A stretch of 64,000 nucleotides of DNA, from positions 62,001 through 126,000 of the forward strand of contig NPFB01000010.1 of the NCBI GenBank assembly GCA_014084085.1, read 5' to 3'. Origin of the DNA: Hondaea fermentalgiana. Taxonomy: Eukaryota; Sar; Bigyra; Thraustochytrida; Thraustochytriidae. A model generated the notes under the pieces. It worked only from the letters and a program-made list of their open reading frames with translations, had not been told where the DNA came from and did not search any database. The translations under genes and the position numbers were made by a program. Positions 1-64,000 of the stretch are shown in pieces (within the stretch, counting starts at the first letter, position 1; every line of letters starts with the position of its first letter).

Positions 1-448
1 GGGGAGGATACAGGGGGACGGTGGTTTCAAGTGAGCTGCATGGGTTCATCATGAGGCTAGGGCCTTGCATGATCGTCTTGGCCATGGCCTGGGTCTTAGA
101 TCCAGCAGCGAGCGTAAATTTCACGAATGTGTGACGACATTGCGCTCGTTTGTGTCGGCTACATGGTTGAGGTTCATGTGCGTGCGGCAAGCAAGGCATC
201 AGAGGCAAAGGTAGATGATGGGAATAAAGCAACGATGAGCTGCTACATTAATTCTATTCGTGACAAAAGCAAAAAACGAAAAAAGAAAAGAATAGAAAAA
301 AAACGTACTTGTCGAGAGGCATGAAAAAAGAACAGGATCGAGCAATTGTACAAGATATGTTTGAAAGGGCGAGTTGTCGGAAGCCAGACAATTCTACAGG
401 TGCGTACGTTTCGTATGAACAAAGTGTCGAAAGCCAAAACGAAACTGC
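1..448. other. No supported gene; left-edge intergenic sequence
   Basis: I see no convincing gene here. A short minus-strand frame beginning near position 98 runs off the left edge, so it could be the 5' end of a gene outside the window, but it is under 35 codons and has no recognisable motif. The A-rich tract at about 268-304 is low complexity. Confidence 0.5.
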
Positions 449-1468
449 TCACTTGCCGCGATTGAGTGCAGCGAAAAAAGACTGCAGTGTTGAAGGAGGT
501 TTTGTTTGGCCCGCGGCGGGCTTTGAAGCATTTGCGCTTGCGCTTGTACTTGCACTTGTATTCGTGCGCGCAGATGTCAAAGATGCTGAAATGGATCGTT
601 GCTGTTTGTTGCGACTGAGGCGATCCAAGAGAGAATCACCACCATGAGCTCTGGCGGCTTGCGATGCAGCGAGCACGCCAAGTGCTTTGGCAGCGGCGAC
701 GCGGACTTCTGATGAAGACTGCGAACTGGCAGGCGTCTTCTTTTGCCGCTGCCCGCCGGGGGTCTTGGCACCGCGGCGACGCCGCTTTCGAGCTTGCGTT
801 GGGTCGGCGGCCTCTTGGCGAAGCCATTTCTTTTCCTTTCGTGTAGGACCTCTGCCCAGAACTGTGTGCGCGCCACACACGCGGCACGATGCGACAAGAA
901 CAGCACGCCCACCGCCCTTTTCTGAGCACAAGCGTTTGGGCGTTCGCTGTGGCTCTGTGCGCAGAGAGCACGATTCTCCTGGCACGAGGAGGGTCCAGCA
1001 GCCTTGGCATGCTCTTGGCGTTGCAGTAAACCTTTCGTCTGCACTTGCGTGATTTTCGTTTTCACCAACACTCGTGGAGTTTCGGTCTCGAGGTCGTTTT
1101 TTGCTTTGCTTGGCCGCGTCATCGTTTTCATCTTTGTTGAAGAGCGTTGGAGAAAAGAACCCAAATGGCCTGCTCGCTGCTCGCACGGCTACATGGCCGA
1201 GAACAGCAAGCGCCGCGGCACGTGGCCCTAGTGCCACTTCTCCCACGCTTTCGTCTTGTTCCCTCGATGCCGCCACGGAGTCTTGAGAAGAAGTCACAGC
1301 GCCTGGGGCCTTAGGACGCGCACGGTCCACCCACTGTGAGCCATGTCGTCTTTTGCCTCCATCACCTCGGAGGTTGTCAAGCGTGGGCTCGCTGGTGGCG
1401 GTCGGCACGCACAGGCCGCGCCAAGCCTCCAGCGCGATGGCGCCCTGTTGCTTGCGCGCTGTAGCCAT
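449..1468 (-). CDS. Rpr2/Rpp21/SNM1-type zinc-ribbon protein (putative RNase P/MRP subunit)
   Basis: The 339-residue protein is very basic. It contains one zinc-ribbon signature: CQGC (C154, C157), the segment LLVPGESC ending at C167, then an R-rich stretch and CRVCG (C195, C198). CxxC, L-x-P-G-x-(T/S)-C-x-x-R and a second CxxC are the hallmark of the Rpr2/Rpp21/SNM1 family, protein subunits of nuclear RNase P/MRP that help process pre-tRNA 5' ends. Alanine-rich helical sequence at about 80-100 precedes the ribbon, as the helices do in Rpp21. The family is usually 120-200 residues; here both ends are long, low-complexity and probably disordered (Lys/Arg-rich around 205-250, Ser/Thr/Ala-rich at the C terminus). 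The start is the first ATG of the frame, 163 bp upstream of the convergently oriented neighbour's stop side. The fold assignment is fairly secure; the role as an RNase P subunit is inference from the motif alone. Confidence 0.6.
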   Translation of the reverse strand: MATARKQQGAIALEAWRGLCVPTATSEPTLDNLRGDGGKRRHGSQWVDRARPKAPGAVTSSQDSVAASREQDESVGEVALGPRAAALAVLGHVAVRAASRPFGFFSPTLFNKDENDDAAKQSKKRPRDRNSTSVGENENHASADERFTATPRACQGCWTLLVPGESCSLRTEPQRTPKRLCSEKGGGRAVLVASCRVCGAHTVLGRGPTRKEKKWLRQEAADPTQARKRRRRGAKTPGGQRQKKTPASSQSSSEVRVAAAKALGVLAASQAARAHGGDSLLDRLSRNKQQRSISASLTSARTNTSASTSASANASKPAAGQTKPPSTLQSFFAALNRGK

Positions 1469-1548
1469 TGCACGCTCGCCGCCACCAACAACCAGATTTT
1501 AGAATTGAAGTTGTGTGACAATGAGCAAAGGGCCAAGCTGGTGCGAAA

Positions 1549-1570
1549 AGAGAGAGAGAGAGAGAGAGAG
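1549..1570. repeat. (AG)n microsatellite
   Basis: About eleven AG units lie between the zinc-ribbon gene start and the 3' end of the first sulfatase gene. Confidence 0.9.
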
Positions 1571-1631
1571 CGGCCAATTCCCTTTTTTTCATTCTTTTTT
1601 AGTCTTGAAGAGCCTACAATGAGAGCCCGTA

Positions 1632-3308
1632 CTACCTTTCTTGCAAAATCGCATCATTTCCAAGAGGCGAGCCATCTTTGTCGCAGTAGGGCCACCAGGC
1701 GTAATGAACATGCTCCTCAAACTTGGGAATGGGTTGAATGTCGCAATCAGGAACGAGATGATGAGCCGTGGCCCATTCTTCAAGAAGTCGCTTACGCATC
1801 TCGTCCAGCTTGGAGGCGTATGAGGCATTGAGCGCAAGATCGTATTGCTCAATGGGGTCAGATTGAATCTCGAAAAGGCAAAAGCCATTATGACACGGTT
1901 TTCCTTTATCACCGTGGAGTAGGTCTGGGGCCTCATCACTAAGAAAGGGAGGGTAACCAGGTGTTCCCGTGATAATTTTCCACGTCTTTCCATCCTCGTC
2001 GTCATAAAGAACACCGAAGCCGATGCCGTGATCCGAGACGTTGCCCAGAACGACCTTTGTGCGCAATGCAGGTCCATCAAACGTCTTGCCCGGTGGGGCG
2101 GAAAGGCGTTCCCAATGCGATACACCGTCGAGTGGCTTTTTCGTATCAAGCGAATAGCCTGCAACATCGGCCAGGGTCGCAAACCAGTCGCTAATGTGCA
2201 TGAGCCCAGGGTAGGTACCACCACGCTGCTGGATGCCATAGCCAGCGATGAAGGCGACGCCTCGCACTCCACCCTCGTACAGAGCGTGCTTGCCGCCACG
2301 GAAAGGCGTATTACGACTGCCGACGCCATCGCCAACAAAGACAGGTCCACCATTGTCTGTGGACACAATGATGAGGGTGTTGTCATCGGTGAACCCGTTG
2401 CGCTCGAGCGCCTCGAGCACCTTTCCGACGGCCATGTCAACGGCCGAAAGCATGCCAGCAAATTGCCTACGCTTGCCTGGCGGAATGCGATTCTCGTACG
2501 GTTCAACGTAACGTGGCGGAACCTGGTCGGGCTGAAAGAATCCCGCATGCACGGCCTGAAAGGCGAGGTAGAGGAACAAAGGTTCCGAAGTGTTGTGATT
2601 GTCGATGATTTCGACTGCCTTTTCGCCGAAAACCTCGGTCGAGTAGCGGCCTTGCGCTTCCCAAGGAATTCGGACGCACGATGGTTCGTCGCTGCATTTG
2701 GGCTTTTTGGCATCAAGGTACTGGAACCAGAGACGCTGGGTGTCGCAAAGACCCATGTAGTAGTCTCCCCCGCCCGTGTAGTATCCGTAGTAAGTATCGA
2801 ATCCCCGATAGTTGGGCGTGTAGCCCCATTTGTGATGCCCTAGATGCCATTTACCAATCATGTGCGTTTTGTAGCCAACCTCTTTGAGTTTTTCGGGAAG
2901 GAAAACTTCGTCGAGTTCGACGGCAATGTTATTGGCGGGCCACAACCAATTGTGCAGACCCAGGTGGTGAGCAAATCGCCCCGTCATGAGGGCGCCACGG
3001 CTTGGTGAGCACACGCAATGCACATAGTAGCGTTCGAGGTCAAGGCCACGTGCCACAATTGAGTTGAGATGAGGTGTGTCGATCTCATTGTCGTTGCGGT
3101 ATCCAATGTCTGCATATCCAAGGTCGTCGACGAGCATGAAAATGATGTTGGGCTTTTTCGTAGCATTTGTATCCCTGTTCATCTCCGTGTGAAGACCAGC
3201 GCAGCAGCTTGCTAACACCGCAAGCGCAAGCAGTAGCAGCGTCGCCGTGGACCGGCTCATGGGACGCGGTTCTGGACCGCGATGCATCTTCAGTCTTGCA
3301 CGTCTCAC
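1632..3308 (-). CDS. Secreted sulfatase (arylsulfatase B-like)
   Basis: Type I sulfatase of 558 residues that hydrolyses sulfate esters, probably on polysaccharides, in the secretory pathway or outside the cell. The best start is Met17, which gives a classic signal peptide (Leu/Ala-rich core, cleavage near residue 38). The alkaline-phosphatase-fold core begins with NIIFMLVDDLGY, where D61 and D62 are metal ligands. C100 lies in CSPSR, the motif that formylglycine-generating enzyme converts to the catalytic formylglycine. GKWHLGHHKW supplies the catalytic Lys and His, and STDNGG supplies the remaining Asp/Asn metal ligands. Length and motif order fit arylsulfatase B/I/J-type enzymes. It sits head-to-tail, 395 bp from a paralogue of identical length, so this is a tandem duplication. 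All catalytic residues I can check are present. The substrate cannot be read from the sequence. Confidence 0.9.
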   Translation of the reverse strand: MRRARLKMHRGPEPRPMSRSTATLLLLALAVLASCCAGLHTEMNRDTNATKKPNIIFMLVDDLGYADIGYRNDNEIDTPHLNSIVARGLDLERYYVHCVCSPSRGALMTGRFAHHLGLHNWLWPANNIAVELDEVFLPEKLKEVGYKTHMIGKWHLGHHKWGYTPNYRGFDTYYGYYTGGGDYYMGLCDTQRLWFQYLDAKKPKCSDEPSCVRIPWEAQGRYSTEVFGEKAVEIIDNHNTSEPLFLYLAFQAVHAGFFQPDQVPPRYVEPYENRIPPGKRRQFAGMLSAVDMAVGKVLEALERNGFTDDNTLIIVSTDNGGPVFVGDGVGSRNTPFRGGKHALYEGGVRGVAFIAGYGIQQRGGTYPGLMHISDWFATLADVAGYSLDTKKPLDGVSHWERLSAPPGKTFDGPALRTKVVLGNVSDHGIGFGVLYDDEDGKTWKIITGTPGYPPFLSDEAPDLLHGDKGKPCHNGFCLFEIQSDPIEQYDLALNASYASKLDEMRKRLLEEWATAHHLVPDCDIQPIPKFEEHVHYAWWPYCDKDGSPLGNDAILQER

Positions 3309-3385
3309 TCACTCACCACCCGCTCCGTTATTCGGCGAGGCCGTGAAACGAGCGCAGGTTCACGTGAGCGGCGCAGAGATCTGTC

Positions 3386-3420
3386 CGAGCGAGCGAGCGA
3401 GCGAGCGAGCGAACGAGCAA
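3386..3420. repeat. (GAGC)n microsatellite
   Basis: Tandem GAGC/GAGCGA units just upstream of the first sulfatase start, in its presumed promoter or 5' UTR. Confidence 0.85.
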
Positions 3421-3501
3421 GCGCGTTTGCCCGGAATCAAGCAAAATCTGCAGGATCGCCTTTCCGACGATCGAAGAATCAACCGCCACTAAAACAAGGG
3501 C

Positions 3502-3540
3502 AGGCCTATACTAGGCCTATAGGCATAGTATAGGCCTAGC
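3502..3540. promoter_or_regulatory. Cluster of TAGGCCTA palindromes in the sulfatase intergenic region
   Basis: Two exact TAGGCCTA palindromes (3512-3519 and 3531-3538) and a one-base variant lie within 39 bp. They are embedded in a larger imperfect inverted repeat of TATACTAGG/CCTATA-type sequence. The position, about 200 bp upstream of the first sulfatase start, would suit a regulatory element. The same 8-mer recurs at 31406 and 46391, both intergenic. Function is inferred only from position and symmetry. Confidence 0.35.
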
Positions 3541-3703
3541 ATACCAGACACGAAAAGATCTGCCTCTTTTATTACTCGTAGCGAGACAAAAGACTCCGTC
3601 CAGAGAAGGGAAAAGGGGCGGAGGCAAGTAACTTCATACAAGAAATGCATCGTACACTGAGTCAACTTCGTGCTTTAGGGAAAGAGTCGTATAGTAGCTA
3701 GCG

Positions 3704-5380
3704 CTAAATTGGAATGGTTGGAAAAGTACTGTGAGAGGTGTCGTCACAATACGGGTACCATACATGAACAACATGCTGCTCGTACTTTTCAACGGGGGCT
3801 TTGGTGCAGTCTGGTACGATCGTGTGCGAGGTTTCGAGCTCGGCATGAAGCTTTGTACGCAAGTTGGCAAGAACGTTGGTGTATGCAGGGTCTGTGGCGA
3901 GATCATTTTGCTCGTACGGATCCGACAAGAGCTCGTAGAGGCAGTATCCGTGCTTGCAAGACTTGGAAGAAGGAGGCTGATAACCCTTTTCTCTCTGATG
4001 AGGCTGCGGATTGCTGTCAGACCACGTAAAGGGATAACCGGCTGACCCCGCCACAATCTTCCACTGTTTTGGCCCAGCCGTCGCGCTCTCATCTTTCGTG
4101 CCTTGCTCGTCGACGATCATCGCAAATCCAGTCCCGTAGCTCTCGGAGACATTGCCGAGCACAACCTCTGAACGGACTGCGGACGTTGCGTCGAGAGCGC
4201 TTCCCGAGAGATGTGTCCAATGCGAAAGGCTGTCGAGGCGCTTAGAGGACTTGATCGGGAATCCTGCGACATCCGCAATTGTGGCAAACCAGTCGGCAAT
4301 GTGCATGAGGCCTTTATAGACGGAGCGGTTCTTGGTAGAAACTCCATATCCTGCGAGAAAGGCTGTTCCACGGACACCGCCTTCAAAGAGCGAATGTCTG
4401 CCGCCCCGGAGAGGCTGATTGCTGCTTCCTACAGCGTCCTCTGTATCGACGGGCCCGCCGGTGTCGGTAGAGATGATGATGAGCGTATTATCTTCATTGA
4501 AGCCATTCAGCTGGAGTGCGTGTGTAACGTTGCCAATCCCCTGATCGAGCGCAGAGAGCATGGCAGCGAATTGTCGGCGCGTTGGCGACTTGATGCGCTT
4601 TGCGTACGGCTCTGCGAAGTGGGGCGGCACTTGGTTCGGCTGAGGAAAGCCTGCAGCTACGCCCTGGTAGGCAAGGTAGAGAAATAGCGGTTTGTCGCTA
4701 AAGCTCTCGGCATGGCGCGAAATGGCTTGCACTGCTTTGTTGCTGAGATTTTCCGTCGAGTACTGGTTCTGCGCCTCCCAGGGTATGCGCACACATGATT
4801 CGACATTGCACTTGGGTGCCTTCATTTCGAGATAGTGAAACCAAAACCGATAGGTTTTGAAGTTGCCAGTACTGCGACCCATGTAATAGCAGCCTCCGTC
4901 AGTGAGGAAACCGTAAAATGAATCAAAACCGCGATATGTGGGCAAGTACTCCCACTTGTGATGTCCGAGGTGCCACTTCCCGATCATGTGGGTCGCATAG
5001 CCTGCATCTTTGAGTTGCTCGCTGAGGAAGACTTCGTCAGACTCAACAGCGAGGTTCGAGCTAGCCTCAAAGGAGTCGTGGACGCCGGTATGGTGCGCAT
5101 AGCGTCCTGTCATGAGAGCGGCGCGGCTTGGAGAGCAAGCGGTGTGTACATAGTATCGCTCTAGCTTGAGCCCTCGATCCGCAAGGGCATCGAGGTTGGG
5201 CGTGTCGATCTCCTTGTCGTTGCGAAAACCAAGATCCGCGTATCCAAGGCTATCGATGACGATCATGACAATGTTCGGTTTTTCACCACGTGCCAGACGA
5301 CCGCAAGATGTCGTCGTGATACCGGCTACGACGACTACTAGCAGCAGCACCGCGCGCGAGAGTCTCTGAGGCCCCAGCAT
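3704..5380 (-). CDS. Sulfatase-like protein with altered metal site (paralogue of 1632-3308)
   Basis: This 558-residue tandem paralogue of the preceding sulfatase has a signal peptide at the N terminus (Val-rich core, residues about 10-26). It keeps the formylglycine motif CSPSR at C82 and the GKWHLGHHKW segment. However, the first metal motif, normally DDLGY, reads IDSLGY (D43, S44), and the second, normally STDNGG, reads STDTGG. In arylsulfatases the paired Asp and the Asp-Asn pair coordinate the active-site calcium or magnesium, so two of the four side-chain ligands outside formylglycine are changed. The neighbour keeps all of them. The gene is intact, with no frameshift or stop, so it is maintained. 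It may have weak or altered activity, or be a non-catalytic sulfatase-like protein. Family assignment is secure; loss of activity is inference. Confidence 0.88.
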   Translation of the reverse strand: MLGPQRLSRAVLLLVVVVAGITTTSCGRLARGEKPNIVMIVIDSLGYADLGFRNDKEIDTPNLDALADRGLKLERYYVHTACSPSRAALMTGRYAHHTGVHDSFEASSNLAVESDEVFLSEQLKDAGYATHMIGKWHLGHHKWEYLPTYRGFDSFYGFLTDGGCYYMGRSTGNFKTYRFWFHYLEMKAPKCNVESCVRIPWEAQNQYSTENLSNKAVQAISRHAESFSDKPLFLYLAYQGVAAGFPQPNQVPPHFAEPYAKRIKSPTRRQFAAMLSALDQGIGNVTHALQLNGFNEDNTLIIISTDTGGPVDTEDAVGSSNQPLRGGRHSLFEGGVRGTAFLAGYGVSTKNRSVYKGLMHIADWFATIADVAGFPIKSSKRLDSLSHWTHLSGSALDATSAVRSEVVLGNVSESYGTGFAMIVDEQGTKDESATAGPKQWKIVAGSAGYPFTWSDSNPQPHQREKGYQPPSSKSCKHGYCLYELLSDPYEQNDLATDPAYTNVLANLRTKLHAELETSHTIVPDCTKAPVEKYEQHVVHVWYPYCDDTSHSTFPTIPI

Positions 5381-5432
5381 CGTATTTTAGCTTGCTAGCT
5401 TGCGCCCGCGGTCCTCGCTTGTATCCTCGGGG

Positions 5433-5459
5433 GCTAGCTAGCTCGCTAGCTAGCTAGCT
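5433..5459. repeat. (GCTA)n microsatellite
   Basis: GCTAGCTAGC-type palindromic tetranucleotide repeat in the divergent promoter between the second sulfatase (-) and the membrane protein gene (+). Confidence 0.85.
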
Positions 5460-5648
5460 TCGTTCGACGCGGTGCGTGCTGCGCTGCGCTGCGCTGCCTG
5501 TTTCCGACGTTCCTCCTCCTGGCCTCTCCGCTCGCGAGACCCTGCGCACCACGTCGCCCGTGCAAGGGTTCTGCTCTCGGCGGCAGCCCCAGGCCGAGTC
5601 CGGGTCCGGGCCGTGGTCAGCAAGTAGAACGTCTTTCGACCGTCGCTT

Positions 5649-7235
5649 TTGACGTCTTTCGTCAAAGGCGCCGCGGCTGCTTTCTCGTTGACGGCCAGAA
5701 GCGAAGAGCAAAGATACTTTGCGAGGGACTCCGGAGACGCGCCCGGACGCGGGCGCGGCGGCGCGGTGCGACGCCGCGCGATGGGCGAGACGGAGGAGAG
5801 CGCCGCGGCGCTGCGCGCTGCACTCGACGGCATGGCGGCCGCTCTGGCCGAGACCCATCCTGTTGACGCGGCATGGGCCGGAGGCGGCGACGGCTGGGTC
5901 GCGGACCCAGGCCTCGAGGCGGCCAACGACGCTGGCCCCGTCGCCGCCGGTCGGGAGGAGGAGGAGGACGTTGCGCTCGCGCGGGACGCGGTTGGTGGGG
6001 CAGACCCGCGGGGGCCGATATGCGACCAGGTGCTGGGCACGTCAAGACGTCTCACGATGCTGCCCAACATGACGACGCTTGCGTCGCCTGTGGCAATGAA
6101 CGCGAACATGTGCGGGCTCAAGGCAACGTGCTGCAGTGTCAAGGGTTTCAACGCGGTGCTTGGAGATACGGAGAACTTTGACTTATGGATCGATTCGCTG
6201 GGAAGTATGTTTTCTCGCTTCGAGTCAGATCCTCAATCTTTTCTTGCGTACGGACTGGGAGTTCTGTCACAGCATGTTTTTACGACCAACCTCGACTTTG
6301 GTGTTCTCTACCGCAAGGTCGACGACTACGTTTCACATCTTGTGGGTGACATTGGAAATCAAAACCTTGCCATCCACGTGACGCGGCTCATTGCAAGTCT
6401 GGCGGGCTATTATTCTGCCTTGCTGTGTTCGGCTTGCGACCCGTCGCAAAAACTTTATGTGGAGCGGAACGCGAGTGCAAATACGCTGACGCTGACCCTG
6501 GACGAGGGTTTGTGTCTGGACATGGGTCGTCTGCTAGAGGGGATAATGTCTCGGCTGCAGCTTGTGCTGCTGGACTATCGTAACGTGGATGCGGCTCGAA
6601 ATTTGACGCAGGTGCTGTGTATGAGCGCAGAGTCGCCGCTCAATCCCGGCGCATTTCCGCGGCGCGCACGCGATGGATGTCTGCAAATGTACAAAGACCT
6701 TGGATACTTGCATGCTTATGCGTCAGACTTCCCCGGGCCGTTCGTCGGTGCGTTGGGATGCACGTCTGCAGCGTCGTGCGGTAAGCTGTTGTGCGAGGAG
6801 ACGCTGCAGGGCATGGCGCACTCTTACAACTCGATCCGCTCTGGCATTCGTGCGCAGCTGGAGGCGCACTGTGTGCTTCCCCGATGCAACCCTTTTTCTT
6901 TGGGGGACTATGTGAGCTACTTTCTTCCCGAAGACGACGCGCTTGCGCCAACGTTTACGCAAAAGGGGCCTCGGGTGGTGAACCGGGTGGAGCCGTCGCC
7001 GCTGGAGAGTCGCCTTGATTTGTACAGGTTTGGCTGCGGCGGCTACCTTGCGCAGAGCGCGTGCGCGACCTTTAAGGACGTGACCTTTGCTTCTGCGCAC
7101 ATTGAGATCATCGTTATTACCTGCTCGATTGCGGGCGTTTTGCTCCTCTTGTTAGCTGTCTTTGTCTGGCACCGCTACTTTCGCCGTGGGTCTTGGGCTG
7201 GCGGCATAACGTCGACACACACCAAGGTTGATTAG
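5649..7235 (+). CDS. Type I membrane protein with Cys-rich ectodomain, unknown function
   Basis: I do not recognise the family. The frame encodes 528 residues. The first 44, from the upstream ATG, are Arg/Gly-rich and look untranslated, so the more likely start is the ATG at 5781 (MGETEES...). The middle region carries many cysteines in pairs (for example CCSV, SACD, a CGKLLCEE segment, PRCNPF) and several N-x-S/T sites, as in a disulfide-bonded extracellular domain. A single strong transmembrane helix lies near residues 488-511, followed by a short basic tail (RYFRRGS). No clean signal peptide is visible at either start; either the N terminus is encoded by an undetected upstream exon, or the helix acts as a signal anchor. 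The gene is divergent from the sulfatase pair. Confidence is good that it is a real membrane protein, low on exact start and role. Confidence 0.6.
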   Translation: MTSFVKGAAAAFSLTARSEEQRYFARDSGDAPGRGRGGAVRRRAMGETEESAAALRAALDGMAAALAETHPVDAAWAGGGDGWVADPGLEAANDAGPVAAGREEEEDVALARDAVGGADPRGPICDQVLGTSRRLTMLPNMTTLASPVAMNANMCGLKATCCSVKGFNAVLGDTENFDLWIDSLGSMFSRFESDPQSFLAYGLGVLSQHVFTTNLDFGVLYRKVDDYVSHLVGDIGNQNLAIHVTRLIASLAGYYSALLCSACDPSQKLYVERNASANTLTLTLDEGLCLDMGRLLEGIMSRLQLVLLDYRNVDAARNLTQVLCMSAESPLNPGAFPRRARDGCLQMYKDLGYLHAYASDFPGPFVGALGCTSAASCGKLLCEETLQGMAHSYNSIRSGIRAQLEAHCVLPRCNPFSLGDYVSYFLPEDDALAPTFTQKGPRVVNRVEPSPLESRLDLYRFGCGGYLAQSACATFKDVTFASAHIEIIVITCSIAGVLLLLLAVFVWHRYFRRGSWAGGITSTHTKVD

Positions 7236-7920
7236 GCTTGCTTTGTTACTTTGGCTTTTCGCAGTTCGAGCTCCAAGCAGCTGCATCAGACGGGCAGGCA
7301 GTCACAGTCATTTCGGTAGACGACGGCAGGTAGGCAGCATGCAGGCAGTCAGGCAGGTTCGACAGACGACGGCAGACGTGTGAAAGGCTTGCTGAGCTGC
7401 GTTCATTGCACACAGCCTGAGCAGCAGCTGCAGCTGCAGCAACAACAGAGGTGGTTTATAATAGAATTTTTCAATTTTCTTGTTGCATAAGACGTGCTGA
7501 AGGCAGGCCTCGTGGCTGGGAAAGTTTCTCGACCGTGTGCTGACATCAGCGTTCGACCCATCCGTGGCCATTCGCACTTGGCTCGGTATTACATTTTTCT
7601 CTGATGGCCAGGCTTCATCGGGCCGCACCGCCGCAGTCGGTATGGAAGAAGGCAATCCGCGAAGCCAGCGATACGGGTACCAACTGCGCATTCGCGGATA
7701 CCATCATTGTTGGAGGCTCATGCGGCGTCTGAACCGGCCAGGAACAAGTCGAGTCTCCTTATCCATTCAACCCTAGTGGCATTGGCCAGTGTGGCTGTGG
7801 CCGCGGTCGGTCACAGTCGATGCCAGGGCTCTTCGAGCGGGTCGGCCATCCATCCAGCCAGCTGCAGCTGCAGGCAGCCAGCGCCGTCCAACCCAGCCGA
7901 GTCGGGCCCGCCCGGCGCTG

Positions 7921-7958
7921 CCTGACTGACTGACTGACTGACTGCCTGACTGCCTGAC
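7921..7958. repeat. (GACT)n microsatellite
   Basis: About nine GACT/GCCT units in tandem. Confidence 0.9.
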
Positions 7959-8185
7959 GGAGGGCCATTCTTTTGACAAAGTCTGTCCTTTTAGTAGTTG
8001 CACCGGACCCGGCGCTACATCCTGTCTGTGTCCGGGTCACGACCGAGTCTGGTGGGCTTTGGTCCCCCCTCCACTTCTCTACATTTATGTGGGGCCTCGA
8101 CATACTGTTGAGGCGAATGAAATGAAGTGAGGTGAGGTGTAGGGACGGGACGACTTTGTCTGAAGAATGGTGACTCCGCCGCAAA

Positions 8186-8209
8186 ATGCATGCATGCATG
8201 CATGCATGC
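8186..8209. repeat. (ATGC)n self-complementary microsatellite
   Basis: Tandem ATGC units; the array is palindromic and could extrude as a hairpin. Confidence 0.9.
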
Positions 8210-8917
8210 CTTCTGCTGACCTGCCTGAATTCTCTGCCACTCGTGGCTGCAGCCAGCTGCAGCTGCCATGGCTGCTGACCGCGTACGCCGTACCGTATGC
8301 GTTTCCCTGACTGCGGCGCGTTCCTGGACAGCTGCCCTGGCTGGGCGCTTGGGTCTCGCTTCCGATGCGAGCTAGTTCTTGGTCCTCCTTGGTAAAAAAA
8401 CAACAACAACAACAACCAACAACACTTTTTATACCTGCGATCGACTGCGATGATCGATCCCGCCACATCAACCAGCCAGTCAAGACAGAGCCAGCCAACC
8501 TTGGCCACTGCAAGTAGCGTAGCAGTAGCTAGCCCTGCGATCGGAGCGGCCGCCGCCACAGATGCGCACGCGCGCGCGGTACCGCCAGCGGCCTGTCGGC
8601 GCCGCCTCGCGCCTCGCGCCTCGCGCCTCGCGCCTCGCGCCTCGCGGGACGGGAAATTGCGTTGCGCAGGCTGGCTTGCGCCTGCTTGCACCTAAGCCGC
8701 CCGAGAGCGCGGCGCGCTGTCACTCCTTACGCCTCGCCGCGGCGCCGCTTCCTGCCCGCGCGCTGCTTCCTGCCGCCATGGCTGCTGCCAGCAGCAGCTG
8801 CTAGGATGAGGAGCAGGAGCAAGAGCCAAGGAGCAGGGTCTGCCTTGCCGTCTGCCTTGCCTTGCTTGGCTGCGGCTGCGGCTTGTGTTGCGAGCGTCCT
8901 GTCTTCCCGTCTGGAGA

Positions 8918-8955
<38 letters not shown>

Positions 8956-8956
8956 A
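8918..8956. repeat. (GAT)n microsatellite
   Basis: About twelve GAT units with one interruption. No supportable gene overlaps, so the Asp-run frame across it is not annotated. Confidence 0.9.
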
Positions 8957-9632
8957 ATGACGATCTCGGGCGGTTTGAATTGCTGTTGATGTGATTCAAT
9001 CAGGGTGGCCTTGTTCCAAGTCTTTTCTTGGCCTCATTCCGCGCCCAACGAAGCGCTGCGAGCTGAGGCGGGACAGGGCGAGGCGAAGCAGGAGCTCGTT
9101 TCCGCGCACGGTGCCGGCCGGTGGCGGCAGCGGGCTCGCTCGATCCGATCGATGGGTCGATCCACCCATTCATTTTCCGCCTTGATTTTAATTTGAATTT
9201 TTTCCATCAGCCAGTGCCACGCCATGCCGGCCTTGCCTCGCGCGAGCTCGCGGCATACTCTTTCGCGACCTCGCCTCCCTTCGCTCCGCGTCCATCACTG
9301 CCGCACGGCGCTGCGCCGCGCGCGTGCTGTCCCTCGCGCAGCCTTTTTTCAAATTCGCTCCTCCGATTCCTTCGCCGTACGGCCGTACAGCCGGCCGGCC
9401 GGCCTCGTGCACCCCTTGCCGCCGCTGCGCTGCGCGGCGCTGCACTGCGCTGCACCCGGCGCGTGCGTGCGTGCGTGCGTGCGCGGCCGGACCTCGTCTC
9501 GCGCCGCAGATCTGCGCGCAGCATCGCATTACATCCGCGCGCCCGCATTACCTTGCGAGCCGCGCGGTACTGCGCTGCCGCCGCTGCTTCCCACTGGCTG
9601 CAGCCGCTGCTTCCAGTCAGTCCCTCGCATCC

Positions 9633-9740
9633 GCATTGCATTGCATTGCATTGGATTGCACTGCACTGCACTGCGCTGCCCTGCCCTGCACGGCATTGCA
9701 TCGCGTTGCACCGCGTTGCATCGCACCGATGGCGCTGCGC
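9633..9740. repeat. Degenerate GCATT/GCACT pentamer array
   Basis: A run of about twenty 5-bp units of the form GCATT, GCACT, GCGCT or GCCCT; an expanded and diverged pentanucleotide satellite. Confidence 0.8.
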
Positions 9741-9887
9741 TGCACCGCGCCGCGCATCGCTCTCTTGGCATGCGAACGAAGGCGTCTTTGACACGAATGC
9801 ATCGCATGAAATGCATCCATGAACGTCGGCGCGTTCCGGCGGCAGCGCCGCGAGGCGAGTTTTCGCCACGAAAGCGCAAGAGCGGAC

Positions 9888-9918
9888 TCGCCTCGCCTCG
9901 CCTCGCCTCGCCTCGCCT
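9888..9918. repeat. (CCTCG)n microsatellite
   Basis: About six tandem CCTCG pentamers. Confidence 0.85.
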
Positions 9919-10009
9919 TTCGCGCGGCGTCGCGGTTTCCGCGCGTCCAGCCGCGGTTTCTCCCTTCCTCGCCGGCCGCCTTACGCCGGCTGGCTGCACG
10001 GATGGACAG

Positions 10010-10300
10010 GTGCCTTCTTTCTTGCCTTCATTTCACGCTCGCCTGCCTGCCTGCTTTCTTTCCTTCCCCTCCTTTCTCTCCTTCGCCCAATCTTTCTTTC
10101 GCTTTCTTTCACTTCCTTTTTTCCACGCCTCGCCATTTCCCTGCCTGCCTTTCTTTCTTTAGCTGCCGCCTCGCGAGAAAAGCTCCTCTCGCTTTCTTGC
10201 TTGCTCGCTTGCTTCCTCCTCCTTCCTCCCTTCCTTCCTTCCTTCCTTCCAGGCCTCGCTTCTTCCCCTCCTTCATTCCTTCCCTCCTCGCGGCCTCCCC
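10010..10300. repeat. Pyrimidine-rich tract with CTTCC units
   Basis: The plus strand is overwhelmingly C and T over about 290 bp, with local (CTTCC)n arrays (for example 10219-10250). Such purine/pyrimidine asymmetry is typical of some promoters and of triplex-prone DNA. Function unknown. Confidence 0.7.
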
Positions 10301-10576
10301 GGGGCCAAAGCTAGCAGCAAGCAAGCACAGCAACCTGCCGGGCGCTTCTTTCGTCTACTTACATACATGCACGCACGGCCTCCTGTCTACGATCTGTCTA
10401 TGCCCTCTATCCCATGCTTTTACAGGCGCGCGACCCGAGACGACATGTCTGACACGCATGACATGACACGCATGACATGACTCGACTCGCCCAGGCCGCC
10501 GCCGCCGCTCCCGCGCCCCGCGCGCCGCCCGCTCCGCCGGCCGGGCGCCGCGCGGCGGCAGACCGCGATCGCCGGC

Positions 10577-10676
10577 NNNNNNNNNNNNNNNNNNNNNNNN
10601 NNNNNNNNNNNNNNNNNNNNNNNNNNNNNNNNNNNNNNNNNNNNNNNNNNNNNNNNNNNNNNNNNNNNNNNNNNNN
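10577..10676. other. Assembly gap (100 N)
   Basis: Exactly 100 undetermined bases, the conventional size for a gap of unknown length. It lies 53 bp upstream of the myosin ATG, between a very GC-rich segment and a GGGCT repeat, so it probably marks unassembled repeat DNA in the myosin 5' UTR or promoter. Confidence 0.98.
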
Positions 10677-10680
10677 GAGG

Positions 10681-10711
10681 CGGGCTGGGCTGGGCTGGGC
10701 TGGGCTGGGCT
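10681..10711. repeat. (GGGCT)n microsatellite at the gap edge
   Basis: About six GGGCT units directly abut the gap and end 18 bp before the myosin start. The array may continue into the gap. Confidence 0.9.
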
Positions 10712-10728
10712 AAGGCGAGGGCGGGAAG

Positions 10729-13700
10729 ATGGAGCTCGACGCGCTGGGCGTGAACTCGAGCGTGTGGGTGTCCGGCCCCGGGGACGGCGGGACGACGGAG
10801 TACTATCAGGGCGTGGTGACCTCGCGCGACGGACCGTACGTGGTCGTGCGCAGCCTGCTGGGCAAGGGCACTTACAATGTCGATGCGGAAACGCAGGAGG
10901 TCTTCCGCGCCAACAGGCGCGTGGTGACAGACATGACGGCGCTGCAGTATTTCCACGTGCCCGGTATTCTGCACAATGTCCGGCAGCGCGCCGTCGAGGA
11001 CGAGCCGTACACCTTTCTCGGCGCGAGCGTGCTCGTGGCGGTCAACCCGCTGCGCCCGCTCGCGCAGCCTGAGGATGTCCTCGGCACTCCGGACGCCATC
11101 CGCGTAGCGCACCCTTACGCGATTGCGGAGGCGGCGTACCAGCAAATGCAATTTGCCATGACCCGACCATCGCTCGGTGAAAAGGTAGACCAATCCATTG
11201 TTGTGGGCGGCGAATCCGGCGCCGGCAAGACAGAGTCAAGCAAAATGGTCCTGCACCACTTGGTGGAGCGAAGCGGCGGAAGCAGCGGTGGCCTGGGACC
11301 TCTCGACCAACGTCTGCTGGAGATCTCGCCCATTCTGGAATCCTTTGGCAACGCCGCTACCAAGCGCAACGCAAACTCGTCGCGCTTTGGCAAATTCATC
11401 AAGGTGCACTTTTCGAAGAGTGGGGCAATTGTCGCCGCCTCGGTGGAAACCTACCTCTTGGAGCGAAGCCGCGTCACGCAGCACATGCTTGGCGAGCGCG
11501 CCTTTCACGTCTTTCATCAGCTACTTGAAGGTGCGTCAGAAGAGATGCGCGAGGAACTTGCGTTGATGCGCACCTTTTCGTATCTGCACGCAACGGCGAT
11601 TGAGGGCGCAGGACGCAAGCGCGCCAAGAGTATGGCCAAGCTGGAGTTGCTTGGGGAGGATGACGAACGCAAGTATCACGAGCTGTGCAGCGCCCTGGAC
11701 ACGCTGGGCGTCGACAAGGATGGCATCATGCGCATCCTCGCGGGTATTTTGCACCTCGGCAACATCAAGTTTGATGAAAAGGAGGGCGCTCTCGCAGACG
11801 AGGCCGAGGTCCGCACCACCGAGACGCTGGAGATCGCGAGCACCTTGCTCGGACTCGAGCCCGAGGCCCTCGAGCAGCTTGTGCTCGAACGCAAGGTGCG
11901 TACGGTGGGAGAGACAATCGTGGCAAGGCGCGATGCAGATGCCGCAAAGATTGCCGTCGACGCTGTGGCCAAAAAGATTTATGTGGAACTCTTTGAGTAT
12001 CTTGTGGCCCGCATTTCGGAGGCGCTCTCGAACGAGAGCGACGCCGAGGCGCAGGGCTTTATTGGCGTTTTGGACATCTTCGGCTTTGAGTCTTTTCGCC
12101 GCAATGACTTGGAACAGCTCTTGATCAACTACACGAACGAGGCGCTTCAGGAAACCTTCAACACGCAGGTCTTTGAGGCCGAGGCAGCGCTGTACCGAAG
12201 CGAAGGTCTCTTGACGAACGGTATGGCACCGGTGAGCGTCGGGGAGAACGCAGCTGCGATGCAGCTCTTGGGCGGCGTCAGGGGCGATCTGCGCGCTCAA
12301 CCTGGCATCTTGCGGCTTATTGACGGCGAGACGCAGAGTCCGCAGCCCTCGGACAGCAAGCTGACAACCTCGATCCATCGGACGTACGGCGCCAGCGACA
12401 CCCCTGCGCGTAAGTCCGGGGCATACGTGCCTGTTCATCCCAAGGACGCCAAGTACTGCTTTTCTGTGCGGCACTACGCCGGCGAGGTCAAGTACACGAC
12501 GGGCCACTTTATCGAAAAGAATGTCGACCGCGTCCCTGACGAGGTCACCGAGGTGCTCGCGTCTTCTTCGTCAGATGTGCTCGCAGAAGTCTTTACGGCC
12601 TCCGCCGTGGGTGGCGGTGATAGCATGACGCGCGTCACGCAGGTGGGCCGGGCCCTGACCAAGGCCACCGCGACGGTGACTGCACGGTTTCAGGCGTCCA
12701 TTGAGTCGTTGATCGACACGCTCGACGCGACGCGCGCTTTTTTCATCCGATGCATCAAACCAAACTCGCGCATGGAGCGTGGAAAGAGCTCCAAGAGCGA
12801 CTGGTTCGACGTCCAGTACGTGATCCCGCAGCTGTACAACTTGAGCATCCCGCAGACGGCCGAGGTGCTCAAGGGCGGTTTCCCTACGCGCATCGCGTTC
12901 GAAGACCTCGTAGAGACGTACAAGGGCATGATGCCCGACGAGGCGCTGCATGCGTTCGAGGTCTTTTGCGCGTCGGACAGCCGTCTCTTTGTCAAGGCCC
13001 TCTTTGAGGCCTTCGGAATTCCGGCGGAGAACTACAAGATTGGCCTCACGCGGGTCTTCTTCAAAAGTGGCATGCTCGACGAGCTCAATAGCGTCCTCAG
13101 TGTCGCATCGTCCGGTTCGGTCCCCGAGGAGGTGGCGGCGAACTTTCGGCTGGCGCTCGTGCGGTCACGCTGGCGCGGGGTCTTTGCGGGCGTGCTGGCC
13201 TACAGTGTTTTTGAAGAGATCCTGCGCACAAACCGGGCGCGCGAGTCGGCCGTGACGATTCTGCAGCGCCTGGCCAAGCGTCGTGCCCGTGAAGCACGGC
13301 GTCGCCGCGAAGAGGCCCTGCGCCGCGAAGAAGAGGCCCGTCAGCGCGAAGAGGCTGCGCGGCGCGAGGCCGAGCGACTGCGGGTCATTGAGGAACAAAA
13401 GCGCGCGGCGCGAGAGGCCGCCGAGGCCGCGAACCGGCGTGCCGAGGCGGAGCGGCTGCGACAGGCGGAGATCCTCGCGGAGGAGAAGCGACTCGCAGAG
13501 ATTGCACGGGCTGCCGCGGAGGCCGCTGCCGCCGAGGAATTGCAAAAGCGCATTGCTGCTGCGGAGGCTGCCGCCGCCGAGGCCGAGGCCCAGGAGGCAG
13601 CCGAAACGGAACGCGCGGCGCAAGCCTTGGGTAGCGAGGATGCCCTGGCGTCCAAGCTCGACCAAGAACGTCAGCTCAAGAGCGCCGTGGCCAATGGTGA

Positions 13701-15636
13701 GAACGACGACGAGGACGACGACTTTGAGACCATGACGGTGCACACGCGGGCCCGTGCGCGCTCGCGCACGGGCAGCATGGTTTCGCACAAGACGGTTCGG
13801 CAAACAATTGTCGAGCGCGCTCGCAAGGAGGCTCTCTTGCACGCAATCCCTGAGGAGGATGCTGAGGAGGATGTCGAGAACGGGGACGGAGGAGCAAACG
13901 ACGACGACGACGAGAATGACGGTGCCTCCATGCCGCTGGTGTTCCAGGATGTCAGATACGTGTCGCTGGACGTTGCAACGAACAAGAGGCGCTCCGTCCT
14001 CCCGATTCCTCGTATGTTTCGGCGACGTGCCAGCATCGCCAAGGTCATCGCAGACGGAGACTCTTGGACAATGTGCTCAATCATCATCCGCGGATACACG
14101 CTGCAATTTTTCGAGAGCGTTCGAGACGCCGCTGGAAAGAACCCGCAGGGCGTAAACAAGCTAGGCGAAGTTGTCGTGACGCCAGCGTTGACCCGCATGG
14201 AAATGATTGACGGAATAGACGAGTCGGAAAAGCTGATGAAGCTGACCGTCATCCCTCAGGGACGCACGCCGGGCCGCGAGATTCTCTTTCACGTGGTGGA
14301 CCCCGATGGCAACGAGTCGCTTTTGGCGGCGTATCTTGCGGCCGTCAAGGCGTACAAGCGCGAAGCAAAGCTGGCGCATGCGTACGAAACGGGCAATCTC
14401 GCGGACGTGGACGAGGATGTGAGCGCAGATCTGGCCGAGGCTCGCGCATGGCTCAGGGAGGGTCTCATTACCAGAGCAGAGTTTGACTTTCTCAAGTCAA
14501 AGCAAATTACTGGCGAGCACGAGTACTTTGAGGCGGAGGCGGCACGTTATGGCGAATATGATGTGGACGCGACGTATCGCGTCCATTGTGAGGATTGTGG
14601 CGAGGCCGTGATTTTCGTCAAGGACTACGAGGAGAACCCAATTTCATGCCCATACTGCTCGAGCAAACTTCCCGTCGACGAGCATGATCTTTACGCAGAA
14701 TCTGCCGCGCACCGCAAGATGGTAGACGAACGGATTGCTTTCCAGGAAGAGATGCGGAAGAAGCATGGTGGAGAGGGTTTTCCTCTCACCGTGAACATTG
14801 CGTCACGGCACGAGATCACGGTCTCTAGTCCGTCGGCAGAGTCGTACTACGATCCAAGCGAGATGCGCAATGTCATAAGCTTCGCCTTTCCCGTTATCTC
14901 GCGCAACTATGACTCATCGGCGCTTCACGTCGTGGAAGAGTTTGAGTTTTCCGCTTCGTGGGAAGAGTTGCGTCATTTTGCAGATCGGCTTGCTAATCCT
15001 GACCCTGATGAGAAGGAGAAGCTGTCGTCCAAGGAGCGCAAGAAGCTACCTGACTTCCCGGAGGACCCGAAGCGCGACCGCAGCATGGACACAGAGGGGC
15101 GCGAAGCCACTGCGCGGCTCAAGGACATTGTCACGGACCGTCGGCTGCTCCGCGTCGAGCAGTACATGCTGGAGCTTTTGCTCGCCTCGCGCCAGATGAA
15201 AAAGACCTTCTTCACCTTCGAATTCGTGCGGAACTTTTTTAATTTGCCCGTCGACGCGAGCCAATTCATTAAGCGCAAGATGAAGACGCTGACCTTGAGT
15301 CAACTCGAAAAGGTCGCGGAGCTGGCCAACGAGTTCTTTGCGCAGATTGTGCAGTTCGAAGTTGACGAATCCTCTGAGATCGTCCCTCCACCGGTACTCA
15401 GAGAAGCTATCAACAGTGTTCGTCCTGCACTCGAAGCCACTGCCGATCCAGTCCGCCTTGCTTCTTATGCTACCAAGGCTGATCAGGACGAACGCGATGA
15501 GCTGTCAAGACGCGCTGCGCAAGTTCTTGGCGTTCTTATTGAGTGCGAGAATCAGATCAGTGAAGCTTTTCGTCGTCAATCCACAATCGAGCGACAGCGT
15601 GAGCTAAGTGCTTCTGCTCAACAAACAGCAGAGTAA
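10729..15636 (+). CDS. Unconventional myosin heavy chain with PH-like, zinc-ribbon and PX tail
   Basis: Actin-based motor of 1635 residues. A small SH3-like N-terminal segment (about 8-60) precedes the motor domain (about 70-790). P-loop GESGAGKT is at 161-168, switch I NANSSRFGKF at 214-223, and switch II DIFGFE at 449-454. About 800-860 holds an IQ-like neck, followed by a charged Glu/Ala/Arg coiled coil or single alpha helix (about 850-980). The tail then has an acidic linker, a PH-like domain (about 1083-1217), a CxxC...CxxC zinc ribbon (about 1285-1312) and a PX-like domain (about 1358-1540) for phosphoinositide binding. PX-tailed myosins are known from oomycetes, so this fits a stramenopile membrane-cargo motor. 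The start is well supported: DMTALQYF, the usual motor entry, follows at the expected distance. The frame has no interruption and no introns. Family certain; exact class number not assigned. Confidence 0.95.
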   Translation: MELDALGVNSSVWVSGPGDGGTTEYYQGVVTSRDGPYVVVRSLLGKGTYNVDAETQEVFRANRRVVTDMTALQYFHVPGILHNVRQRAVEDEPYTFLGASVLVAVNPLRPLAQPEDVLGTPDAIRVAHPYAIAEAAYQQMQFAMTRPSLGEKVDQSIVVGGESGAGKTESSKMVLHHLVERSGGSSGGLGPLDQRLLEISPILESFGNAATKRNANSSRFGKFIKVHFSKSGAIVAASVETYLLERSRVTQHMLGERAFHVFHQLLEGASEEMREELALMRTFSYLHATAIEGAGRKRAKSMAKLELLGEDDERKYHELCSALDTLGVDKDGIMRILAGILHLGNIKFDEKEGALADEAEVRTTETLEIASTLLGLEPEALEQLVLERKVRTVGETIVARRDADAAKIAVDAVAKKIYVELFEYLVARISEALSNESDAEAQGFIGVLDIFGFESFRRNDLEQLLINYTNEALQETFNTQVFEAEAALYRSEGLLTNGMAPVSVGENAAAMQLLGGVRGDLRAQPGILRLIDGETQSPQPSDSKLTTSIHRTYGASDTPARKSGAYVPVHPKDAKYCFSVRHYAGEVKYTTGHFIEKNVDRVPDEVTEVLASSSSDVLAEVFTASAVGGGDSMTRVTQVGRALTKATATVTARFQASIESLIDTLDATRAFFIRCIKPNSRMERGKSSKSDWFDVQYVIPQLYNLSIPQTAEVLKGGFPTRIAFEDLVETYKGMMPDEALHAFEVFCASDSRLFVKALFEAFGIPAENYKIGLTRVFFKSGMLDELNSVLSVASSGSVPEEVAANFRLALVRSRWRGVFAGVLAYSVFEEILRTNRARESAVTILQRLAKRRAREARRRREEALRREEEARQREEAARREAERLRVIEEQKRAAREAAEAANRRAEAERLRQAEILAEEKRLAEIARAAAEAAAAEELQKRIAAAEAAAAEAEAQEAAETERAAQALGSEDALASKLDQERQLKSAVANGENDDEDDDFETMTVHTRARARSRTGSMVSHKTVRQTIVERARKEALLHAIPEEDAEEDVENGDGGANDDDDENDGASMPLVFQDVRYVSLDVATNKRRSVLPIPRMFRRRASIAKVIADGDSWTMCSIIIRGYTLQFFESVRDAAGKNPQGVNKLGEVVVTPALTRMEMIDGIDESEKLMKLTVIPQGRTPGREILFHVVDPDGNESLLAAYLAAVKAYKREAKLAHAYETGNLADVDEDVSADLAEARAWLREGLITRAEFDFLKSKQITGEHEYFEAEAARYGEYDVDATYRVHCEDCGEAVIFVKDYEENPISCPYCSSKLPVDEHDLYAESAAHRKMVDERIAFQEEMRKKHGGEGFPLTVNIASRHEITVSSPSAESYYDPSEMRNVISFAFPVISRNYDSSALHVVEEFEFSASWEELRHFADRLANPDPDEKEKLSSKERKKLPDFPEDPKRDRSMDTEGREATARLKDIVTDRRLLRVEQYMLELLLASRQMKKTFFTFEFVRNFFNLPVDASQFIKRKMKTLTLSQLEKVAELANEFFAQIVQFEVDESSEIVPPPVLREAINSVRPALEATADPVRLASYATKADQDERDELSRRAAQVLGVLIECENQISEAFRRQSTIERQRELSASAQQTAE

Positions 15637-16058
15637 ATGGATGCTTTCGACTTGGAGTGACCGCCCGAATCACATATTAATTTTTTACGCAACCCGTGAG
15701 TCACACACATATCGTTTTTCAAGCAAGTAGTAGTAGAAGTAGAAAGTTTCGTATCAGTTTTAATTTCCTTTCTTTCTCTTTCTGATGAGTTGCGTCTTGT
15801 TGTTCTTTACGCATCAAAATGCATCATCGCAAAGGGGAAGCAAAGAGAAGAAAGACGGTGCCTTGGCAAGATTGCGATGGCCTACCGCACTACCTTCGTT
15901 GGCATTGCCGGTGGAAAATCGCCCCGTTAGTTCACATCTCAACGATGACCCGAAATTTTGCGATCTCGTCGCCTCTCGGATGACCCAGGAATGATCCGAG
16001 AGCAAGCGCCTCAGCTCACCAACCACAGGAGCACCAATGGAAATGGCTTCGGATGGTT
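15637..16058. other. 3' flank of myosin and tRNA upstream region; no gene seen
   Basis: No coding potential I would support. T-rich segments and short GTA/GAA repeats (about 15725-15745) follow the myosin stop. The sequence before 16059 shares only two bases (TT) with the flank of the second tRNA copy. Confidence 0.5.
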
Positions 16059-16162
16059 GGAGGGTTATGTCAGCGGTAGACTGTCAGATTCCAGACGGTA
16101 CAGCTTCTCTAGGTTGTTCGGCTAACATCTGAAGGTCGGGAGTTCAAATCTCTCACTCTTCA
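16059..16162 (+). tRNA. tRNA-Trp (anticodon CCA) with 32-nt intron, copy 1
   Basis: A complete cloverleaf can be drawn. Acceptor stem: GGAGGGT (16059-16065) pairs with ACTCTTC (16155-16161), all seven pairs, two of them G-U; discriminator A at 16162. The D arm has a three-pair stem and loop AGCGGTA. Anticodon stem: TCAGA (16084-16088) pairs with TCTGA (16128-16132), with loop TTCCAG plus A16127 and anticodon CCA at 16091-16093. An intron of 32 nt (16095-16126) lies between positions 37 and 38, the canonical site. T arm: GGGAG/CTCTC with loop TTCAAAT. An oligo-T Pol III terminator starts at 16170. The D stem is slightly unusual (T at position 10, T-T at 10/25). An identical copy lies inverted about 460 bp downstream. 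Confidence 0.88.
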
Positions 16163-16622
16163 CAACATATTTTTTTTGCTTTTTTGTTTCTAAAGTTTTT
16201 TTCTTTGTCTGTGACATGATCTCGGCCTGTGAGTCCGTGCTCACGCGATGCTTCTTGACTTGGAAAAATCAAGCGACAAAGCAACTTGTGAGGGTAGGGA
16301 TAGTGAGGCAAGTCGTAGAAAGCCCGAGATGGTGCGTAGTCATCACGATCATTTGCGAATTTTTCAATTTTTTTTTCAAAACCAACCACCCGGCAATCTG
16401 ACAAATGTCGTGGTAGTAGCGTTGCGCTTGCGCATTGATATGCACATTTGTGCACGTTGCTACGCAGGCAGCAAAAGCCTCCCCGCCTACCCCTCCCCTA
16501 ATAAAAACAAAATGTCAAAAACTCAGCGTTGTCACGCTCCATCTCAGCCAAGTCCTTCACATCAATTACGTTTCTTTCTGAAAAAAAAAAACTTTGGAAT
16601 AAAAAAGCAAAAAAAAATGTCG

Positions 16623-16726
16623 TGAAGAGTGAGAGATTTGAACTCCCGACCTTCAGATGTTAGCCGAACAACCTAGAGAAGCTGTACCGTCTGGAATCTG
16701 ACAGTCTACCGCTGACATAACCCTCC
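16623..16726 (-). tRNA. tRNA-Trp (anticodon CCA) with 32-nt intron, copy 2
   Basis: Exact reverse complement of the gene at 16059-16162, including the 32-nt intron. The similarity continues about 45 nt past the 3' end through the T-rich terminator region, but on the 5' side it stops about two bases upstream of the mature end. The two genes are convergent and form an inverted repeat with a spacer of 460 bp. This looks like a recent inverted duplication of gene plus terminator, or sequences kept identical by gene conversion. Confidence 0.88.
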
Positions 16727-17100
16727 AATTACACTAGATCTTGTCGCTTGGAATAGTTAAACTTCGGTATACCAAATTACGCACTGAGTTCGAAGCGCGA
16801 ATCAACAGATGGTGACCCCCTTTTACCTTGGGAGCCGCATACTGACGTGCATCTTATTCTCGTTGCAACCGCGCTGTAGCACATCTTGTTTTGACACATG
16901 GTTCACGAATAATTACACCTTTAGGTCTTCCTGTATGCTTCCGCAGTCGCTATTTTTCACATCTTGCTCATTTGTTTTCAGACCTTGAATTTTCTTCTTT
17001 GCATACTGCACGCTATTTCGCTGTGCAGATAATACAATGTGTGGGGACGCAACGGTCTCTCGTACGGCCCTTGAAAAGCATTGCGTGTCGGAATTTGTCT
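16727..17100. other. Intergenic; no gene seen
   Basis: Upstream of the second tRNA and downstream of the FAD protein gene stop. No motif or frame I can support. Confidence 0.5.
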
Positions 17101-18579
17101 TCATAACTTCTCCAAACACTCCTCATTGTCCTCTTTTTCCCGTAAGAGACATTTTGAGATAGGCACGGGAATAAAGTCGTTGTCCATGTACTTGTAGAGA
17201 ATGGGTGCTTGGGCCATGGAAGGGGCCCCAAGATCAAAACCGACAAATGCCTGAGGACATCGAGTTTCGATAGCCATCACAGCCGCTTGGCGTTGTGCGT
17301 GGTCAACCTGGAGTTGCCATACTTTTAAGCGCGCTGCGCCTGATACATCAGTCATGAAGGCTTGAATTTGGGAAAAGCCAGCCGTAAGACCAACCCCCAT
17401 GCGATAGTAAGCAGGCACGCTCGCATCTCCAAGGACGATCAAAGGTTGATTTCCAATTTTTGCTTCGATTGCAGCACGTCCAAGATGGTGCACCGAAAGT
17501 CTGAGCATGCGCGCAGTTCGTGGCTTCTGGCCCTGCAGCCTTGGTAAGATAACTTCGTCAATGATCTTGCTTCGGTCTCTAGCATGACTCCGAAAGAGAA
17601 CTTGCACTTCGCAGGTCTCGGCAAATGCGCGAGAAAAGACTGCCACGACTTCGTCAACGCCGCCTTGACTGCTTACGTAAAAAGGGTCACCTTTGCCAAG
17701 GTCAGTGAGGTTCTCGCACGACGGCACCAACGCAAGCCACGACCATTGATGGATTTGCGACGCTTCCTTTGGTTGATACGCTTTGCCGTGCCAGCGTACC
17801 ACTTCAGGGTCCTGGCGCGGAATCTGAGCACCCCGGGCCCAGACTGCCGCGCTTCCGGAGGCGTCAACATAAAGGTCAAACTCGCTTCGCGCCGCTGCAT
17901 CCTCATAGGATAACGTGCTTCCCAGATGAACATTTACGCCAGCCCCGGCCGCCAGCAAGAGCACAAAGGCTTCAAGACTTTTGCAGCATATCGTGTAGAC
18001 ATCCACGCGCCAGTCGTCGAGCCGAGCATGTTTTTCATAGTCAGACCCTTCTCGCGCGACCTGGAAAAAGCCCACACGCTCGAGCCAATCCACCACTTGG
18101 CTCCATGGCGCCGAGTAAACGTCGAACCACACTTCCCTCGTGTATGCCGCTCGCTTTTCCCATACATCCACGTCGTGCCCGCCCTCCAGAGCGGCCCGTG
18201 CGGCCGTGACGAGTCCCACGGGCCCGCCGCCCAGAATGGCAATTCTCTTTCCGACTTGGCGACCGCAGCTGCTCTTGTTTCCTGTCGTGGCATTGTAAAA
18301 GGAGTCCCCATCATCGTCCAGGTCCAGGTCCAGGTCCAGGTCCAGGTCCAGGTCCCTATGGTGCGCGCTGTGCTCGGCGAGCGGTCTCACGATCTCCCGT
18401 GTCACCGCGAGCGTCTCCGGAGCGGTGGCTTTGCGCGGCTGCGCCGCGACCTCGGCCAGTGACAGCCGCAGCGGGCTCCAGTCCGTCGCCGCCGCCCCAC
18501 GTGCCGCCGCCGGCAGCAGCAGCAGCAGCAGCAGCAGCAGCGGCGGCGGCGGCGGCAGCGGTGCGGCCGGGACCTGCAT
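17101..18579 (-). CDS. Secretory FAD-dependent oxidoreductase (monooxygenase-like)
   Basis: A 492-residue protein. An N-terminal signal peptide has a striking Pro-then-Leu run (residues 8-22) and an Ala-rich cleavage zone. After a low-complexity Asp-Leu stretch (about 76-88) comes the dinucleotide-binding motif RIAILGGGPVG (GxGxxG at 115-120), followed about 20 residues later by an acidic residue at the end of strand 2 (DVWEKR). Near the C-terminal third, VLGDASVPAYYRMGVGLTAG matches the GD motif that contacts FAD ribityl in class A flavoprotein monooxygenases. The fold is p-hydroxybenzoate-hydroxylase or MICAL-like. A signal peptide on this fold is less usual and suggests a lumenal or secreted oxidase. 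Substrate unknown. The gene is divergent from the coiled-coil gene at 18778, leaving less than 200 bp for both promoters. Confidence 0.75.
   Translation of the reverse strand: MQVPAAPLPPPPPLLLLLLLLLPAAARGAAATDWSPLRLSLAEVAAQPRKATAPETLAVTREIVRPLAEHSAHHRDLDLDLDLDLDLDDDGDSFYNATTGNKSSCGRQVGKRIAILGGGPVGLVTAARAALEGGHDVDVWEKRAAYTREVWFDVYSAPWSQVVDWLERVGFFQVAREGSDYEKHARLDDWRVDVYTICCKSLEAFVLLLAAGAGVNVHLGSTLSYEDAAARSEFDLYVDASGSAAVWARGAQIPRQDPEVVRWHGKAYQPKEASQIHQWSWLALVPSCENLTDLGKGDPFYVSSQGGVDEVVAVFSRAFAETCEVQVLFRSHARDRSKIIDEVILPRLQGQKPRTARMLRLSVHHLGRAAIEAKIGNQPLIVLGDASVPAYYRMGVGLTAGFSQIQAFMTDVSGAARLKVWQLQVDHAQRQAAVMAIETRCPQAFVGFDLGAPSMAQAPILYKYMDNDFIPVPISKCLLREKEDNEECLEKL
18316..18355. repeat. In-frame CCAGGT hexamer repeat
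   Basis: Six to seven tandem hexamers inside the FAD protein gene, encoding alternating Asp and Leu between the signal peptide and the catalytic domain. The unit keeps the frame, so length can vary without a frameshift. Confidence 0.9.
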
Positions 18580-18777
18580 GGGCTGGCCGGCGTTGCTTTT
18601 TTGCCTCGCCTATTCGCGCCTATTCGTCTGGGCGAGTCTGGTCTCTCTCTCTCTGTGCGGCGCGGATGCAGGCAGAGACCGTTTGCCTTGCAGTGCTCGG
18701 TCCGCGCGGCCTTGCGTGGCGGCGCGTTGCGGGGCGTGCCTGGCTCGAGCGGCGGCGGCGGCGGCAGTGCGGGCAGT

Positions 18778-19500
18778 ATGGCCGCGGCGGGGCGCCGCCT
18801 GCACGTGCAGGAGCTGGATGTCGCCAGCGCCGAGGGGGACATCGACAAGGACCGGCTGCTGGAGCGCCAGCAGACCGAGCTGCTCGCGGCGCAGGAGCGA
18901 GCCGCCGACCTCGAGCTGCAGCTTCGCAGGGCCCGCGAGAGAGAGGCCCATCTTGTCCTGGCCGCCGCCCCCAAGGGCGACTGCGTGTCCCCGACACTGC
19001 TGCCGTTCAAGGAGAACATTAGCTCCTTCTCGTCGTCGACGTCGTCCATGTCACAACTCTACAAGTGGGGCGAGCGCGAGCTGCAAAATAGTCAACATGC
19101 GCTTAAACAGGCACAGACCCGCGCAGGTTCGCTCGAAAAAGAAGTGAGCACTCTTCGCGCGCGTCTCCACGAACTCGAGACGCGCGTGCAGGATCTCGAG
19201 GCAGAAAACCGCGTCGCCGTAGACTATATGCTTCGTCAAAAGGTGTATACACAGCGCGGGCCTTGCGACGAGCCGGACGTGGTCGCTGAGCATGTACACT
19301 TTCTGCAGACTCTCTTGAAAGAGAGGAAAATCAACTTTCCCGTCACACACGTTCGCGAAAATGTATATCTCTTCCGCGACACAGAGCTTGACCTCGTCGT
19401 GCATCAGGGTCGTCTCCTCGTACGCACAGAGGATGGCAACCTTCAGGACTTTCTTGAATTATTGGCAAAACGGCCCGCTGCGTCGCCGCTGAAAGTGTAG
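18778..19500 (+). CDS. Coiled-coil protein with GAR-like C-terminal module
   Basis: I place the start at the ATG at 18778 (MAAAGRRLHV...), giving 240 residues; an upstream in-frame ATG at 18601 would add 59 Cys/Arg/Gly-rich residues that overlap the divergent promoter. Residues about 20-62 and 95-150 are heptad-rich coiled coils (Leu, Glu, Arg, Gln). A Ser-rich linker lies between. The C terminus (about 180-232) is compact: FPVTHVRENVYLF, a short strand pair, GRLLVRTEDG, then DFLELL. That pattern resembles the Gas2-related (GAR) module found in microtubule-binding and ciliate coiled-coil proteins, but the match is by eye and weak. A cytoskeletal role is possible. It is convergent with the spermidine synthase gene. 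Confidence 0.6.
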   Translation: MAAAGRRLHVQELDVASAEGDIDKDRLLERQQTELLAAQERAADLELQLRRAREREAHLVLAAAPKGDCVSPTLLPFKENISSFSSSTSSMSQLYKWGERELQNSQHALKQAQTRAGSLEKEVSTLRARLHELETRVQDLEAENRVAVDYMLRQKVYTQRGPCDEPDVVAEHVHFLQTLLKERKINFPVTHVRENVYLFRDTELDLVVHQGRLLVRTEDGNLQDFLELLAKRPAASPLKV

Positions 19501-20141
19501 AGACCATTCCTGCCTTACTTTCCTCGAAAAGCACCGAGAAAAAAAGAAAAGGAGAGGAGAAGATGGGAGAAGATAAAAGCTTTCGAGAGGTTCTTTTCAT
19601 ATGTGTGTGACAAAGATGAGCAAGGGCGAATGTTGCGGCCGGGTAGAATGCCAGGATTGAGCCATCCGAATGGGACTCTCTGGCTCTGACGCAAACCCAG
19701 CAGCATCGCTGCAAAGCTCCGGAGGAGGAAATTTACAAAACGGGTAATCTTTGCATATTTCTTCATGCTCTCTGCCTTTCAATTCCCTTTTCAAAATCGG
19801 CGTGTTGTCTTTTCGTGTTTCGAATTGGCTAACTTTTATCAATGGGTAGCACCGTGACTAAGATTACATGTTTGATCTCCAAGTATACGCGCAGCGCATC
19901 TTGCGGAAAAAGAAAAGAAGAGAATGAGTCCATTTTTGTGAAAAGAAAAGCTCGAATACAAGAGAACATCAGCGGCTCGTTGCAAGGTCCCGGACTTTTT
20001 TTTTCAATTCTTTTTCCGAAGGTAATTTTGTGTTTCGTTTTGAGGGGTAGGGGTGGGGGAATTGAAAATCGATTTGTGGTATGTATATCTACGACCATGT
20101 CGAAAGGCGTCGACGGCGAGCAAGAAATACATGAGCAGAAT
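19501..20141. other. Convergent intergenic region; no gene seen
   Basis: Separates the stops of the coiled-coil gene (+) and spermidine synthase (-). AT-rich compared with the genes, with A- and T-runs that fit 3' UTRs. No frame here shows family features. Confidence 0.5.
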
Positions 20142-21131
20142 CTAGCGCGACGAAGAGGACGCCACGCGATACGCGATGAAACCCAAGGCAAGGGCTCCAA
20201 GTGCCGCCAAGGTCGCAGCACCATTTACATGCACAGAAACCTGATGACGCGCCACACTCGCCTGTTTGCGGGCCGGGCCAATCACGTCCTCGGCAAACTT
20301 GGGCAGCACAAAGGCCGCGCGATGGGCCTCCTCGCTGTAGTATCGCAGACCCTGGAGCTCGCAAGATCGGCTCGGAACACTCAGCTGCGCCGCAGGGTTC
20401 CGCGAGCACATAACAAATCCAATCTGCCCACTCGGATACGTCGGCACAGTTGCGTAAGAATAATTCACAGTAGGAAACAGAGTTCCGCATCGCTGCATCA
20501 TGTCCTTGATCAGAGGGAGGTGCAGCCACATGCACTCACCAAGGTTGATGAAGATGCCGTCCTCGGGGTCGAGGCGGTTCCGCGCCTTTTCGAAAAAGTC
20601 CGCCTCGTAGAGCGTCTCCGCAGGGCCGACCGGGTCGCTCGAGTCCACAATGATTACATCAAACACCTTCTTTGTCGTCTCGAGAAACTTGGCACCGTCC
20701 TCGTGCAGCAGCGTGACGCGCGGGTCGTTGAACCCAGTCGCAATGGTGTCGCCGAGGAACTTCTTTGACAGCTCCGGAACTTGCTCGTCAATCTCGCACA
20801 TGACAATCTCCTCCAGGCATGCGTGTCGGCACAGTTCGCGCACCACGCCTCCGTCTCCTCCACCGATCAGCAGCACGCGGCGCGGGTTAGGGTGCGCGAA
20901 CAAGGGCAAATGGGTAATCATCTCCTGATACGAGAACTCGTCGCGCTCCGTGAGCTGGATCACTCCGTCCAGGACGAGCACCTTGCCGTACGTCGCGGAC
21001 TGGAACACCAAGACATCCTGCAGACGCGAGCGCCCCTCGTGCAGGATCTCCTTCACCTCCAGCGACATGCGTTGGCCGGGCCACATCACTTCGGACTCCG
21101 TGAACCATCCATTGCGCACCCGCGACGTCGA

Positions 21132-21172
<41 letters not shown>

Positions 21173-21221
21173 TTCCCGCCTGCATCTTTCTCTCTCTGCT
21201 CTTTCTCGCGCGCTGCGGCAA
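20142..21221 (-). CDS. Spermidine synthase with C-terminal membrane anchor
   Basis: Transfers the aminopropyl group from decarboxylated S-adenosylmethionine to putrescine. All family landmarks are present: WFTE near residue 39, a YQEMITHLP segment (98-106), the SAM-site loop GGGDGG (120-125), CEID (142-145), HEDGAKFL (173-180), and catalytic DSSDP (193-197). GECMWLH replaces the usual GECQWLH. The normal enzyme ends near residue 310 here. This one continues with a linker and then a hydrophobic Ala/Leu/Gly helix (about 335-354) and a short tail (RVASSSSR), exactly the layout of a tail-anchored membrane protein. Spermidine synthases are normally soluble and cytosolic. The true start is probably Met13, before a polyserine run encoded by a trinucleotide repeat. 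Enzyme identity very secure; membrane anchoring is inference. Confidence 0.95.
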
Positions 21222-21824
21222 ACCTGGCCCTCGACTCGGCTCGACTCGACTCGACTCGACTCGAGCTCAGCGATCCGACTCTGCTGCGCTCCAATCCAGC
21301 TCCAGCAAACAGTCAACCAATGGCCACTGGCTGCCGCGACCCATTTGACGCGCATCGAGACTGGAACGTTTGGAATCTCTAAAGCGGCTGGAGCCAAAAA
21401 ACAAAAACCTAGTAAATCGCGGGGCCTTCACCTTTTCGTTTTATCTATCCTATTCGATCCAAGGAGATGGTGTTTGAGAACCAAGACCAAGGCCAGGACC
21501 AAAACCAAGATCAAAATCTTTCTGATGAGCATAGCCACTATCCTTTCTTGAGCTCAATGTGTAATGACAGCTAGCTACAGCACATTTGATCAGGAAACAA
21601 CAAAACGAAGGGTGCATATTGGGCAGAATTGCAAGACACCTTCGGCGCTATAAGTAAGAAAAGATAGCCAGGAGATTCTTATTCTTTATGTGAATTTCTT
21701 TTGAATGAAGAACCGGCACCGACAGGAGCTTACGGGTCGCAAGCCCTTGATCAGAAATCAAGACATGGATAAAGCAAGGCCCAGGGCCCCCAAAAGTCTG
21801 TCTTTGTTCCCAAAGAGACACACA
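21222..21824. other. Intergenic, with simple repeats
   Basis: Spermidine synthase promoter side and the 3' flank of the G8 protein gene. It holds a (GACTC)n array at 21237-21264 and a degenerate ACCAAG/ACCAAA hexamer array at about 21478-21515. No gene seen. Confidence 0.6.
21237..21264. repeat. (GACTC)n microsatellite
   Basis: Five to six pentamers just upstream of the spermidine synthase start. Confidence 0.85.
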
Positions 21825-24800
21825 TCACGCATTAATGCTAGCTATACTTGTGCTAGATTTCGCTTTTGTACATGGAAGGAGTCCCGGTCGGCGCTTGACG
21901 AGGATCACGCCTGCCACGAGAATCACTACTGCTGCTGCAGCCGCGGCGCCGGCAACTGCAGCAACCGGAAAGTCAGCATTGTTCGCACCATTGTTCATGT
22001 CAACCTTCATGCAATAGTGGCTGTCACTCGAGGAAAGCTCGCAGCCATTCGCAAGCAGGGTGACCTGACCTCCCCACATGATGGGCGGAATTCGCATTCC
22101 ATTGTTTTCAAAGTATGTGGTCCCCAACACTCCATCAGCGGGAGGCTCGGAAAAGTCGAGGGATTCCATCCGTTGCTGCACCAAACGCAGATGCAGAAGC
22201 TCGCTCGAGCTGTCATAGTAATACAAATCACCATTGCCTTGACGAACTTCATCCACCGAACCCGCAGCAGTAAACTCGTGCCGACACGTTGACCACTCCT
22301 CGTAACACCAATACGCAGCGTCGTAGAAAATCTCAAAGCTCGTACCCACGGGATAAGGCAGTGCGACCATGACAATGTCAGCCTCGTCAATCTGCATAAA
22401 TGTAAAGTTCGCCTGGACAGGGCTGCCCGCATCGAATTGAATCAGCCATCCTGGGCCATCGGTCGGTCCCGTGACCACTGTGTTTACCGATAGAGGCAAG
22501 CCCACTTCGTCGGGGCTACCCTCTTGACCTAAGTGAGTCACGGACCCGATGCGTGGACAGTCTTTCCGAGGCGTTTCGCCGTTTCCACAGACTTGGTCAC
22601 TGTCAAAGGCCTCGCGAATAATCGGATTGTGATCGATCGTAATGCTCGCCACCCCGCGCAATTTGCCCGTCTCGGGAGAGATACGGTCACATGTATACCA
22701 TTCGCCACCTAAATCAGTAATCAGCTCACACGTGTCATCGATGCGCCACCACTCGATACCTTCGCGCGCCGCGCCAATGAGCTTGGGCGCGCTCGCGTCG
22801 GGAATTCCGCTCTCGCGAAAAACAGTGCCATCGTAGTCGTACCAGGACGCCAGATATCCACTGACAGAGAGATATTCATCAACAGAAGGGCGGACAAGAT
22901 TGCTGCGATTCACGGATTCGTAGCGAATATTGCGCGTTGCTTGAAGCACGCCAGGCACGTACCGATCGCTGTGCGTGAGGAACCTCCAAACCGGCGAACC
23001 CCCCATGCCACAATTGCGAAAAGTAAGGCCATCAATCTCGTGCATTTGCGCTGTATCGTACCACTCGAACCCAACATGATCTCCAAACCATCGCGCTGCG
23101 AACCAGTGCGAGGTTGGGCTTGGGTTTTCAGGGAGAAACACTCCAGTTTTGCACACCGTCAACATGTTTGTCACAAAGTGGATGCCCAGAATTGCTAACG
23201 CGCGAGTCGTATCATGAGCTTCGAGGCCGCGAATGGTCGACCGCTGTCCCCACATGTTTAGTCCCCAGTTGGAAAGGAAGACCTTGGTATTGTTGAACTC
23301 CAAGGGGCACTCAACATACCTGTCCGTTTCCATGCCGTCTTCGGGCTCGGCAAGACACATGGTCGACCGGCCAAAGATTTGCCGCCCAGGATTGTACACG
23401 AGCGCATCCGAGACATCGTCTTGATGACCCAAGAGTCCACCCACGTAGATGCATGACGCCATGACCCACCAGAACCCAGAAGAGTGACAGCTGTTTCCAT
23501 CAAACTCGAGAAACGGGCGTTCGTGTGGCGCCAGATTAGGCGCCGGATCGACGTTTCGAAAGTTCATGATGGGTCGTTCCAATTTCACGATCGCAATGCC
23601 AGCGTAGCCACCACTCATGGCGTTCCCCACGTATCGGTTTGCGCAATTTGTAATGTATAGTCCACTCGCCGTCGTATCGGCGGGCTGGGTCAAGTCCTCA
23701 CTGCTGCTCACATCATCCATGAATTGCGCAAATGCTGTGCGCGGCGACTCCATGAAATGCACGTGAGCGCCCAAGTTGTACGCAATGGTGTTGTTCTCTT
23801 CCACGCCGTCTTCTCCCGTATAGTAGCACTGTCCAATCGCGTCGTATGCAACATTATCTTGAAGCAACGTATTGTTCGTACCGTGAATTGTGGCGCATCG
23901 GTAAAATGAATGGTAGATGCTCGAGTGTTTGAGGTACGATTCAGAACCACTCTCTCCCATCAGATGCAGGTGAAACGGGTATCGTGCAAGTTGATTTGTC
24001 TGGCCCATTCGGTACAGCTGAACACCCTCAAATCGTGCTGCTGCATTTTCCCCCATGGCGATCGTGTGCCCACCGTACCCTGTTAGGAAGCGTCCTTCGC
24101 ACGGATACTCCCCGAGCATCTCATCGTAGCATGGCGTCATGTCATCGTCTGTAGGTTCCGATGACGGGTCGCCTTGGATGACAATGTTGCGCGTCAAAAG
24201 GCCCACCTCCCCCTGGTACTCCGGACCGCCATAATGCGTGTACTCCAGCGCAGTGTCGAGAGTCACGCTCGAGAACTCCCCGCTTACGGCCACATTTGTG
24301 ATCGTGCGGACTTCATTTCGATGCCAGTCACGCGCATCCTTGATCTCGGTGCCGGTAAGGACCACCTGCTGACCAACTTGCCAGTTCACGCGATGCTGCA
24401 GATAAATTGTTGTGTCCGAAGCATTAGCTGTTGACGCGAGACGCGTCCAGGTCGGATGGTAGATTGCTCCGTGGATGTCCAGCACACCATTGCCTTGCGC
24501 CACGAGTCCCTTGTACTCGGGCGCTGCGGGCAAGGTCGTTGGGCGCTCTCCGTGGAGGGTGATGGTGATGGAGCTGCTCAGACGGCATGTCTCGGAGCCC
24601 ATGACGAGCTTTCCCAAGACGAGAATGCCCCTCGCGCCGAGGCTGATGTCTTCGTCTGCGAAAATTAGTTCCGACGTCTCTGGCACCGTGATGATTCCAA
24701 AGACATCTCCGGCCGTCAACGAGCATCCGCCCACAATCACGCGCGTATTTTCTGGCAAGACGATATCCTCGCCGTCGCCTGGCACGCTACCTGAGGTCCA

Positions 24801-25175
24801 TGTTGCGCTGTCTTCCCACGCCGAAAGTCCTGCTTCATCGTGAGGGCAGGCGTCTTGCGCGTCCCAGTTATCCGGTGGAGAGTTTGGTGTGTACCTGAGC
24901 GACACCACCTCGCTCGCCGCCGCCATCGACACCAGATCTGCGGTGTCAAAGCCAGAATCTGCCGGGTACTGCGGCGCGCCCGGTGCGACGCTCGGCACGC
25001 ATTGCGCGCTGGCCTCGTGGACCACCATGGCCGCCACAAGCAGCACGCCCAGCGCAGTCAGCCTCCTCCTCCTCATCATTATCGTCATCGTCGTCGTCGT
25101 CGTCGTTCTTTTATCGTCACCGATCAGGGTTTGCTTTGCCCAGCTGCCAGGCTCGGGTTGTTGCACGCTCAACAT
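21825..25175 (-). CDS. G8-domain beta-helix cell-surface protein (CEMIP/TMEM2-like)
   Basis: The frame is 1116 residues. The likely start is Met30, Met33 or Met34, which puts the Arg-rich n-region directly before a hydrophobic signal core (about 39-52) ending ASAQ. Residues about 118-245 form a G8 domain (W-x-x-G-x-V-P-G-D-G-E-D-I-V pattern, strand-rich, with conserved glycines). The next about 550 residues have the His/Asn/Gly-rich strand pattern of a right-handed parallel beta helix (for example NNTLLQDNVAYD, NTIAYN, NCANRYVGN). A single transmembrane helix near 1069-1093 and a short basic tail finish the protein. The architecture matches CEMIP/TMEM2-type surface proteins, some of which act on hyaluronan, and PKHD1-like proteins. 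In a protist, polysaccharide binding or cleavage at the cell surface is plausible. Domain call secure; enzymatic activity unproven. Confidence 0.85.
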   Translation of the reverse strand: MLSVQQPEPGSWAKQTLIGDDKRTTTTTTMTIMMRRRRLTALGVLLVAAMVVHEASAQCVPSVAPGAPQYPADSGFDTADLVSMAAASEVVSLRYTPNSPPDNWDAQDACPHDEAGLSAWEDSATWTSGSVPGDGEDIVLPENTRVIVGGCSLTAGDVFGIITVPETSELIFADEDISLGARGILVLGKLVMGSETCRLSSSITITLHGERPTTLPAAPEYKGLVAQGNGVLDIHGAIYHPTWTRLASTANASDTTIYLQHRVNWQVGQQVVLTGTEIKDARDWHRNEVRTITNVAVSGEFSSVTLDTALEYTHYGGPEYQGEVGLLTRNIVIQGDPSSEPTDDDMTPCYDEMLGEYPCEGRFLTGYGGHTIAMGENAAARFEGVQLYRMGQTNQLARYPFHLHLMGESGSESYLKHSSIYHSFYRCATIHGTNNTLLQDNVAYDAIGQCYYTGEDGVEENNTIAYNLGAHVHFMESPRTAFAQFMDDVSSSEDLTQPADTTASGLYITNCANRYVGNAMSGGYAGIAIVKLERPIMNFRNVDPAPNLAPHERPFLEFDGNSCHSSGFWWVMASCIYVGGLLGHQDDVSDALVYNPGRQIFGRSTMCLAEPEDGMETDRYVECPLEFNNTKVFLSNWGLNMWGQRSTIRGLEAHDTTRALAILGIHFVTNMLTVCKTGVFLPENPSPTSHWFAARWFGDHVGFEWYDTAQMHEIDGLTFRNCGMGGSPVWRFLTHSDRYVPGVLQATRNIRYESVNRSNLVRPSVDEYLSVSGYLASWYDYDGTVFRESGIPDASAPKLIGAAREGIEWWRIDDTCELITDLGGEWYTCDRISPETGKLRGVASITIDHNPIIREAFDSDQVCGNGETPRKDCPRIGSVTHLGQEGSPDEVGLPLSVNTVVTGPTDGPGWLIQFDAGSPVQANFTFMQIDEADIVMVALPYPVGTSFEIFYDAAYWCYEEWSTCRHEFTAAGSVDEVRQGNGDLYYYDSSSELLHLRLVQQRMESLDFSEPPADGVLGTTYFENNGMRIPPIMWGGQVTLLANGCELSSSDSHYCMKVDMNNGANNADFPVAAVAGAAAAAAVVILVAGVILVKRRPGLLPCTKAKSSTSIASINA

Positions 25176-25916
25176 CCAATCTAGGGCGCTGCGCCGAGAT
25201 GGCCGACCAGCTGGTCGTCACGAAGGTGCTCTCGTCCTGCACTTGGCCGCGCTGCACTACTTTACTGTTAGTGGACACTAGCATTACTTGTAGAAGAGGG
25301 GAGCTGGCGGGTGCAGTGGGTTTATAGCTGGGCCTGGCTCGCCATCGAGAGATGGCCCAGGCGGACAAGTCGCTCTTGCTAAACATTGGCACATGCACCT
25401 CGGCGAGACAGTAGGTACGACGTAGAGATGCACCGCCTGCTGGCTGGCTGCTGGCCGAGAGACTACTACTGTAAATGCAACCAGCAGCAGCAAGCCATGT
25501 CTCCGGCACGCGCGCCCCAGATCCGGCCCGGCCCGGCCCGGCCCGACTCGGCTCCGCTCGGCTCCGCTCGGCGGTGATGGCGACCAGGCTGCTGCGCATG
25601 GTCGCAAGTGACGCGAAAGGTGCGCGCGAGGACATAAAAGGGTGTGCGCGAGGACACATCAGGGTGTGCGTGGGGACCCCCGCGCGAGGTTTGGACCCTC
25701 TCGTCTCCGGCCGGCAGACTTGCAGAGAAACGCGATCTTGCGCGTCCAGAGCGAGCTTGGGCGCTCCGGTCCGCCTGCGCGAGGGCGCGAAGATGCAGAT
25801 GCACGCCCGTGCAGACACGCATCGAGGAAGAGGGAAGTAACGGAGCGAGGAAGCGGGGAAGAGAGGAAGCGAGGACGCAAGGACGCGAGCAAGCGAGGAC
25901 GCGAGCAAGCAGCGCC
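25176..25916. promoter_or_regulatory. Divergent promoter region, G8 protein / alpha-beta hydrolase
   Basis: About 740 bp between two divergent starts. It contains GGCCC and GGCTCC short tandem runs (25520-25575), two near-copies of an 'AGGGTGTGCG' element (about 25638 and 25661), and a GCGAGGACGC/GCGAGCAAGC array immediately before the hydrolase ATG (about 25865-25912). No TATA element is evident. Confidence 0.45.
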
Positions 25917-27194
25917 ATGGCGCACCGTGTGCGCAGGCTGGCGGACCAGCTGAGGCCGCAAGCTTGTATTGGCGAAATGGAGAACCGCCAGGTGGAAAAT
26001 GAGACCAAGGTGACCTACGTACGCAAGCCCATTAAGATCGTCTTTGAAGACAAGACAGCGGCCGACGAACGGTATGGAGGCAACGGCGACGTCGCGATTC
26101 TCGAAGGCGAGCTCCTCGAGCCCCAGAATGTTGCGAGCAAGTCCGTCTTTGTCTTTATGCATCCCAGTGGAATTCAAAACCTGCTGCCTATGCCTGTCGC
26201 CATGGCCCGTGCCGGTCTGCATGTCATCACCTGCTGCAGTCGGTACCCGAACAACGACTCTTGTCTTATCATGGAAAAGGTCGCCATCGACCTCGGTGCT
26301 TGCGTGAAGCACGCAAAGGAAAAACTCGGGTACGCCAAGGTCGTTCTTTGTGGCTGGAGCGGCGGTGGATCGCTCTCCTCCTTTTATCAGGCGCAAGCCG
26401 AGCGCCCTACGATCCAGAAAACCCCCGCAGGCGACTCTGTCGATCTCACCGCGGCAAACCTGCCTCCTGCGGATGGGCTGTGCATTCTCGCTGCACATAC
26501 GAGCAGGGCCAAAATCTTTACAGAATGGATTGATCCCAGCGTCCTTGACGAGAGCGACCCGTCCAAGCGCGATCGGGACCTCGACGTCTTTGACCCGGCC
26601 AATCCCAATCAGCCGCCCTACTCTCCCGAGTACATTGCGCGCTTCCGACAAGCGCAAATCGAGCGCAACCGCCGCATCACGCGCTGGGCCAAGCAGCAGC
26701 TCGCAAAACTCGACGAGGCTACGTCCCAAGGGCCTACGGACTGGCGACGCGCTCGTCGGGACCTCGCTTTTACAGTGCATTGCACACAGGCGGACCTTCG
26801 CCGTCTCGACACGACCATCGAGCCGAATGGGCGCGAAGCGACGCCGCTTGATACCCTTGCTGCCGAGAATCACTCGCCTGTTGGACTTGCGCGCTTCACT
26901 ACATTGCGCAGCTGGCTTTCACAGTGGAGTTACGATGATTCCAAGGCAGACGGGCCTCTGAGTCTCACCACTGTCGAGTGCCCCGTTCTCGTCATGGCCA
27001 ATGAGGCCGATCATCTTGTGCCTGGATCGCACCCCAAGGCCATGTACGATGCTGTTCGTCATAGCCGCAAGACTTTTCTTGAGATCGAGGGTGCCACGCA
27101 TTACTATTTTGGACAAAAGCAACTCATGGCTTCAGCGATTCAACGCATCAAGACGTGGCTGCGCCAGCAGGATCTGCTCGAGTCTCAAGTTTAA
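25917..27194 (+). CDS. Alpha/beta hydrolase
   Basis: I start at the ATG at 25917 (MAHRVRRL...), 425 residues; an upstream ATG at 25644 would add 91 Arg-rich residues translated from the repeat-rich leader. The catalytic triad is visible: nucleophile S148 in GWSGGG, acid D365 in NEADHLVPG, and H395 in GATHYYFG. HPSG (about 82-85) is the oxyanion-loop strand end. The insert between the nucleophile and the acid, with several Arg-rich helices (about 220-290), would form a lid. No signal peptide or transmembrane helix, so probably cytosolic. The substrate is unknown; the family includes esterases, lipases and C-C hydrolases. It is convergent with the WW-domain gene, 153 bp apart. Confidence 0.85.
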   Translation: MAHRVRRLADQLRPQACIGEMENRQVENETKVTYVRKPIKIVFEDKTAADERYGGNGDVAILEGELLEPQNVASKSVFVFMHPSGIQNLLPMPVAMARAGLHVITCCSRYPNNDSCLIMEKVAIDLGACVKHAKEKLGYAKVVLCGWSGGGSLSSFYQAQAERPTIQKTPAGDSVDLTAANLPPADGLCILAAHTSRAKIFTEWIDPSVLDESDPSKRDRDLDVFDPANPNQPPYSPEYIARFRQAQIERNRRITRWAKQQLAKLDEATSQGPTDWRRARRDLAFTVHCTQADLRRLDTTIEPNGREATPLDTLAAENHSPVGLARFTTLRSWLSQWSYDDSKADGPLSLTTVECPVLVMANEADHLVPGSHPKAMYDAVRHSRKTFLEIEGATHYYFGQKQLMASAIQRIKTWLRQQDLLESQV

Positions 27195-27347
27195 TTTTTC
27201 TCTCTATTTTATTGTCTTTCCAATTGTGAGAACGCAGCTTTACATCTGCTGTCTGCTTGCATACTCGATTAACGGCCGACAAGCATCAACAGAAAGAGGA
27301 CTTTGAGCGACAGGGGGGGATTTCCAAAAATGAAATTTAATCTTTGT

Positions 27348-30300
27348 CTACCTCAGATAATTAGCCAGCAGCTTACGCTTGTACTTCCAGGCCTCCGCCT
27401 TGGACGCGCCAAGCTGCACGTGCAGAGCTCGGACCTCCTCTTGCAAGGCTTCCGTCTCCATGTTACGCATAAAATCGCCAAGTCGCGGCGCCCCTCGCGG
27501 TGCTGTGGTGGTCCGCTTGAGGCACGTCCACGCCTTGGACTTTAGCAGCAAGTTACGACGTTGTGCAAGAGCGTCGAGCCGCTGGATTGCCACGCCTGCG
27601 CCAAGACGCCAGTCATCGCTCGGCTGATCCATTTGTTGCGTTTTCGAAGCGCTTCGTCGCTCGCTTCTGCGATTCTCGGGCACAAAGGCCGCCATAAGTG
27701 CACCATCAAATTCGCGTCCCAGCTTGTGCCACGCCACCTCGCGCTGCAAAAGGGCACGATGAAAGCTTCGGGGTTCAACCTTGCCATTCGTGTTCACCTC
27801 GAGACCGTCGCAAAGACGATCAATCTCCCCAAACATGCGCTGATGCTTGAGCCGTCGCCGCAGCTTGCGTCGCAGTTCACCCGGGTACAAAGGCTCTTTT
27901 TGGTAAAGTGCAGGCCGCACGGGGTCCACGCCGAGTCCCTGGGTCGCGCGGGTGCGCCACTTGCTAAATGCCAAGGCCATGGCTCGCGAGAGCACCTTGG
28001 CCCACACCAGCGCAATGCGTGCCCCCGCCGCAGTCTGGTCAATTGCCGCACCGTATACCTCTACTAGCTCGTTGGCCCGGTCTCGCTCCAAGACTCGCGT
28101 CCACACCGCGAACGCGTGACCGAGAGCCACGAATCGCGACTTGGACCACACGCTGTTGAGTAACGCCACAGCGCCCCTGCGCCGTGTCTGTGCCGCCCAT
28201 GCCTGGTGGATCGCATCAGCGTCAGCGAGAGCCTCTTCGCTATGCTCGCGCTCGCGCTTTCGGCCCTCTTCCACTGCCTCTTGCAAAGAGGATTCGTGTG
28301 CAGACCTGAGCTGGGCCAACGCGTCAACATGGCTCTTGCTTTGGGCACGCAGTCGTGCCTGCAGCTGCTCCTCCAACATGCGTCCTTGATTGACAAACTT
28401 TTCACGCTGCGCCTCAAGGTTCGCGCGATAGTGTTCCTTTGCCGAACACAACGCCTGCGCCAGCTCCAGGGCCTGGGATCGTTTCACCGTCGCCATCTCA
28501 TCGCTGTGTTTTTGCTTCAGCGCTGCCAAGGCCTGGTCTCTGTCAAGACGGAGCTCCAAGGCTTCCTGGCTCGCCTTGGCACGACCCTGTTCGGCTTCGC
28601 GAAGCTGTCGCTGCAGTTCGTCGGCGTGCAACGAGAGAGTGGACACCTCTTCCTCGGACTCTACGAGTCTATCCTGTGCAGTCTTGAACCGCATCAATGC
28701 ATCTTGTACGTGGTCGTCACCACCATGCGACGCGGGAGAGTGCTGCGCCTGAGCCTGTGCGCGCATGCGCGATAGCTCATTTTCAAGACGCTTACATCGC
28801 TGGGTCATCCGCGAGATTGTCACTTTGGCATCAAGGAGTTCACTCTTGGCATAGTCGAGCCCGAGACCGGGCTCTTCGCCCGCTCCCTTTGTCTCTCCAT
28901 CCTCCTTTAGCCTCACGGCTGCTTGATCCGTATGGTCTTGGCTGTTGCGTTGGTCTTGCAGCACTTTTTGGAACTGCTGGCGCTGTGTGTGCAGCTCGCG
29001 GGTCAGCGCCGCGCGCTCGATTCGCTCCCGTTCTAGCTGCTCTGTTAGATTTTCGCGAAGCTCGGCCAGCTCGTCCATTGCATCGTCGCGCTCACGCTGC
29101 ACTTGCTTGATGCGTGCTCGATAGCGCTCATTTTCTGCGAGCGCCATTGCCAACGCATCGCCATTACCGTCATCGTCTGAATGGTACTCATCCTCATGCA
29201 CCTCTGCGCGTTGACGTTGTCGCTGTCGCGGCTGTGGTCGTCCCCGGCTCGGACGTCGCTGAGGTATTTCCGTTTGCGTTTGCGTTTGCGTTTCTTCGTC
29301 TTCTGCCTCGTCTTCATTTTCTTCATGCGCATGACTCGTATCCTCCAAATGGTCGTCCTCTTCGGGGGGCGTGCACACTTCTTCAGCAGGAATGTTTTTC
29401 TCGCTCGATGTGACCACCCTCAGGACTACGGGTGGCGATGCCGGTTGCGCGACGGGGCCGGTCTCATCCTTTTTGACCAGACGAATACTTGGAAGAGCAG
29501 CCTTTGGAGTCCGAGATCCTTCGTGTCGCGGGGAGCCAAAGTGTCCTTCTGCGGCGCGCTTCATGTCAAGAGCGGTCTCCATCTCCTGCGCGCGCTTTGC
29601 ACGGAACTGCTGCGCCTGCAAGCTGCCGTACTCGGCAAGAGAGAGCGATCCTGGCGTCGGGCTCGTCGTTTCTACCATGGGTTCAAAGTGAAAGTGTCGC
29701 CCAGATTTACACGACTTGCACGATCCAGGTGTCTTGGGTCTATCCTGCGAAGTTGCCGCTGCTGCCGGTGATTGCGTTGTCAAATCGCGCACCTTGATAG
29801 GAAGACCTCGCACGGCGCGCTCGAGAAAAAGAGCGTAGTCTTTGACCTTTATTTTGAGAGCGCGCGCGCGTTTATGACATGCCGCAAGTGTAGGAAGGGC
29901 CTCCTGGTCCGCATTGTTTAGGCCTGCCTCTTCGTAGCGCTCCTTTGTCACGTCCTCGAGGACGAGGTGATAGAGTGCTGTGAAGAGTTTGACGCGATCC
30001 TCGTCTGCTTCGAGCGTGATGCGGACCCACTCGCGGTTCATGCCACGCGAAAGTAAATGCCCAAGGGTTGTGGCTGCATCGCGGAATTTCCATGGCAGCT
30101 GCACAGCGACGGGCCGGACCCAGCAAGAGTGTCCAGACTCGCGGTGCAAAAAGTATGTGCGCCCATAGCTGTCTTTGGTCTCTGCCCATCCTGAGGGGAG
30201 CTGCGCTTCCCCTGGTACTCGTGAATGCGGCGATTGCGCCGCCATGGCGCGTTCGAATTGGCGTGACTTTTCCTGCTGATGGTCCAGCAGCCGCTCTCGC

Positions 30301-30386
30301 GTCGTCACTCCTGCCGTCGATCGCCGCGGACTCCTCAATCGCGTCATGGGTTTGGCGTTTTTGCCGCCCTCGGACGCCAGAGGCAT
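27348..30386 (-). CDS. WW-domain long coiled-coil protein
   Basis: A 1012-residue protein. A WW domain lies at about 63-92 (LPSGWAE...Y-F-x-H...SGHSCW), a module that binds proline-rich peptides. It is followed by a helical region with repeated Arg/Glu (about 100-215). An acidic run with QTQTQT and a Ser/Arg-rich linker come next (about 340-400), then a very long coiled coil (about 420-760; heptads rich in Glu, Arg, Leu, Gln). The C-terminal third is helical and Trp/Arg-rich (WAKVLSRAMALAFSKWRTR), resembling the Sfi1/IQ-like repeats of centrosomal proteins. WW plus long coiled coil recalls CEP164-type appendage proteins, but the WW sequence and spacing differ, so I do not assign it. Met1, Met14 and Met48 are possible starts. 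Probably a centrosome, basal-body or cytoskeletal scaffold. Confidence 0.75.
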   Translation of the reverse strand: MPLASEGGKNAKPMTRLRSPRRSTAGVTTRERLLDHQQEKSRQFERAMAAQSPHSRVPGEAQLPSGWAETKDSYGRTYFLHRESGHSCWVRPVAVQLPWKFRDAATTLGHLLSRGMNREWVRITLEADEDRVKLFTALYHLVLEDVTKERYEEAGLNNADQEALPTLAACHKRARALKIKVKDYALFLERAVRGLPIKVRDLTTQSPAAAATSQDRPKTPGSCKSCKSGRHFHFEPMVETTSPTPGSLSLAEYGSLQAQQFRAKRAQEMETALDMKRAAEGHFGSPRHEGSRTPKAALPSIRLVKKDETGPVAQPASPPVVLRVVTSSEKNIPAEEVCTPPEEDDHLEDTSHAHEENEDEAEDEETQTQTQTEIPQRRPSRGRPQPRQRQRQRAEVHEDEYHSDDDGNGDALAMALAENERYRARIKQVQRERDDAMDELAELRENLTEQLERERIERAALTRELHTQRQQFQKVLQDQRNSQDHTDQAAVRLKEDGETKGAGEEPGLGLDYAKSELLDAKVTISRMTQRCKRLENELSRMRAQAQAQHSPASHGGDDHVQDALMRFKTAQDRLVESEEEVSTLSLHADELQRQLREAEQGRAKASQEALELRLDRDQALAALKQKHSDEMATVKRSQALELAQALCSAKEHYRANLEAQREKFVNQGRMLEEQLQARLRAQSKSHVDALAQLRSAHESSLQEAVEEGRKREREHSEEALADADAIHQAWAAQTRRRGAVALLNSVWSKSRFVALGHAFAVWTRVLERDRANELVEVYGAAIDQTAAGARIALVWAKVLSRAMALAFSKWRTRATQGLGVDPVRPALYQKEPLYPGELRRKLRRRLKHQRMFGEIDRLCDGLEVNTNGKVEPRSFHRALLQREVAWHKLGREFDGALMAAFVPENRRSERRSASKTQQMDQPSDDWRLGAGVAIQRLDALAQRRNLLLKSKAWTCLKRTTTAPRGAPRLGDFMRNMETEALQEEVRALHVQLGASKAEAWKYKRKLLANYLR

Positions 30387-31638
30387 CGTCGTGAGCGCGT
30401 GCGCACGCGTGCAAGGCGTGCGTACTTGCGTATGCTAAGCTCTTGTCCACGGGGCGACGTGCTCGGTTCGGTTCTACCTAGCTGACAGAAACGTGCGAGC
30501 AAAGGCGTGGTCGAGCGGAGGCAAGTCTTCAAGCGAAAGGCAGCGAGGCCACGCACCGCACCGCACCGCACCGCACCGCGCCGCACGCGCACGCACGCGC
30601 ACGCACAGGCGCGCGCTCTCCCCTCGCCGGCCAGCAGCCTGCTGCCGTTCTGCCTCTCCTCTGCGTGCGTGTCTATGCCTGCCTGCATGGACTCTTTCCT
30701 CCTGTGCGCCGCCGCGTCTCCCCCGCGCAGGTAGCCGTTGAAGCAAAATGGGTTGCGCACTCCAAAATGGGTTGCGGCGCCGAGAATGGGGCGACCGCCC
30801 GCCCGCTCGCCGCTCGGCTTGGCTTGGCGCCGCGCGAGTCCCTCGGGCCGCGAGGGGCGCGGGGAAAGGAAAGGGAAGGCGACGGGACGCCCGCTCTGGC
30901 GCGGCGCGCGCGAGCGATCGAGCGAGCTAGTGCAGGCGCGTGCGTGCGAGGGAGGAGCAAGCGCGCGCGGGGCCAGATCCGGAGGATCGGACGTGGCGAG
31001 GATGTGAATTCTCCTCGCCGGCGGCGGCTTTTGTGTAGCAGCTTACTGGTATAGTGTAGTGTACTGCCATGGACAGCTAGCTATACTTACACGAGGGAGG
31101 ACACGCACGAGGACAGACAAGGACAGCTTGCACTGCAAGAGGGCAAGAGAGGACGAGAATCCCGAGCGCGAGGACGCCGAGGCAGCGCGAGAAAGGCACG
31201 CGAAGAGCTCGAAGACGGCTGCTGCACGGCGCCAAGGTTTTCTTTGATTGAATGGGGAGGAGAGGCAGCGCAGGGAGGAGAAGCGGCATTGGCTCGACCA
31301 CGAGAGACCTCGGTGAGACCTGCCGACGATCGATCTGCCTCTGTGAACTTGAAGATCTGCCAGGTGAATGAATGATGGGATGATCTTGACGAGGGTGATC
31401 CTACCTAGGCCTAGATAATTAGTAAGGCGGGATGAGGAGAGAATGGATCCGCACAAACCTGGCCCAGCGAGAGGGAGACAAACCCGCTTCGACGCGAGGC
31501 TCGCGAGCGCGTACGAGGAGCAGGAGAGGGAGCGCGAGAAGGACTTGGCCGGCCGGCCGGGCGCGAGGGCAGAAGGGAGCAGGCAGGCAGGCAGGCAGGC
31601 AGGCAGCAGGCAGCGAGGAGCAGACCGCGGGGAGGAGG
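30387..31638. promoter_or_regulatory. Divergent promoter region, WW protein / mitochondrial carrier
   Basis: About 1.25 kb between divergent starts, with no gene I support. It contains a (GCACC)n run (about 30555-30582), CACGCG dinucleotide-rich DNA, a TAGGCCTA palindrome (31406-31413) and a (GCAG)n array (about 31578-31612) in the carrier 5' leader. Confidence 0.45.
31578..31612. repeat. (GCAG)n microsatellite
   Basis: Tandem GCAG units about 27 bp before the carrier ATG. Confidence 0.85.
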
Positions 31639-32742
31639 ATGACGCCCGAGAACGTGAGCGCCGCCAGCGCCAGCGTGCTGTGCCCCACGAGCGTGATGGC
31701 CGCGAGGCCCGCCGCGGTTCGCGGGGGTGACAGCAGCAGCAGCAGCAGCAAGGTCCTGGCACCGAGCCCGATCAAGAACATCCTCGGCGCCAAGCTGGCC
31801 TCCTCAAACCTGAGCCCCTACATTAAACTGGTCTCCGGCATGGCCGGCGGTGTCGCAGAAGCATGCACGCTCCAGCCCCTCGACGTCGCCAAGACCCGCC
31901 TCCAGCTCGACAAGACCAACGAGTACAATGGCATGATCGACTGCCTCAAGAAAACGGCCCGCAACGAGGGCGTCGGCGCCCTGTACAAGGGCCTCACCCC
32001 GTTCGTGACCCACCTCACGCTCAAGTACGCCCTCCGCTTCGGCGCCTTCGAAAAGTTCAAGGTCATGCTCGGCGCCGACGCCAAGGGCAACGCGTCCGCA
32101 AAGGTCAACTTCACCGCCGGTCTCGCCGTCGGTACCCTCGAGGCCTGCATGATCGTCACCCCCTTTGAAGTGATCAAGACCCGCCTGCAAAAGCAAAAGG
32201 TCGTGGCCGGCCAGGAACCCATGTACAGAGGCCCCATCGACGTTGTCGTCAAGATCGTCCGCAACGAGGGCATCCAGCGCCTCTGGTCCGGTAACATGCC
32301 CACCGTCATCCGCCAGGGCTCTAACCAGGCCTTCAACTTTATGAGCATGGCCATCCTCAACAAGATGCTCTGGGGCAAGGAGCAGGGCGACGGCAAGGTC
32401 CTCGCCGTCTGGCAGACCCTCCTCAACGGCCTCTTGGCAGGCGCCGTCGGACCTTGCCTTAACGCCCCCATCGATGTTGTCAAGACCCGCATGATGGGCC
32501 AGGACTTCAGCAAGCCTGGCGAGATCAAGTACACCGGTTGGTACCAGACTGCCCGTCTCATTGCCGCCGAGGAGGGTCTCCCAGCACTCTGGAAGGGTAT
32601 CATCCCGCGTCTTTCCCGCCTGGCACCCGGTCAGGCTATTACCTGGACTGTCGTCATGCGCGTCAGCACCTACTTTGAGAACTTGCAGAAGGAGATCGCC
32701 GCCGACGAAAAGTTCAAAAAGGAGGCCGAGGACAAGAAGTAG
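31639..32742 (+). CDS. Mitochondrial carrier, succinate/fumarate-type (SFC1-like)
   Basis: A 367-residue member of the mitochondrial carrier family (six helices, three repeats) in the inner membrane. Each repeat carries the signature: PLDVAKTRLQ, PFEVIKTRLQ and PIDVVKTRMM. Subfamily hints point to the succinate/fumarate carrier: RQGSNQAFNF in repeat 2, GAVGPCLNAPID in helix 5, and PRLSRLAPGQAITWTV in helix 6 all parallel yeast Sfc1. That protein swaps cytosolic succinate for matrix fumarate and links acetate or lipid use to gluconeogenesis. I use the ATG at 31639; the N-terminal about 60 residues are Ser-rich and may be a targeting extension. The gene is highly biased to C-ending codons, a sign of strong expression. 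The 2-oxoglutarate/citrate carriers are the main alternative. Confidence 0.88.
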   Translation: MTPENVSAASASVLCPTSVMAARPAAVRGGDSSSSSSKVLAPSPIKNILGAKLASSNLSPYIKLVSGMAGGVAEACTLQPLDVAKTRLQLDKTNEYNGMIDCLKKTARNEGVGALYKGLTPFVTHLTLKYALRFGAFEKFKVMLGADAKGNASAKVNFTAGLAVGTLEACMIVTPFEVIKTRLQKQKVVAGQEPMYRGPIDVVVKIVRNEGIQRLWSGNMPTVIRQGSNQAFNFMSMAILNKMLWGKEQGDGKVLAVWQTLLNGLLAGAVGPCLNAPIDVVKTRMMGQDFSKPGEIKYTGWYQTARLIAAEEGLPALWKGIIPRLSRLAPGQAITWTVVMRVSTYFENLQKEIAADEKFKKEAEDKK

Positions 32743-33371
32743 GCATAGACACAGAAACCTACGAGTTCGACTTTGATTAAACTTTGATGTTCTTTCCATA
32801 GCCTTTTTGCTACACTCCACTTCTCTTCCTCTTTACGTTACCCTTCTTTTGCAAAACAGTCTCGTCTCATCTTCCCAGAGACAATAACAATCATACCAAA
32901 AGAGTCTTGGTACTAGGTAGCCGGCAATTATGCCGATACAATAACAATGATAACAACAAAAACTTGTTAGGGAGGGACAATTAGGCGTGTGCGCACGGGA
33001 ACGCACAACTCGCGCGGGACCCATTGATGGAGATGATCCGTGGCAGGTCCACTCAAGTGTCTCTGGCACATGGCTTTACGTACCTACAAAAAGGGCTAAA
33101 ACGAATCACTTTGGGATAGATTTTTCATTTATTCATTCACAGACATTCACACAGTTCTGTCTTCAAGTTATACAGCTCTCGACATAGGCCTCTAGTACTG
33201 TATACTAGGCCCTAGGCCCTCCTACCCAGTGTTTTCATTGGCGACTTTCTTCGTGCTTGCTTTCGATGAGCAAAAAGAACGTTCTCAAAACTGGAAATAA
33301 ACAAAGAGTGTCGGAGGCCCGGATGACGGATCGAGCAAGCAGTCAGCCACTCACGTCGACGTCATATTCCC
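32743..33371. other. Convergent intergenic region; no gene seen
   Basis: AT-rich 3' flanks of the carrier (+) and the TFIP11-like gene (-). Contains a TAGGCC-rich segment near 33186-33222. No supportable frame. Confidence 0.5.
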
Positions 33372-36300
33372 TTAGCCCTCCTGCCTGACGCGGGCGACCA
33401 CTTGCTCCAGCGTGCTAGCCTGAAAATTGCGCGTCGATCCACTTGGCGCCATGCGCGCCGTCCCCTGCGCAAAAACAAGGGCTGTTTTGCTCCCCAGCAG
33501 AAACACAGGCAGACCCTCTTCCGATATGGGATGTTTCGGATGCCGCATGAAAGTTGTATGCAAAAGTGGGCCCGAGATGCTTTCCAAAAACTCCCGCGCC
33601 GATAGCTCTTCTGCGGATTTAGATGGCCCGCCTGCACCATCATTCTGCAACCCGGATCCAAGAGACGAAGCTACAGTCTTACTCCGGGCTTTGGTCGTCG
33701 TCGCCTTCTCTTGTAGCTCCTCGAGCGCATCCGCATAGCTCGACGAGCGAGGCACCAACCGTTTCAAGCTAACGCGATCCTTTTGCTCCCGCCGTGCGTC
33801 TTCGTCCCGCGCACCAAAACACACGCCTGGTCCAGGCCCCACTCCCGACACGCTCGCCAATATTGCAAGACCACGTCCCAACGGGGCCTGCAACACGCGG
33901 TCTTGAAGCAAAGGCGCCATGACACGACGCCATCCGCGAAACCATGCAGCCACACGACCTCGATCCAAGTCTACGGACCTGCCGTTGCTGTTAGTATCGG
34001 AGCTGCTCGCGTTGCTGAGCGCGACCCAGTCATAAAGTGTCTGCAGCCAGCGCGGAAAGAATTCCCCGAGAAAGAGTGCACGCACACAAGCAGATCCCTG
34101 TGGGAACAAAGACGCCACAGCCACGGTAGCCACCATCGGTTCCATGTCTTGTCGATCGAGATCCCTTTCGATCGGCATCGTGCGCAGCAATTCAATCAAC
34201 ATTGGCAAGAGACCTTCCTCCACGAGGCGCAAAAAAGTATTCTCGCTGAGGACGTCTTGCCATGGACGCACAATATCGAGGGCCCAACCCTGAACATCCT
34301 TGGCCTCCTTGCACTTACGTCGCAGAGCTTTCGTAAGAACCTGGCGAATGGGCCGGTGCAACGTCGAGCGAATCGACTTGCGAAGCACATCCACCCATGG
34401 CACAATCCAAAAGTCGAGCCTCTTCCCCAATGATTTGGACGACAGGTGCCATCGATCGACCCGATGCTCGAGCTCGGGCATCACCACGCGTTCTGCAAAA
34501 GAGCCAAAGGCACCGGTATCCGGTAAGACCGCCTGCGCTACAAGAACACTAGCATGCGCAAACGCATCCGCCTCGCGTCGAGCACTGCGTGCCGCCTCGC
34601 CGCTTTCTTCCCGCGCCGTTTCGGCATGCATCCATCCGCGGCAAATCTCTTGCTCCATGGTGACCAAAACGGTCGATTCCAGCAAGTTGACCACCGCCGC
34701 TGACGAGACACGCGCACGATCTTGCAAAAAGGGTACCCATGCATCGAGCATGACACGCAACGCATCAAGCTCGCCGCTCCAGATCTCCTTCCCCGCAGTG
34801 CACGAATACTTGCCCTCAGAGGACGTGCTCCATGCCGCCAAAAGATCCTGAGCGAGCTGCATTGCAGCATCGTTTTCAAGAAATGGAAAGCTATCGCGCC
34901 CGAGCTCACGCTGCAAAGGATGGTATTCATCCCAGTAGGACGTCAAGGTCGACAAACTCTTGGACGCCGCCTCTGGCCACGCACAGTCATCACGGGCAGC
35001 AACTTCAAAGGCCTCAGTGAGTGCAGCGAGCGCAGCATTCGCCTGAGCCGTGGCTGCTTTAGCCTTTGACGCAGCCTCGCCAAGCTTTGTCCGCGAGGCC
35101 TCTTTGTCCGCAATTGCAGCCTCAAGGCGCTTCACATGAACCCCCTCCCGGTTCACCACCGTCTCCGCGCTACCAGCAAGGGCTTTGAGGGCATGTGCAA
35201 GTTTGCCTCCCACGGACGGATCGAGCTGCTGGACTTTTTCGGCTGACATCACGCTTGTCCCTGAGCGCTCGCTCGCCCGCGATTCCGAAGACGATGCAGC
35301 AGACGCTGCAGAAGAAGAAGAAGAAGATGATGATGATGACGAGGATGACGACGAAGAAGATGATGACGAAATTACGCTCCCTGCGCCATCGCGGCCATCA
35401 TCAATATCCATAGCTCCATCAAGTCCATCGCCTGCATTGCGGACTTTGGGCGTTGCAGTGCGCATATCCGTAATCTTGTACGCGTTTACGGCTGCAGAAA
35501 AGCTATTGGTTTTTGCAATTGCCCCACCAATCGATCGCTTCGCCTCTTGTGCGGCAAGAACCTCTGCGGCAGTCCGGAATTGGCCACCTTTTCCATTCTT
35601 TTTCTTGCCAGCAGATCCTTTGCCAGAGCTCGAAGTAGCGCGGTTGTCTTTGACGCGCTTCCAAAGCGCGGCAAGCTCTGCCTCTTCCTCCTGCTCGCGT
35701 TCACGGAGTTTTCGACGGCGCGCGTCCGCTTCAGACTCGCCAAACTGCTCGCGATGAATGCGTTTATTCTGCTCCAGCGTTGTGGCCTCTTTAAAGCCAC
35801 CGCCTCCTAACGCGAGGCGTTCTGGCCGCGCCTTGACTGCGAGTGGTTCGGTGATTCCCGACTCATTTTTGCCGAGTCTTCCGGTAAAGTTGAATTTTTG
35901 CATGAATTTAAGTGCAAAGCCACCCTTGCCGTACTTGGCGTACGCCTGTGCCTTGGCGGGATCCAAGGCAGCGGCGGGGTTCGCTGCTTTTTCAGATTTT
36001 TCTTTCTTTTGCTTTTTCTTTTCTTCCGCATCGCTCTGCAACATGCCGTCGGCGCCGAGCACAAGACGACGAAATTCCTCCTTGCGCACTTCGTCTTCTG
36101 ACTTTGTCTTTGCACCGGCTCGGTTCTCTTCACTGCCTTGCGATGAGCTTTTCTTTCCTGCCAAATCGTCGCTCGTGAGCGGTGGCGCTGAAGAAGCCAC
36201 GAAGTGTATGGGTTTGCTGCTCACTTGATGATCCCGGCTCTCTGGGCCGCGACGGCGACTCCTTGCACCCTGGCCGTTCCCATACGCCGGATTGAAGATC

Positions 36301-36554
36301 CCATACGTGGCGTCGGCATCGTCCCTTCGAGGCCGTTTTCTCCCCGTCGTGCCCGCAAAGAGCTCCTCATCCTCCTCAGCGAGCTCGTCGACCCCGTCCT
36401 CCTCTCCCTCGAAGTTTTCCTCGTCGCCATTACCAACATCATACTCCCTGTGGCCCTCGCCCTCCTCCTCGTCGTTGTCGTCGTCCTCCGCGTAGCCAAG
36501 ACCTCTGGTTTTAGTTTTCCCGCTCTTCGCAAACAACGCAGCCCCGACGTCGCG

Positions 36555-36601
<47 letters not shown>

Positions 36602-36653
36602 TGCTGCTGCTGCCTGCGGCCGACCCTTCGAGCGTGCCGCCGCGCACGAACAT
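33372..36653 (-). CDS. TFIP11/Ntr1-type G-patch splicing factor
   Basis: A 1093-residue protein. The N terminus has a polyglycine run (about 19-33, from a GCC trinucleotide repeat) and acidic stretches. The G-patch spans about 240-288 (YGKGGFALKFMQKF...GRLGKNESG...), with the spacing typical of tuftelin-interacting protein 11. A Lys/Arg-rich helix follows, then a polyserine tract (about 430-455, from AGA/GAT-type repeats), then the GCFC-type helical domain to the C terminus (for example LYDWVALS, VAAWFRGWRRVM, and a KRLVPRSSSYADALEEL segment). TFIP11/STIP/Ntr1 recruits and activates the DEAH helicase Prp43/DHX15 to take apart the post-splicing lariat spliceosome in the nucleus. Length and order match. 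It is divergent from the Yip1-family gene with about 300 bp between starts. Family call secure. Confidence 0.9.
36556..36602. repeat. (GCC)n trinucleotide repeat
   Basis: About fifteen GCC/GCT units in the N-terminal coding region of the TFIP11-like gene; read as polyglycine on the minus strand. Confidence 0.95.
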
Positions 36654-36956
36654 GGCGCGCGTGCCGCTCCGGCGAGCGGAGCAGTCTGGACGGAGTTGCG
36701 CTTTTGCTTTCTTCGATGCCGCCTCGAGACGACCAGCTTTTTCAAACCCGAGTTCAAACCTGTCGTGACCCGCCTGGAGCTCGATTCCTGTTCAGGCAGG
36801 CAGTCCCAGCACAGGAGCAGCGAAGCCGCCGCGAGCGCGGGAGAGAGACCGGCGGCCGCAGCGCGCCGCGGCGCGGACGCCCAGCCCGCGCTCTCGCCGC
36901 CCCTCGCCGCCGCGCGCTGCGAGGCCAGGGCGGCCGGAGAGGAGCGAGAGGAGGAG
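36654..36956. promoter_or_regulatory. Short divergent promoter, TFIP11-like / Yip1-family
   Basis: 303 bp between the two starts. Open in the plus frame, but Arg/Ala/Gly-rich in all frames, so I treat it as leader rather than coding. No TATA element is evident. Confidence 0.45.
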
Positions 36957-37967
36957 ATGGCGCTCACGAACGATGGAGACGACGCCGCCAACCCGTTCGC
37001 AGCGGCGTCCGACTTTGACGACGTGAACCTGGCGGCGCAGGGGCCCGGCGCGGGAGGGTTCGCATTAGGAGACGCTTCCGTGCAGCGCGATCTGGCCGCA
37101 GGCGATGGCTTCGTGGACTTTGACGCGCACGACGGGGCAGCAAGCACGTCGGATATCTCGCTTGCGAGCGGCAGCACGGGGAACCCGGCCATCGGGCTCA
37201 GCGGGAGCATGGGGCCCGCGCAGACGTACGAGCTGCCGCCCGTGCCGACAGGACTTCTCGCTCCGTTCAAGGTTGAGTACTATATGCCTTATTTCAACGT
37301 GACGACCGAGGACGTGGTGGAACGGCTCAAACGCGTAGCTATGCCATGGAAGAACGACTTTTTCGAGGCCGTCGACGCGCGTCCTGACCTGTACGCACCG
37401 TTCTGGGTATGCGCTGCACTGGTTTTCCTTATTGCATCAACGAGTAACTTTGCATCATGGATCGATCATGACTCCTCCTCAGCCACAGAATGGCAGCACG
37501 ATTTCAAAGTTCTTGGCCTCGGTGCTTCCTTTGTGTTTGGATTTGCGCTGGCCATGCCTTTTGTAGCCTGGGGATGCTTCACCTATCTGGGCGTGTCGAC
37601 AGCCAACATGACCTTTATTGAGCTGGCCTGCGTCTACGGGTACTCCATTTCGCCCTTTCTTGTGGCCTGTGTCGTTTGCATCGTGCCAGCGCTTGAATGG
37701 CCCGCCGTCATCCTCGCGCTTGGGTGGTCCGCAGTTTTTTTGTTGCGAAACCTCTGGGCTCGCATCGCCACATCAAACGACGGGTACGTGCCACCAATGG
37801 ATACCGAGTCGGGCGAGCAACCACTTCAGGATGCTGGGTCACTTCTGGGCGACCAGACCTCACCACAGGGACGCAAATTGGCCGCAACTTTGCTAGCTGG
37901 CGTCATCGGCCTGCACGTCGTCTTCGCCATGGTTCTCAAGCTCAAGTTTTTTGGCAGATCCGCCTGA
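36957..37967 (+). CDS. Yip1-family Golgi membrane protein (YIPF1/2-like)
   Basis: I start at the ATG at 36957 (MALTNDGD...), 336 residues; the frame is open further upstream but the sequence there is GC-repeat leader. The N-terminal about 100 residues are acidic, Asp/Ala/Gly-rich and cytosolic. YMPYFNVTTEDVVERL (about 108-123) and the following Lys/Arg segment form the conserved entry of the YIPF1/2 subgroup. Five hydrophobic helices follow (about 145-165, 180-202, 208-228, 235-255, and the last near 307-330). Yip1 proteins sit in Golgi/ER membranes and bind Rab GTPases during vesicle traffic. Neighbours give no functional hint. It is convergent with the calpain gene, 150 bp apart. Confidence 0.85.
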   Translation: MALTNDGDDAANPFAAASDFDDVNLAAQGPGAGGFALGDASVQRDLAAGDGFVDFDAHDGAASTSDISLASGSTGNPAIGLSGSMGPAQTYELPPVPTGLLAPFKVEYYMPYFNVTTEDVVERLKRVAMPWKNDFFEAVDARPDLYAPFWVCAALVFLIASTSNFASWIDHDSSSATEWQHDFKVLGLGASFVFGFALAMPFVAWGCFTYLGVSTANMTFIELACVYGYSISPFLVACVVCIVPALEWPAVILALGWSAVFLLRNLWARIATSNDGYVPPMDTESGEQPLQDAGSLLGDQTSPQGRKLAATLLAGVIGLHVVFAMVLKLKFFGRSA

Positions 37968-38117
37968 ATTGAAACAAATAAAGATTTTTCAAGTTCGTTC
38001 AAGTTCTAAAAGTACAGAGAAGAAAGAGATCGAGGCAGCTCTCCGTGTATCATTTCAAACGTGAGGGACGACACAGCCTCGTGCGTTTCGCGTGCGTATC
38101 TCTGACAGTGAGTCACG

Positions 38118-41100
38118 TCACGGAAGATTCGCCACCGAGGCAGATGTAGCGTTGGGGGCAGCCGATGTAGCAGTAGTAGAAATAGAAGGCGAACGCAAAG
38201 GCCTGAGCTCAACTTCACACTCCGAGTACACGTTGATGGTAAATTTGACATCCACGTCCGTGTACAAGGAGGGAAGCAGTGTAAAGAATTTGGTCTCGCC
38301 GCATGGAAGTGAAGTCTCCAGCGAGACCTCGCGCGTGTCGCGATACGCCCCGGCCGTAGCGACGACGTGGCGGTTGCGCACTTCGCTGTCGGCAGCAACG
38401 CGTTCGCCATTGTTGTTGAGAAGTGCGAGAGTCATGAAGGCCTCTTCGCCACGAGGTGTGATCTGCGTAATGGACACGTACACTTTACCGTGCTTGTACT
38501 TTCGACTTGAATGCAAACGCAGAGCGAACTGGTCCGTGTATCCATCGTGGCCACGCTGGTGCGCAGCTGCCATCGCTTCAACGTCGGCTGCAAAACTGTC
38601 GTGCGCAAGGACGGAAACACGAGCTGACACGGGTGCGTCCTCATGCGACGCGTGGGCGCGATGAGACTTCCTGCTGCTGCGGCCAAAAAAGGTGCCAAAC
38701 TCCCGACGGTGATGCCACGACTTGCGCTCAGGAAAGACACGGCACACGTAAAGCTCTTTGAACTGAATGACAAAATCGTCCATCGACATCCAAAAGTCAC
38801 TCGAAGTGGCAGCGCCCCCAGCTGTACTGGCTGCCTCCGCCTCGCTATCCTCAAGTTTGTCAACACTAAGGCGCGCGCGCATACGACGAGTCCATCGCTC
38901 CGAGTCCTGGTTGTTCCAAGCTCCCTTCCATTTGGAGGTGCCCCACGGATCGCGCAATTTGAGAAGACAGTGACGCCCACGTGAATCAACTTCCTCAACG
39001 ACATCAAGAATCGCATATGCGTGGCCAGGAGTAATGCCAAGGTCTTCCTCATCATCATGGTCTGCATGATGAGGATGGTGAAAACCAGAGCCATCGCGGC
39101 CGCGATTCGCGCGACGAGAATAGTCTGGCCCTTGCCAGTCTTCGTCCGTGCCTGCAGCCAAGAGAAGGCGTTCTTCACGAAAACGCTTGAGACGTTTCCA
39201 CAATGCCCCAGAAGCGACGAGCTCCAGGTCGCGCTTCAATTGAAATACCTGCGTCAGCCCACCTGTGAGGTCAACGAGAGCAGCGTGTACGTGCCCCCCG
39301 CGAAGCATCTCGTACGAGCCATACGTTTTTGCAAAGGCTTTTTCCAAGAGCATTGGCCAGACAACCTTGGGTGATCGAGAGCGACAAAACAAGGGTAGAG
39401 GAAAGAGGTCGCGCTCAGAATCCGATGGCACATCATGTACATTCCCGTCTAGGTCCCAGCTTTGCGCGATGAGGCAAGGAAGGCTGTCGTCCACCACCAC
39501 GTCGTGCCAGTCACCTTGTACAAAGAGACTGACACGCACGCGACCGGGATACGCGGCTGATCGGCGCGGCATGACACGCGCCATGAGATCTGGCCACAGC
39601 GCCACGACGCTAATGGCGCTCAGCAACCAGCAGTCTCCCACAGCGCCTTGGACAACATCCTTGGGTTTGTATACGAGCGAAACGGGCTTTTCGGCCAGGT
39701 CCCCGAGGCTTGAATCTAGGACCGTTGCAACATCGCTTTCGTCCAAGGCGGGCCACCATTCGATATCCTCTTCGATGACGGGTGCACAATTGTCAAGCTC
39801 CAGGCCGAGTTCCATTCCGCAAATGCTTTCCATGGATGGGCTAAACTCCGGATCGGACCAACGTGTCTCGGGGCGTTCACCACAATCTTGGGGACCGCCG
39901 TCTAGAGTTTTCTTTGTGCAAGCATCCTTGCTGCAAAGCGCTTCTTCGCCATCGCTGTTCGTCGATGATACAGTTTTTTCGTTTTCATCAATGACGCTGG
40001 TGGTAGGCCGCTGATGTGTCAACCCATCGTCTTCTCGGCTGTCATTGGATGAAGTGCTCACAGAAGATTCCTGCACCTCTGTAAATGGTCGTTGGTGTGG
40101 AACGCTGCCGAGGGCCCCCGACGATCGGGGTGTACGATTGGGGTCTTTGGCCTCTTGCTTTAGCCATGGGGCGTCAACACGGTCGTCTTGATGGGGCTCG
40201 GGGAGCGCTTTGGGCCCGCTCTTGCGAATGAGCGCACTGCACATGACGAGGAGCTCGTCAAAGAGGGCACGGAAATGGATTCCGTCGCGCGAATGCTTGT
40301 CGTTTTCGAGTTCGATGGCCTGTACGTGCGCATAATACTGCATGAGCTGTTCAGGCGTGCGGAGAATCATAAAGCTGGTGTCGACGCTGGCGTCAGCTTC
40401 GGCGCCAAAAGAGAAATCCGAATCAAGGCTCTCGCGGTCCGTCTTCGGGTCTGGTAACATTTCGAGAAGGCGAGAGGCGTCGCGCGCAAAGGCCGTGGGG
40501 CGCTCGTCACGGAGCCAGGAGGACATAATGGCTTGCTGTGAAATTTCAACACTGCGCTCGACGGCAACATTCACGGCAGCCTCGAAAATATTTTCGAGTC
40601 CTTGCAGCTGGAGCGCTGTAAAATTTCGTCGAAAACGCACGAGCCGTGCCAAGGAGCGCTCGAGAACAAAGACAAAGAGTACGCAATAGAGGAGCGAGCT
40701 GGTAACGGTGCCAATATTGGAGCTTAGCCAGGCGCTGCAGAGGTAGGTGAGAATCTGGCCGACGAAAAGCGTGTAAATCATGATGCCACTGCGGCCAAAA
40801 GGGCGGATGCGAAGATCGCCACCCTTTTGGTTGACAGTGTAGACGACAGCGGGCACACCGAGAAAAGATGAGGAGAGAACCATGCGTTTGAAAGAAGAGC
40901 CCTGATTTCGCTGTGCAACAAAACGCCAGATTCCAGATACCAGCGCAAGTGCGATGGCAACGACCAACAGGCAAAAGTGCACAAATGGGTCGGCGAGCTT
41001 GAGGATCATGAAGAGTGCGACCCCGAGAACGACAAAGACTGGAACGATGGAAGGCTGCAGCGCCAACGGCTGCCAGGCCGCTACGAAAAATGCAACCCAA

Positions 41101-44009
41101 AGACAGAGCACGAGGACAAGAGAGAACACGACCGTGGCATCGGCGGTCGACGGTGCAGCGAGAGCAGTGACAATGGCCGAGCTGCACGCCGCGAGAACGG
41201 CAATGGCCGACGCAAAAGTCATTCTGTCATGATCATGGTAAAGAGTGCCGATGAAGACGGCGCTGGTAAGAGCAGGACTGACGAAAGCATTCGGGCTCCC
41301 GAGGACAGCTTCCGCGATAGTCATGATTAAGTGAAGTGAAAAGAGAACATGAAGCTGCCTGTTTCCCGAGATCTGAAGTGTATTGCACCAGCATTGTGCA
41401 GCCAGCAAACCGTAGATAAAAGACCAAAAGGCGACAACGGGGATGGCAACACGCGAGGCATCGGCGCCCATTGTGAAGTGCACGACTGGGGGCACGCTGA
41501 AGACGGTGATGTTGGCCGTGACAAAACAGACGATCATGATCCAATCCCTCTTCGAGCCGTCATGCTTCAGAAAGACGTAGTCTGCAGAAACCCAGAGACG
41601 GTGGCCCCAGACGCAGGACACAGCAGCCGGAAAAAAGACCACGACGTTGACAAAGAAGAAATCACCCAAGCCGGGAAAGAGGTGCGACCAGCTGATAAAG
41701 TAGGCAAAGCCCAGATCTGCGCCAAAGACGATGCAAAGGAGACGGAGATATCGGAAATCAGGTATCTTGGGTCTCTGTAGCGATTCGGCCATGTGAAGGC
41801 CAAAGCAGCAGGCAAAGATAATGCATGTGAGACCGAATTCCCAAAGCGGAACGAGCGTCCCGTTGATGTGGCAAACCATAATACCATTGTGCGTACGTGT
41901 GGCGAAGTGAAGGCGAGCAGTGGCCTCGGGAAGTGCCACAATGCAGGTGAGAATCGAAAAGTAGGCAAAGAGCACAAGGCCCACGATCTCGCGAGAATAT
42001 GCAACGAGAGCGGACGAGAGGAGAGTGCCACAGGACTTGTTCCTCCAGCGACGGGCTAAGCGACGAAGTTCGCGAGCATGATCGGCGTGAACATCGGAAG
42101 CGAGATAGGAGGGCATGAGATTCCAAATAAGGTAGCAGATGCCAACGAGGCAGGCAATGCTCTGTGCGACGAACCAGCCCTGACTCGGTGTGGAAAAGAG
42201 CACAGCGCGAACAACCAAGAGAACAATGGCAAGAGGCGTGGCCTCCATGCCGCCAACGTGAATTTTCATGCCGCTAAAGACGCGCGAAACATGGGACGTG
42301 TAGAATTTGGAAATGAAAAGAAGGTCCGTGAGGAAGATGGCAATGCATTCGAAGAAGAGAAAGGATTTGCCGGTGAAATACATGTGCGTTCCCGCGAGAG
42401 CGAGAAGAACCAGGACGGAAAGCGCATAAAGCGTGATGAAGTTACGCTTGAGACGACGTCTGTACCTTGCGAGCTTTGTTTGAATATCAGCAAGCGAGTA
42501 CGGGATATCAGCTGTAGTGTGCGAGGGAGGCAATTTGGTCTCTTTTTCGCGTGACGCTGATGTTGACGATGTGGAAGGCGAAGTCATGGGCGTTATTAAA
42601 GGCGGCGGCAGCAACGGCGGCGGCGGCGGCGGCGGCGGCTGCGGCAGTGTTGCAGCAGCAACAGAGGCAGAACCATTTTGAGGTTTGATTTTGGCTGGAC
42701 CCGCACATTCTAGCCACAGATCTTCAGCCATATCGGCCTCGATTTGAAGACCTCCACGCTCGATGTTGCGTGTTACTTCAATACCTTTCCCACTTCTTCT
42801 ATCTTCTAGCAGATGGGCATCGTGACGCTGTTGTATTGGGTTGGCGCTGCGTCCAGATATTTTCCTGAGATCTCCGGAAGCCTCGTGGACATAAATGTCG
42901 TCTTCGTCCAGATCGAGATCGTCATCGTCGTCGTCGTCATCATCATCACTGTTATCATCGTCGTCGTCATCGTCGTCGTCGTCGACGCGAGATTCATCGT
43001 TGACGAGCACTCTGCAATCGTCTGCGTCCTCGTCGTCATTAGGGCTCGATGGGTCTGACAAAGACTCATCGGCACCAGCGAAGATAACGCTGTGGCGACG
43101 GCTAGCATATCGAACGCCGGCAAAACGCATTCTCAGCTCCGCTTGATGTGAATAAGCCTCAATAACAACATCGTGCGAGGCGTGAATGTAAAGATCGGCA
43201 AAGTAGAGCGCCGAGACAAGGAGACAGGCAGAGAGCGTCATGGGCACCCAGCTGCCAGACAACGGCCACCACACATCAACAATAAGCCAGGGGTGAGATG
43301 CAACTTGTTCGCAAAAATCCGCCTCGGCTTGATCTTGAGGCGTTGCTTGCTCAGAGCAGCGCCCAAAGGGGATAAGGAAAAAATCCGAAAGGAGCGCCAG
43401 GGTCCCGGCGACTACTCCAATGACCGTGAGCGTGTTTCGTAATGCGTGTTCTGCGCTCGTAATTGGCGCTGGGTCGCAACTTCGTTGTACAACGTTAAGG
43501 GAGGCCGCGAGCGTGGCGGCGTTGTGATGCCAGAGGCGGCCTCCAAGGACGCCGAGGAAGCAAGACCCGCAAAAGAGGATCCCCGAGAAGGAATTTTGAA
43601 CAAAATCGCCCCAGGAAGATGTGGTCCACGAGAGTGCCAACATGGACGCAAAAAGCGCCGCAGTGCCAAGCATAAACGCGAAAAATGCAGCTTGCGCGGC
43701 GATGAGGGTCCAGTGAAAGAGCCGGAGGGACCATCGACGATCCGCTCTCACGTACTTGCTCAAGAGTGTCCCTATTCGGCCTGGGATGAGCCACCATCGA
43801 TATTTGACGCGTTCCAGTGTGAAGGCGATTCCGAACATTGCAGTTGCGAAGCAGACCCCGATGATACACAGCTGCACATCTTCTCGCATGCTGGCAATCA
43901 TCTTCGGGAAGGGGCTGGGCAAATAGTCGACGTCAACGGCGTCGTCGTCGTCCATGCGTTTCTTGCAAAAGTTCGCACGACGGCTCGCCGGAGACCAGGT
44001 TCGTCTCAA
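38118..44009 (-). CDS. Transmembrane calpain of the DEK1 (phytocalpain) type
   Basis: A giant 1963-residue protein. The first about 1100 residues hold some twenty hydrophobic helices in blocks, separated by soluble loops including an acidic Asp-rich loop (about 345-375). A cytosolic linker then leads to a calpain CysPc domain. The active Cys is C1460 in QGAVGDCWLL, and the active His is H1663 in GHAYAILD. The third triad position reads LRDPWG with D1687, where calpains normally have Asn (NPWG). A C2-like calpain domain III follows (about 1830-1950). This is the layout of plant DEK1, which controls cell-surface and division-plane signalling and releases its calpain by autolysis. Related membrane calpains occur in other protists. 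Met1 or Met19 could be the start. Family call secure; the Asp substitution was checked at codon level (GAT). Confidence 0.92.
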   Translation of the reverse strand: MRRTWSPASRRANFCKKRMDDDDAVDVDYLPSPFPKMIASMREDVQLCIIGVCFATAMFGIAFTLERVKYRWWLIPGRIGTLLSKYVRADRRWSLRLFHWTLIAAQAAFFAFMLGTAALFASMLALSWTTSSWGDFVQNSFSGILFCGSCFLGVLGGRLWHHNAATLAASLNVVQRSCDPAPITSAEHALRNTLTVIGVVAGTLALLSDFFLIPFGRCSEQATPQDQAEADFCEQVASHPWLIVDVWWPLSGSWVPMTLSACLLVSALYFADLYIHASHDVVIEAYSHQAELRMRFAGVRYASRRHSVIFAGADESLSDPSSPNDDEDADDCRVLVNDESRVDDDDDDDDDDNSDDDDDDDDDDLDLDEDDIYVHEASGDLRKISGRSANPIQQRHDAHLLEDRRSGKGIEVTRNIERGGLQIEADMAEDLWLECAGPAKIKPQNGSASVAAATLPQPPPPPPPPLLPPPLITPMTSPSTSSTSASREKETKLPPSHTTADIPYSLADIQTKLARYRRRLKRNFITLYALSVLVLLALAGTHMYFTGKSFLFFECIAIFLTDLLFISKFYTSHVSRVFSGMKIHVGGMEATPLAIVLLVVRAVLFSTPSQGWFVAQSIACLVGICYLIWNLMPSYLASDVHADHARELRRLARRWRNKSCGTLLSSALVAYSREIVGLVLFAYFSILTCIVALPEATARLHFATRTHNGIMVCHINGTLVPLWEFGLTCIIFACCFGLHMAESLQRPKIPDFRYLRLLCIVFGADLGFAYFISWSHLFPGLGDFFFVNVVVFFPAAVSCVWGHRLWVSADYVFLKHDGSKRDWIMIVCFVTANITVFSVPPVVHFTMGADASRVAIPVVAFWSFIYGLLAAQCWCNTLQISGNRQLHVLFSLHLIMTIAEAVLGSPNAFVSPALTSAVFIGTLYHDHDRMTFASAIAVLAACSSAIVTALAAPSTADATVVFSLVLVLCLWVAFFVAAWQPLALQPSIVPVFVVLGVALFMILKLADPFVHFCLLVVAIALALVSGIWRFVAQRNQGSSFKRMVLSSSFLGVPAVVYTVNQKGGDLRIRPFGRSGIMIYTLFVGQILTYLCSAWLSSNIGTVTSSLLYCVLFVFVLERSLARLVRFRRNFTALQLQGLENIFEAAVNVAVERSVEISQQAIMSSWLRDERPTAFARDASRLLEMLPDPKTDRESLDSDFSFGAEADASVDTSFMILRTPEQLMQYYAHVQAIELENDKHSRDGIHFRALFDELLVMCSALIRKSGPKALPEPHQDDRVDAPWLKQEAKDPNRTPRSSGALGSVPHQRPFTEVQESSVSTSSNDSREDDGLTHQRPTTSVIDENEKTVSSTNSDGEEALCSKDACTKKTLDGGPQDCGERPETRWSDPEFSPSMESICGMELGLELDNCAPVIEEDIEWWPALDESDVATVLDSSLGDLAEKPVSLVYKPKDVVQGAVGDCWLLSAISVVALWPDLMARVMPRRSAAYPGRVRVSLFVQGDWHDVVVDDSLPCLIAQSWDLDGNVHDVPSDSERDLFPLPLFCRSRSPKVVWPMLLEKAFAKTYGSYEMLRGGHVHAALVDLTGGLTQVFQLKRDLELVASGALWKRLKRFREERLLLAAGTDEDWQGPDYSRRANRGRDGSGFHHPHHADHDDEEDLGITPGHAYAILDVVEEVDSRGRHCLLKLRDPWGTSKWKGAWNNQDSERWTRRMRARLSVDKLEDSEAEAASTAGGAATSSDFWMSMDDFVIQFKELYVCRVFPERKSWHHRREFGTFFGRSSRKSHRAHASHEDAPVSARVSVLAHDSFAADVEAMAAAHQRGHDGYTDQFALRLHSSRKYKHGKVYVSITQITPRGEEAFMTLALLNNNGERVAADSEVRNRHVVATAGAYRDTREVSLETSLPCGETKFFTLLPSLYTDVDVKFTINVYSECEVELRPLRSPSISTTATSAAPNATSASVANLP

Positions 44010-47000
44010 GACGTCTCAACAAAGGCGCGTAGCGAGCCGGGTGAGAGAGAGAGAGGGGAAAGAACGGAGAGACGCAGACAGGCAGATAAGTGGATGGGTC
44101 GGTAGGGAGGGAGGGAGCTGCGTCTCCTCCCTCCCACGGTCGGCGCAGATGCGCCCGGCCTGTCTGCTGCTTCTCCTTTCTTTAGCCTTCTGCGTGCGGC
44201 CCCCTTCTGGCGGTCAGGATGACTGCGCTCGGAGCGCGCCCGCGGGGGGCGCGCAGGTAGAGCGAGGGCGAGAGCGGAAGCGAGAGCGAGAGATGCGGCC
44301 GCGGAGTTCCGGGAGGACGGCCCGGACGCGGGCGGCCGAGACGCTGTTCGAACCCAATCGCGGCCGGGTGCTCACTCTATATAATACTTCGGCCCGAGGC
44401 GCGCGGAGAGACAGAGAGAGAGAGCGCGCGCGCGCGCGCGCGGAAGAGAGGGAGGAAGGCGAGGCTGGTCGCGCGCCCCTGCGCTACGTACCGCGACGCA
44501 CCGCTGCACCGAGGTCGCCGCGCCGCCGCGCCAGGCCGATAAAGTCTGATCTGCCTGCGCGAGCTGTGCGCGCGCGCGCGGAGTTCAAATTCGGCTTGCT
44601 TTCTTTTCCCGCCTTTCTTTCATTCATGCATTCTGCCACGCTTTCACAGGTCTTTTTCTCCACTTGCTACCGCCGTTCTCCACTTGCGCACGCGCGATAA
44701 CCCGCTTGCCCAAAAGCCCGCCCGCCCTCCAGCGCCCAGGGGGTCCTCGCGCACCCCTACACACCCTCCTCCTTTCGCACACACCTTTTGCGTCCGCGGA
44801 CGCGTTGCGCAGTCTTTGAATTGGCGTTGCGCAGTTTAAAGAACAGGTTCCGCATTGGTTCTGCATCTGGTCTGCGGCATCGAGGCTCTCGCGGGTTCCG
44901 TGCGGTTCCTGACTTCCTTTTACTTTTCTTTTTGTTTTTTCTTTTACTACAAGTTTTTTCCTACTTTTTTTGTTTTCTTTCCTTTTGTCACGTTCATGGT
45001 CAGAGCTCGCAGGGAGGTTTCGCGGCGCTTAGCGCAGCGCGTGCGGGCCAGATGGCGGGGAACATTCCGGTGCTGGCAGCAGCAGCAGCAGCAGCTGGGT
45101 GCTGTCGGGCCGCCACGCTGACATCGCTGCGACCAGCGTGGCGGAGCACTCCCACGGCCTCGCAGTGGTCTCTATCACCGCAGGCAACTCAGGCTGACCT
45201 CGGCCGCCAAAAAAAGAAAAGAAAAAAAGAGGAAAAGAAAGATAAAGAGTGAAAAGCGTGCATGCTATTTTGATGACGCGCAGTGTGCACTTTCCAAAGT
45301 TGTCCCTGGGGATGCCGCTATACCGCTGGCGAAACCGGCCGTACCGTGCGCAGCGACAGAGGCCAGGAAAAAGCGGCTGCGGCGCCAGCGACGACAGCGG
45401 CAGGCTGTGACCCCGCTCCACCGACCGCTGCACCTGCAGCTGCTACTGCAGCTGCTGCTTCATCGCGCCGCGGCATGCAACTGTTTTCCGCGCCGCCGTC
45501 GCTGACTGCGAGCGGCTGCGATGCGCCACCAGGCTCCTGCGATCTTGCCCGTCAGGCTCAGGGCGTCGTCCTCTCTCTCCTGCTGCAGCTACTGCAGTGC
45601 TGCTGCAGTGCTGCTGCTTCCGCCCGCCGGTGGCAGGCAGGATGAAGATACGAGAAGATATTTTCAGCACGGGCCACCGTGGCGTGGGGGCGGCTAGGCC
45701 CGCACCAAATTCGCACAGCTTCCCGCAGCGCCGAGTAAGCACCGACCACCGTCACCGGCGTTCGCCCCTGCCTGCCCCCGCAGCGGCGCGGCGGGAGACG
45801 GCCGCATTACGTGTCCCCGCAGCGCGGGCTGTGCCTGCTTGGCCTTTTGCACTCTTTTTCCTTCTGCGCCGTCGGCGAGGAACACGTGCAAGGACGTGGA
45901 GCTGAGCTTGGGGCACGCCACCGGCACCGGTCACTTTGACCATGCCATACCATGCCATGCCAAGCCAAGCCAGCTGCAGCTGCAGCAGCAGAGTGCAGGC
46001 TCGGGTACGGGAGGCTGGCAAGCCAGTGCAGCATAGACAGCTTCGCTGCAGCAGCCAGCTAAAAGCCTGTTTAACTAACTGCCTGTGTGGCCGCCTGGCC
46101 GCGTCGAGAGCGTCTCCGGGCTAGGCCTCCTTCATGGCCTGCGCACGCCTCGGACATCCCAAAGCATCCTAATTGCCTGAAACGGAAGGACCTTCGCCGT
46201 GTCGTCGACGAAATGGTGCACCCGACAGTGACTGCCAACTGTGACTGCGACTCCGAGGCAAGCTTGTGCTCGGAGCGGATTGGGCTTTGACAGCGAGTGA
46301 TCATCATTATCATCATCATTAGGGTAGGTATCGTCCGAGGCATGTGACCATTGGCTGTGGCAGTGTGGCGTGGCTCTCGCCCAATCGCACTAGGCCTATC
46401 TTCCGTGGTTCATTTTTGACCTCGTAGAATCGAAGTAGAAATGCTGCCAGAGCAGTGCAGGCTGGGTCGAGTTCTAGATTCAAGGCTGGCCGGTACTTTG
46501 CCACGTAGCTGTTATTTTCTTGGAGCTTTGTCTTGCCTAGACTTGTGGATGCAGCGCTGTCGCCGACATGGCCAAGAAAATGCTTGGCTTGCGGTGCGGA
46601 GAGCATGATGAAGATGGAGTAAACGAAAGAGAGCAAATGCCTTGTCAGCGCGGCTTTTCACGGGCCACACCACCAGCAGCTGCAGCAGCTGCAGAGGTTC
46701 CGAGCGTTGCCTCCCGATGTTCCGTCCTCGATTCCCCGCGAGTTTTGGGGCCGCGGAGACCAGTCCCTCCCTCCCCACCTCGGCCGAAAACCGCCTGGAG
46801 GACCGCACGCTGCTTTTGACTGAAGCAGGCCGTGTTCATCGTTCATCGTGCACCTCACTCCTTATCATCTTGTCCAAGATACACCCAAACATCTTGCCCA
46901 AAATATCTTTCATACCTTCCGCCGCACTGCTCCTCAGCCTGCCCTGCTGCTGCAGCTGCTACAGCTGCAGCCTGCAGCACGCCGGTGAGGCCGGACGATG

Positions 47001-48407
47001 CTCGTCATCGACGCGGCAGTCGCTCACGCAGTGCAGTCCGCACCGCGCGTGCCATGCCATGCCCGATCCGTGCCATGGCCGCTTACTGTGAGTGCAGACG
47101 ACGGGCTCCGAGCGAGGTCGGAGCCGCCAACGAGCTCGCTGTCGATTTCGCTTGCTTGCTTCTTTTGCTTCTGCTCTGGCAATGGCATGTGGCTGCTGCA
47201 GCAGCAGCTACAGCGGCAGCGGTGCGGCGGCAGGGTCCATGGATATCCATGGCGTCTCGGGTAGCCCGGGTCGCAGTCGCAGTTGATCTCGCCCAGGGCA
47301 GGGACCTGACCGCGGAAGTCAAGTTCTTTGCCCGGACTTTCCACTTGCTTGCTGCCGACCGTTGGTCGACGTGCGAGGCGCGGTCTGTTCGCTGCGTGCG
47401 TGCCGATGAATTGATCGACTAATCGATCGATCGCCCGTCGTCAGCTCCCTCCCTCCCGCTCGAGCGGGGTCCTGGTCCCGGTCGCGTGCCACACCACGGG
47501 CGTTTTGAAAAAAGTCCATGGCCTCGCTCGCGTGCTTGCTTGGTGGAGGCGCGGCGCGGCCTCGCGCCCTGCCAAGCGTGCGTGCTCCGCGAGGCTGCGG
47601 CGGCGGCAGCCAAGCCCGGATGAGTCCTGAGCAGCTGCAGCGTCGAGTCGGAGTCCTCGTTCGATCCTTCGTTCGGTCGGTCCTTCGTTCACTCACAGTC
47701 GGGTTTGCGCGCCCGTGCAAAACGCGATACCGCCGCCAAGCAGCATTGCAGCAGCAGCAGAGCAGAGCAGAGCAGAGCAGAGCAGCTCGAATTCAAATCG
47801 CGAACCGAGCGGGATCCGCGCGCGCGTGAGGAGTTGCTGTTGACGTCGCGCCGCCGCGCCGAGCCGCGCCGCGCCGCCGCCTGGCGCGCGAGCGCCGCCA
47901 GGCCCTCGCCTGGTCTCGGGCAGGAAGCGCGCCTCCGACGCGAGCAGCTGCAGAGGCGCGAAGGAAGCAAGCAAGGGAGCAGGCAGGCAGGCACGGAGGG
48001 CTCGCTCGCTGGTTGGCCCTCGCGCTCGCCCGGGCTTCCTCGAACCCTTTCTTCGCTCGCTCGCTCGCCGAGCGACAGCGACAGCGACGCGGACTCGGAG
48101 CCAAGCCGCCCCGTCCGTCCATCCATCCGGGCGGCTGCAGCGACCGTGCGACGGAGCTCGCCAACGACCGACCGATAGGCCGACCGGCCGAGAGAGCAGG
48201 CAGAGAGAGCAAGCAAGGAGGCAGGCAAACGGCAAGAACTCGACGGTCGTGCAGAGTGGCGCAGAGGGAGGAAGAGCCCAGGAAGTGGCGCCGGCATTCC
48301 CAGGAAGGAAGCCCAGGAAGCAGCAGCGGCGGCGGCACGCACGCACGCCCCATCGTTCATTCTTTCGTTGTTTCGAAGTTCATTCGTGGGCCTCGTCAAC
48401 GTGAAAG

Positions 48408-48505
48408 GGAAGAAAAAGAAAAAAGGAAGAAGAAAAAAAGGGAAAAGAAAAAGAAAAAGAAAAAGAAAAGAAAAGAAAAAAGGAGAAAAGCAAAAGCAGA
48501 AGCAA
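48408..48505. repeat. Polypurine (A/G) tract
   Basis: The plus strand is almost only A and G over about 100 bp, with GAAAAA-type units. A strong strand-asymmetric tract upstream of the SWEET-like gene. Confidence 0.85.
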
Positions 48506-48630
48506 AGAAAGAACTCCTCGCGCGAGTGCCGCGCCCTGCGCCGATTCGCTCGAGGCGCACGCACACACGCACACAGGCAGATACGCATATACGCAGGCAG
48601 AGTCGCACGCAGGCGGCCGGCAGTCAGCGG

Positions 48631-48660
48631 TCAGTCAGTCAGTCAGTCAGTCAGTCAGTC
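48631..48660. repeat. (AGTC)n microsatellite
   Basis: Seven to eight AGTC units. Confidence 0.9.
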
Positions 48661-49195
48661 GCTCGCCCATCCACCAATCAATCAATCGATCGAACAATCA
48701 GTCGCACAACGGGGACGGTAGAGTAGTCACTCATACAGGCAAAAGCCTCGGCACCCGGCCGACGGCGAGAGGGCGAGGAGGAGCTCACGCGGCACGAGAC
48801 CGCGCAGCCCCGGAAGCCCCGCTTCCCCACGCACGGCGCGCGCGAGAACGAGCGAGCCCTCGAGCCGCGCAGCCTTACGGCCTTCGGGTGCGCTTTGCAC
48901 GCGAACGCTCCTGCGACAAACAGACAAAAGAAACACGGGACCCCGCGACGGCAACAGACAGAACAGACAGGAAAGGAAGAGGAGGAGGGCTAGCTAGCTA
49001 GCTAGCTGCGCTAGGCCAAGACAACTCCTGGCTGATTCGTTCATTCCTTCATTCACCCATTCAGAGTGACGCGGCAGCGAGCGGCCGAGCAAAGGAAAGC
49101 CCGGGACGCGCCGCAGAACAAGACGAGAGCGGACGCGCAGCGCAGCACAGCGCAGCGCAGAGCTAGCTTGTCGGTCGAGCAGACAGACCTCGAAG

Positions 49196-49215
49196 AGTAG
49201 AGTAGAGTAGAGTAG
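49196..49215. repeat. (GTAGA)n microsatellite
   Basis: Four pentamers 23 bp before the SWEET-like ATG, within its presumed 5' UTR. Confidence 0.85.
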
Positions 49216-49237
49216 TCGCACGCGCCCAAGCAGCAAG

Positions 49238-51355
49238 ATGAGCGAGGCAGACTCCGAGTACACGAACGAGGCGCTCACGATCGTCGTTGAGATCGTCGCG
49301 CCCGCCCTCGGCACGCTCCTGGCCATCGTCCTCTTCGTCGGACCTCTTCCTGCCATCCTCGCCGCCCGTAAGGCCGGCGACCTCGGCAGGCTCAATGCCA
49401 CGCTCTTTCCCTGGACGCTTGCCAACTGCCTCGGAAACACCATCTACGGAATCGTCAAGGAAGACCCGTACCTTATTGTGGCCAATGGCTTCGGCATCCT
49501 CATGAGTACCTTTTATCTCTTTACCTCGATCCGATACGCGCCCCACTCATCCATCTTTCACCGCCTCGAGATCCTCACCATTGCGCTCATCACGCTCTGG
49601 ATCGGATTCTCCGTGGTTGCGCGCTACGTGCCCGAAATTGCCACCGAAGTGGTCGGCATCGGCGCCATGTGCATGAGTCTCTTCATGTTTGCCGCGCCGC
49701 TCAGTACGGTGCGCGAAGTCATTCGTGAGCACAACAGCGTCTCCATCAACATGGGCTTTCTCATCGGCCAAGTCTCTTCCTCCTTTATGTGGATCATCTA
49801 TGCGGGCTTTACCGGCGACATGTTTGTGCTCATTCCCAACCTCTTTGGTCTGCTCCTCGGTCTCATCCAGGCCGCACTTGTAGTTATCCTGCCCCGCAAG
49901 GCCACCCCAGAGCTTGACATGAAGACCGAGTTTGAGCTCAATGGCACCACCATGGTCTCCGAGTCACGTCCTCCTTCCGTCGGCGAGACCATCATCTCGC
50001 GCCAGTACCCTGCATACCAGACCAACTACGAGACGGAAAGCATGGCCTCTGAAGCCGCATCCAACATCCCACCTGCTGTCACCGCCATCACCGACGAGCA
50101 GGCCGCGCAAATGCCGCTCATCAAGAGCTCCTCGGCGCGACACCCCGACCTCGGCCTCAACCCGTCTCACTTCCAGCAGCAGCCCCACTTCCATCACAGC
50201 GTTTCTGCGCCCTATGCCGGAAGCCCGCATACCATTGCTGCTGGGTCCACGCGCCGCCTGTCCATGCAGCCTGGCAGCAACTTTTCCGCCGCTACGGCTG
50301 CAGCCGCCTTTCCCCAGCGGGACCGTGGCTACTCTTCGGCGTCGAACCGTGACCGGGGATACTCTAGCGCCTCGAACCGCGATCGCGTCTACTCGAATGT
50401 GTCTGCGCAGAGCGGCCAAAGCGACCGCCTCCACCCGGGTGTCCACAAGGCCCCTCTCTCGCCTCACGACAGCAACCAGCCGCAGTCTGATCACTCGACC
50501 GACGATGGCTCGGTGCCCCCGCTCGACTCGCCGTCCATGATCCCGAGGCGCGCCCCTCCTGCCCCGAACCCTTCGCCGAGCTTTGCTCCCCAGGACGTTC
50601 ACGTCATGCCACCGCTTCCGGAGAACACGCAGCAGCTCCCGCCTTCGTCGATGACGACCTCAAACGTCTACGTACAGCCCATGCAGAACCTCCCTATCCA
50701 GGGCCAGCCTGCCAGGTCTTTGCAGGAGCAGCAGGTGCAGGACCGGGCCAACCTCCTCAAACAGCAGGAGCTCGAGCGTCAACAGCTCATGCAGATGCAG
50801 CAGCAACAACTGCAGCAAGGCGCGGGCCAGATGCAGCAGCCCATGAGCTCCATTCCTCAGGTACAATATCAGATTGGCGGAGCCGCAGGTGGACCGCCCC
50901 CGGGCATGATGCCGCCGCACCAGCAGCCGCCCCGGCCCGATCTCCAAGTCGGGACTTCATACCGCCCTCCGGCAGTGCCTTCGGGCTCGCCCACGGATTC
51001 TTCGCCGCAATACCCAATGCAGCCGGGCCAGCCCACGCCGCCCATGCAGCCCACGCCACCTATGCAGCCTACGCCGCCTCTGCAGCCCACGCCGCCCATG
51101 CATCCTTCGCCGAACCCGTCCCCTATGCATCAGCCGGTGCCTGTACCACCGGCGCTTGGCAGTGACGGTTTTTCCCTTGCGCCTTCGGCCTATGGCCAAA
51201 TGTCTCGTGCCCGCTCTCAGCGAAGCATGCGCACCATGCCTGTGCGTGCCAGCTCGTACGACATGAACGGCCCAGGAAACATTCTTCAGGCAAGCGAACA
51301 GCGCCAGCGTGCAGCTTCCATGGCTCCCAACGCTGATGCGCCTTCGCGCCCTTGA
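49238..51355 (+). CDS. SWEET-like (MtN3/saliva) sugar transporter with long Pro/Gln tail
   Basis: Residues about 15-225 hold seven hydrophobic helices in the 3+1+3 layout of SWEET uniporters, which move sugars down their gradient across plasma or internal membranes. Family marks include an early GPLPAI segment with a Pro in helix 1, APLSTVREVI after helix 4, FMWIIYAGFTGDMFVLIPNLFGLLLGLIQ across helices 5-7, and the conserved PN pair in helix 6-7. Typical SWEETs end near 230-250 residues. This one continues for about 470 more: Ser/His-rich, then two RDRGYSSASN repeats, then Gln-rich runs (about 500-530), then a PTPPMQ hexapeptide array (about 600-625). The tail looks disordered and cytosolic and could be a regulatory or clustering platform. 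The start ATG is well placed and the transporter part is intact. The sugar specificity is not readable. Confidence 0.8.
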   Translation: MSEADSEYTNEALTIVVEIVAPALGTLLAIVLFVGPLPAILAARKAGDLGRLNATLFPWTLANCLGNTIYGIVKEDPYLIVANGFGILMSTFYLFTSIRYAPHSSIFHRLEILTIALITLWIGFSVVARYVPEIATEVVGIGAMCMSLFMFAAPLSTVREVIREHNSVSINMGFLIGQVSSSFMWIIYAGFTGDMFVLIPNLFGLLLGLIQAALVVILPRKATPELDMKTEFELNGTTMVSESRPPSVGETIISRQYPAYQTNYETESMASEAASNIPPAVTAITDEQAAQMPLIKSSSARHPDLGLNPSHFQQQPHFHHSVSAPYAGSPHTIAAGSTRRLSMQPGSNFSAATAAAAFPQRDRGYSSASNRDRGYSSASNRDRVYSNVSAQSGQSDRLHPGVHKAPLSPHDSNQPQSDHSTDDGSVPPLDSPSMIPRRAPPAPNPSPSFAPQDVHVMPPLPENTQQLPPSSMTTSNVYVQPMQNLPIQGQPARSLQEQQVQDRANLLKQQELERQQLMQMQQQQLQQGAGQMQQPMSSIPQVQYQIGGAAGGPPPGMMPPHQQPPRPDLQVGTSYRPPAVPSGSPTDSSPQYPMQPGQPTPPMQPTPPMQPTPPLQPTPPMHPSPNPSPMHQPVPVPPALGSDGFSLAPSAYGQMSRARSQRSMRTMPVRASSYDMNGPGNILQASEQRQRAASMAPNADAPSRP

Positions 51356-51439
51356 GCATCAATAGTAGCGTTCCCAACACGCAAAGATTAAAAGCAGCAA
51401 CTGATTTAGAACAGACGGAGTCCGAATCTCTTTTCTTTT

Positions 51440-52416
51440 TTACTTGTTTCCTCTCCTTCGTCGCGATGCGACCGCAGCCGCACGACGTCGCGGGGGCGAA
51501 GGCTTGCTCTCTTCCTCCTCCTCCTCTTCGTCTTCTTCTTCTTCTTCTTCCTCTGCCTCTGCGTCTTCGTCGTCATTGCTGTCCTCCAACTCGGCGAGCT
51601 CATCATCCTCTTCGTCACCAGACTCGTCTTCGAGATCGTCGAGAGCGTCCGCTTCCTCTTCAGGAGCCGACGCATCGTCCGTGGTCTCCTTGCCGCCGTT
51701 CTTGGCAGCAGCTGCGGCCTTGCGAGCGGCAATTCGCTTGGCAATCCGTGCCTTGCGTTTCTCGAGGATGGCCTCTTGCTTGGCCTTTTCGGCATCCTTG
51801 GTCTTTTTAAGGTTCTTGAAGCGCTTGCCGTTCACGTGCGCTTCCACCTCGCCTGGGATCTTGTTAATGCTCTGTTCTGTAATTGTGCAGTACAGCTTTT
51901 TGTCGTTGTGCTTGTGTGCTACAATTTCCGGCTCGTACTTTTCGGCCCAGTCGTCAGACCACCATTTTTCACGTGCTTGAAGCAACTTCTTTGAACCCAA
52001 ATGCTTTTCGACGACTTCTGCCTTCGGGGGCATCTCGTGCTCTGTGATGCTACATCTGTGCGTTTGTCATCATTTTCAGCGATTTTGTTAGCCTCAAGGA
52101 ACGGCGGCTTCATACAATGCCATTTCTCACTCTTCCCCGATCACTCTTGCTCTCTCCTGCTGCAAAAAGACTCTCCAAGGAAACTGCAACAGACTTACTT
52201 GATCTTGTCACCATACGAGGTCGAGACTCGCTCGAGAAACGAGTGCGTGTCAAGCAAAGCTTGCAGCGGGTCCTTCGGAGCGCTCTTTTTCACCTTTTTC
52301 GCGCTTTCTGCCTTCCTGCCAGGGGTCTTAGCCTTTTTCACCGCCGACTTGGGCTCCTTGGCGGTGCTGCCGGGCGTCTTGCGCTTCTTCGACGCCATCT
52401 CCTCCTTGCGCGCCAT
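51440..52416 (-). CDS. SURF2-like protein, two exons
   Basis: Exon 1 is 52416-52199 and exon 2 is 52055-51440, joined across a 143-bp intron to give 277 residues. Exon 1 has a Lys-rich start and then a DPLQALLDTHSFLE segment. Splicing produces KIKCSITEHEMPPKAEVVE, the segment expected of SURF2 (a KxKC-x-x-T-x-HEMP motif). Exon 2 continues with HLGSKKLLQAREKWW, the second conserved unit KLYCTITEQSINKIPGEV...HVNGKRF, and an acidic/Lys-rich tail. Reading exon 2 alone from its own ATG (52033) would miss the first half of the conserved domain, which is the main argument for the splice. SURF2 is a small conserved eukaryotic protein of poorly known, possibly nucleolar, role. It is convergent with the SWEET-like gene, 84 bp between stops. 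Met1 or Met7 may start translation. Confidence 0.8.
52056..52198 (-). other. Spliceosomal intron in the SURF2-like gene
   Basis: The donor is GTAAGT directly after a codon split (ATC AA|G). The acceptor is GCACAG at 52061-52056. The splice is in phase and restores the SURF2 core motif across the junction. A later acceptor at GATGTAG (exon start 52049) would also keep frame but would lose Lys-Cys-Ser from the motif. The polypyrimidine tract is weak. Confidence 0.75.
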
Positions 52417-53134
52417 CGCTGCTCTTTGCCGCTCCGCCTCCTCGAAACGCGTCTTGGCGCACTCCTGCTGCGTCGCTGTGGCCTTCTCCTTCTCTCTCGC
52501 TCTCTGCCGCCTGCGCGCGATCGAGGTCCTCGCTGCTGGCGCCGCGAGTCTGTCCCCTCGCGCGACCAGAAAGAACTGCGCTCTGTCCTCGATGGGTGGC
52601 CGCCGCGCGGTCCCCTTCTCAAGTGAAGAATTCGCGCTCGCCGCAAGTCTTCATCGGAAACCCGAAAGTCAAGAATGGCCTCCATTCTCTACTTTCCCAA
52701 CATATATACGTAGTATCCCGAAAACAGGAACCGCGTGTGGCATTTTTAAGTGCCTTTATACCACCTCATTGGCCAGCCAGGTGGTGCCAGAACAAAAGAT
52801 TTTGGCATCGGTATGTTAAAGTGCCTTTAATGATGCTAAATAAGCAGGTGATACGAAATGACTATCAAATCGGTTATGCAAAAGGTTACAGACGTTACAC
52901 TACTCCGCTGTTTGTGGTGACCGAAGGTGGCTTCTGCTTCGAAAATGTGGCTTGATGAGGGCGAAGAGTTGCAATATTGTTATAGCGATGTAGACGCTGG
53001 GCTTCGAAGAACTGGCAAACGATGCCAAGTGACAAAATAGAGGTAATTGACGACTCAAATGTGTTGAATGAGCATGTAGCTGACATGCCACTCCCTTCGC
53101 ATGAGCTGACAAACGCCCTGGAGTGAACCTAACC
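52417..53134. other. Intergenic between SURF2-like start and transposase-like stop
   Basis: Includes the SURF2 promoter and the 3' side of the transposable-element-like gene. From about 52690 the base composition drops to AT-richer DNA. A hairpin CCACCT...AGGTGG lies at about 52761-52784. TTAAGTGCC and TTAAAGTGCC elements occur at about 52747 and 52816. I could not find the matching inverted terminus on the other side of the gene. No coding gene seen. Confidence 0.45.
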
Positions 53135-55150
53135 TCAAGACGCCTGTTTATGGTTATGAGAGCATGGTGTGCTTGCGCCAGAATGGACTGAAGAATGCGG
53201 TGTGCTTGTACCCGAATGATGTGGAGAGATATTTGGGGATCGGGCATGATGAGACAAGTTAGGGCGACGAAGAAATTTATCCTCGTGCCAATGTCGCCAG
53301 CAGGTCTTTTTCTGGTTTGTCGAGTGCCGCAACCTAACGTGGAGGACAACATTGCAGAAATCGCAAAGCCTTCGGGCTTTCTCTCCACAAACAACACACC
53401 TTCTCTGGGTGGTTTCAACCTCTGTATGGGCATTTCCGTGACTCAGTCGGAGTCTCTTTACACTCTTATCATTCGCAATGCTCATGATATCTCGCTTTTT
53501 GTCCGGGATCCTCAGCGTCAAGTGCTCAGCTTTGGTGATCCTGTCGGTAGTAAAACGAGCGTCATTGTCCTCGATCAGATGCCCAACACCGGCCGAGTTT
53601 TCGTGGTTGGTGATCCTGTTAGTAGTAGGATGAGCGTCATTGTCCTCGGTCAGATGACCAACAACGGCCAAATTTTCGTGATTGAGACCTGAACGGTGAC
53701 CCTTGAGTCTACTCGCTTCTGTAAGAAGACCAATCGCAACGTTTCGCAAGAATTTGGTAAAGGGATAGCTTCTTGAGCACTCTCGAAGGAATTTGCTCAA
53801 GCCGCACCGTTTGTTGCCAAGTTCATCCCTCGCAGTCTTGATCCTCCACACCATTAGCGAGTTGATAAGCACGTCGGTGATCAAACCAAGGACGACCTTC
53901 GCCTCCCGGCCTGTCTTTAGAGCGCGGTAGTCGAAGCGCTGCGAGTAGTCATCGATGCCACCCACCCCTTGCTTTGAAGCGCTGTAGTAAAACTGCACCA
54001 GCGAACGCGTCAACCGAACAGGTACAAAGACACCTGCTGATTTCAAACGCGCGTGATACGCGTTCCAGAGAGGAAGATGGGAGGCTATAGCCCCTCGGTC
54101 CTCCTCTTGGAAGGCATTGGGGATGGCTGACGGTAGTACGGGTGAGGTCGCGAAAGCCCAATTGAGGAATCGACACTCAACATCCTCGAATGCACGGAGC
54201 CATTGTTGTCGAACCTCCTGAGGGAAACGAACGAGGACTACGTACTCGACTGTTTTCGTGGTACCAATGCAAAAGACTCCAAAGTCGGAATCAAAAACGG
54301 CTGCCTGATGGAGAATGTGGCTACGAAACTCCGCTGGCACGGCCTCGAACCACTCTGACGAGCCCACGGTACACGAAAAGTACCGTCCAAACTTCCTGGA
54401 GACAGAGACAGATGTTGGGCGGTCAACTGTGCGCGTCGAGACCTTCGTCTTGATCTCAAGCGGCGCGATGATGCGCGCGGCAGTGCTAACTTCACCGGGT
54501 GGGCGAATGACGATAATGTTGTTGGCACTAACCCCGAGACCAGGCCTCCCCTTCTTCTGAACAAGGCCAACCTCGAAAACAGCGTCCACGAAGGTTTGTT
54601 CGCGCAATTGACGGACTATTCCAGACTCGTTTATGGTGCCAATCACCATCGCCCGGTTTGATTTGCTGCCTCCCTGTTTCTTGACATGGAACCACTCGGC
54701 GCAAAGCATCTTGCTGAGAACTTCTGACGTCAGTATCTTCGCAGGCTTTACACATGAAAGGTCCTTGTACAGAAGAGACCTGCACCCAGGGTCCTCCTTG
54801 GCAATACCTTGAGCTGCTGTACCAGTAACCATGAACTTTTTGAACATGAACCAATCTGCACATCGCTGACCTGCTGTCAAAGGTTTCACCGATGACAATA
54901 TGTGCGCCTCGACGTCTTCTCGCTGAGGAATCTCTGATTCAATGACCTTTCGCATTGCACTTGTTGGGGGCTCATTGGAAACGAAGTGCACGTCTACGAC
55001 ACTCCCGGGGTCAGCTCTGTCACCAGGGATATTTTGCACAGTGGTCCGGTGCTCTTCACGAGCTGCGATATCCTCCTCGGTACCGACTTCCAGAGAGGTC
55101 GTCAAAGCAGTATTCCCGCTCTCCTGGTCCTCCTCCCGGTCCTCGTCCTG

Positions 55151-55190
<40 letters not shown>

Positions 55191-57241
55191 CCATCCTCGT
55201 TTTCGTCGTCAAGGTGAATGTCTGCAAGACTTTGCTCATCAGAGCCGTATTCATCATATGGGAAGGACTTGAACGAATAGACCTGCCGGTTTGACGAGCG
55301 ACAGAGAGGGTAAAACAACATCGATTGTGCAACACGTTCAGTCACGCGACCATAGGACTTGAAGACGAAGGTGTTCCGAAAGGCCTCCTCCAGCTCTGAT
55401 GGGAGAATCGAGACAAAGCGATGAATATATGAACGATTCATGTCCCCGTGTTCACGAACAGCAAAAGCATGAGCAATGACCTCGGGGCAGTCGCTACCGC
55501 GACTTAGACCCTTCCTTGCAGCCAAAATCTCGCCACCAAGGTTCGGTGCATCCTCAACAACGAATTCCCTTTCAAGGTTGAGGTTCGCTGTGGACCATCC
55601 ACGCTTTGCGTAGCTAGCTCGTCGATCTTTGGAAGCAGTCTGCGACAGAAATGGATTTCCTTGTTGCCGCTCTGTCGAATTGAGCACAATAAGATCGAAA
55701 CCAAGCTTTGCGCAAAGTCTATAAAGAGCTTCCGAAGGGTAACCTCCGTCAAGGCAGACTTGAATCCCAGCAACATCACCGCTGTTGGCCTCCTTGATCC
55801 GGTTGAGAATGTTTTTTAGGACATCAACCTGGTTGCACTTGCGATCATAAAGCTGACTGAACAGCTTGACACGAAAGACAGCGTCTGCACTTGCAGCTGA
55901 GCCGGCGCAATTCTTGTACCGCTTGCGAGGACGATATGTATTGATTGGATTGCTTGTAGAGACAGTGCCACGGTTTCTGTCATCAATGATGATCCGAAGG
56001 CTCTTGTTGGCGAACAGTCGTAGCGAAACGCTGGCAAGTTTCTCTTCCAGAGGGTGCATCTTAGCGGCCATATCTGTCTCGTCCTCGTGACTGGAGGCGT
56101 TTCCTGAAGCCCGCAGAGAATAACCTCTGAGGTGTTTCAGCAAAATATTGAAGCAATTTAAAGAGAGAAGTGCCTCCGCACCGGGAAGCCTTCGCGTGTT
56201 CATGATCAATTGGATATCCTCCAAGGCTGTTTTCTTGTTCGTCTTGCATTGCCCTGTGAGCAACAGAAGCTGGGCAAGGAAGGCAAGGAACTCCCACTCC
56301 GTGACAACGGGGGTGACACCTGCAATTCTCATGCTCGTTTGCATTGAGCGAAGTAAATGATGTTGGGCTTCCGAACCCATAATGGCGAGGAAAAGTCTTG
56401 ACTCGCACCACGCCTGGTCGGTATTACCCTGTTCACGACAAAGGTTGTCGAGGTTGTTGACGATGGAATCAATGTGATGCTGGGCCATATCATCAACGCC
56501 GCAAAGCTCCACTGCTTCCTCCCGCGAAACGAGCTTCGGCAATTCCTGGCGCACCTTGGTCCAGGAACGGTGAAAGGCAGTTCCGGGTGCTCCTTGAGCT
56601 GAAGCTGTTGACGACGAAGGTGAAGTGGTTGGGGCCGTTGCAGATGAAGATGAGCTGGAGCCAAGGTTGGACGAAGCATTGTCAACGTTGGTATCGACCG
56701 TCAGGCTTGCTCGTTTTTCCGTGGCTGAAGACAACGCCTCAGCGTTTGCTTTACGTTTCTTATTCTGTAAGCAGTCCGAGTGGTTTGGACGCAAATGCCC
56801 AATCTGGTGACACGCGGAGCACCGCTTCATGCCTTTCATCGACGTGCTCTTCGGCTCACGTTCTCTGCGCCACTGGCCAGGTCGTGAGTGATGGTTAGAT
56901 GACGCTGGTTCGATGGACGCGCCAGGGTGCTGCTGCTCATAGCTCGCGCGTGAGCGCGGGGCTTGTATGGAGCTGGGTAGCTGTGCACAAAGGAAACGCC
57001 AGCCTAGACCGACGACACAAGCGACCTGCAGAAGCTTTTGCGCGCAGTATCGACCCCACGAACGCGTCTTGGTTCTGCTGTCAGAAAGGGCATCATCACT
57101 ATACCCAAAACTCAGCGAAATAGGCACGTCTGCAAGACCAGACCCAGTGGCATTGCACGTGTGGCAGATGTAGTAAGAGGCAAAATAGAGGGTTTTCAAG
57201 GCACCTACAGGGGAATATACAACATTTTTTAATAGAAGCAC
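53135..57241 (-). CDS. piggyBac-like transposase with inserted YqaJ-type nuclease domain
   Basis: An uninterrupted frame of 1368 residues; the likely true start is Met135 or Met138 (56839 or 56830), because the first 130 residues look untranslated. A CCHC-like knuckle CSACHQIGH...C is at 141-157. A helical N-terminal domain follows. A piggyBac/DDE-like catalytic domain is split. The first acid is D420/D421 in IIIDDRNRG; the second is D498 in VCLDGGYPSEALY. The third is D1097/D1098 in GGIDDYSQRFDYR, followed by LITDVLINSLMVW, as in piggyBac. Between the second and third lies a YqaJ/lambda-exonuclease-like domain (about 790-990): RCADW, GTINESG (E872), GVSANNI (905-908) and LEIK (E929, K931). 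The Asp expected in the SPDG-like motif is Asn here. An acidic Glu/Asp run (about 676-706) precedes it. A C-terminal Cys/His-rich zinc module (CVVC...CDFC...CWRHWH, 1282-1319) matches the piggyBac tail domain. Base composition is lower in GC than neighbours. Confidence 0.7.
53534..53683. repeat. Two tandem 75-bp in-frame repeats
   Basis: Units 53534-53608 and 53609-53683 in the 3' part of the transposase-like gene. Each codes for 25 residues of the form NHEN...VGHL-EDNDA...DRIT. A recent in-frame duplication between the catalytic region and the zinc module. Confidence 0.9.
55130..55205. repeat. CCTCGT hexamer array, in-frame
   Basis: Ten or more hexamers with a few variants, encoding the alternating Glu/Asp run of the transposase-like protein. 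Confidence 0.9.
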
Positions 57242-57523
57242 TACATTCTCAAGGTTACAAAGTCACTTTCCAATGCCTTTACAACCTATCTCGGGATGTC
57301 AGGCCCATTCTGCGCAACGCAAAATGCGAAAAAAAAAAAAAGCAAAACAAGAGAAAGCTGGCGTGTAAAACGGTCAAGTTGGAGAAGCAGCGGCGGCGGA
57401 CTCCTCGCAGCTCAACTCGGCCCTGGCAAAAGCTTGCAGAAGGCCGGCGGGTAGAATCCTAGGAGGGACGACGTTCGAGGTTGGCGGGCGACGCTCCCCG
57501 AGGAAGTTGCGAGAGAGGCAGTC
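57242..57523. promoter_or_regulatory. Divergent region, transposase-like gene / coiled-coil gene
   Basis: 282 bp between the two frames. If the transposase starts near 56839, this region also includes its 5' leader. A 13-A run lies at about 57328-57341. No element recognised. Confidence 0.4.
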
Positions 57524-58199
57524 ATGGACGTCGAGGCCGGCGCGGAATTTGCGGAAAAGGTTCGAGCAGCGGGTCTGCGTAGGATTGACCAGGCCGTGCT
57601 CGCCGCCAAGGAGCAAGAGCGCGTCGAAGCCGCCGCCATGCACCAGCGTGAAACGTCTCGCGACGCAGACCTTGCGCTCACGCCAGCAGCAGCAGCAGCT
57701 GCTGCTGCTGCTCAGGCGCAAGCGGCTGCAAAATCTGCGCTCGCAGCTTCCGCCGATCGGTCTCGCGTGCTCGGTGGCGAACGTCGCCGACGTGGACCTA
57801 GTATGAGCAGTATGGATAGCGGCGAGGAGTCCCAGATAAGCGACAGAGCCGATGCTAGCGCAGAAAACCTGGCCGACAGGGCACGAAAGTACCTCGAGCG
57901 GCGACAAGCACGAGAGGCACAAAGAATGCGTGATGAAGAGCGCAAAGCCACAGAAGGTCTTCAGCCAAAACCCACAATCAACAAGCGCAGCGAGATGCTT
58001 GCCCAGAATCGAGGACGGGAGACTGACGTTGGTCTCGCCCTCTACGCAGACGCCGAGCTCAAGCGCGTTAGCCGCGAAATTCTTGCCGAGGAGCACTACG
58101 AGGGCACAGTCCTTGCGCGTCCCGCAATCACCCGCCAGGCGGCGGAGCTCGTCCGCGACGGCAATATTACCGACAGACTCTACCAACAGGCGCGCACAA

Positions 58200-58237
<38 letters not shown>

Positions 58238-59878
58238 GAATCGCAACAACAGCAGCAAGAAAAACATGTACCATCGCCGAATCGGGGTCCGCCATCGGCC
58301 TCAAAGCGATCGTTGCCTGACGACGTGCCCTCGGCCCGCCGCATGAGCACACCGAGCCAAACACAAAATTCTGAGCGGCAAGGAGACAGCGCCGGGGCAG
58401 AGAGATCCCGCTCCCGCCGCGCAAGCGATATGTCGCACTCCTCTCAAGCGGCCAAACACGCCGAAAGCCTCTATGAACGCGCGCTCGAGGCCAAGCAAGC
58501 TCGCGAGCGAGCCATCGAGGAAGAGAACAAGAAATTGCGGATGCAGGCCAAGCCCCGCCTCAGTGCCAAGACCAAACAAATCGTTGCGGACCTGGGCCAG
58601 TCTTCGATGGATAGGCTCCTGAACCAGGACCGTGAGCTTCTCTCGCGGCGACACGCGCGCCTCGCCATGTCCCAACAAGAAGACCTCACATTCAAGCCTC
58701 GCATCAACGCGCACTCAAAGCGCCTTGCACGTGATCAGCATACCCATGATCAAGAGGGAAGAAGTCTGAATGAGAGCGAAGCTCCTTCTGCTGCGAGCTC
58801 AACAGCAACATCAACAACCCACAACCGTCTCTACGAAGAATACACTTCGCGACAGGCAAGACGATCTACATTGGAGTCCCAGGCCCAGAGGGAGCGTGCT
58901 CAAGTCGAGGTTGAAGAGTGCACCTTCAAACCTCACATTACGCACTTTGATCCCGTTGAAGAGGAACGTAAATCCAATCGCTTGGACGTGGTGGACCGTC
59001 TCAAGGACTGGCAGACGCGTCGCGAGCAGCGCCTTGCACAGCAGCGCAAGCAGCAAGATGCCCAGGGCCTCAGCGAAGAATACACCTTTGCTCCCAAAAT
59101 AAATGCCAAACGCTCCTCTCGTGGTCGCAGGGCGAGTTCTAACGAACCCAGTTCTCTGGCCGCTGCTTCGAACGGAATCTCTCCTCCTGCGACGACGGCA
59201 GGCCCGGATAGCGCAGTCGACATCAAGAAGAAGCCTGGCGTTGACGCATATCTCGAGCGTCAGCGTCGCGCCCGTGAGGAGCGCGAGCGCAAGGAGCGCG
59301 CGCAGCAGAGCAGTGGGACCTCCAAATGGACAAATCGCGTCACCATTCCTGTGGGTCCCAAGCTTGGCGTGGCGCATCGCCGATCCCAGACCCAAGATGG
59401 CAGTTGCAATGAAGTCTCTAATCAGGTATCGCTTTCCTCGGATGGACAGTTTCATTTCGAAGCCGCAAAGGGTCGTCGAGCGAGCACAGCGTCTCGTGCG
59501 CACCATCAGTCGCTCACGGCCCCAAATGCAGGCAAACCTCCGAGTCCGGCAGACTTGAACTTGCCTCGCCGCGCTCCACCGCCTCGTCCGCCATCGATGT
59601 CTCCTGTGACGCCCGCCGAGGCTCAGATCCGAGACCCTGAGCAGGTTTTGCAGCAGGCGAGAGAGCAATTTGAGCGTGCGTCCAAGATGGTTCAGGCAGA
59701 AAAGGCACAGCAGCAGGCGAAAAGAGGAGAAGAACTTCAACGCGCATGTAATGCAGAGGGTCAGTCTGAGCCTGCACCATCACCCACGAGTATTGAGGCA
59801 CGTTTGCTTGGCTTTGACGATGCTGCCCCCTTGGAGCAATTTCGGGTGTTGAAGTCTTTGCTTGAGCACTCCTCGTAA
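57524..59878 (+). CDS. Coiled-coil protein with repeated F-x-P-x-I motifs, unknown function
   Basis: A 784-residue, very charged protein; no transmembrane or signal segments. Extended helices rich in Glu, Arg, Gln and Lys alternate with low-complexity linkers: polyalanine (about 52-68), polyglutamine (about 225-240, from a CAG repeat) and a Pro-rich C-terminal part. Four copies of an F-x-P-(R/H/K)-I-N/T motif recur (for example LTFKPRINAHSKRL, CTFKPHITHFD, YTFAPKINAKR), each next to a basic helix; an earlier related copy is LQPKPTINKRS. Such F-P-I motifs punctuate coiled-coil proteins of cilia and cytoskeleton in many protists. The protein is probably a cytoskeletal or flagellar structural component. 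I do not recognise a named orthologue. The start is the first ATG, with only 282 bp to the divergent transposase-like frame. Confidence 0.75.
58202..58236. repeat. (CAG)n polyglutamine repeat
   Basis: About eleven to twelve CAG codons in frame, followed by further Gln-rich sequence. Confidence 0.95.
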
Positions 59879-61633
59879 ATAATGAATAAAGGCAGAAAAA
59901 TACGATGTGAATTTGTAGCTCGTGGATGAGTCCCATCTCCAAGCACGTGCGCTTTCTCCGAGATTTATGGTGAACGGAACGGGTATGGACGAGTCAGGCC
60001 TTGGACGACCTGGCGAACAGTATTCTCAGCCTGACTCGCAAAGAGAAAAAGATGTGAGCGTATATTCATGTTCTACAGACGTGAAATCGCCCTCCTGCCG
60101 ATGTCAGCATGCTGCACAGTAGTCACGCTAGAAATGCGAACATACCATGAAAGACCAGGCGCATGCAGCGACGTCATCCGCAGGTAATCAGAATAGCTCG
60201 AAATGACGCTCGCGTCCAATAATATGGAGGGCCTATAAAAATTTGCCCATTGTGGCGACAGGGATGGTGTCTATCGTCGAGAATTGAGCAGGATGCAGCT
60301 AGACAACGCTCTCCATGAGCTTCGCGAGCTGTTCCCCCTGTAAGGTGAAAATCTAAGCTTTGCAATACAATCCCAATTGACGCAACTTCTGCGAATGGTA
60401 TCTAGGCCCATCGTCTCCTGCCAGACAAGCCGAGGAAAACAACGACGCCGACTACACTCTCAAAATAGAGCTTATGGGTGAAATTTGAAGAGAAAGACCC
60501 CCGTTGTGCACCATTCTCGCACGTCTCCACAATGCAACCTCCTGCTATCTCACATCAACACCGCGTGGCGTCCAAACTTGATCCTAATGCATGTTTTTGC
60601 AATAGATGTTCTGAGAGTTGTGCGGCCAAGTGGACGCTCTTAGATTGGCGTTGGCCACGCGCGCGCAGACTCAACACAACGCAGCGATGCCTCATTGAAG
60701 TCGCGCCCTTCGCCAGAAATCATGATCCCTGCCTCCTTCTCCTCCGACCTCAAAGACTTGCTGATCCTTGAAAGTGAGCGTACGCGCTGTGCCAAAGACA
60801 TTTTCGTCCGGGCCGCCCTGCCAACTTACACCATGGCATGGCGATGAGCTGCATCTCGACCCACTTTCTTGACCATACTTGCGCACACCGAGAGTATGTA
60901 GTATCACGAAATTCGCGATCCTTGAAAGCCGGCCAGAGCGGTTCGCGACAAGAAGCTGGCTGGCAGTCGCCTTTAATCTTCGCACGAAACTTTTACGGTG
61001 GGCTCACACTTGAGGGCGAACTAATTCTCGGTCCTACGCACAAAGAGGGCGCACGCTCGTTCCCCTGTATCACGAAATTCGCGATCCTTGGAAGCCGAGC
61101 CGGCCAGGCTGCTCGCCCGCGACAACTGCCAGCCGCCTTGTCCGCATGAGCGCCCAGACTCTCACAACCGTGCCTCCTGGAAGCACGCCCATGAACCCCA
61201 CTCACCCAAACACATGCTCGTCGCAGCCCTGGCGCCCGAAGATCGGCGCCGCGCGAGCCGCCGAGCCGAGGCGACCGGCCAGGCCTCGCGAGCCGTGATC
61301 AGAGCCGTGATCGCAGGAGGCAACTACTGGGTGCAGCAGCCAGCTGCAGCTGGCGCGGCAGCAATCGCGCGGAGAACGAATGAAAAATTCGCACCAACGG
61401 ACGCGGCAGCAGCACTCGCGGAGTGACCTTGAGTCCGCGCTGCAGCCGTAGGTGAGGTCCCCGGTCCCAAGAGCCCATTCTCCCTCGCGATACCTGGGAA
61501 GCAAAACACGAATTGGGGCCGGGAGCTGCAGCTGGCAGCTGACAAAACGCGAATTGGACAGCACGTGCAGCAGCAGCGCGTACAACAGCAGCGCGTGCAG
61601 AAGAGTAGCAGCGCGTACAGCAGCACGTGCAAC
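59879..61633. other. Intergenic with dispersed repeat; upstream of the TIR-NACHT gene
   Basis: About 1.75 kb with no gene I can support. It holds a two-copy repeat (60901-60971 and 61067-61137) and a GCAGCAGCGCGTACAA-type array (about 61567-61630) just before the TIR-NACHT start. The sequence is neither as GC-extreme nor as microsatellite-rich as the other long intergenic blocks, which fits decayed mobile or gene-family DNA, but no family is recognisable. Confidence 0.5.
60901..61137. repeat. Two copies of a roughly 70-bp direct repeat
   Basis: Copy 1 is 60901-60971 and copy 2 is 61067-61137, offset 166 bp. The first 24 bases are identical; the rest is a diverged match ending in GCC. They are direct repeats. 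Confidence 0.8.
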
Positions 61634-64000
61634 ATGAGATCGTTGAGACGAGGACGGGCTCGCAGGCGGAGACCCGCGCTCACAGTGGCGCGAAGGGCGG
61701 CCAGCGAGGCGGACGAGGGGAGTGTAGCCGTCCACCATTCCGAAGTTGACGCGCCGGCGAACGTTGAAGATTGCGACTGGCTTGAGATGTCGAGCATCCA
61801 AGACAGGATTAGATACTTCAATATGAACGCGGCTCCGCAGCAACAAAGAGTCGTCAGAGACGCGGCTTCGCAGCGACCAAGAGCGAATAGAGTGGCCGCG
61901 AAATCGCGGAAGGATGCGGAAAACGTTGTTGTTCTGATCGTTCACGATCCCGAGGACAAAGCTGTGGCAGAGGAGTTCCTCGATACCATCCAGCCCAGCC
62001 TGGGTTTGCCTGTGCGCACCCTCAGCGAGGTTGCAAAGGTTCAGGAAGAACTTGAACCCAGGCCTCCCAGTGCTGTGGCAATGATAGTTAGCACAGCATT
62101 AGGAGAAAATGAAGCACTCGTCGAGGCAGTCGGCTGTAAATTGCCAAACGCACTTTTCCCAGTCGTTGTGGAAAGTTCCATGTTCGACCAAAAATTCTGG
62201 AGTAGCTCACTCAACTCCTATATGGCTGACGAGCTGTTCTTCGACTTTTGTGACGGTAATCAGGCCGATGTTCAGTGTTTTCTCAGCCATATCCGGGCAA
62301 GGGCAAAAGGTGAGAAGCCTGTCGAGAATTATGACGCCTTCATCTCACACGAGTGGGGTGTCGACCATCGAGTGCACAATCAAGCAAAGGAAATCAAAAA
62401 ACGCCTTGAAACGGATCATGACCTCAAGATATGGCTCGATGAAGGACAAGTGGAAGGATGCATTAATAGGAGCATGGCACGTGGAATTAACGATTCGAAA
62501 GTCTTTGTCGTCCTTGCAACCGAAAGATACATGAAAAAGGTAAATGATGGCGATAGGGCAGATAACTGCCTCAAGGAGTTCAGATACGCCGGAAAGCAGC
62601 GCTCTGACCGAATTGTGGTCGCTGCTCTGGAGGAAGAAATGACCAAGCCAAATACAGGATGGAGGGGGGAATTCCAGCTGAGTCTCTCGCGAACAAAGCC
62701 GGTTGTCGTCACATCTGTGGATGACAAGACTGTCGAGGACCTCGCTGACGCCATCCGCGAGCGTATCAATACACCGAAAACGTCGGCCGACCTGACACCT
62801 ATGATGCGTGATTTGAAAGGCAACTTGAAGCCGTGTAATTCCGAAGTGTGGGCCGAGGGTAAGGCGAAAAAATTCACTGTTGGGACAAGAAGCTGGATTA
62901 TCGACGAGCTGTGCAAGTGGTATGACAAGGGGAAATCTTCGGTATTCATCCTCGTAGGCGACGGCGGTGTCGGAAAGAGCGTTATCATGGCCGAGCTGTG
63001 TCGCCGTGGAGGCGCTCTCAATGTTGACAGTGACGGGGATGATGTCTCCAGACCCAAGGAGAGTGCTGCAAAAGAGCTTCGAAAGTCATTGCAAGTTCCG
63101 AAGCGATGGCGCCGAAGCAACAAGAACCGAACGCCCATTTATGTTGCAGCGTACCACTTTTTTCGACATGACGAGGGAAAAGCAACGCAACCAACGGAGT
63201 GCATGAAGAGCATTGCGTGGCAACTTTGTCTGACCGTGCCTGGTTATGCTGAGGAGCTTGAAAGGTTATCTCTCTCGAGCATTCGCGACTATACGCTGGC
63301 CGATCTTTTCAAGACTTTGCTTGTTGACCCTCTTCACAGCTTGGACCCCAAACAAGCGAGGCGAGGGAAGCAAGAACGACGACAAGTAGTTGTTCTCGAC
63401 GCTCTCGACGAGTGCAGTGAAAGCAGTGAGTTCCTGCGCAAAATCATTCGAACCTGGAAAGAGTCGATGCCCACGTGGCTAAGCTTGATCGTGAGCACAC
63501 GTCCTGAAGGCGACATCGAGCGAGGCGTCATTGGGAACAATCTGAATTATAAGGTTTTGGAGCTCAAGGATCGCGAGAACTTTCGCGACATCAAGCTGCA
63601 TATTGAGCATTTGCTGAAAGACATGAGCAACGTGGTGGACCTTAAGGCCGTGGAAAGGTGCGCCGCACTTTTGTCTGAACGATCAGAAGGTCTCTTTCTG
63701 TGGGCGAGCTTTCTGCGCAATACACTGGAGCGAATCCAAGAGGAGAACGGGGGTAAAATACTCACCTACGAGGATATTTCAAAGAAAGATGTCGTTCCTC
63801 ATGGGCTCAATGGCATGTTTGAATCATACTTTTCGCGCCTGCGAAACAAGATGGGCGGCCAAGAAGCATACCGCACACTCCTGACACCCATCGTGACAGC
63901 GCGCGAGCCACTGAGTGTTGAGCAAATCAGTGCGATTCTGGACGAGTCAAAGAACAAGACGAAACAGATCGTCGGAGATGCGCGTCACCTTCTCTACCGA
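61634..64000 (+). CDS. TIR-NACHT (NLR/STAND-type) protein, 5' part; truncated by the window edge
   Basis: The frame is open for 789 codons from the ATG at 61634 to the window end; the nearest upstream in-frame stop is at 61430-61432 and there is no earlier in-frame ATG. Residues about 95-225 look like a diverged TIR-type fold: VVVLIVHDPEDKAVAEEF, then LFPVVVESSMFDQKFW and a strand ending LFFDF. A clear TIR domain follows at about 232-375: DAFISHEWG (D234), IWLDEG, SKVFVVLATERYM, and DNCLKEFRYAG, whose E315 sits where NAD-cleaving TIRs have the catalytic Glu. A KFTVGTRSWIIDELCKW linker leads into a NACHT NTPase: Walker A GDGGVGKS (442-449), YHFFRHDEG, Walker B LDALDEC (588-594), and a STRPEGD sensor. 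The region past about 690 is winged-helix-like. STAND receptors of this type sense signals and oligomerise; the C-terminal repeat sensor lies beyond the window. Confidence 0.85.
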   Translation, partial: MRSLRRGRARRRRPALTVARRAASEADEGSVAVHHSEVDAPANVEDCDWLEMSSIQDRIRYFNMNAAPQQQRVVRDAASQRPRANRVAAKSRKDAENVVVLIVHDPEDKAVAEEFLDTIQPSLGLPVRTLSEVAKVQEELEPRPPSAVAMIVSTALGENEALVEAVGCKLPNALFPVVVESSMFDQKFWSSSLNSYMADELFFDFCDGNQADVQCFLSHIRARAKGEKPVENYDAFISHEWGVDHRVHNQAKEIKKRLETDHDLKIWLDEGQVEGCINRSMARGINDSKVFVVLATERYMKKVNDGDRADNCLKEFRYAGKQRSDRIVVAALEEEMTKPNTGWRGEFQLSLSRTKPVVVTSVDDKTVEDLADAIRERINTPKTSADLTPMMRDLKGNLKPCNSEVWAEGKAKKFTVGTRSWIIDELCKWYDKGKSSVFILVGDGGVGKSVIMAELCRRGGALNVDSDGDDVSRPKESAAKELRKSLQVPKRWRRSNKNRTPIYVAAYHFFRHDEGKATQPTECMKSIAWQLCLTVPGYAEELERLSLSSIRDYTLADLFKTLLVDPLHSLDPKQARRGKQERRQVVVLDALDECSESSEFLRKIIRTWKESMPTWLSLIVSTRPEGDIERGVIGNNLNYKVLELKDRENFRDIKLHIEHLLKDMSNVVDLKAVERCAALLSERSEGLFLWASFLRNTLERIQEENGGKILTYEDISKKDVVPHGLNGMFESYFSRLRNKMGGQEAYRTLLTPIVTAREPLSVEQISAILDESKNKTKQIVGDARHLLYR

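Follow-up and report, generated by a model that had tools for sequence, protein, structure and literature searches.

A degenerate piggyBac-like transposon copy whose transposase carries an inserted lambda-exonuclease/YqaJ-like domain

The element and its open reading frame

The window considered here, a stretch of 64,000 nucleotides of Hondaea fermentalgiana DNA, contains at positions 52715..57297 an element of 4583 bp whose coding strand is the minus strand. The element was delimited by its DNA homology to the C19 copy, which runs from 52714 to 57284, and by terminal repeats; its ends, ATCCCGAAAACAGG and (as the reverse complement) ATCCCGAGATAGG, were placed at these repeats, of which C19 and C207 have perfect versions. 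A minus-strand frame extends from 53138 to 57262 and comprises 1375 codons without a single stop, in agreement with the original prediction of an intact frame. Because its first ATG is codon 142, at position 56839, the predicted protein has 1234 aa, encoded by a gene at 53135..56839 (stop at 53135), and the first 134 residues originally assigned to it lie upstream of the likely start. (Residue 1 is placed at 57262, which raises the original residue numbers by 7; all protein features below are on the minus strand.)

In the N-terminal part, a CCHC-type zinc knuckle, CSACHQIGHLRPNHSDC, can be read from the sequence at residues 148-164 (56771..56821); N-terminal knuckle-like stretches are also present in the relatives P0002, P0006, and P0007. 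An acidic low-complexity linker, recognized by its sequence and low pLDDT, occupies about residues 680-745 (55028..55225).

A piggyBac-type transposase in two parts

The first part of the RNase H-like catalytic domain, identified by its structural match to piggyBac (6x67), spans approximately residues 420-650 (55313..56005). It has kept D427 (55982..55984), the first residue of a DD pair, and D505 (55748..55750); D427/D428 and D505 align with the first and second catalytic Asp of the relatives, which read IDDELVGSRS and TADRGYS at these sites. The second part, about residues 1053-1196 (53675..54106; start approximate), comprises the helix of the third Asp and a helical DNA-binding part, and was defined by the structural alignment with 6x67_C, which extends to model residue 966, corresponding to residue 1196. 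Both the RNase H-like domain and piggyBac's helical DNA-binding domain were found. The C-terminal cysteine-rich zinc domain (about residues 1289-1327; 53282..53398), originally described as the piggyBac zinc module, is borne out by a C2-C2-H-C-H pattern starting at C1289 and by the match of the family profile to the end of piggyBat 9c0f_C (514-576; E 1.3e-5). The window protein has no Pfam match above any cut-off; PF13843 exceeds its cut-off in P0005, P0006, and, in the genome scan, C206, which when scored as a protein reaches 20.2 bits, below the cut-off of 22.4.

At the third catalytic column, the window copy has Gly1101 (53960..53962; KQGVGGIDDYS) where relatives have the Asp of K-G-G-V-D. 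This Asp is kept in the pseudogenes C19 (KQRVDGIDDYS) and C207 (KQGVDGLDDYS), and it is found in 8 of the 12 family sequences that cover the column; all three catalytic Asp are present in C206, C102a, C102b, and P0001-P0005. The original assignment of the catalytic acids to D420/421, D498, and D1097/1098 thus holds for the first two, but the third pair (D1104/D1105 in the present numbering) lies 3-4 residues past the column. Adjoining the lost position as they do, D1104/D1105 could in principle replace the missing Asp. The spacing between the second and third positions, predicted to be about 600 residues, is 596; in piggyBac it is 101 (D346 to D447).

An exonuclease domain within the transposase fold

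The long interval contains a YqaJ/lambda-exonuclease-like insert at about residues 794-1042 (54137..54883), with the trimmed alignment to 1avq extending to about residue 1060; its predicted structure has the lambda-exonuclease fold. The residue order E, S-x-D, E-x-K is the motif of the lambda exonuclease/YqaJ/RecE-like family. The motifs originally pointed out (RCADW, NE at E879, and LEIK with E936 and K938) are indeed present, but it had been overlooked that the Asp of S-x-D-G, present in most relatives, is replaced by N914 (54521..54523; VSANN), which leaves the catalytic set incomplete. All four residues are kept in 7 of the 12 family sequences that reach this domain (C102a, C102b, and P0001-P0005). 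With PF09588, every family sequence scanned falls below the cut-off of 22, the best score being 16.2 bits (P0003), and 3 of 13 are recovered at E <= 1. C153, C91, C206, and C47 have no match to PHROG 434, and the window protein matches it only at E 0.074.

In the RNase H-like domain of DDE transposases, insertion domains lie after the second and before the third catalytic position. Structure prediction supports the same placement for the lambda-exonuclease/YqaJ domain within a piggyBac-type RNase H fold: in the predicted model the two halves of the transposase assemble into one RNase H-like fold, the outcome on which the original reading of the protein depended. The model of the window protein is of moderate confidence (pTM 0.49; 430 of 1145 residues below pLDDT 50) and the alignments had a depth of only eight sequences. 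In the structural comparison, re-alignment was limited to the chains ranked highest by Foldseek.

Relatives of the composite protein

Copies with the same domain order had been proposed as a check, and six further long frames in this genome have it, as do proteins from other collections. Because the order recurs in this way, and because structure prediction agrees with it, the composite architecture is more than chance. It had also been considered that two genes might have been joined by misassembly. Nothing was found in favor of such a joining, and since homologues from other assemblies share the order, the protein is not a fusion artefact; we give that explanation almost no weight.

Every catalytic residue of both sites is kept in 7 of the 12 sequences long enough to judge, while in three of the six frames (C153, C91, and C47) the motifs are largely lost; these three lack catalytic residues of both sites and still have frames of 1223, 1173, and 1076 aa. 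In the family tree, which has several very long branches, the losses need two changes, and therefore the catalytically dead copies do not form one clade. The genome gave 29 matches, of which the two weakest (C158 and C173) were excluded from the family. From the catalytic comparison, P0006 was left out as truncated before most of the nuclease motifs, C69 was left out as too distant and partly masked at its locus, and P0007 was left out as 77% identical to P0002 (by eye, all its motifs are present). Homologue counts are lower bounds: one search scored the 8000 candidates sharing the most words, and another missed P0003-P0005 although they were part of its query. A search with C69 returned C69's own gene model only, and none of 243 pattern stretches in viral contigs was confirmed as a relative. 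Two other candidates were rejected, a stand-alone YqaJ protein encoded in this genome (C183), which gave only weak alignments with the family (probability 4.2 and 0.5%), and a plain piggyBac-like protein (C189), whose weak alignment covered the helical domain only (59%).

Ends of the element

The left terminal inverted repeat, ATCCCGAAAAC (52715..52725), is the same as the C19 terminus; the right repeat (57287..57297) is partly decayed, and GT lies outside both. Short terminal repeats are present in C19, C207, and the window copy, and together with subterminal palindromes they form a piggyBac-like layout. The palindromes, sought at bp 15-44 from the end, exceed shuffled sequences at four of six ends, namely both ends of C19 (8/1000 shuffles reach the score on the left, 11/1000 on the right) and both of C207 (0/1000 each). 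Those of the window copy are decayed: the left one (52739..52754; bp 25-40), which lies where C19 has a strong palindrome, is no better than shuffles (750/1000), and the score of the right one (57259..57269; bp 29-39) is reached by 264/1000. Among control 60-mers of the window, 3 of 100 reach a score of 8, the lowest among the four significant ends.

Duplication of TTAA is a hallmark of piggyBac. The original prediction suggested looking for repeats flanked by TTAA; the repeats exist, but TTAA is absent from all three copies with ends. If the repeats begin at CCCG, a duplication of 4 bp (ATAT) fits C19 and C207 (CCCG...CGGG) but not the window copy (GTAT/ATGT); if they begin at ATCCCG, a duplication of 2 bp fits all three (AT/AT, AT/AT, GT/GT). 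A search with the termini (187 bp of the left end, 197 bp of the right end) found only C19 beyond the window copy, and no terminal repeats of this type occur within 2 kb of C153, C91, C206, C102a, C102b, C47, or C69. Scanning with a 15-bp terminal pattern that allowed up to 2 mismatches gave no more matches than chance (29, versus 31 for the reversed control); two of them, in C1 and C187, have one mismatch. A perfect inverted repeat of 15 bp lies at C102a, with flanks that do not match.

State of the window copy

Judged from single residues, the window copy is probably inactive both as a transposase and as a nuclease, because its third Asp is Gly and a nuclease ligand is Asn. The original proposal of a transposase carrying its own nuclease therefore stands for the family but not for this copy, which we regard as a degenerate and possibly domesticated member of a piggyBac-like lineage carrying an inserted exonuclease. 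That this copy is itself an intact, working enzyme, with D1104/D1105 as the third acid, seems improbable. Such a view accounts for the open frame, the first two Asp, and the nuclease E and E-x-K that have been kept, and the DD pair is shared with C19 and C207; however, these closest pseudogenes have Asp in the catalytic column itself, the nuclease Asp is missing as well, and the ends have decayed.

Two accounts of an inactive copy were weighed. We give an even chance to a decaying transposon copy of no present function whose frame is open by happenstance, as would be suggested by the single catalytic residues missing from both sites, by the decay of the palindromes and in part of the right repeat, and by the pseudogene state of its sisters C19 and C207. 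Against this, the window copy lacks any stop or frameshift despite as many branch-specific coding changes as C19 (17 versus 16, of 540 sites), and C19 has stops and large deletions. A less probable but credible account is that of a domesticated host gene, in which catalysis has been lost and selection keeps sequence-specific DNA binding through the knuckle, the helical part, and the C-terminal zinc domain. A frame of 1234 codons that is open while the termini have decayed is consistent with this, given that simulated drift leaves the frame open in only 40 of 2000 runs at 3.1% change and 1 of 2000 at 6%; at 1.5%, however, 283 of 2000 remain open. The original statement that the frame is recent or under selection finds modest support in a dN/dS of 0.36 against C19 (403 codons) and in the clustering of window-branch changes at codon position 3 (10/180, versus 7/360 at positions 1 and 2; Fisher p 0.034). 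Yet the low dN/dS may reflect selection on active ancestors before insertion, and the branch counts are small. The long frames of the catalytically depleted C153, C91, and C47 also favor domestication.

Comparison with known systems and a possible mechanism

The window protein resembles the piggyBac superfamily (6x67, piggyBat 9c0f; PF13843) in the predicted fold of both halves, the order of the catalytic Asp, and the C-terminal cysteine-rich domain; it differs in having a whole nuclease inside, an N-terminal zinc knuckle, and, in its family, flanks of ATAT or GT rather than TTAA. The family's subterminal palindromes resemble one bound by the piggyBac zinc domain, as described in PMC7351741. 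The insert resembles lambda exonuclease/YqaJ/RecE-like nucleases (1avq, 3slp, LHK-Exo 3syy; PF09588, PHROG 434) in predicted fold and, in intact relatives, in motif order, but it is embedded within a transposase, and in the window copy it has Asn for Asp. The nearest precedents for combining a transposase with an exonuclease are Dada and ISL2EU transposons. According to PMC3706591, Dada elements form their own superfamily, target small RNA genes, and carry a DEDDy 3'-5' exonuclease, whereas the fold matched by the present nuclease is that of lambda exonuclease. ISL2EU transposons, as described in PMC4482050 and PMC9179366, likewise encode a YqaJ exonuclease, but as a separate second ORF beside a Harbinger-like transposase; here, both domains share one ORF and the transposase part matches piggyBac. 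A piggyBac-type/YqaJ combination was absent from the titles and abstract openings listed, a scope outside which subscription papers and Repbase reports lie.

Taken together, 52715-57297 represents one old DNA transposon copy, which encodes a piggyBac-type enzyme with an inserted lambda-exonuclease/YqaJ domain. The composite fold, the order of its parts, the terminal repeats and palindromes of the family, and the existence of relatives with both sites complete are evident from sequence and predicted structure. In working relatives, the piggyBac-type part would pair the ends, aided by the C-terminal zinc domain, and cut and rejoin the DNA, and the nuclease in the same complex would trim or resect 5' ends. 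The nuclease may act on a short 5' flap at the ends of the transposon or on the donor site once broken; resection of the donor site would favor repair from the sister copy and thereby copy gain. The window copy itself probably no longer moves or cuts, because one transposase Asp and one nuclease Asp are gone and the palindromes have decayed while the frame is open, and it is probably either slowly dying or retained as a DNA-binding host protein. As a whole, we regard this explanation (an old composite-transposase copy, a nuclease role in working relatives, and inactivity here) as very likely. A wider scheme is speculative and, in our judgment, rather unlikely: that a separate piggyBac-type lineage of marine protists, including at least one thraustochytrid and one dinoflagellate, captured a lambda-type 5'-3' exonuclease that acts on excised or donor ends as part of the transpososome, uses non-TTAA targets, and has left several dead copies, that of the window included, to be kept as host DNA-binding proteins.

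PiggyBac serves widely as a genome-engineering tool because the site that it leaves on excision can be restored without footprints (PMC7351741). A piggyBac-type enzyme naturally fused to an exonuclease would make it possible to probe how end processing influences donor-site repair and target choice. It would also join Dada and ISL2EU as a DNA transposon that carries an exonuclease, and why transposons need such an enzyme would become a testable comparative question.

The composite gene and its relatives

On the minus strand, positions 53138-57262 form a single open frame of 1375 codons, in keeping with the original observation of an intact frame without stops. Counted from the first ATG, at codon 142 (position 56839), the protein has 1234 aa. 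(The linker before the zinc domain contains a 75-bp tandem duplication, 85% identical, at window positions 53532-53681.) A search of the whole genome (36 Mb, 238 contigs) with this protein gave 29 matches. Besides the window gene there are six further long open frames of the family: C153 (1223 aa), C91 (1173 aa), C206 (1210 aa), C102a (1272 aa), C102b (1296 aa) and C47 (1076 aa). In addition, C19 and C207 are broken copies and C160 is a fragment.

A second, more distant lineage is represented by C69 (L029 3800-7282), whose nuclease region is recognisably related (hhalign probability 97.9%, 200 columns) and which is 99-100% identical to the Hondaea fermentalgiana protein FCC1311_021772 over three matched stretches; additional matches lie on C203 (L031 3944-4492), C154, and C182 (L043). 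In the C203 fragment, the nuclease-like stretch continues into a canonical GGVD motif. The C72 copy (L042) is interrupted by an assembly gap, beside which it carries KGGADGSTHF and a zinc domain; a 5521-aa frame there was rejected as an artefact of Ns.

The two parts of the composite also have separate counterparts. Plain piggyBac-like genes, possibly domesticated, are present on C189 (L038) and C24 (L039). Their proteins have no recognised nuclease, and one has a full-length PF13843 match (104 bits) with the first two catalytic Asp motifs absent by eye. A stand-alone YqaJ protein is found on C183 (L040, about 47707-48087 of the contig); its frame is 305 aa long, matches YqaJ strongly (92.8 bits) and has an N-terminus that looks coiled-coil-like by eye. 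The sequence CVVCGTNARIAC... is one of the items given in a side observation.

Searching 5.8 billion proteins with a profile, and scoring the 8000 best-sharing candidates, yielded six further relatives (P0001-P0006), and a second search yielded one more (P0007). Relatives elsewhere thus number at least seven, a lower bound because the second search missed three members of its own query. One of them, P0004, is annotated as a YqaJ domain-containing protein of the dinoflagellate Durusdinium trenchii. All six of sufficient length (P0001-P0005 and P0007) have the order IDDEL, DRGY, nuclease motifs, K-x-G-[IVL]-D-G, and fusion by misassembly is ruled out because independent assemblies show the same order of parts.

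Support from sequence profiles

Pfam performs weakly on this divergent family. The window protein alone has nothing above any Pfam cut-off, and PF09588 is below cut-off in all family rows scanned; the PF13843 cut-off is passed by P0005 and P0006, and that of PF01609 by C102a and C102b. The nuclease rows, two of the eight shortened, match PHROG 434 (RecE-like exonuclease) in every case (best 1.3e-7) and PHROG 149 in six. With whole cores, C102a, C102b and P0005 fall below 0.01 against PHROG 434, the window has an E of 0.074, and C153, C91, C206 and C47 give no match. Against PDB sequences, the nuclease profile has only three matches, all weak (E 0.2-0.28): two sequences of the Cas4-like nuclease mimivirus R354 and one of the alkaline exonuclease LHK-Exo. 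The whole-family profile matches the end of piggyBat (E 1.3e-5).

Active sites

In the 13-row alignment A5, taking the first of the DD pair as the first catalytic Asp, the first two Asp residues are both kept in 10 rows (window, C206, C102a, C102b and P0001-P0006); C153 keeps only the second Asp of the pair. For later motifs P0006 is truncated, leaving 12 rows, and the third Asp is present in eight. The window has Gly1101 in this column (counting from 57262 as residue 1); the acids originally proposed, D1097/1098 in a numbering seven lower, prove to be a DD pair lying 3 and 4 residues past it. Translated pseudogene pieces read KQRVDGIDDYS in C19 and KQGVDGLDDYS in C207, compared with KQGVGGIDDYS in the window. 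Since both broken copies keep Asp at this position, comparison of the three sequences indicates that the Asp is most likely ancestral and was lost on the window branch.

The window nuclease site consists of E879, N914, E936 and K938. All four residues of the site are present in 7 of 12 rows, and in these same seven (C102a, C102b and P0001-P0005) both sites are complete. C206 has the three Asp residues, with the first nuclease Glu replaced by Lys; C153, C91 and C47 have lost residues from both sites.

Element ends and target site

DNA homology between the window and C19 continues past the gene, out to terminal repeats. The elements, at 52715-57297 (window), 2672-4833 of L027 (C19) and 2810-5045 of L026 (C207), all start with ATCCCGA. 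The C19 and C207 ends have an internal palindrome at bp 15-44 that exceeds its shuffles (scores reached by 8, 11, 0 and 0 per 1000). In a control set of 100 60-mers taken from window 1-50000, three score as high as the weakest of these palindromes. Both window-end palindromes are at background (750 and 264 of 1000 shuffles) and have decayed. According to PMC7351741, a dimer of the piggyBac cysteine-rich domain binds a palindromic repeat at bp 17-33; the terminal layout of the element therefore fits the piggyBac affinity of its protein. The TTAA flanks anticipated for such an element are not found in these three copies, whose flanks are ATAT/ATAT in C19 and C207 and GTAT/ATGT in the window. Around the 1272-aa frame of C102a (L024) lies a perfect 15-bp inverted repeat (2956-2970 and 7096-7110), each arm within 180 bp of the frame and with flanking bases that do not match; these are possibly the terminal repeats of another subfamily.

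Age and constraint

The window and C19 differ by 6.2, 8.4 and 14.0% at codon positions 1, 2 and 3 and by 12.0% at non-coding sites, with dN 0.072 and dS 0.200 (403 codons). When changes are polarised using C207 as the outgroup (180 sites per codon position, 47 non-coding), the window branch carries 4, 3 and 10 changes at positions 1, 2 and 3 and another 4 at non-coding sites; the C19 branch carries 3, 5 and 8, and none at non-coding sites. The position-3 excess reaches nominal significance on the window branch (p 0.034) but not on that of C19 (p 0.18). In simulated drift without indels, 1234 codons stay open in 40 of 2000 runs at the window-branch rate and in 283 of 2000 at half that rate. Together, the position-3 excess and the simulations favour some selection on the window frame. 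The suggestion that the frame is recent or under selection thus gains modest support, and part of the signal may instead reflect selection on active ancestors.

Relation to known systems and proposed mechanism

The transposase part resembles piggyBac in its fold and zinc domain, but no TTAA duplication is seen and the window copy has lost the third Asp. Because these two defining features fail, the element is set apart from canonical piggyBac. Modelling predicts a fold of the lambda/YqaJ group for the inserted nuclease; the window copy lacks one ligand. In ISL2EU, by contrast, the YqaJ enzyme sits in a second ORF (PMC4482050 and PMC9179366), and in Dada the corresponding stretch holds a different exonuclease, for which the authors proposed cleaved 3' ends as what it processes (PMC3706591). 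A piggyBac with an inserted YqaJ domain is not described in the titles and abstract openings among the matches listed, a scope that leaves most subscription papers and Repbase outside.

For the intact relatives we infer a piggyBac cycle, in which the helical and cysteine-rich domains would pair the two ends, with hairpin excision and then integration. Within this cycle the role of the attached nuclease would be to process 5' ends. It might act on the 5' flap that the transposon ends carry while they integrate, or it might resect the broken donor site, which would make repair from a homologous copy more likely. The window copy itself is most likely inactive, and would be either a slow relic or a DNA-binding protein kept by the host.
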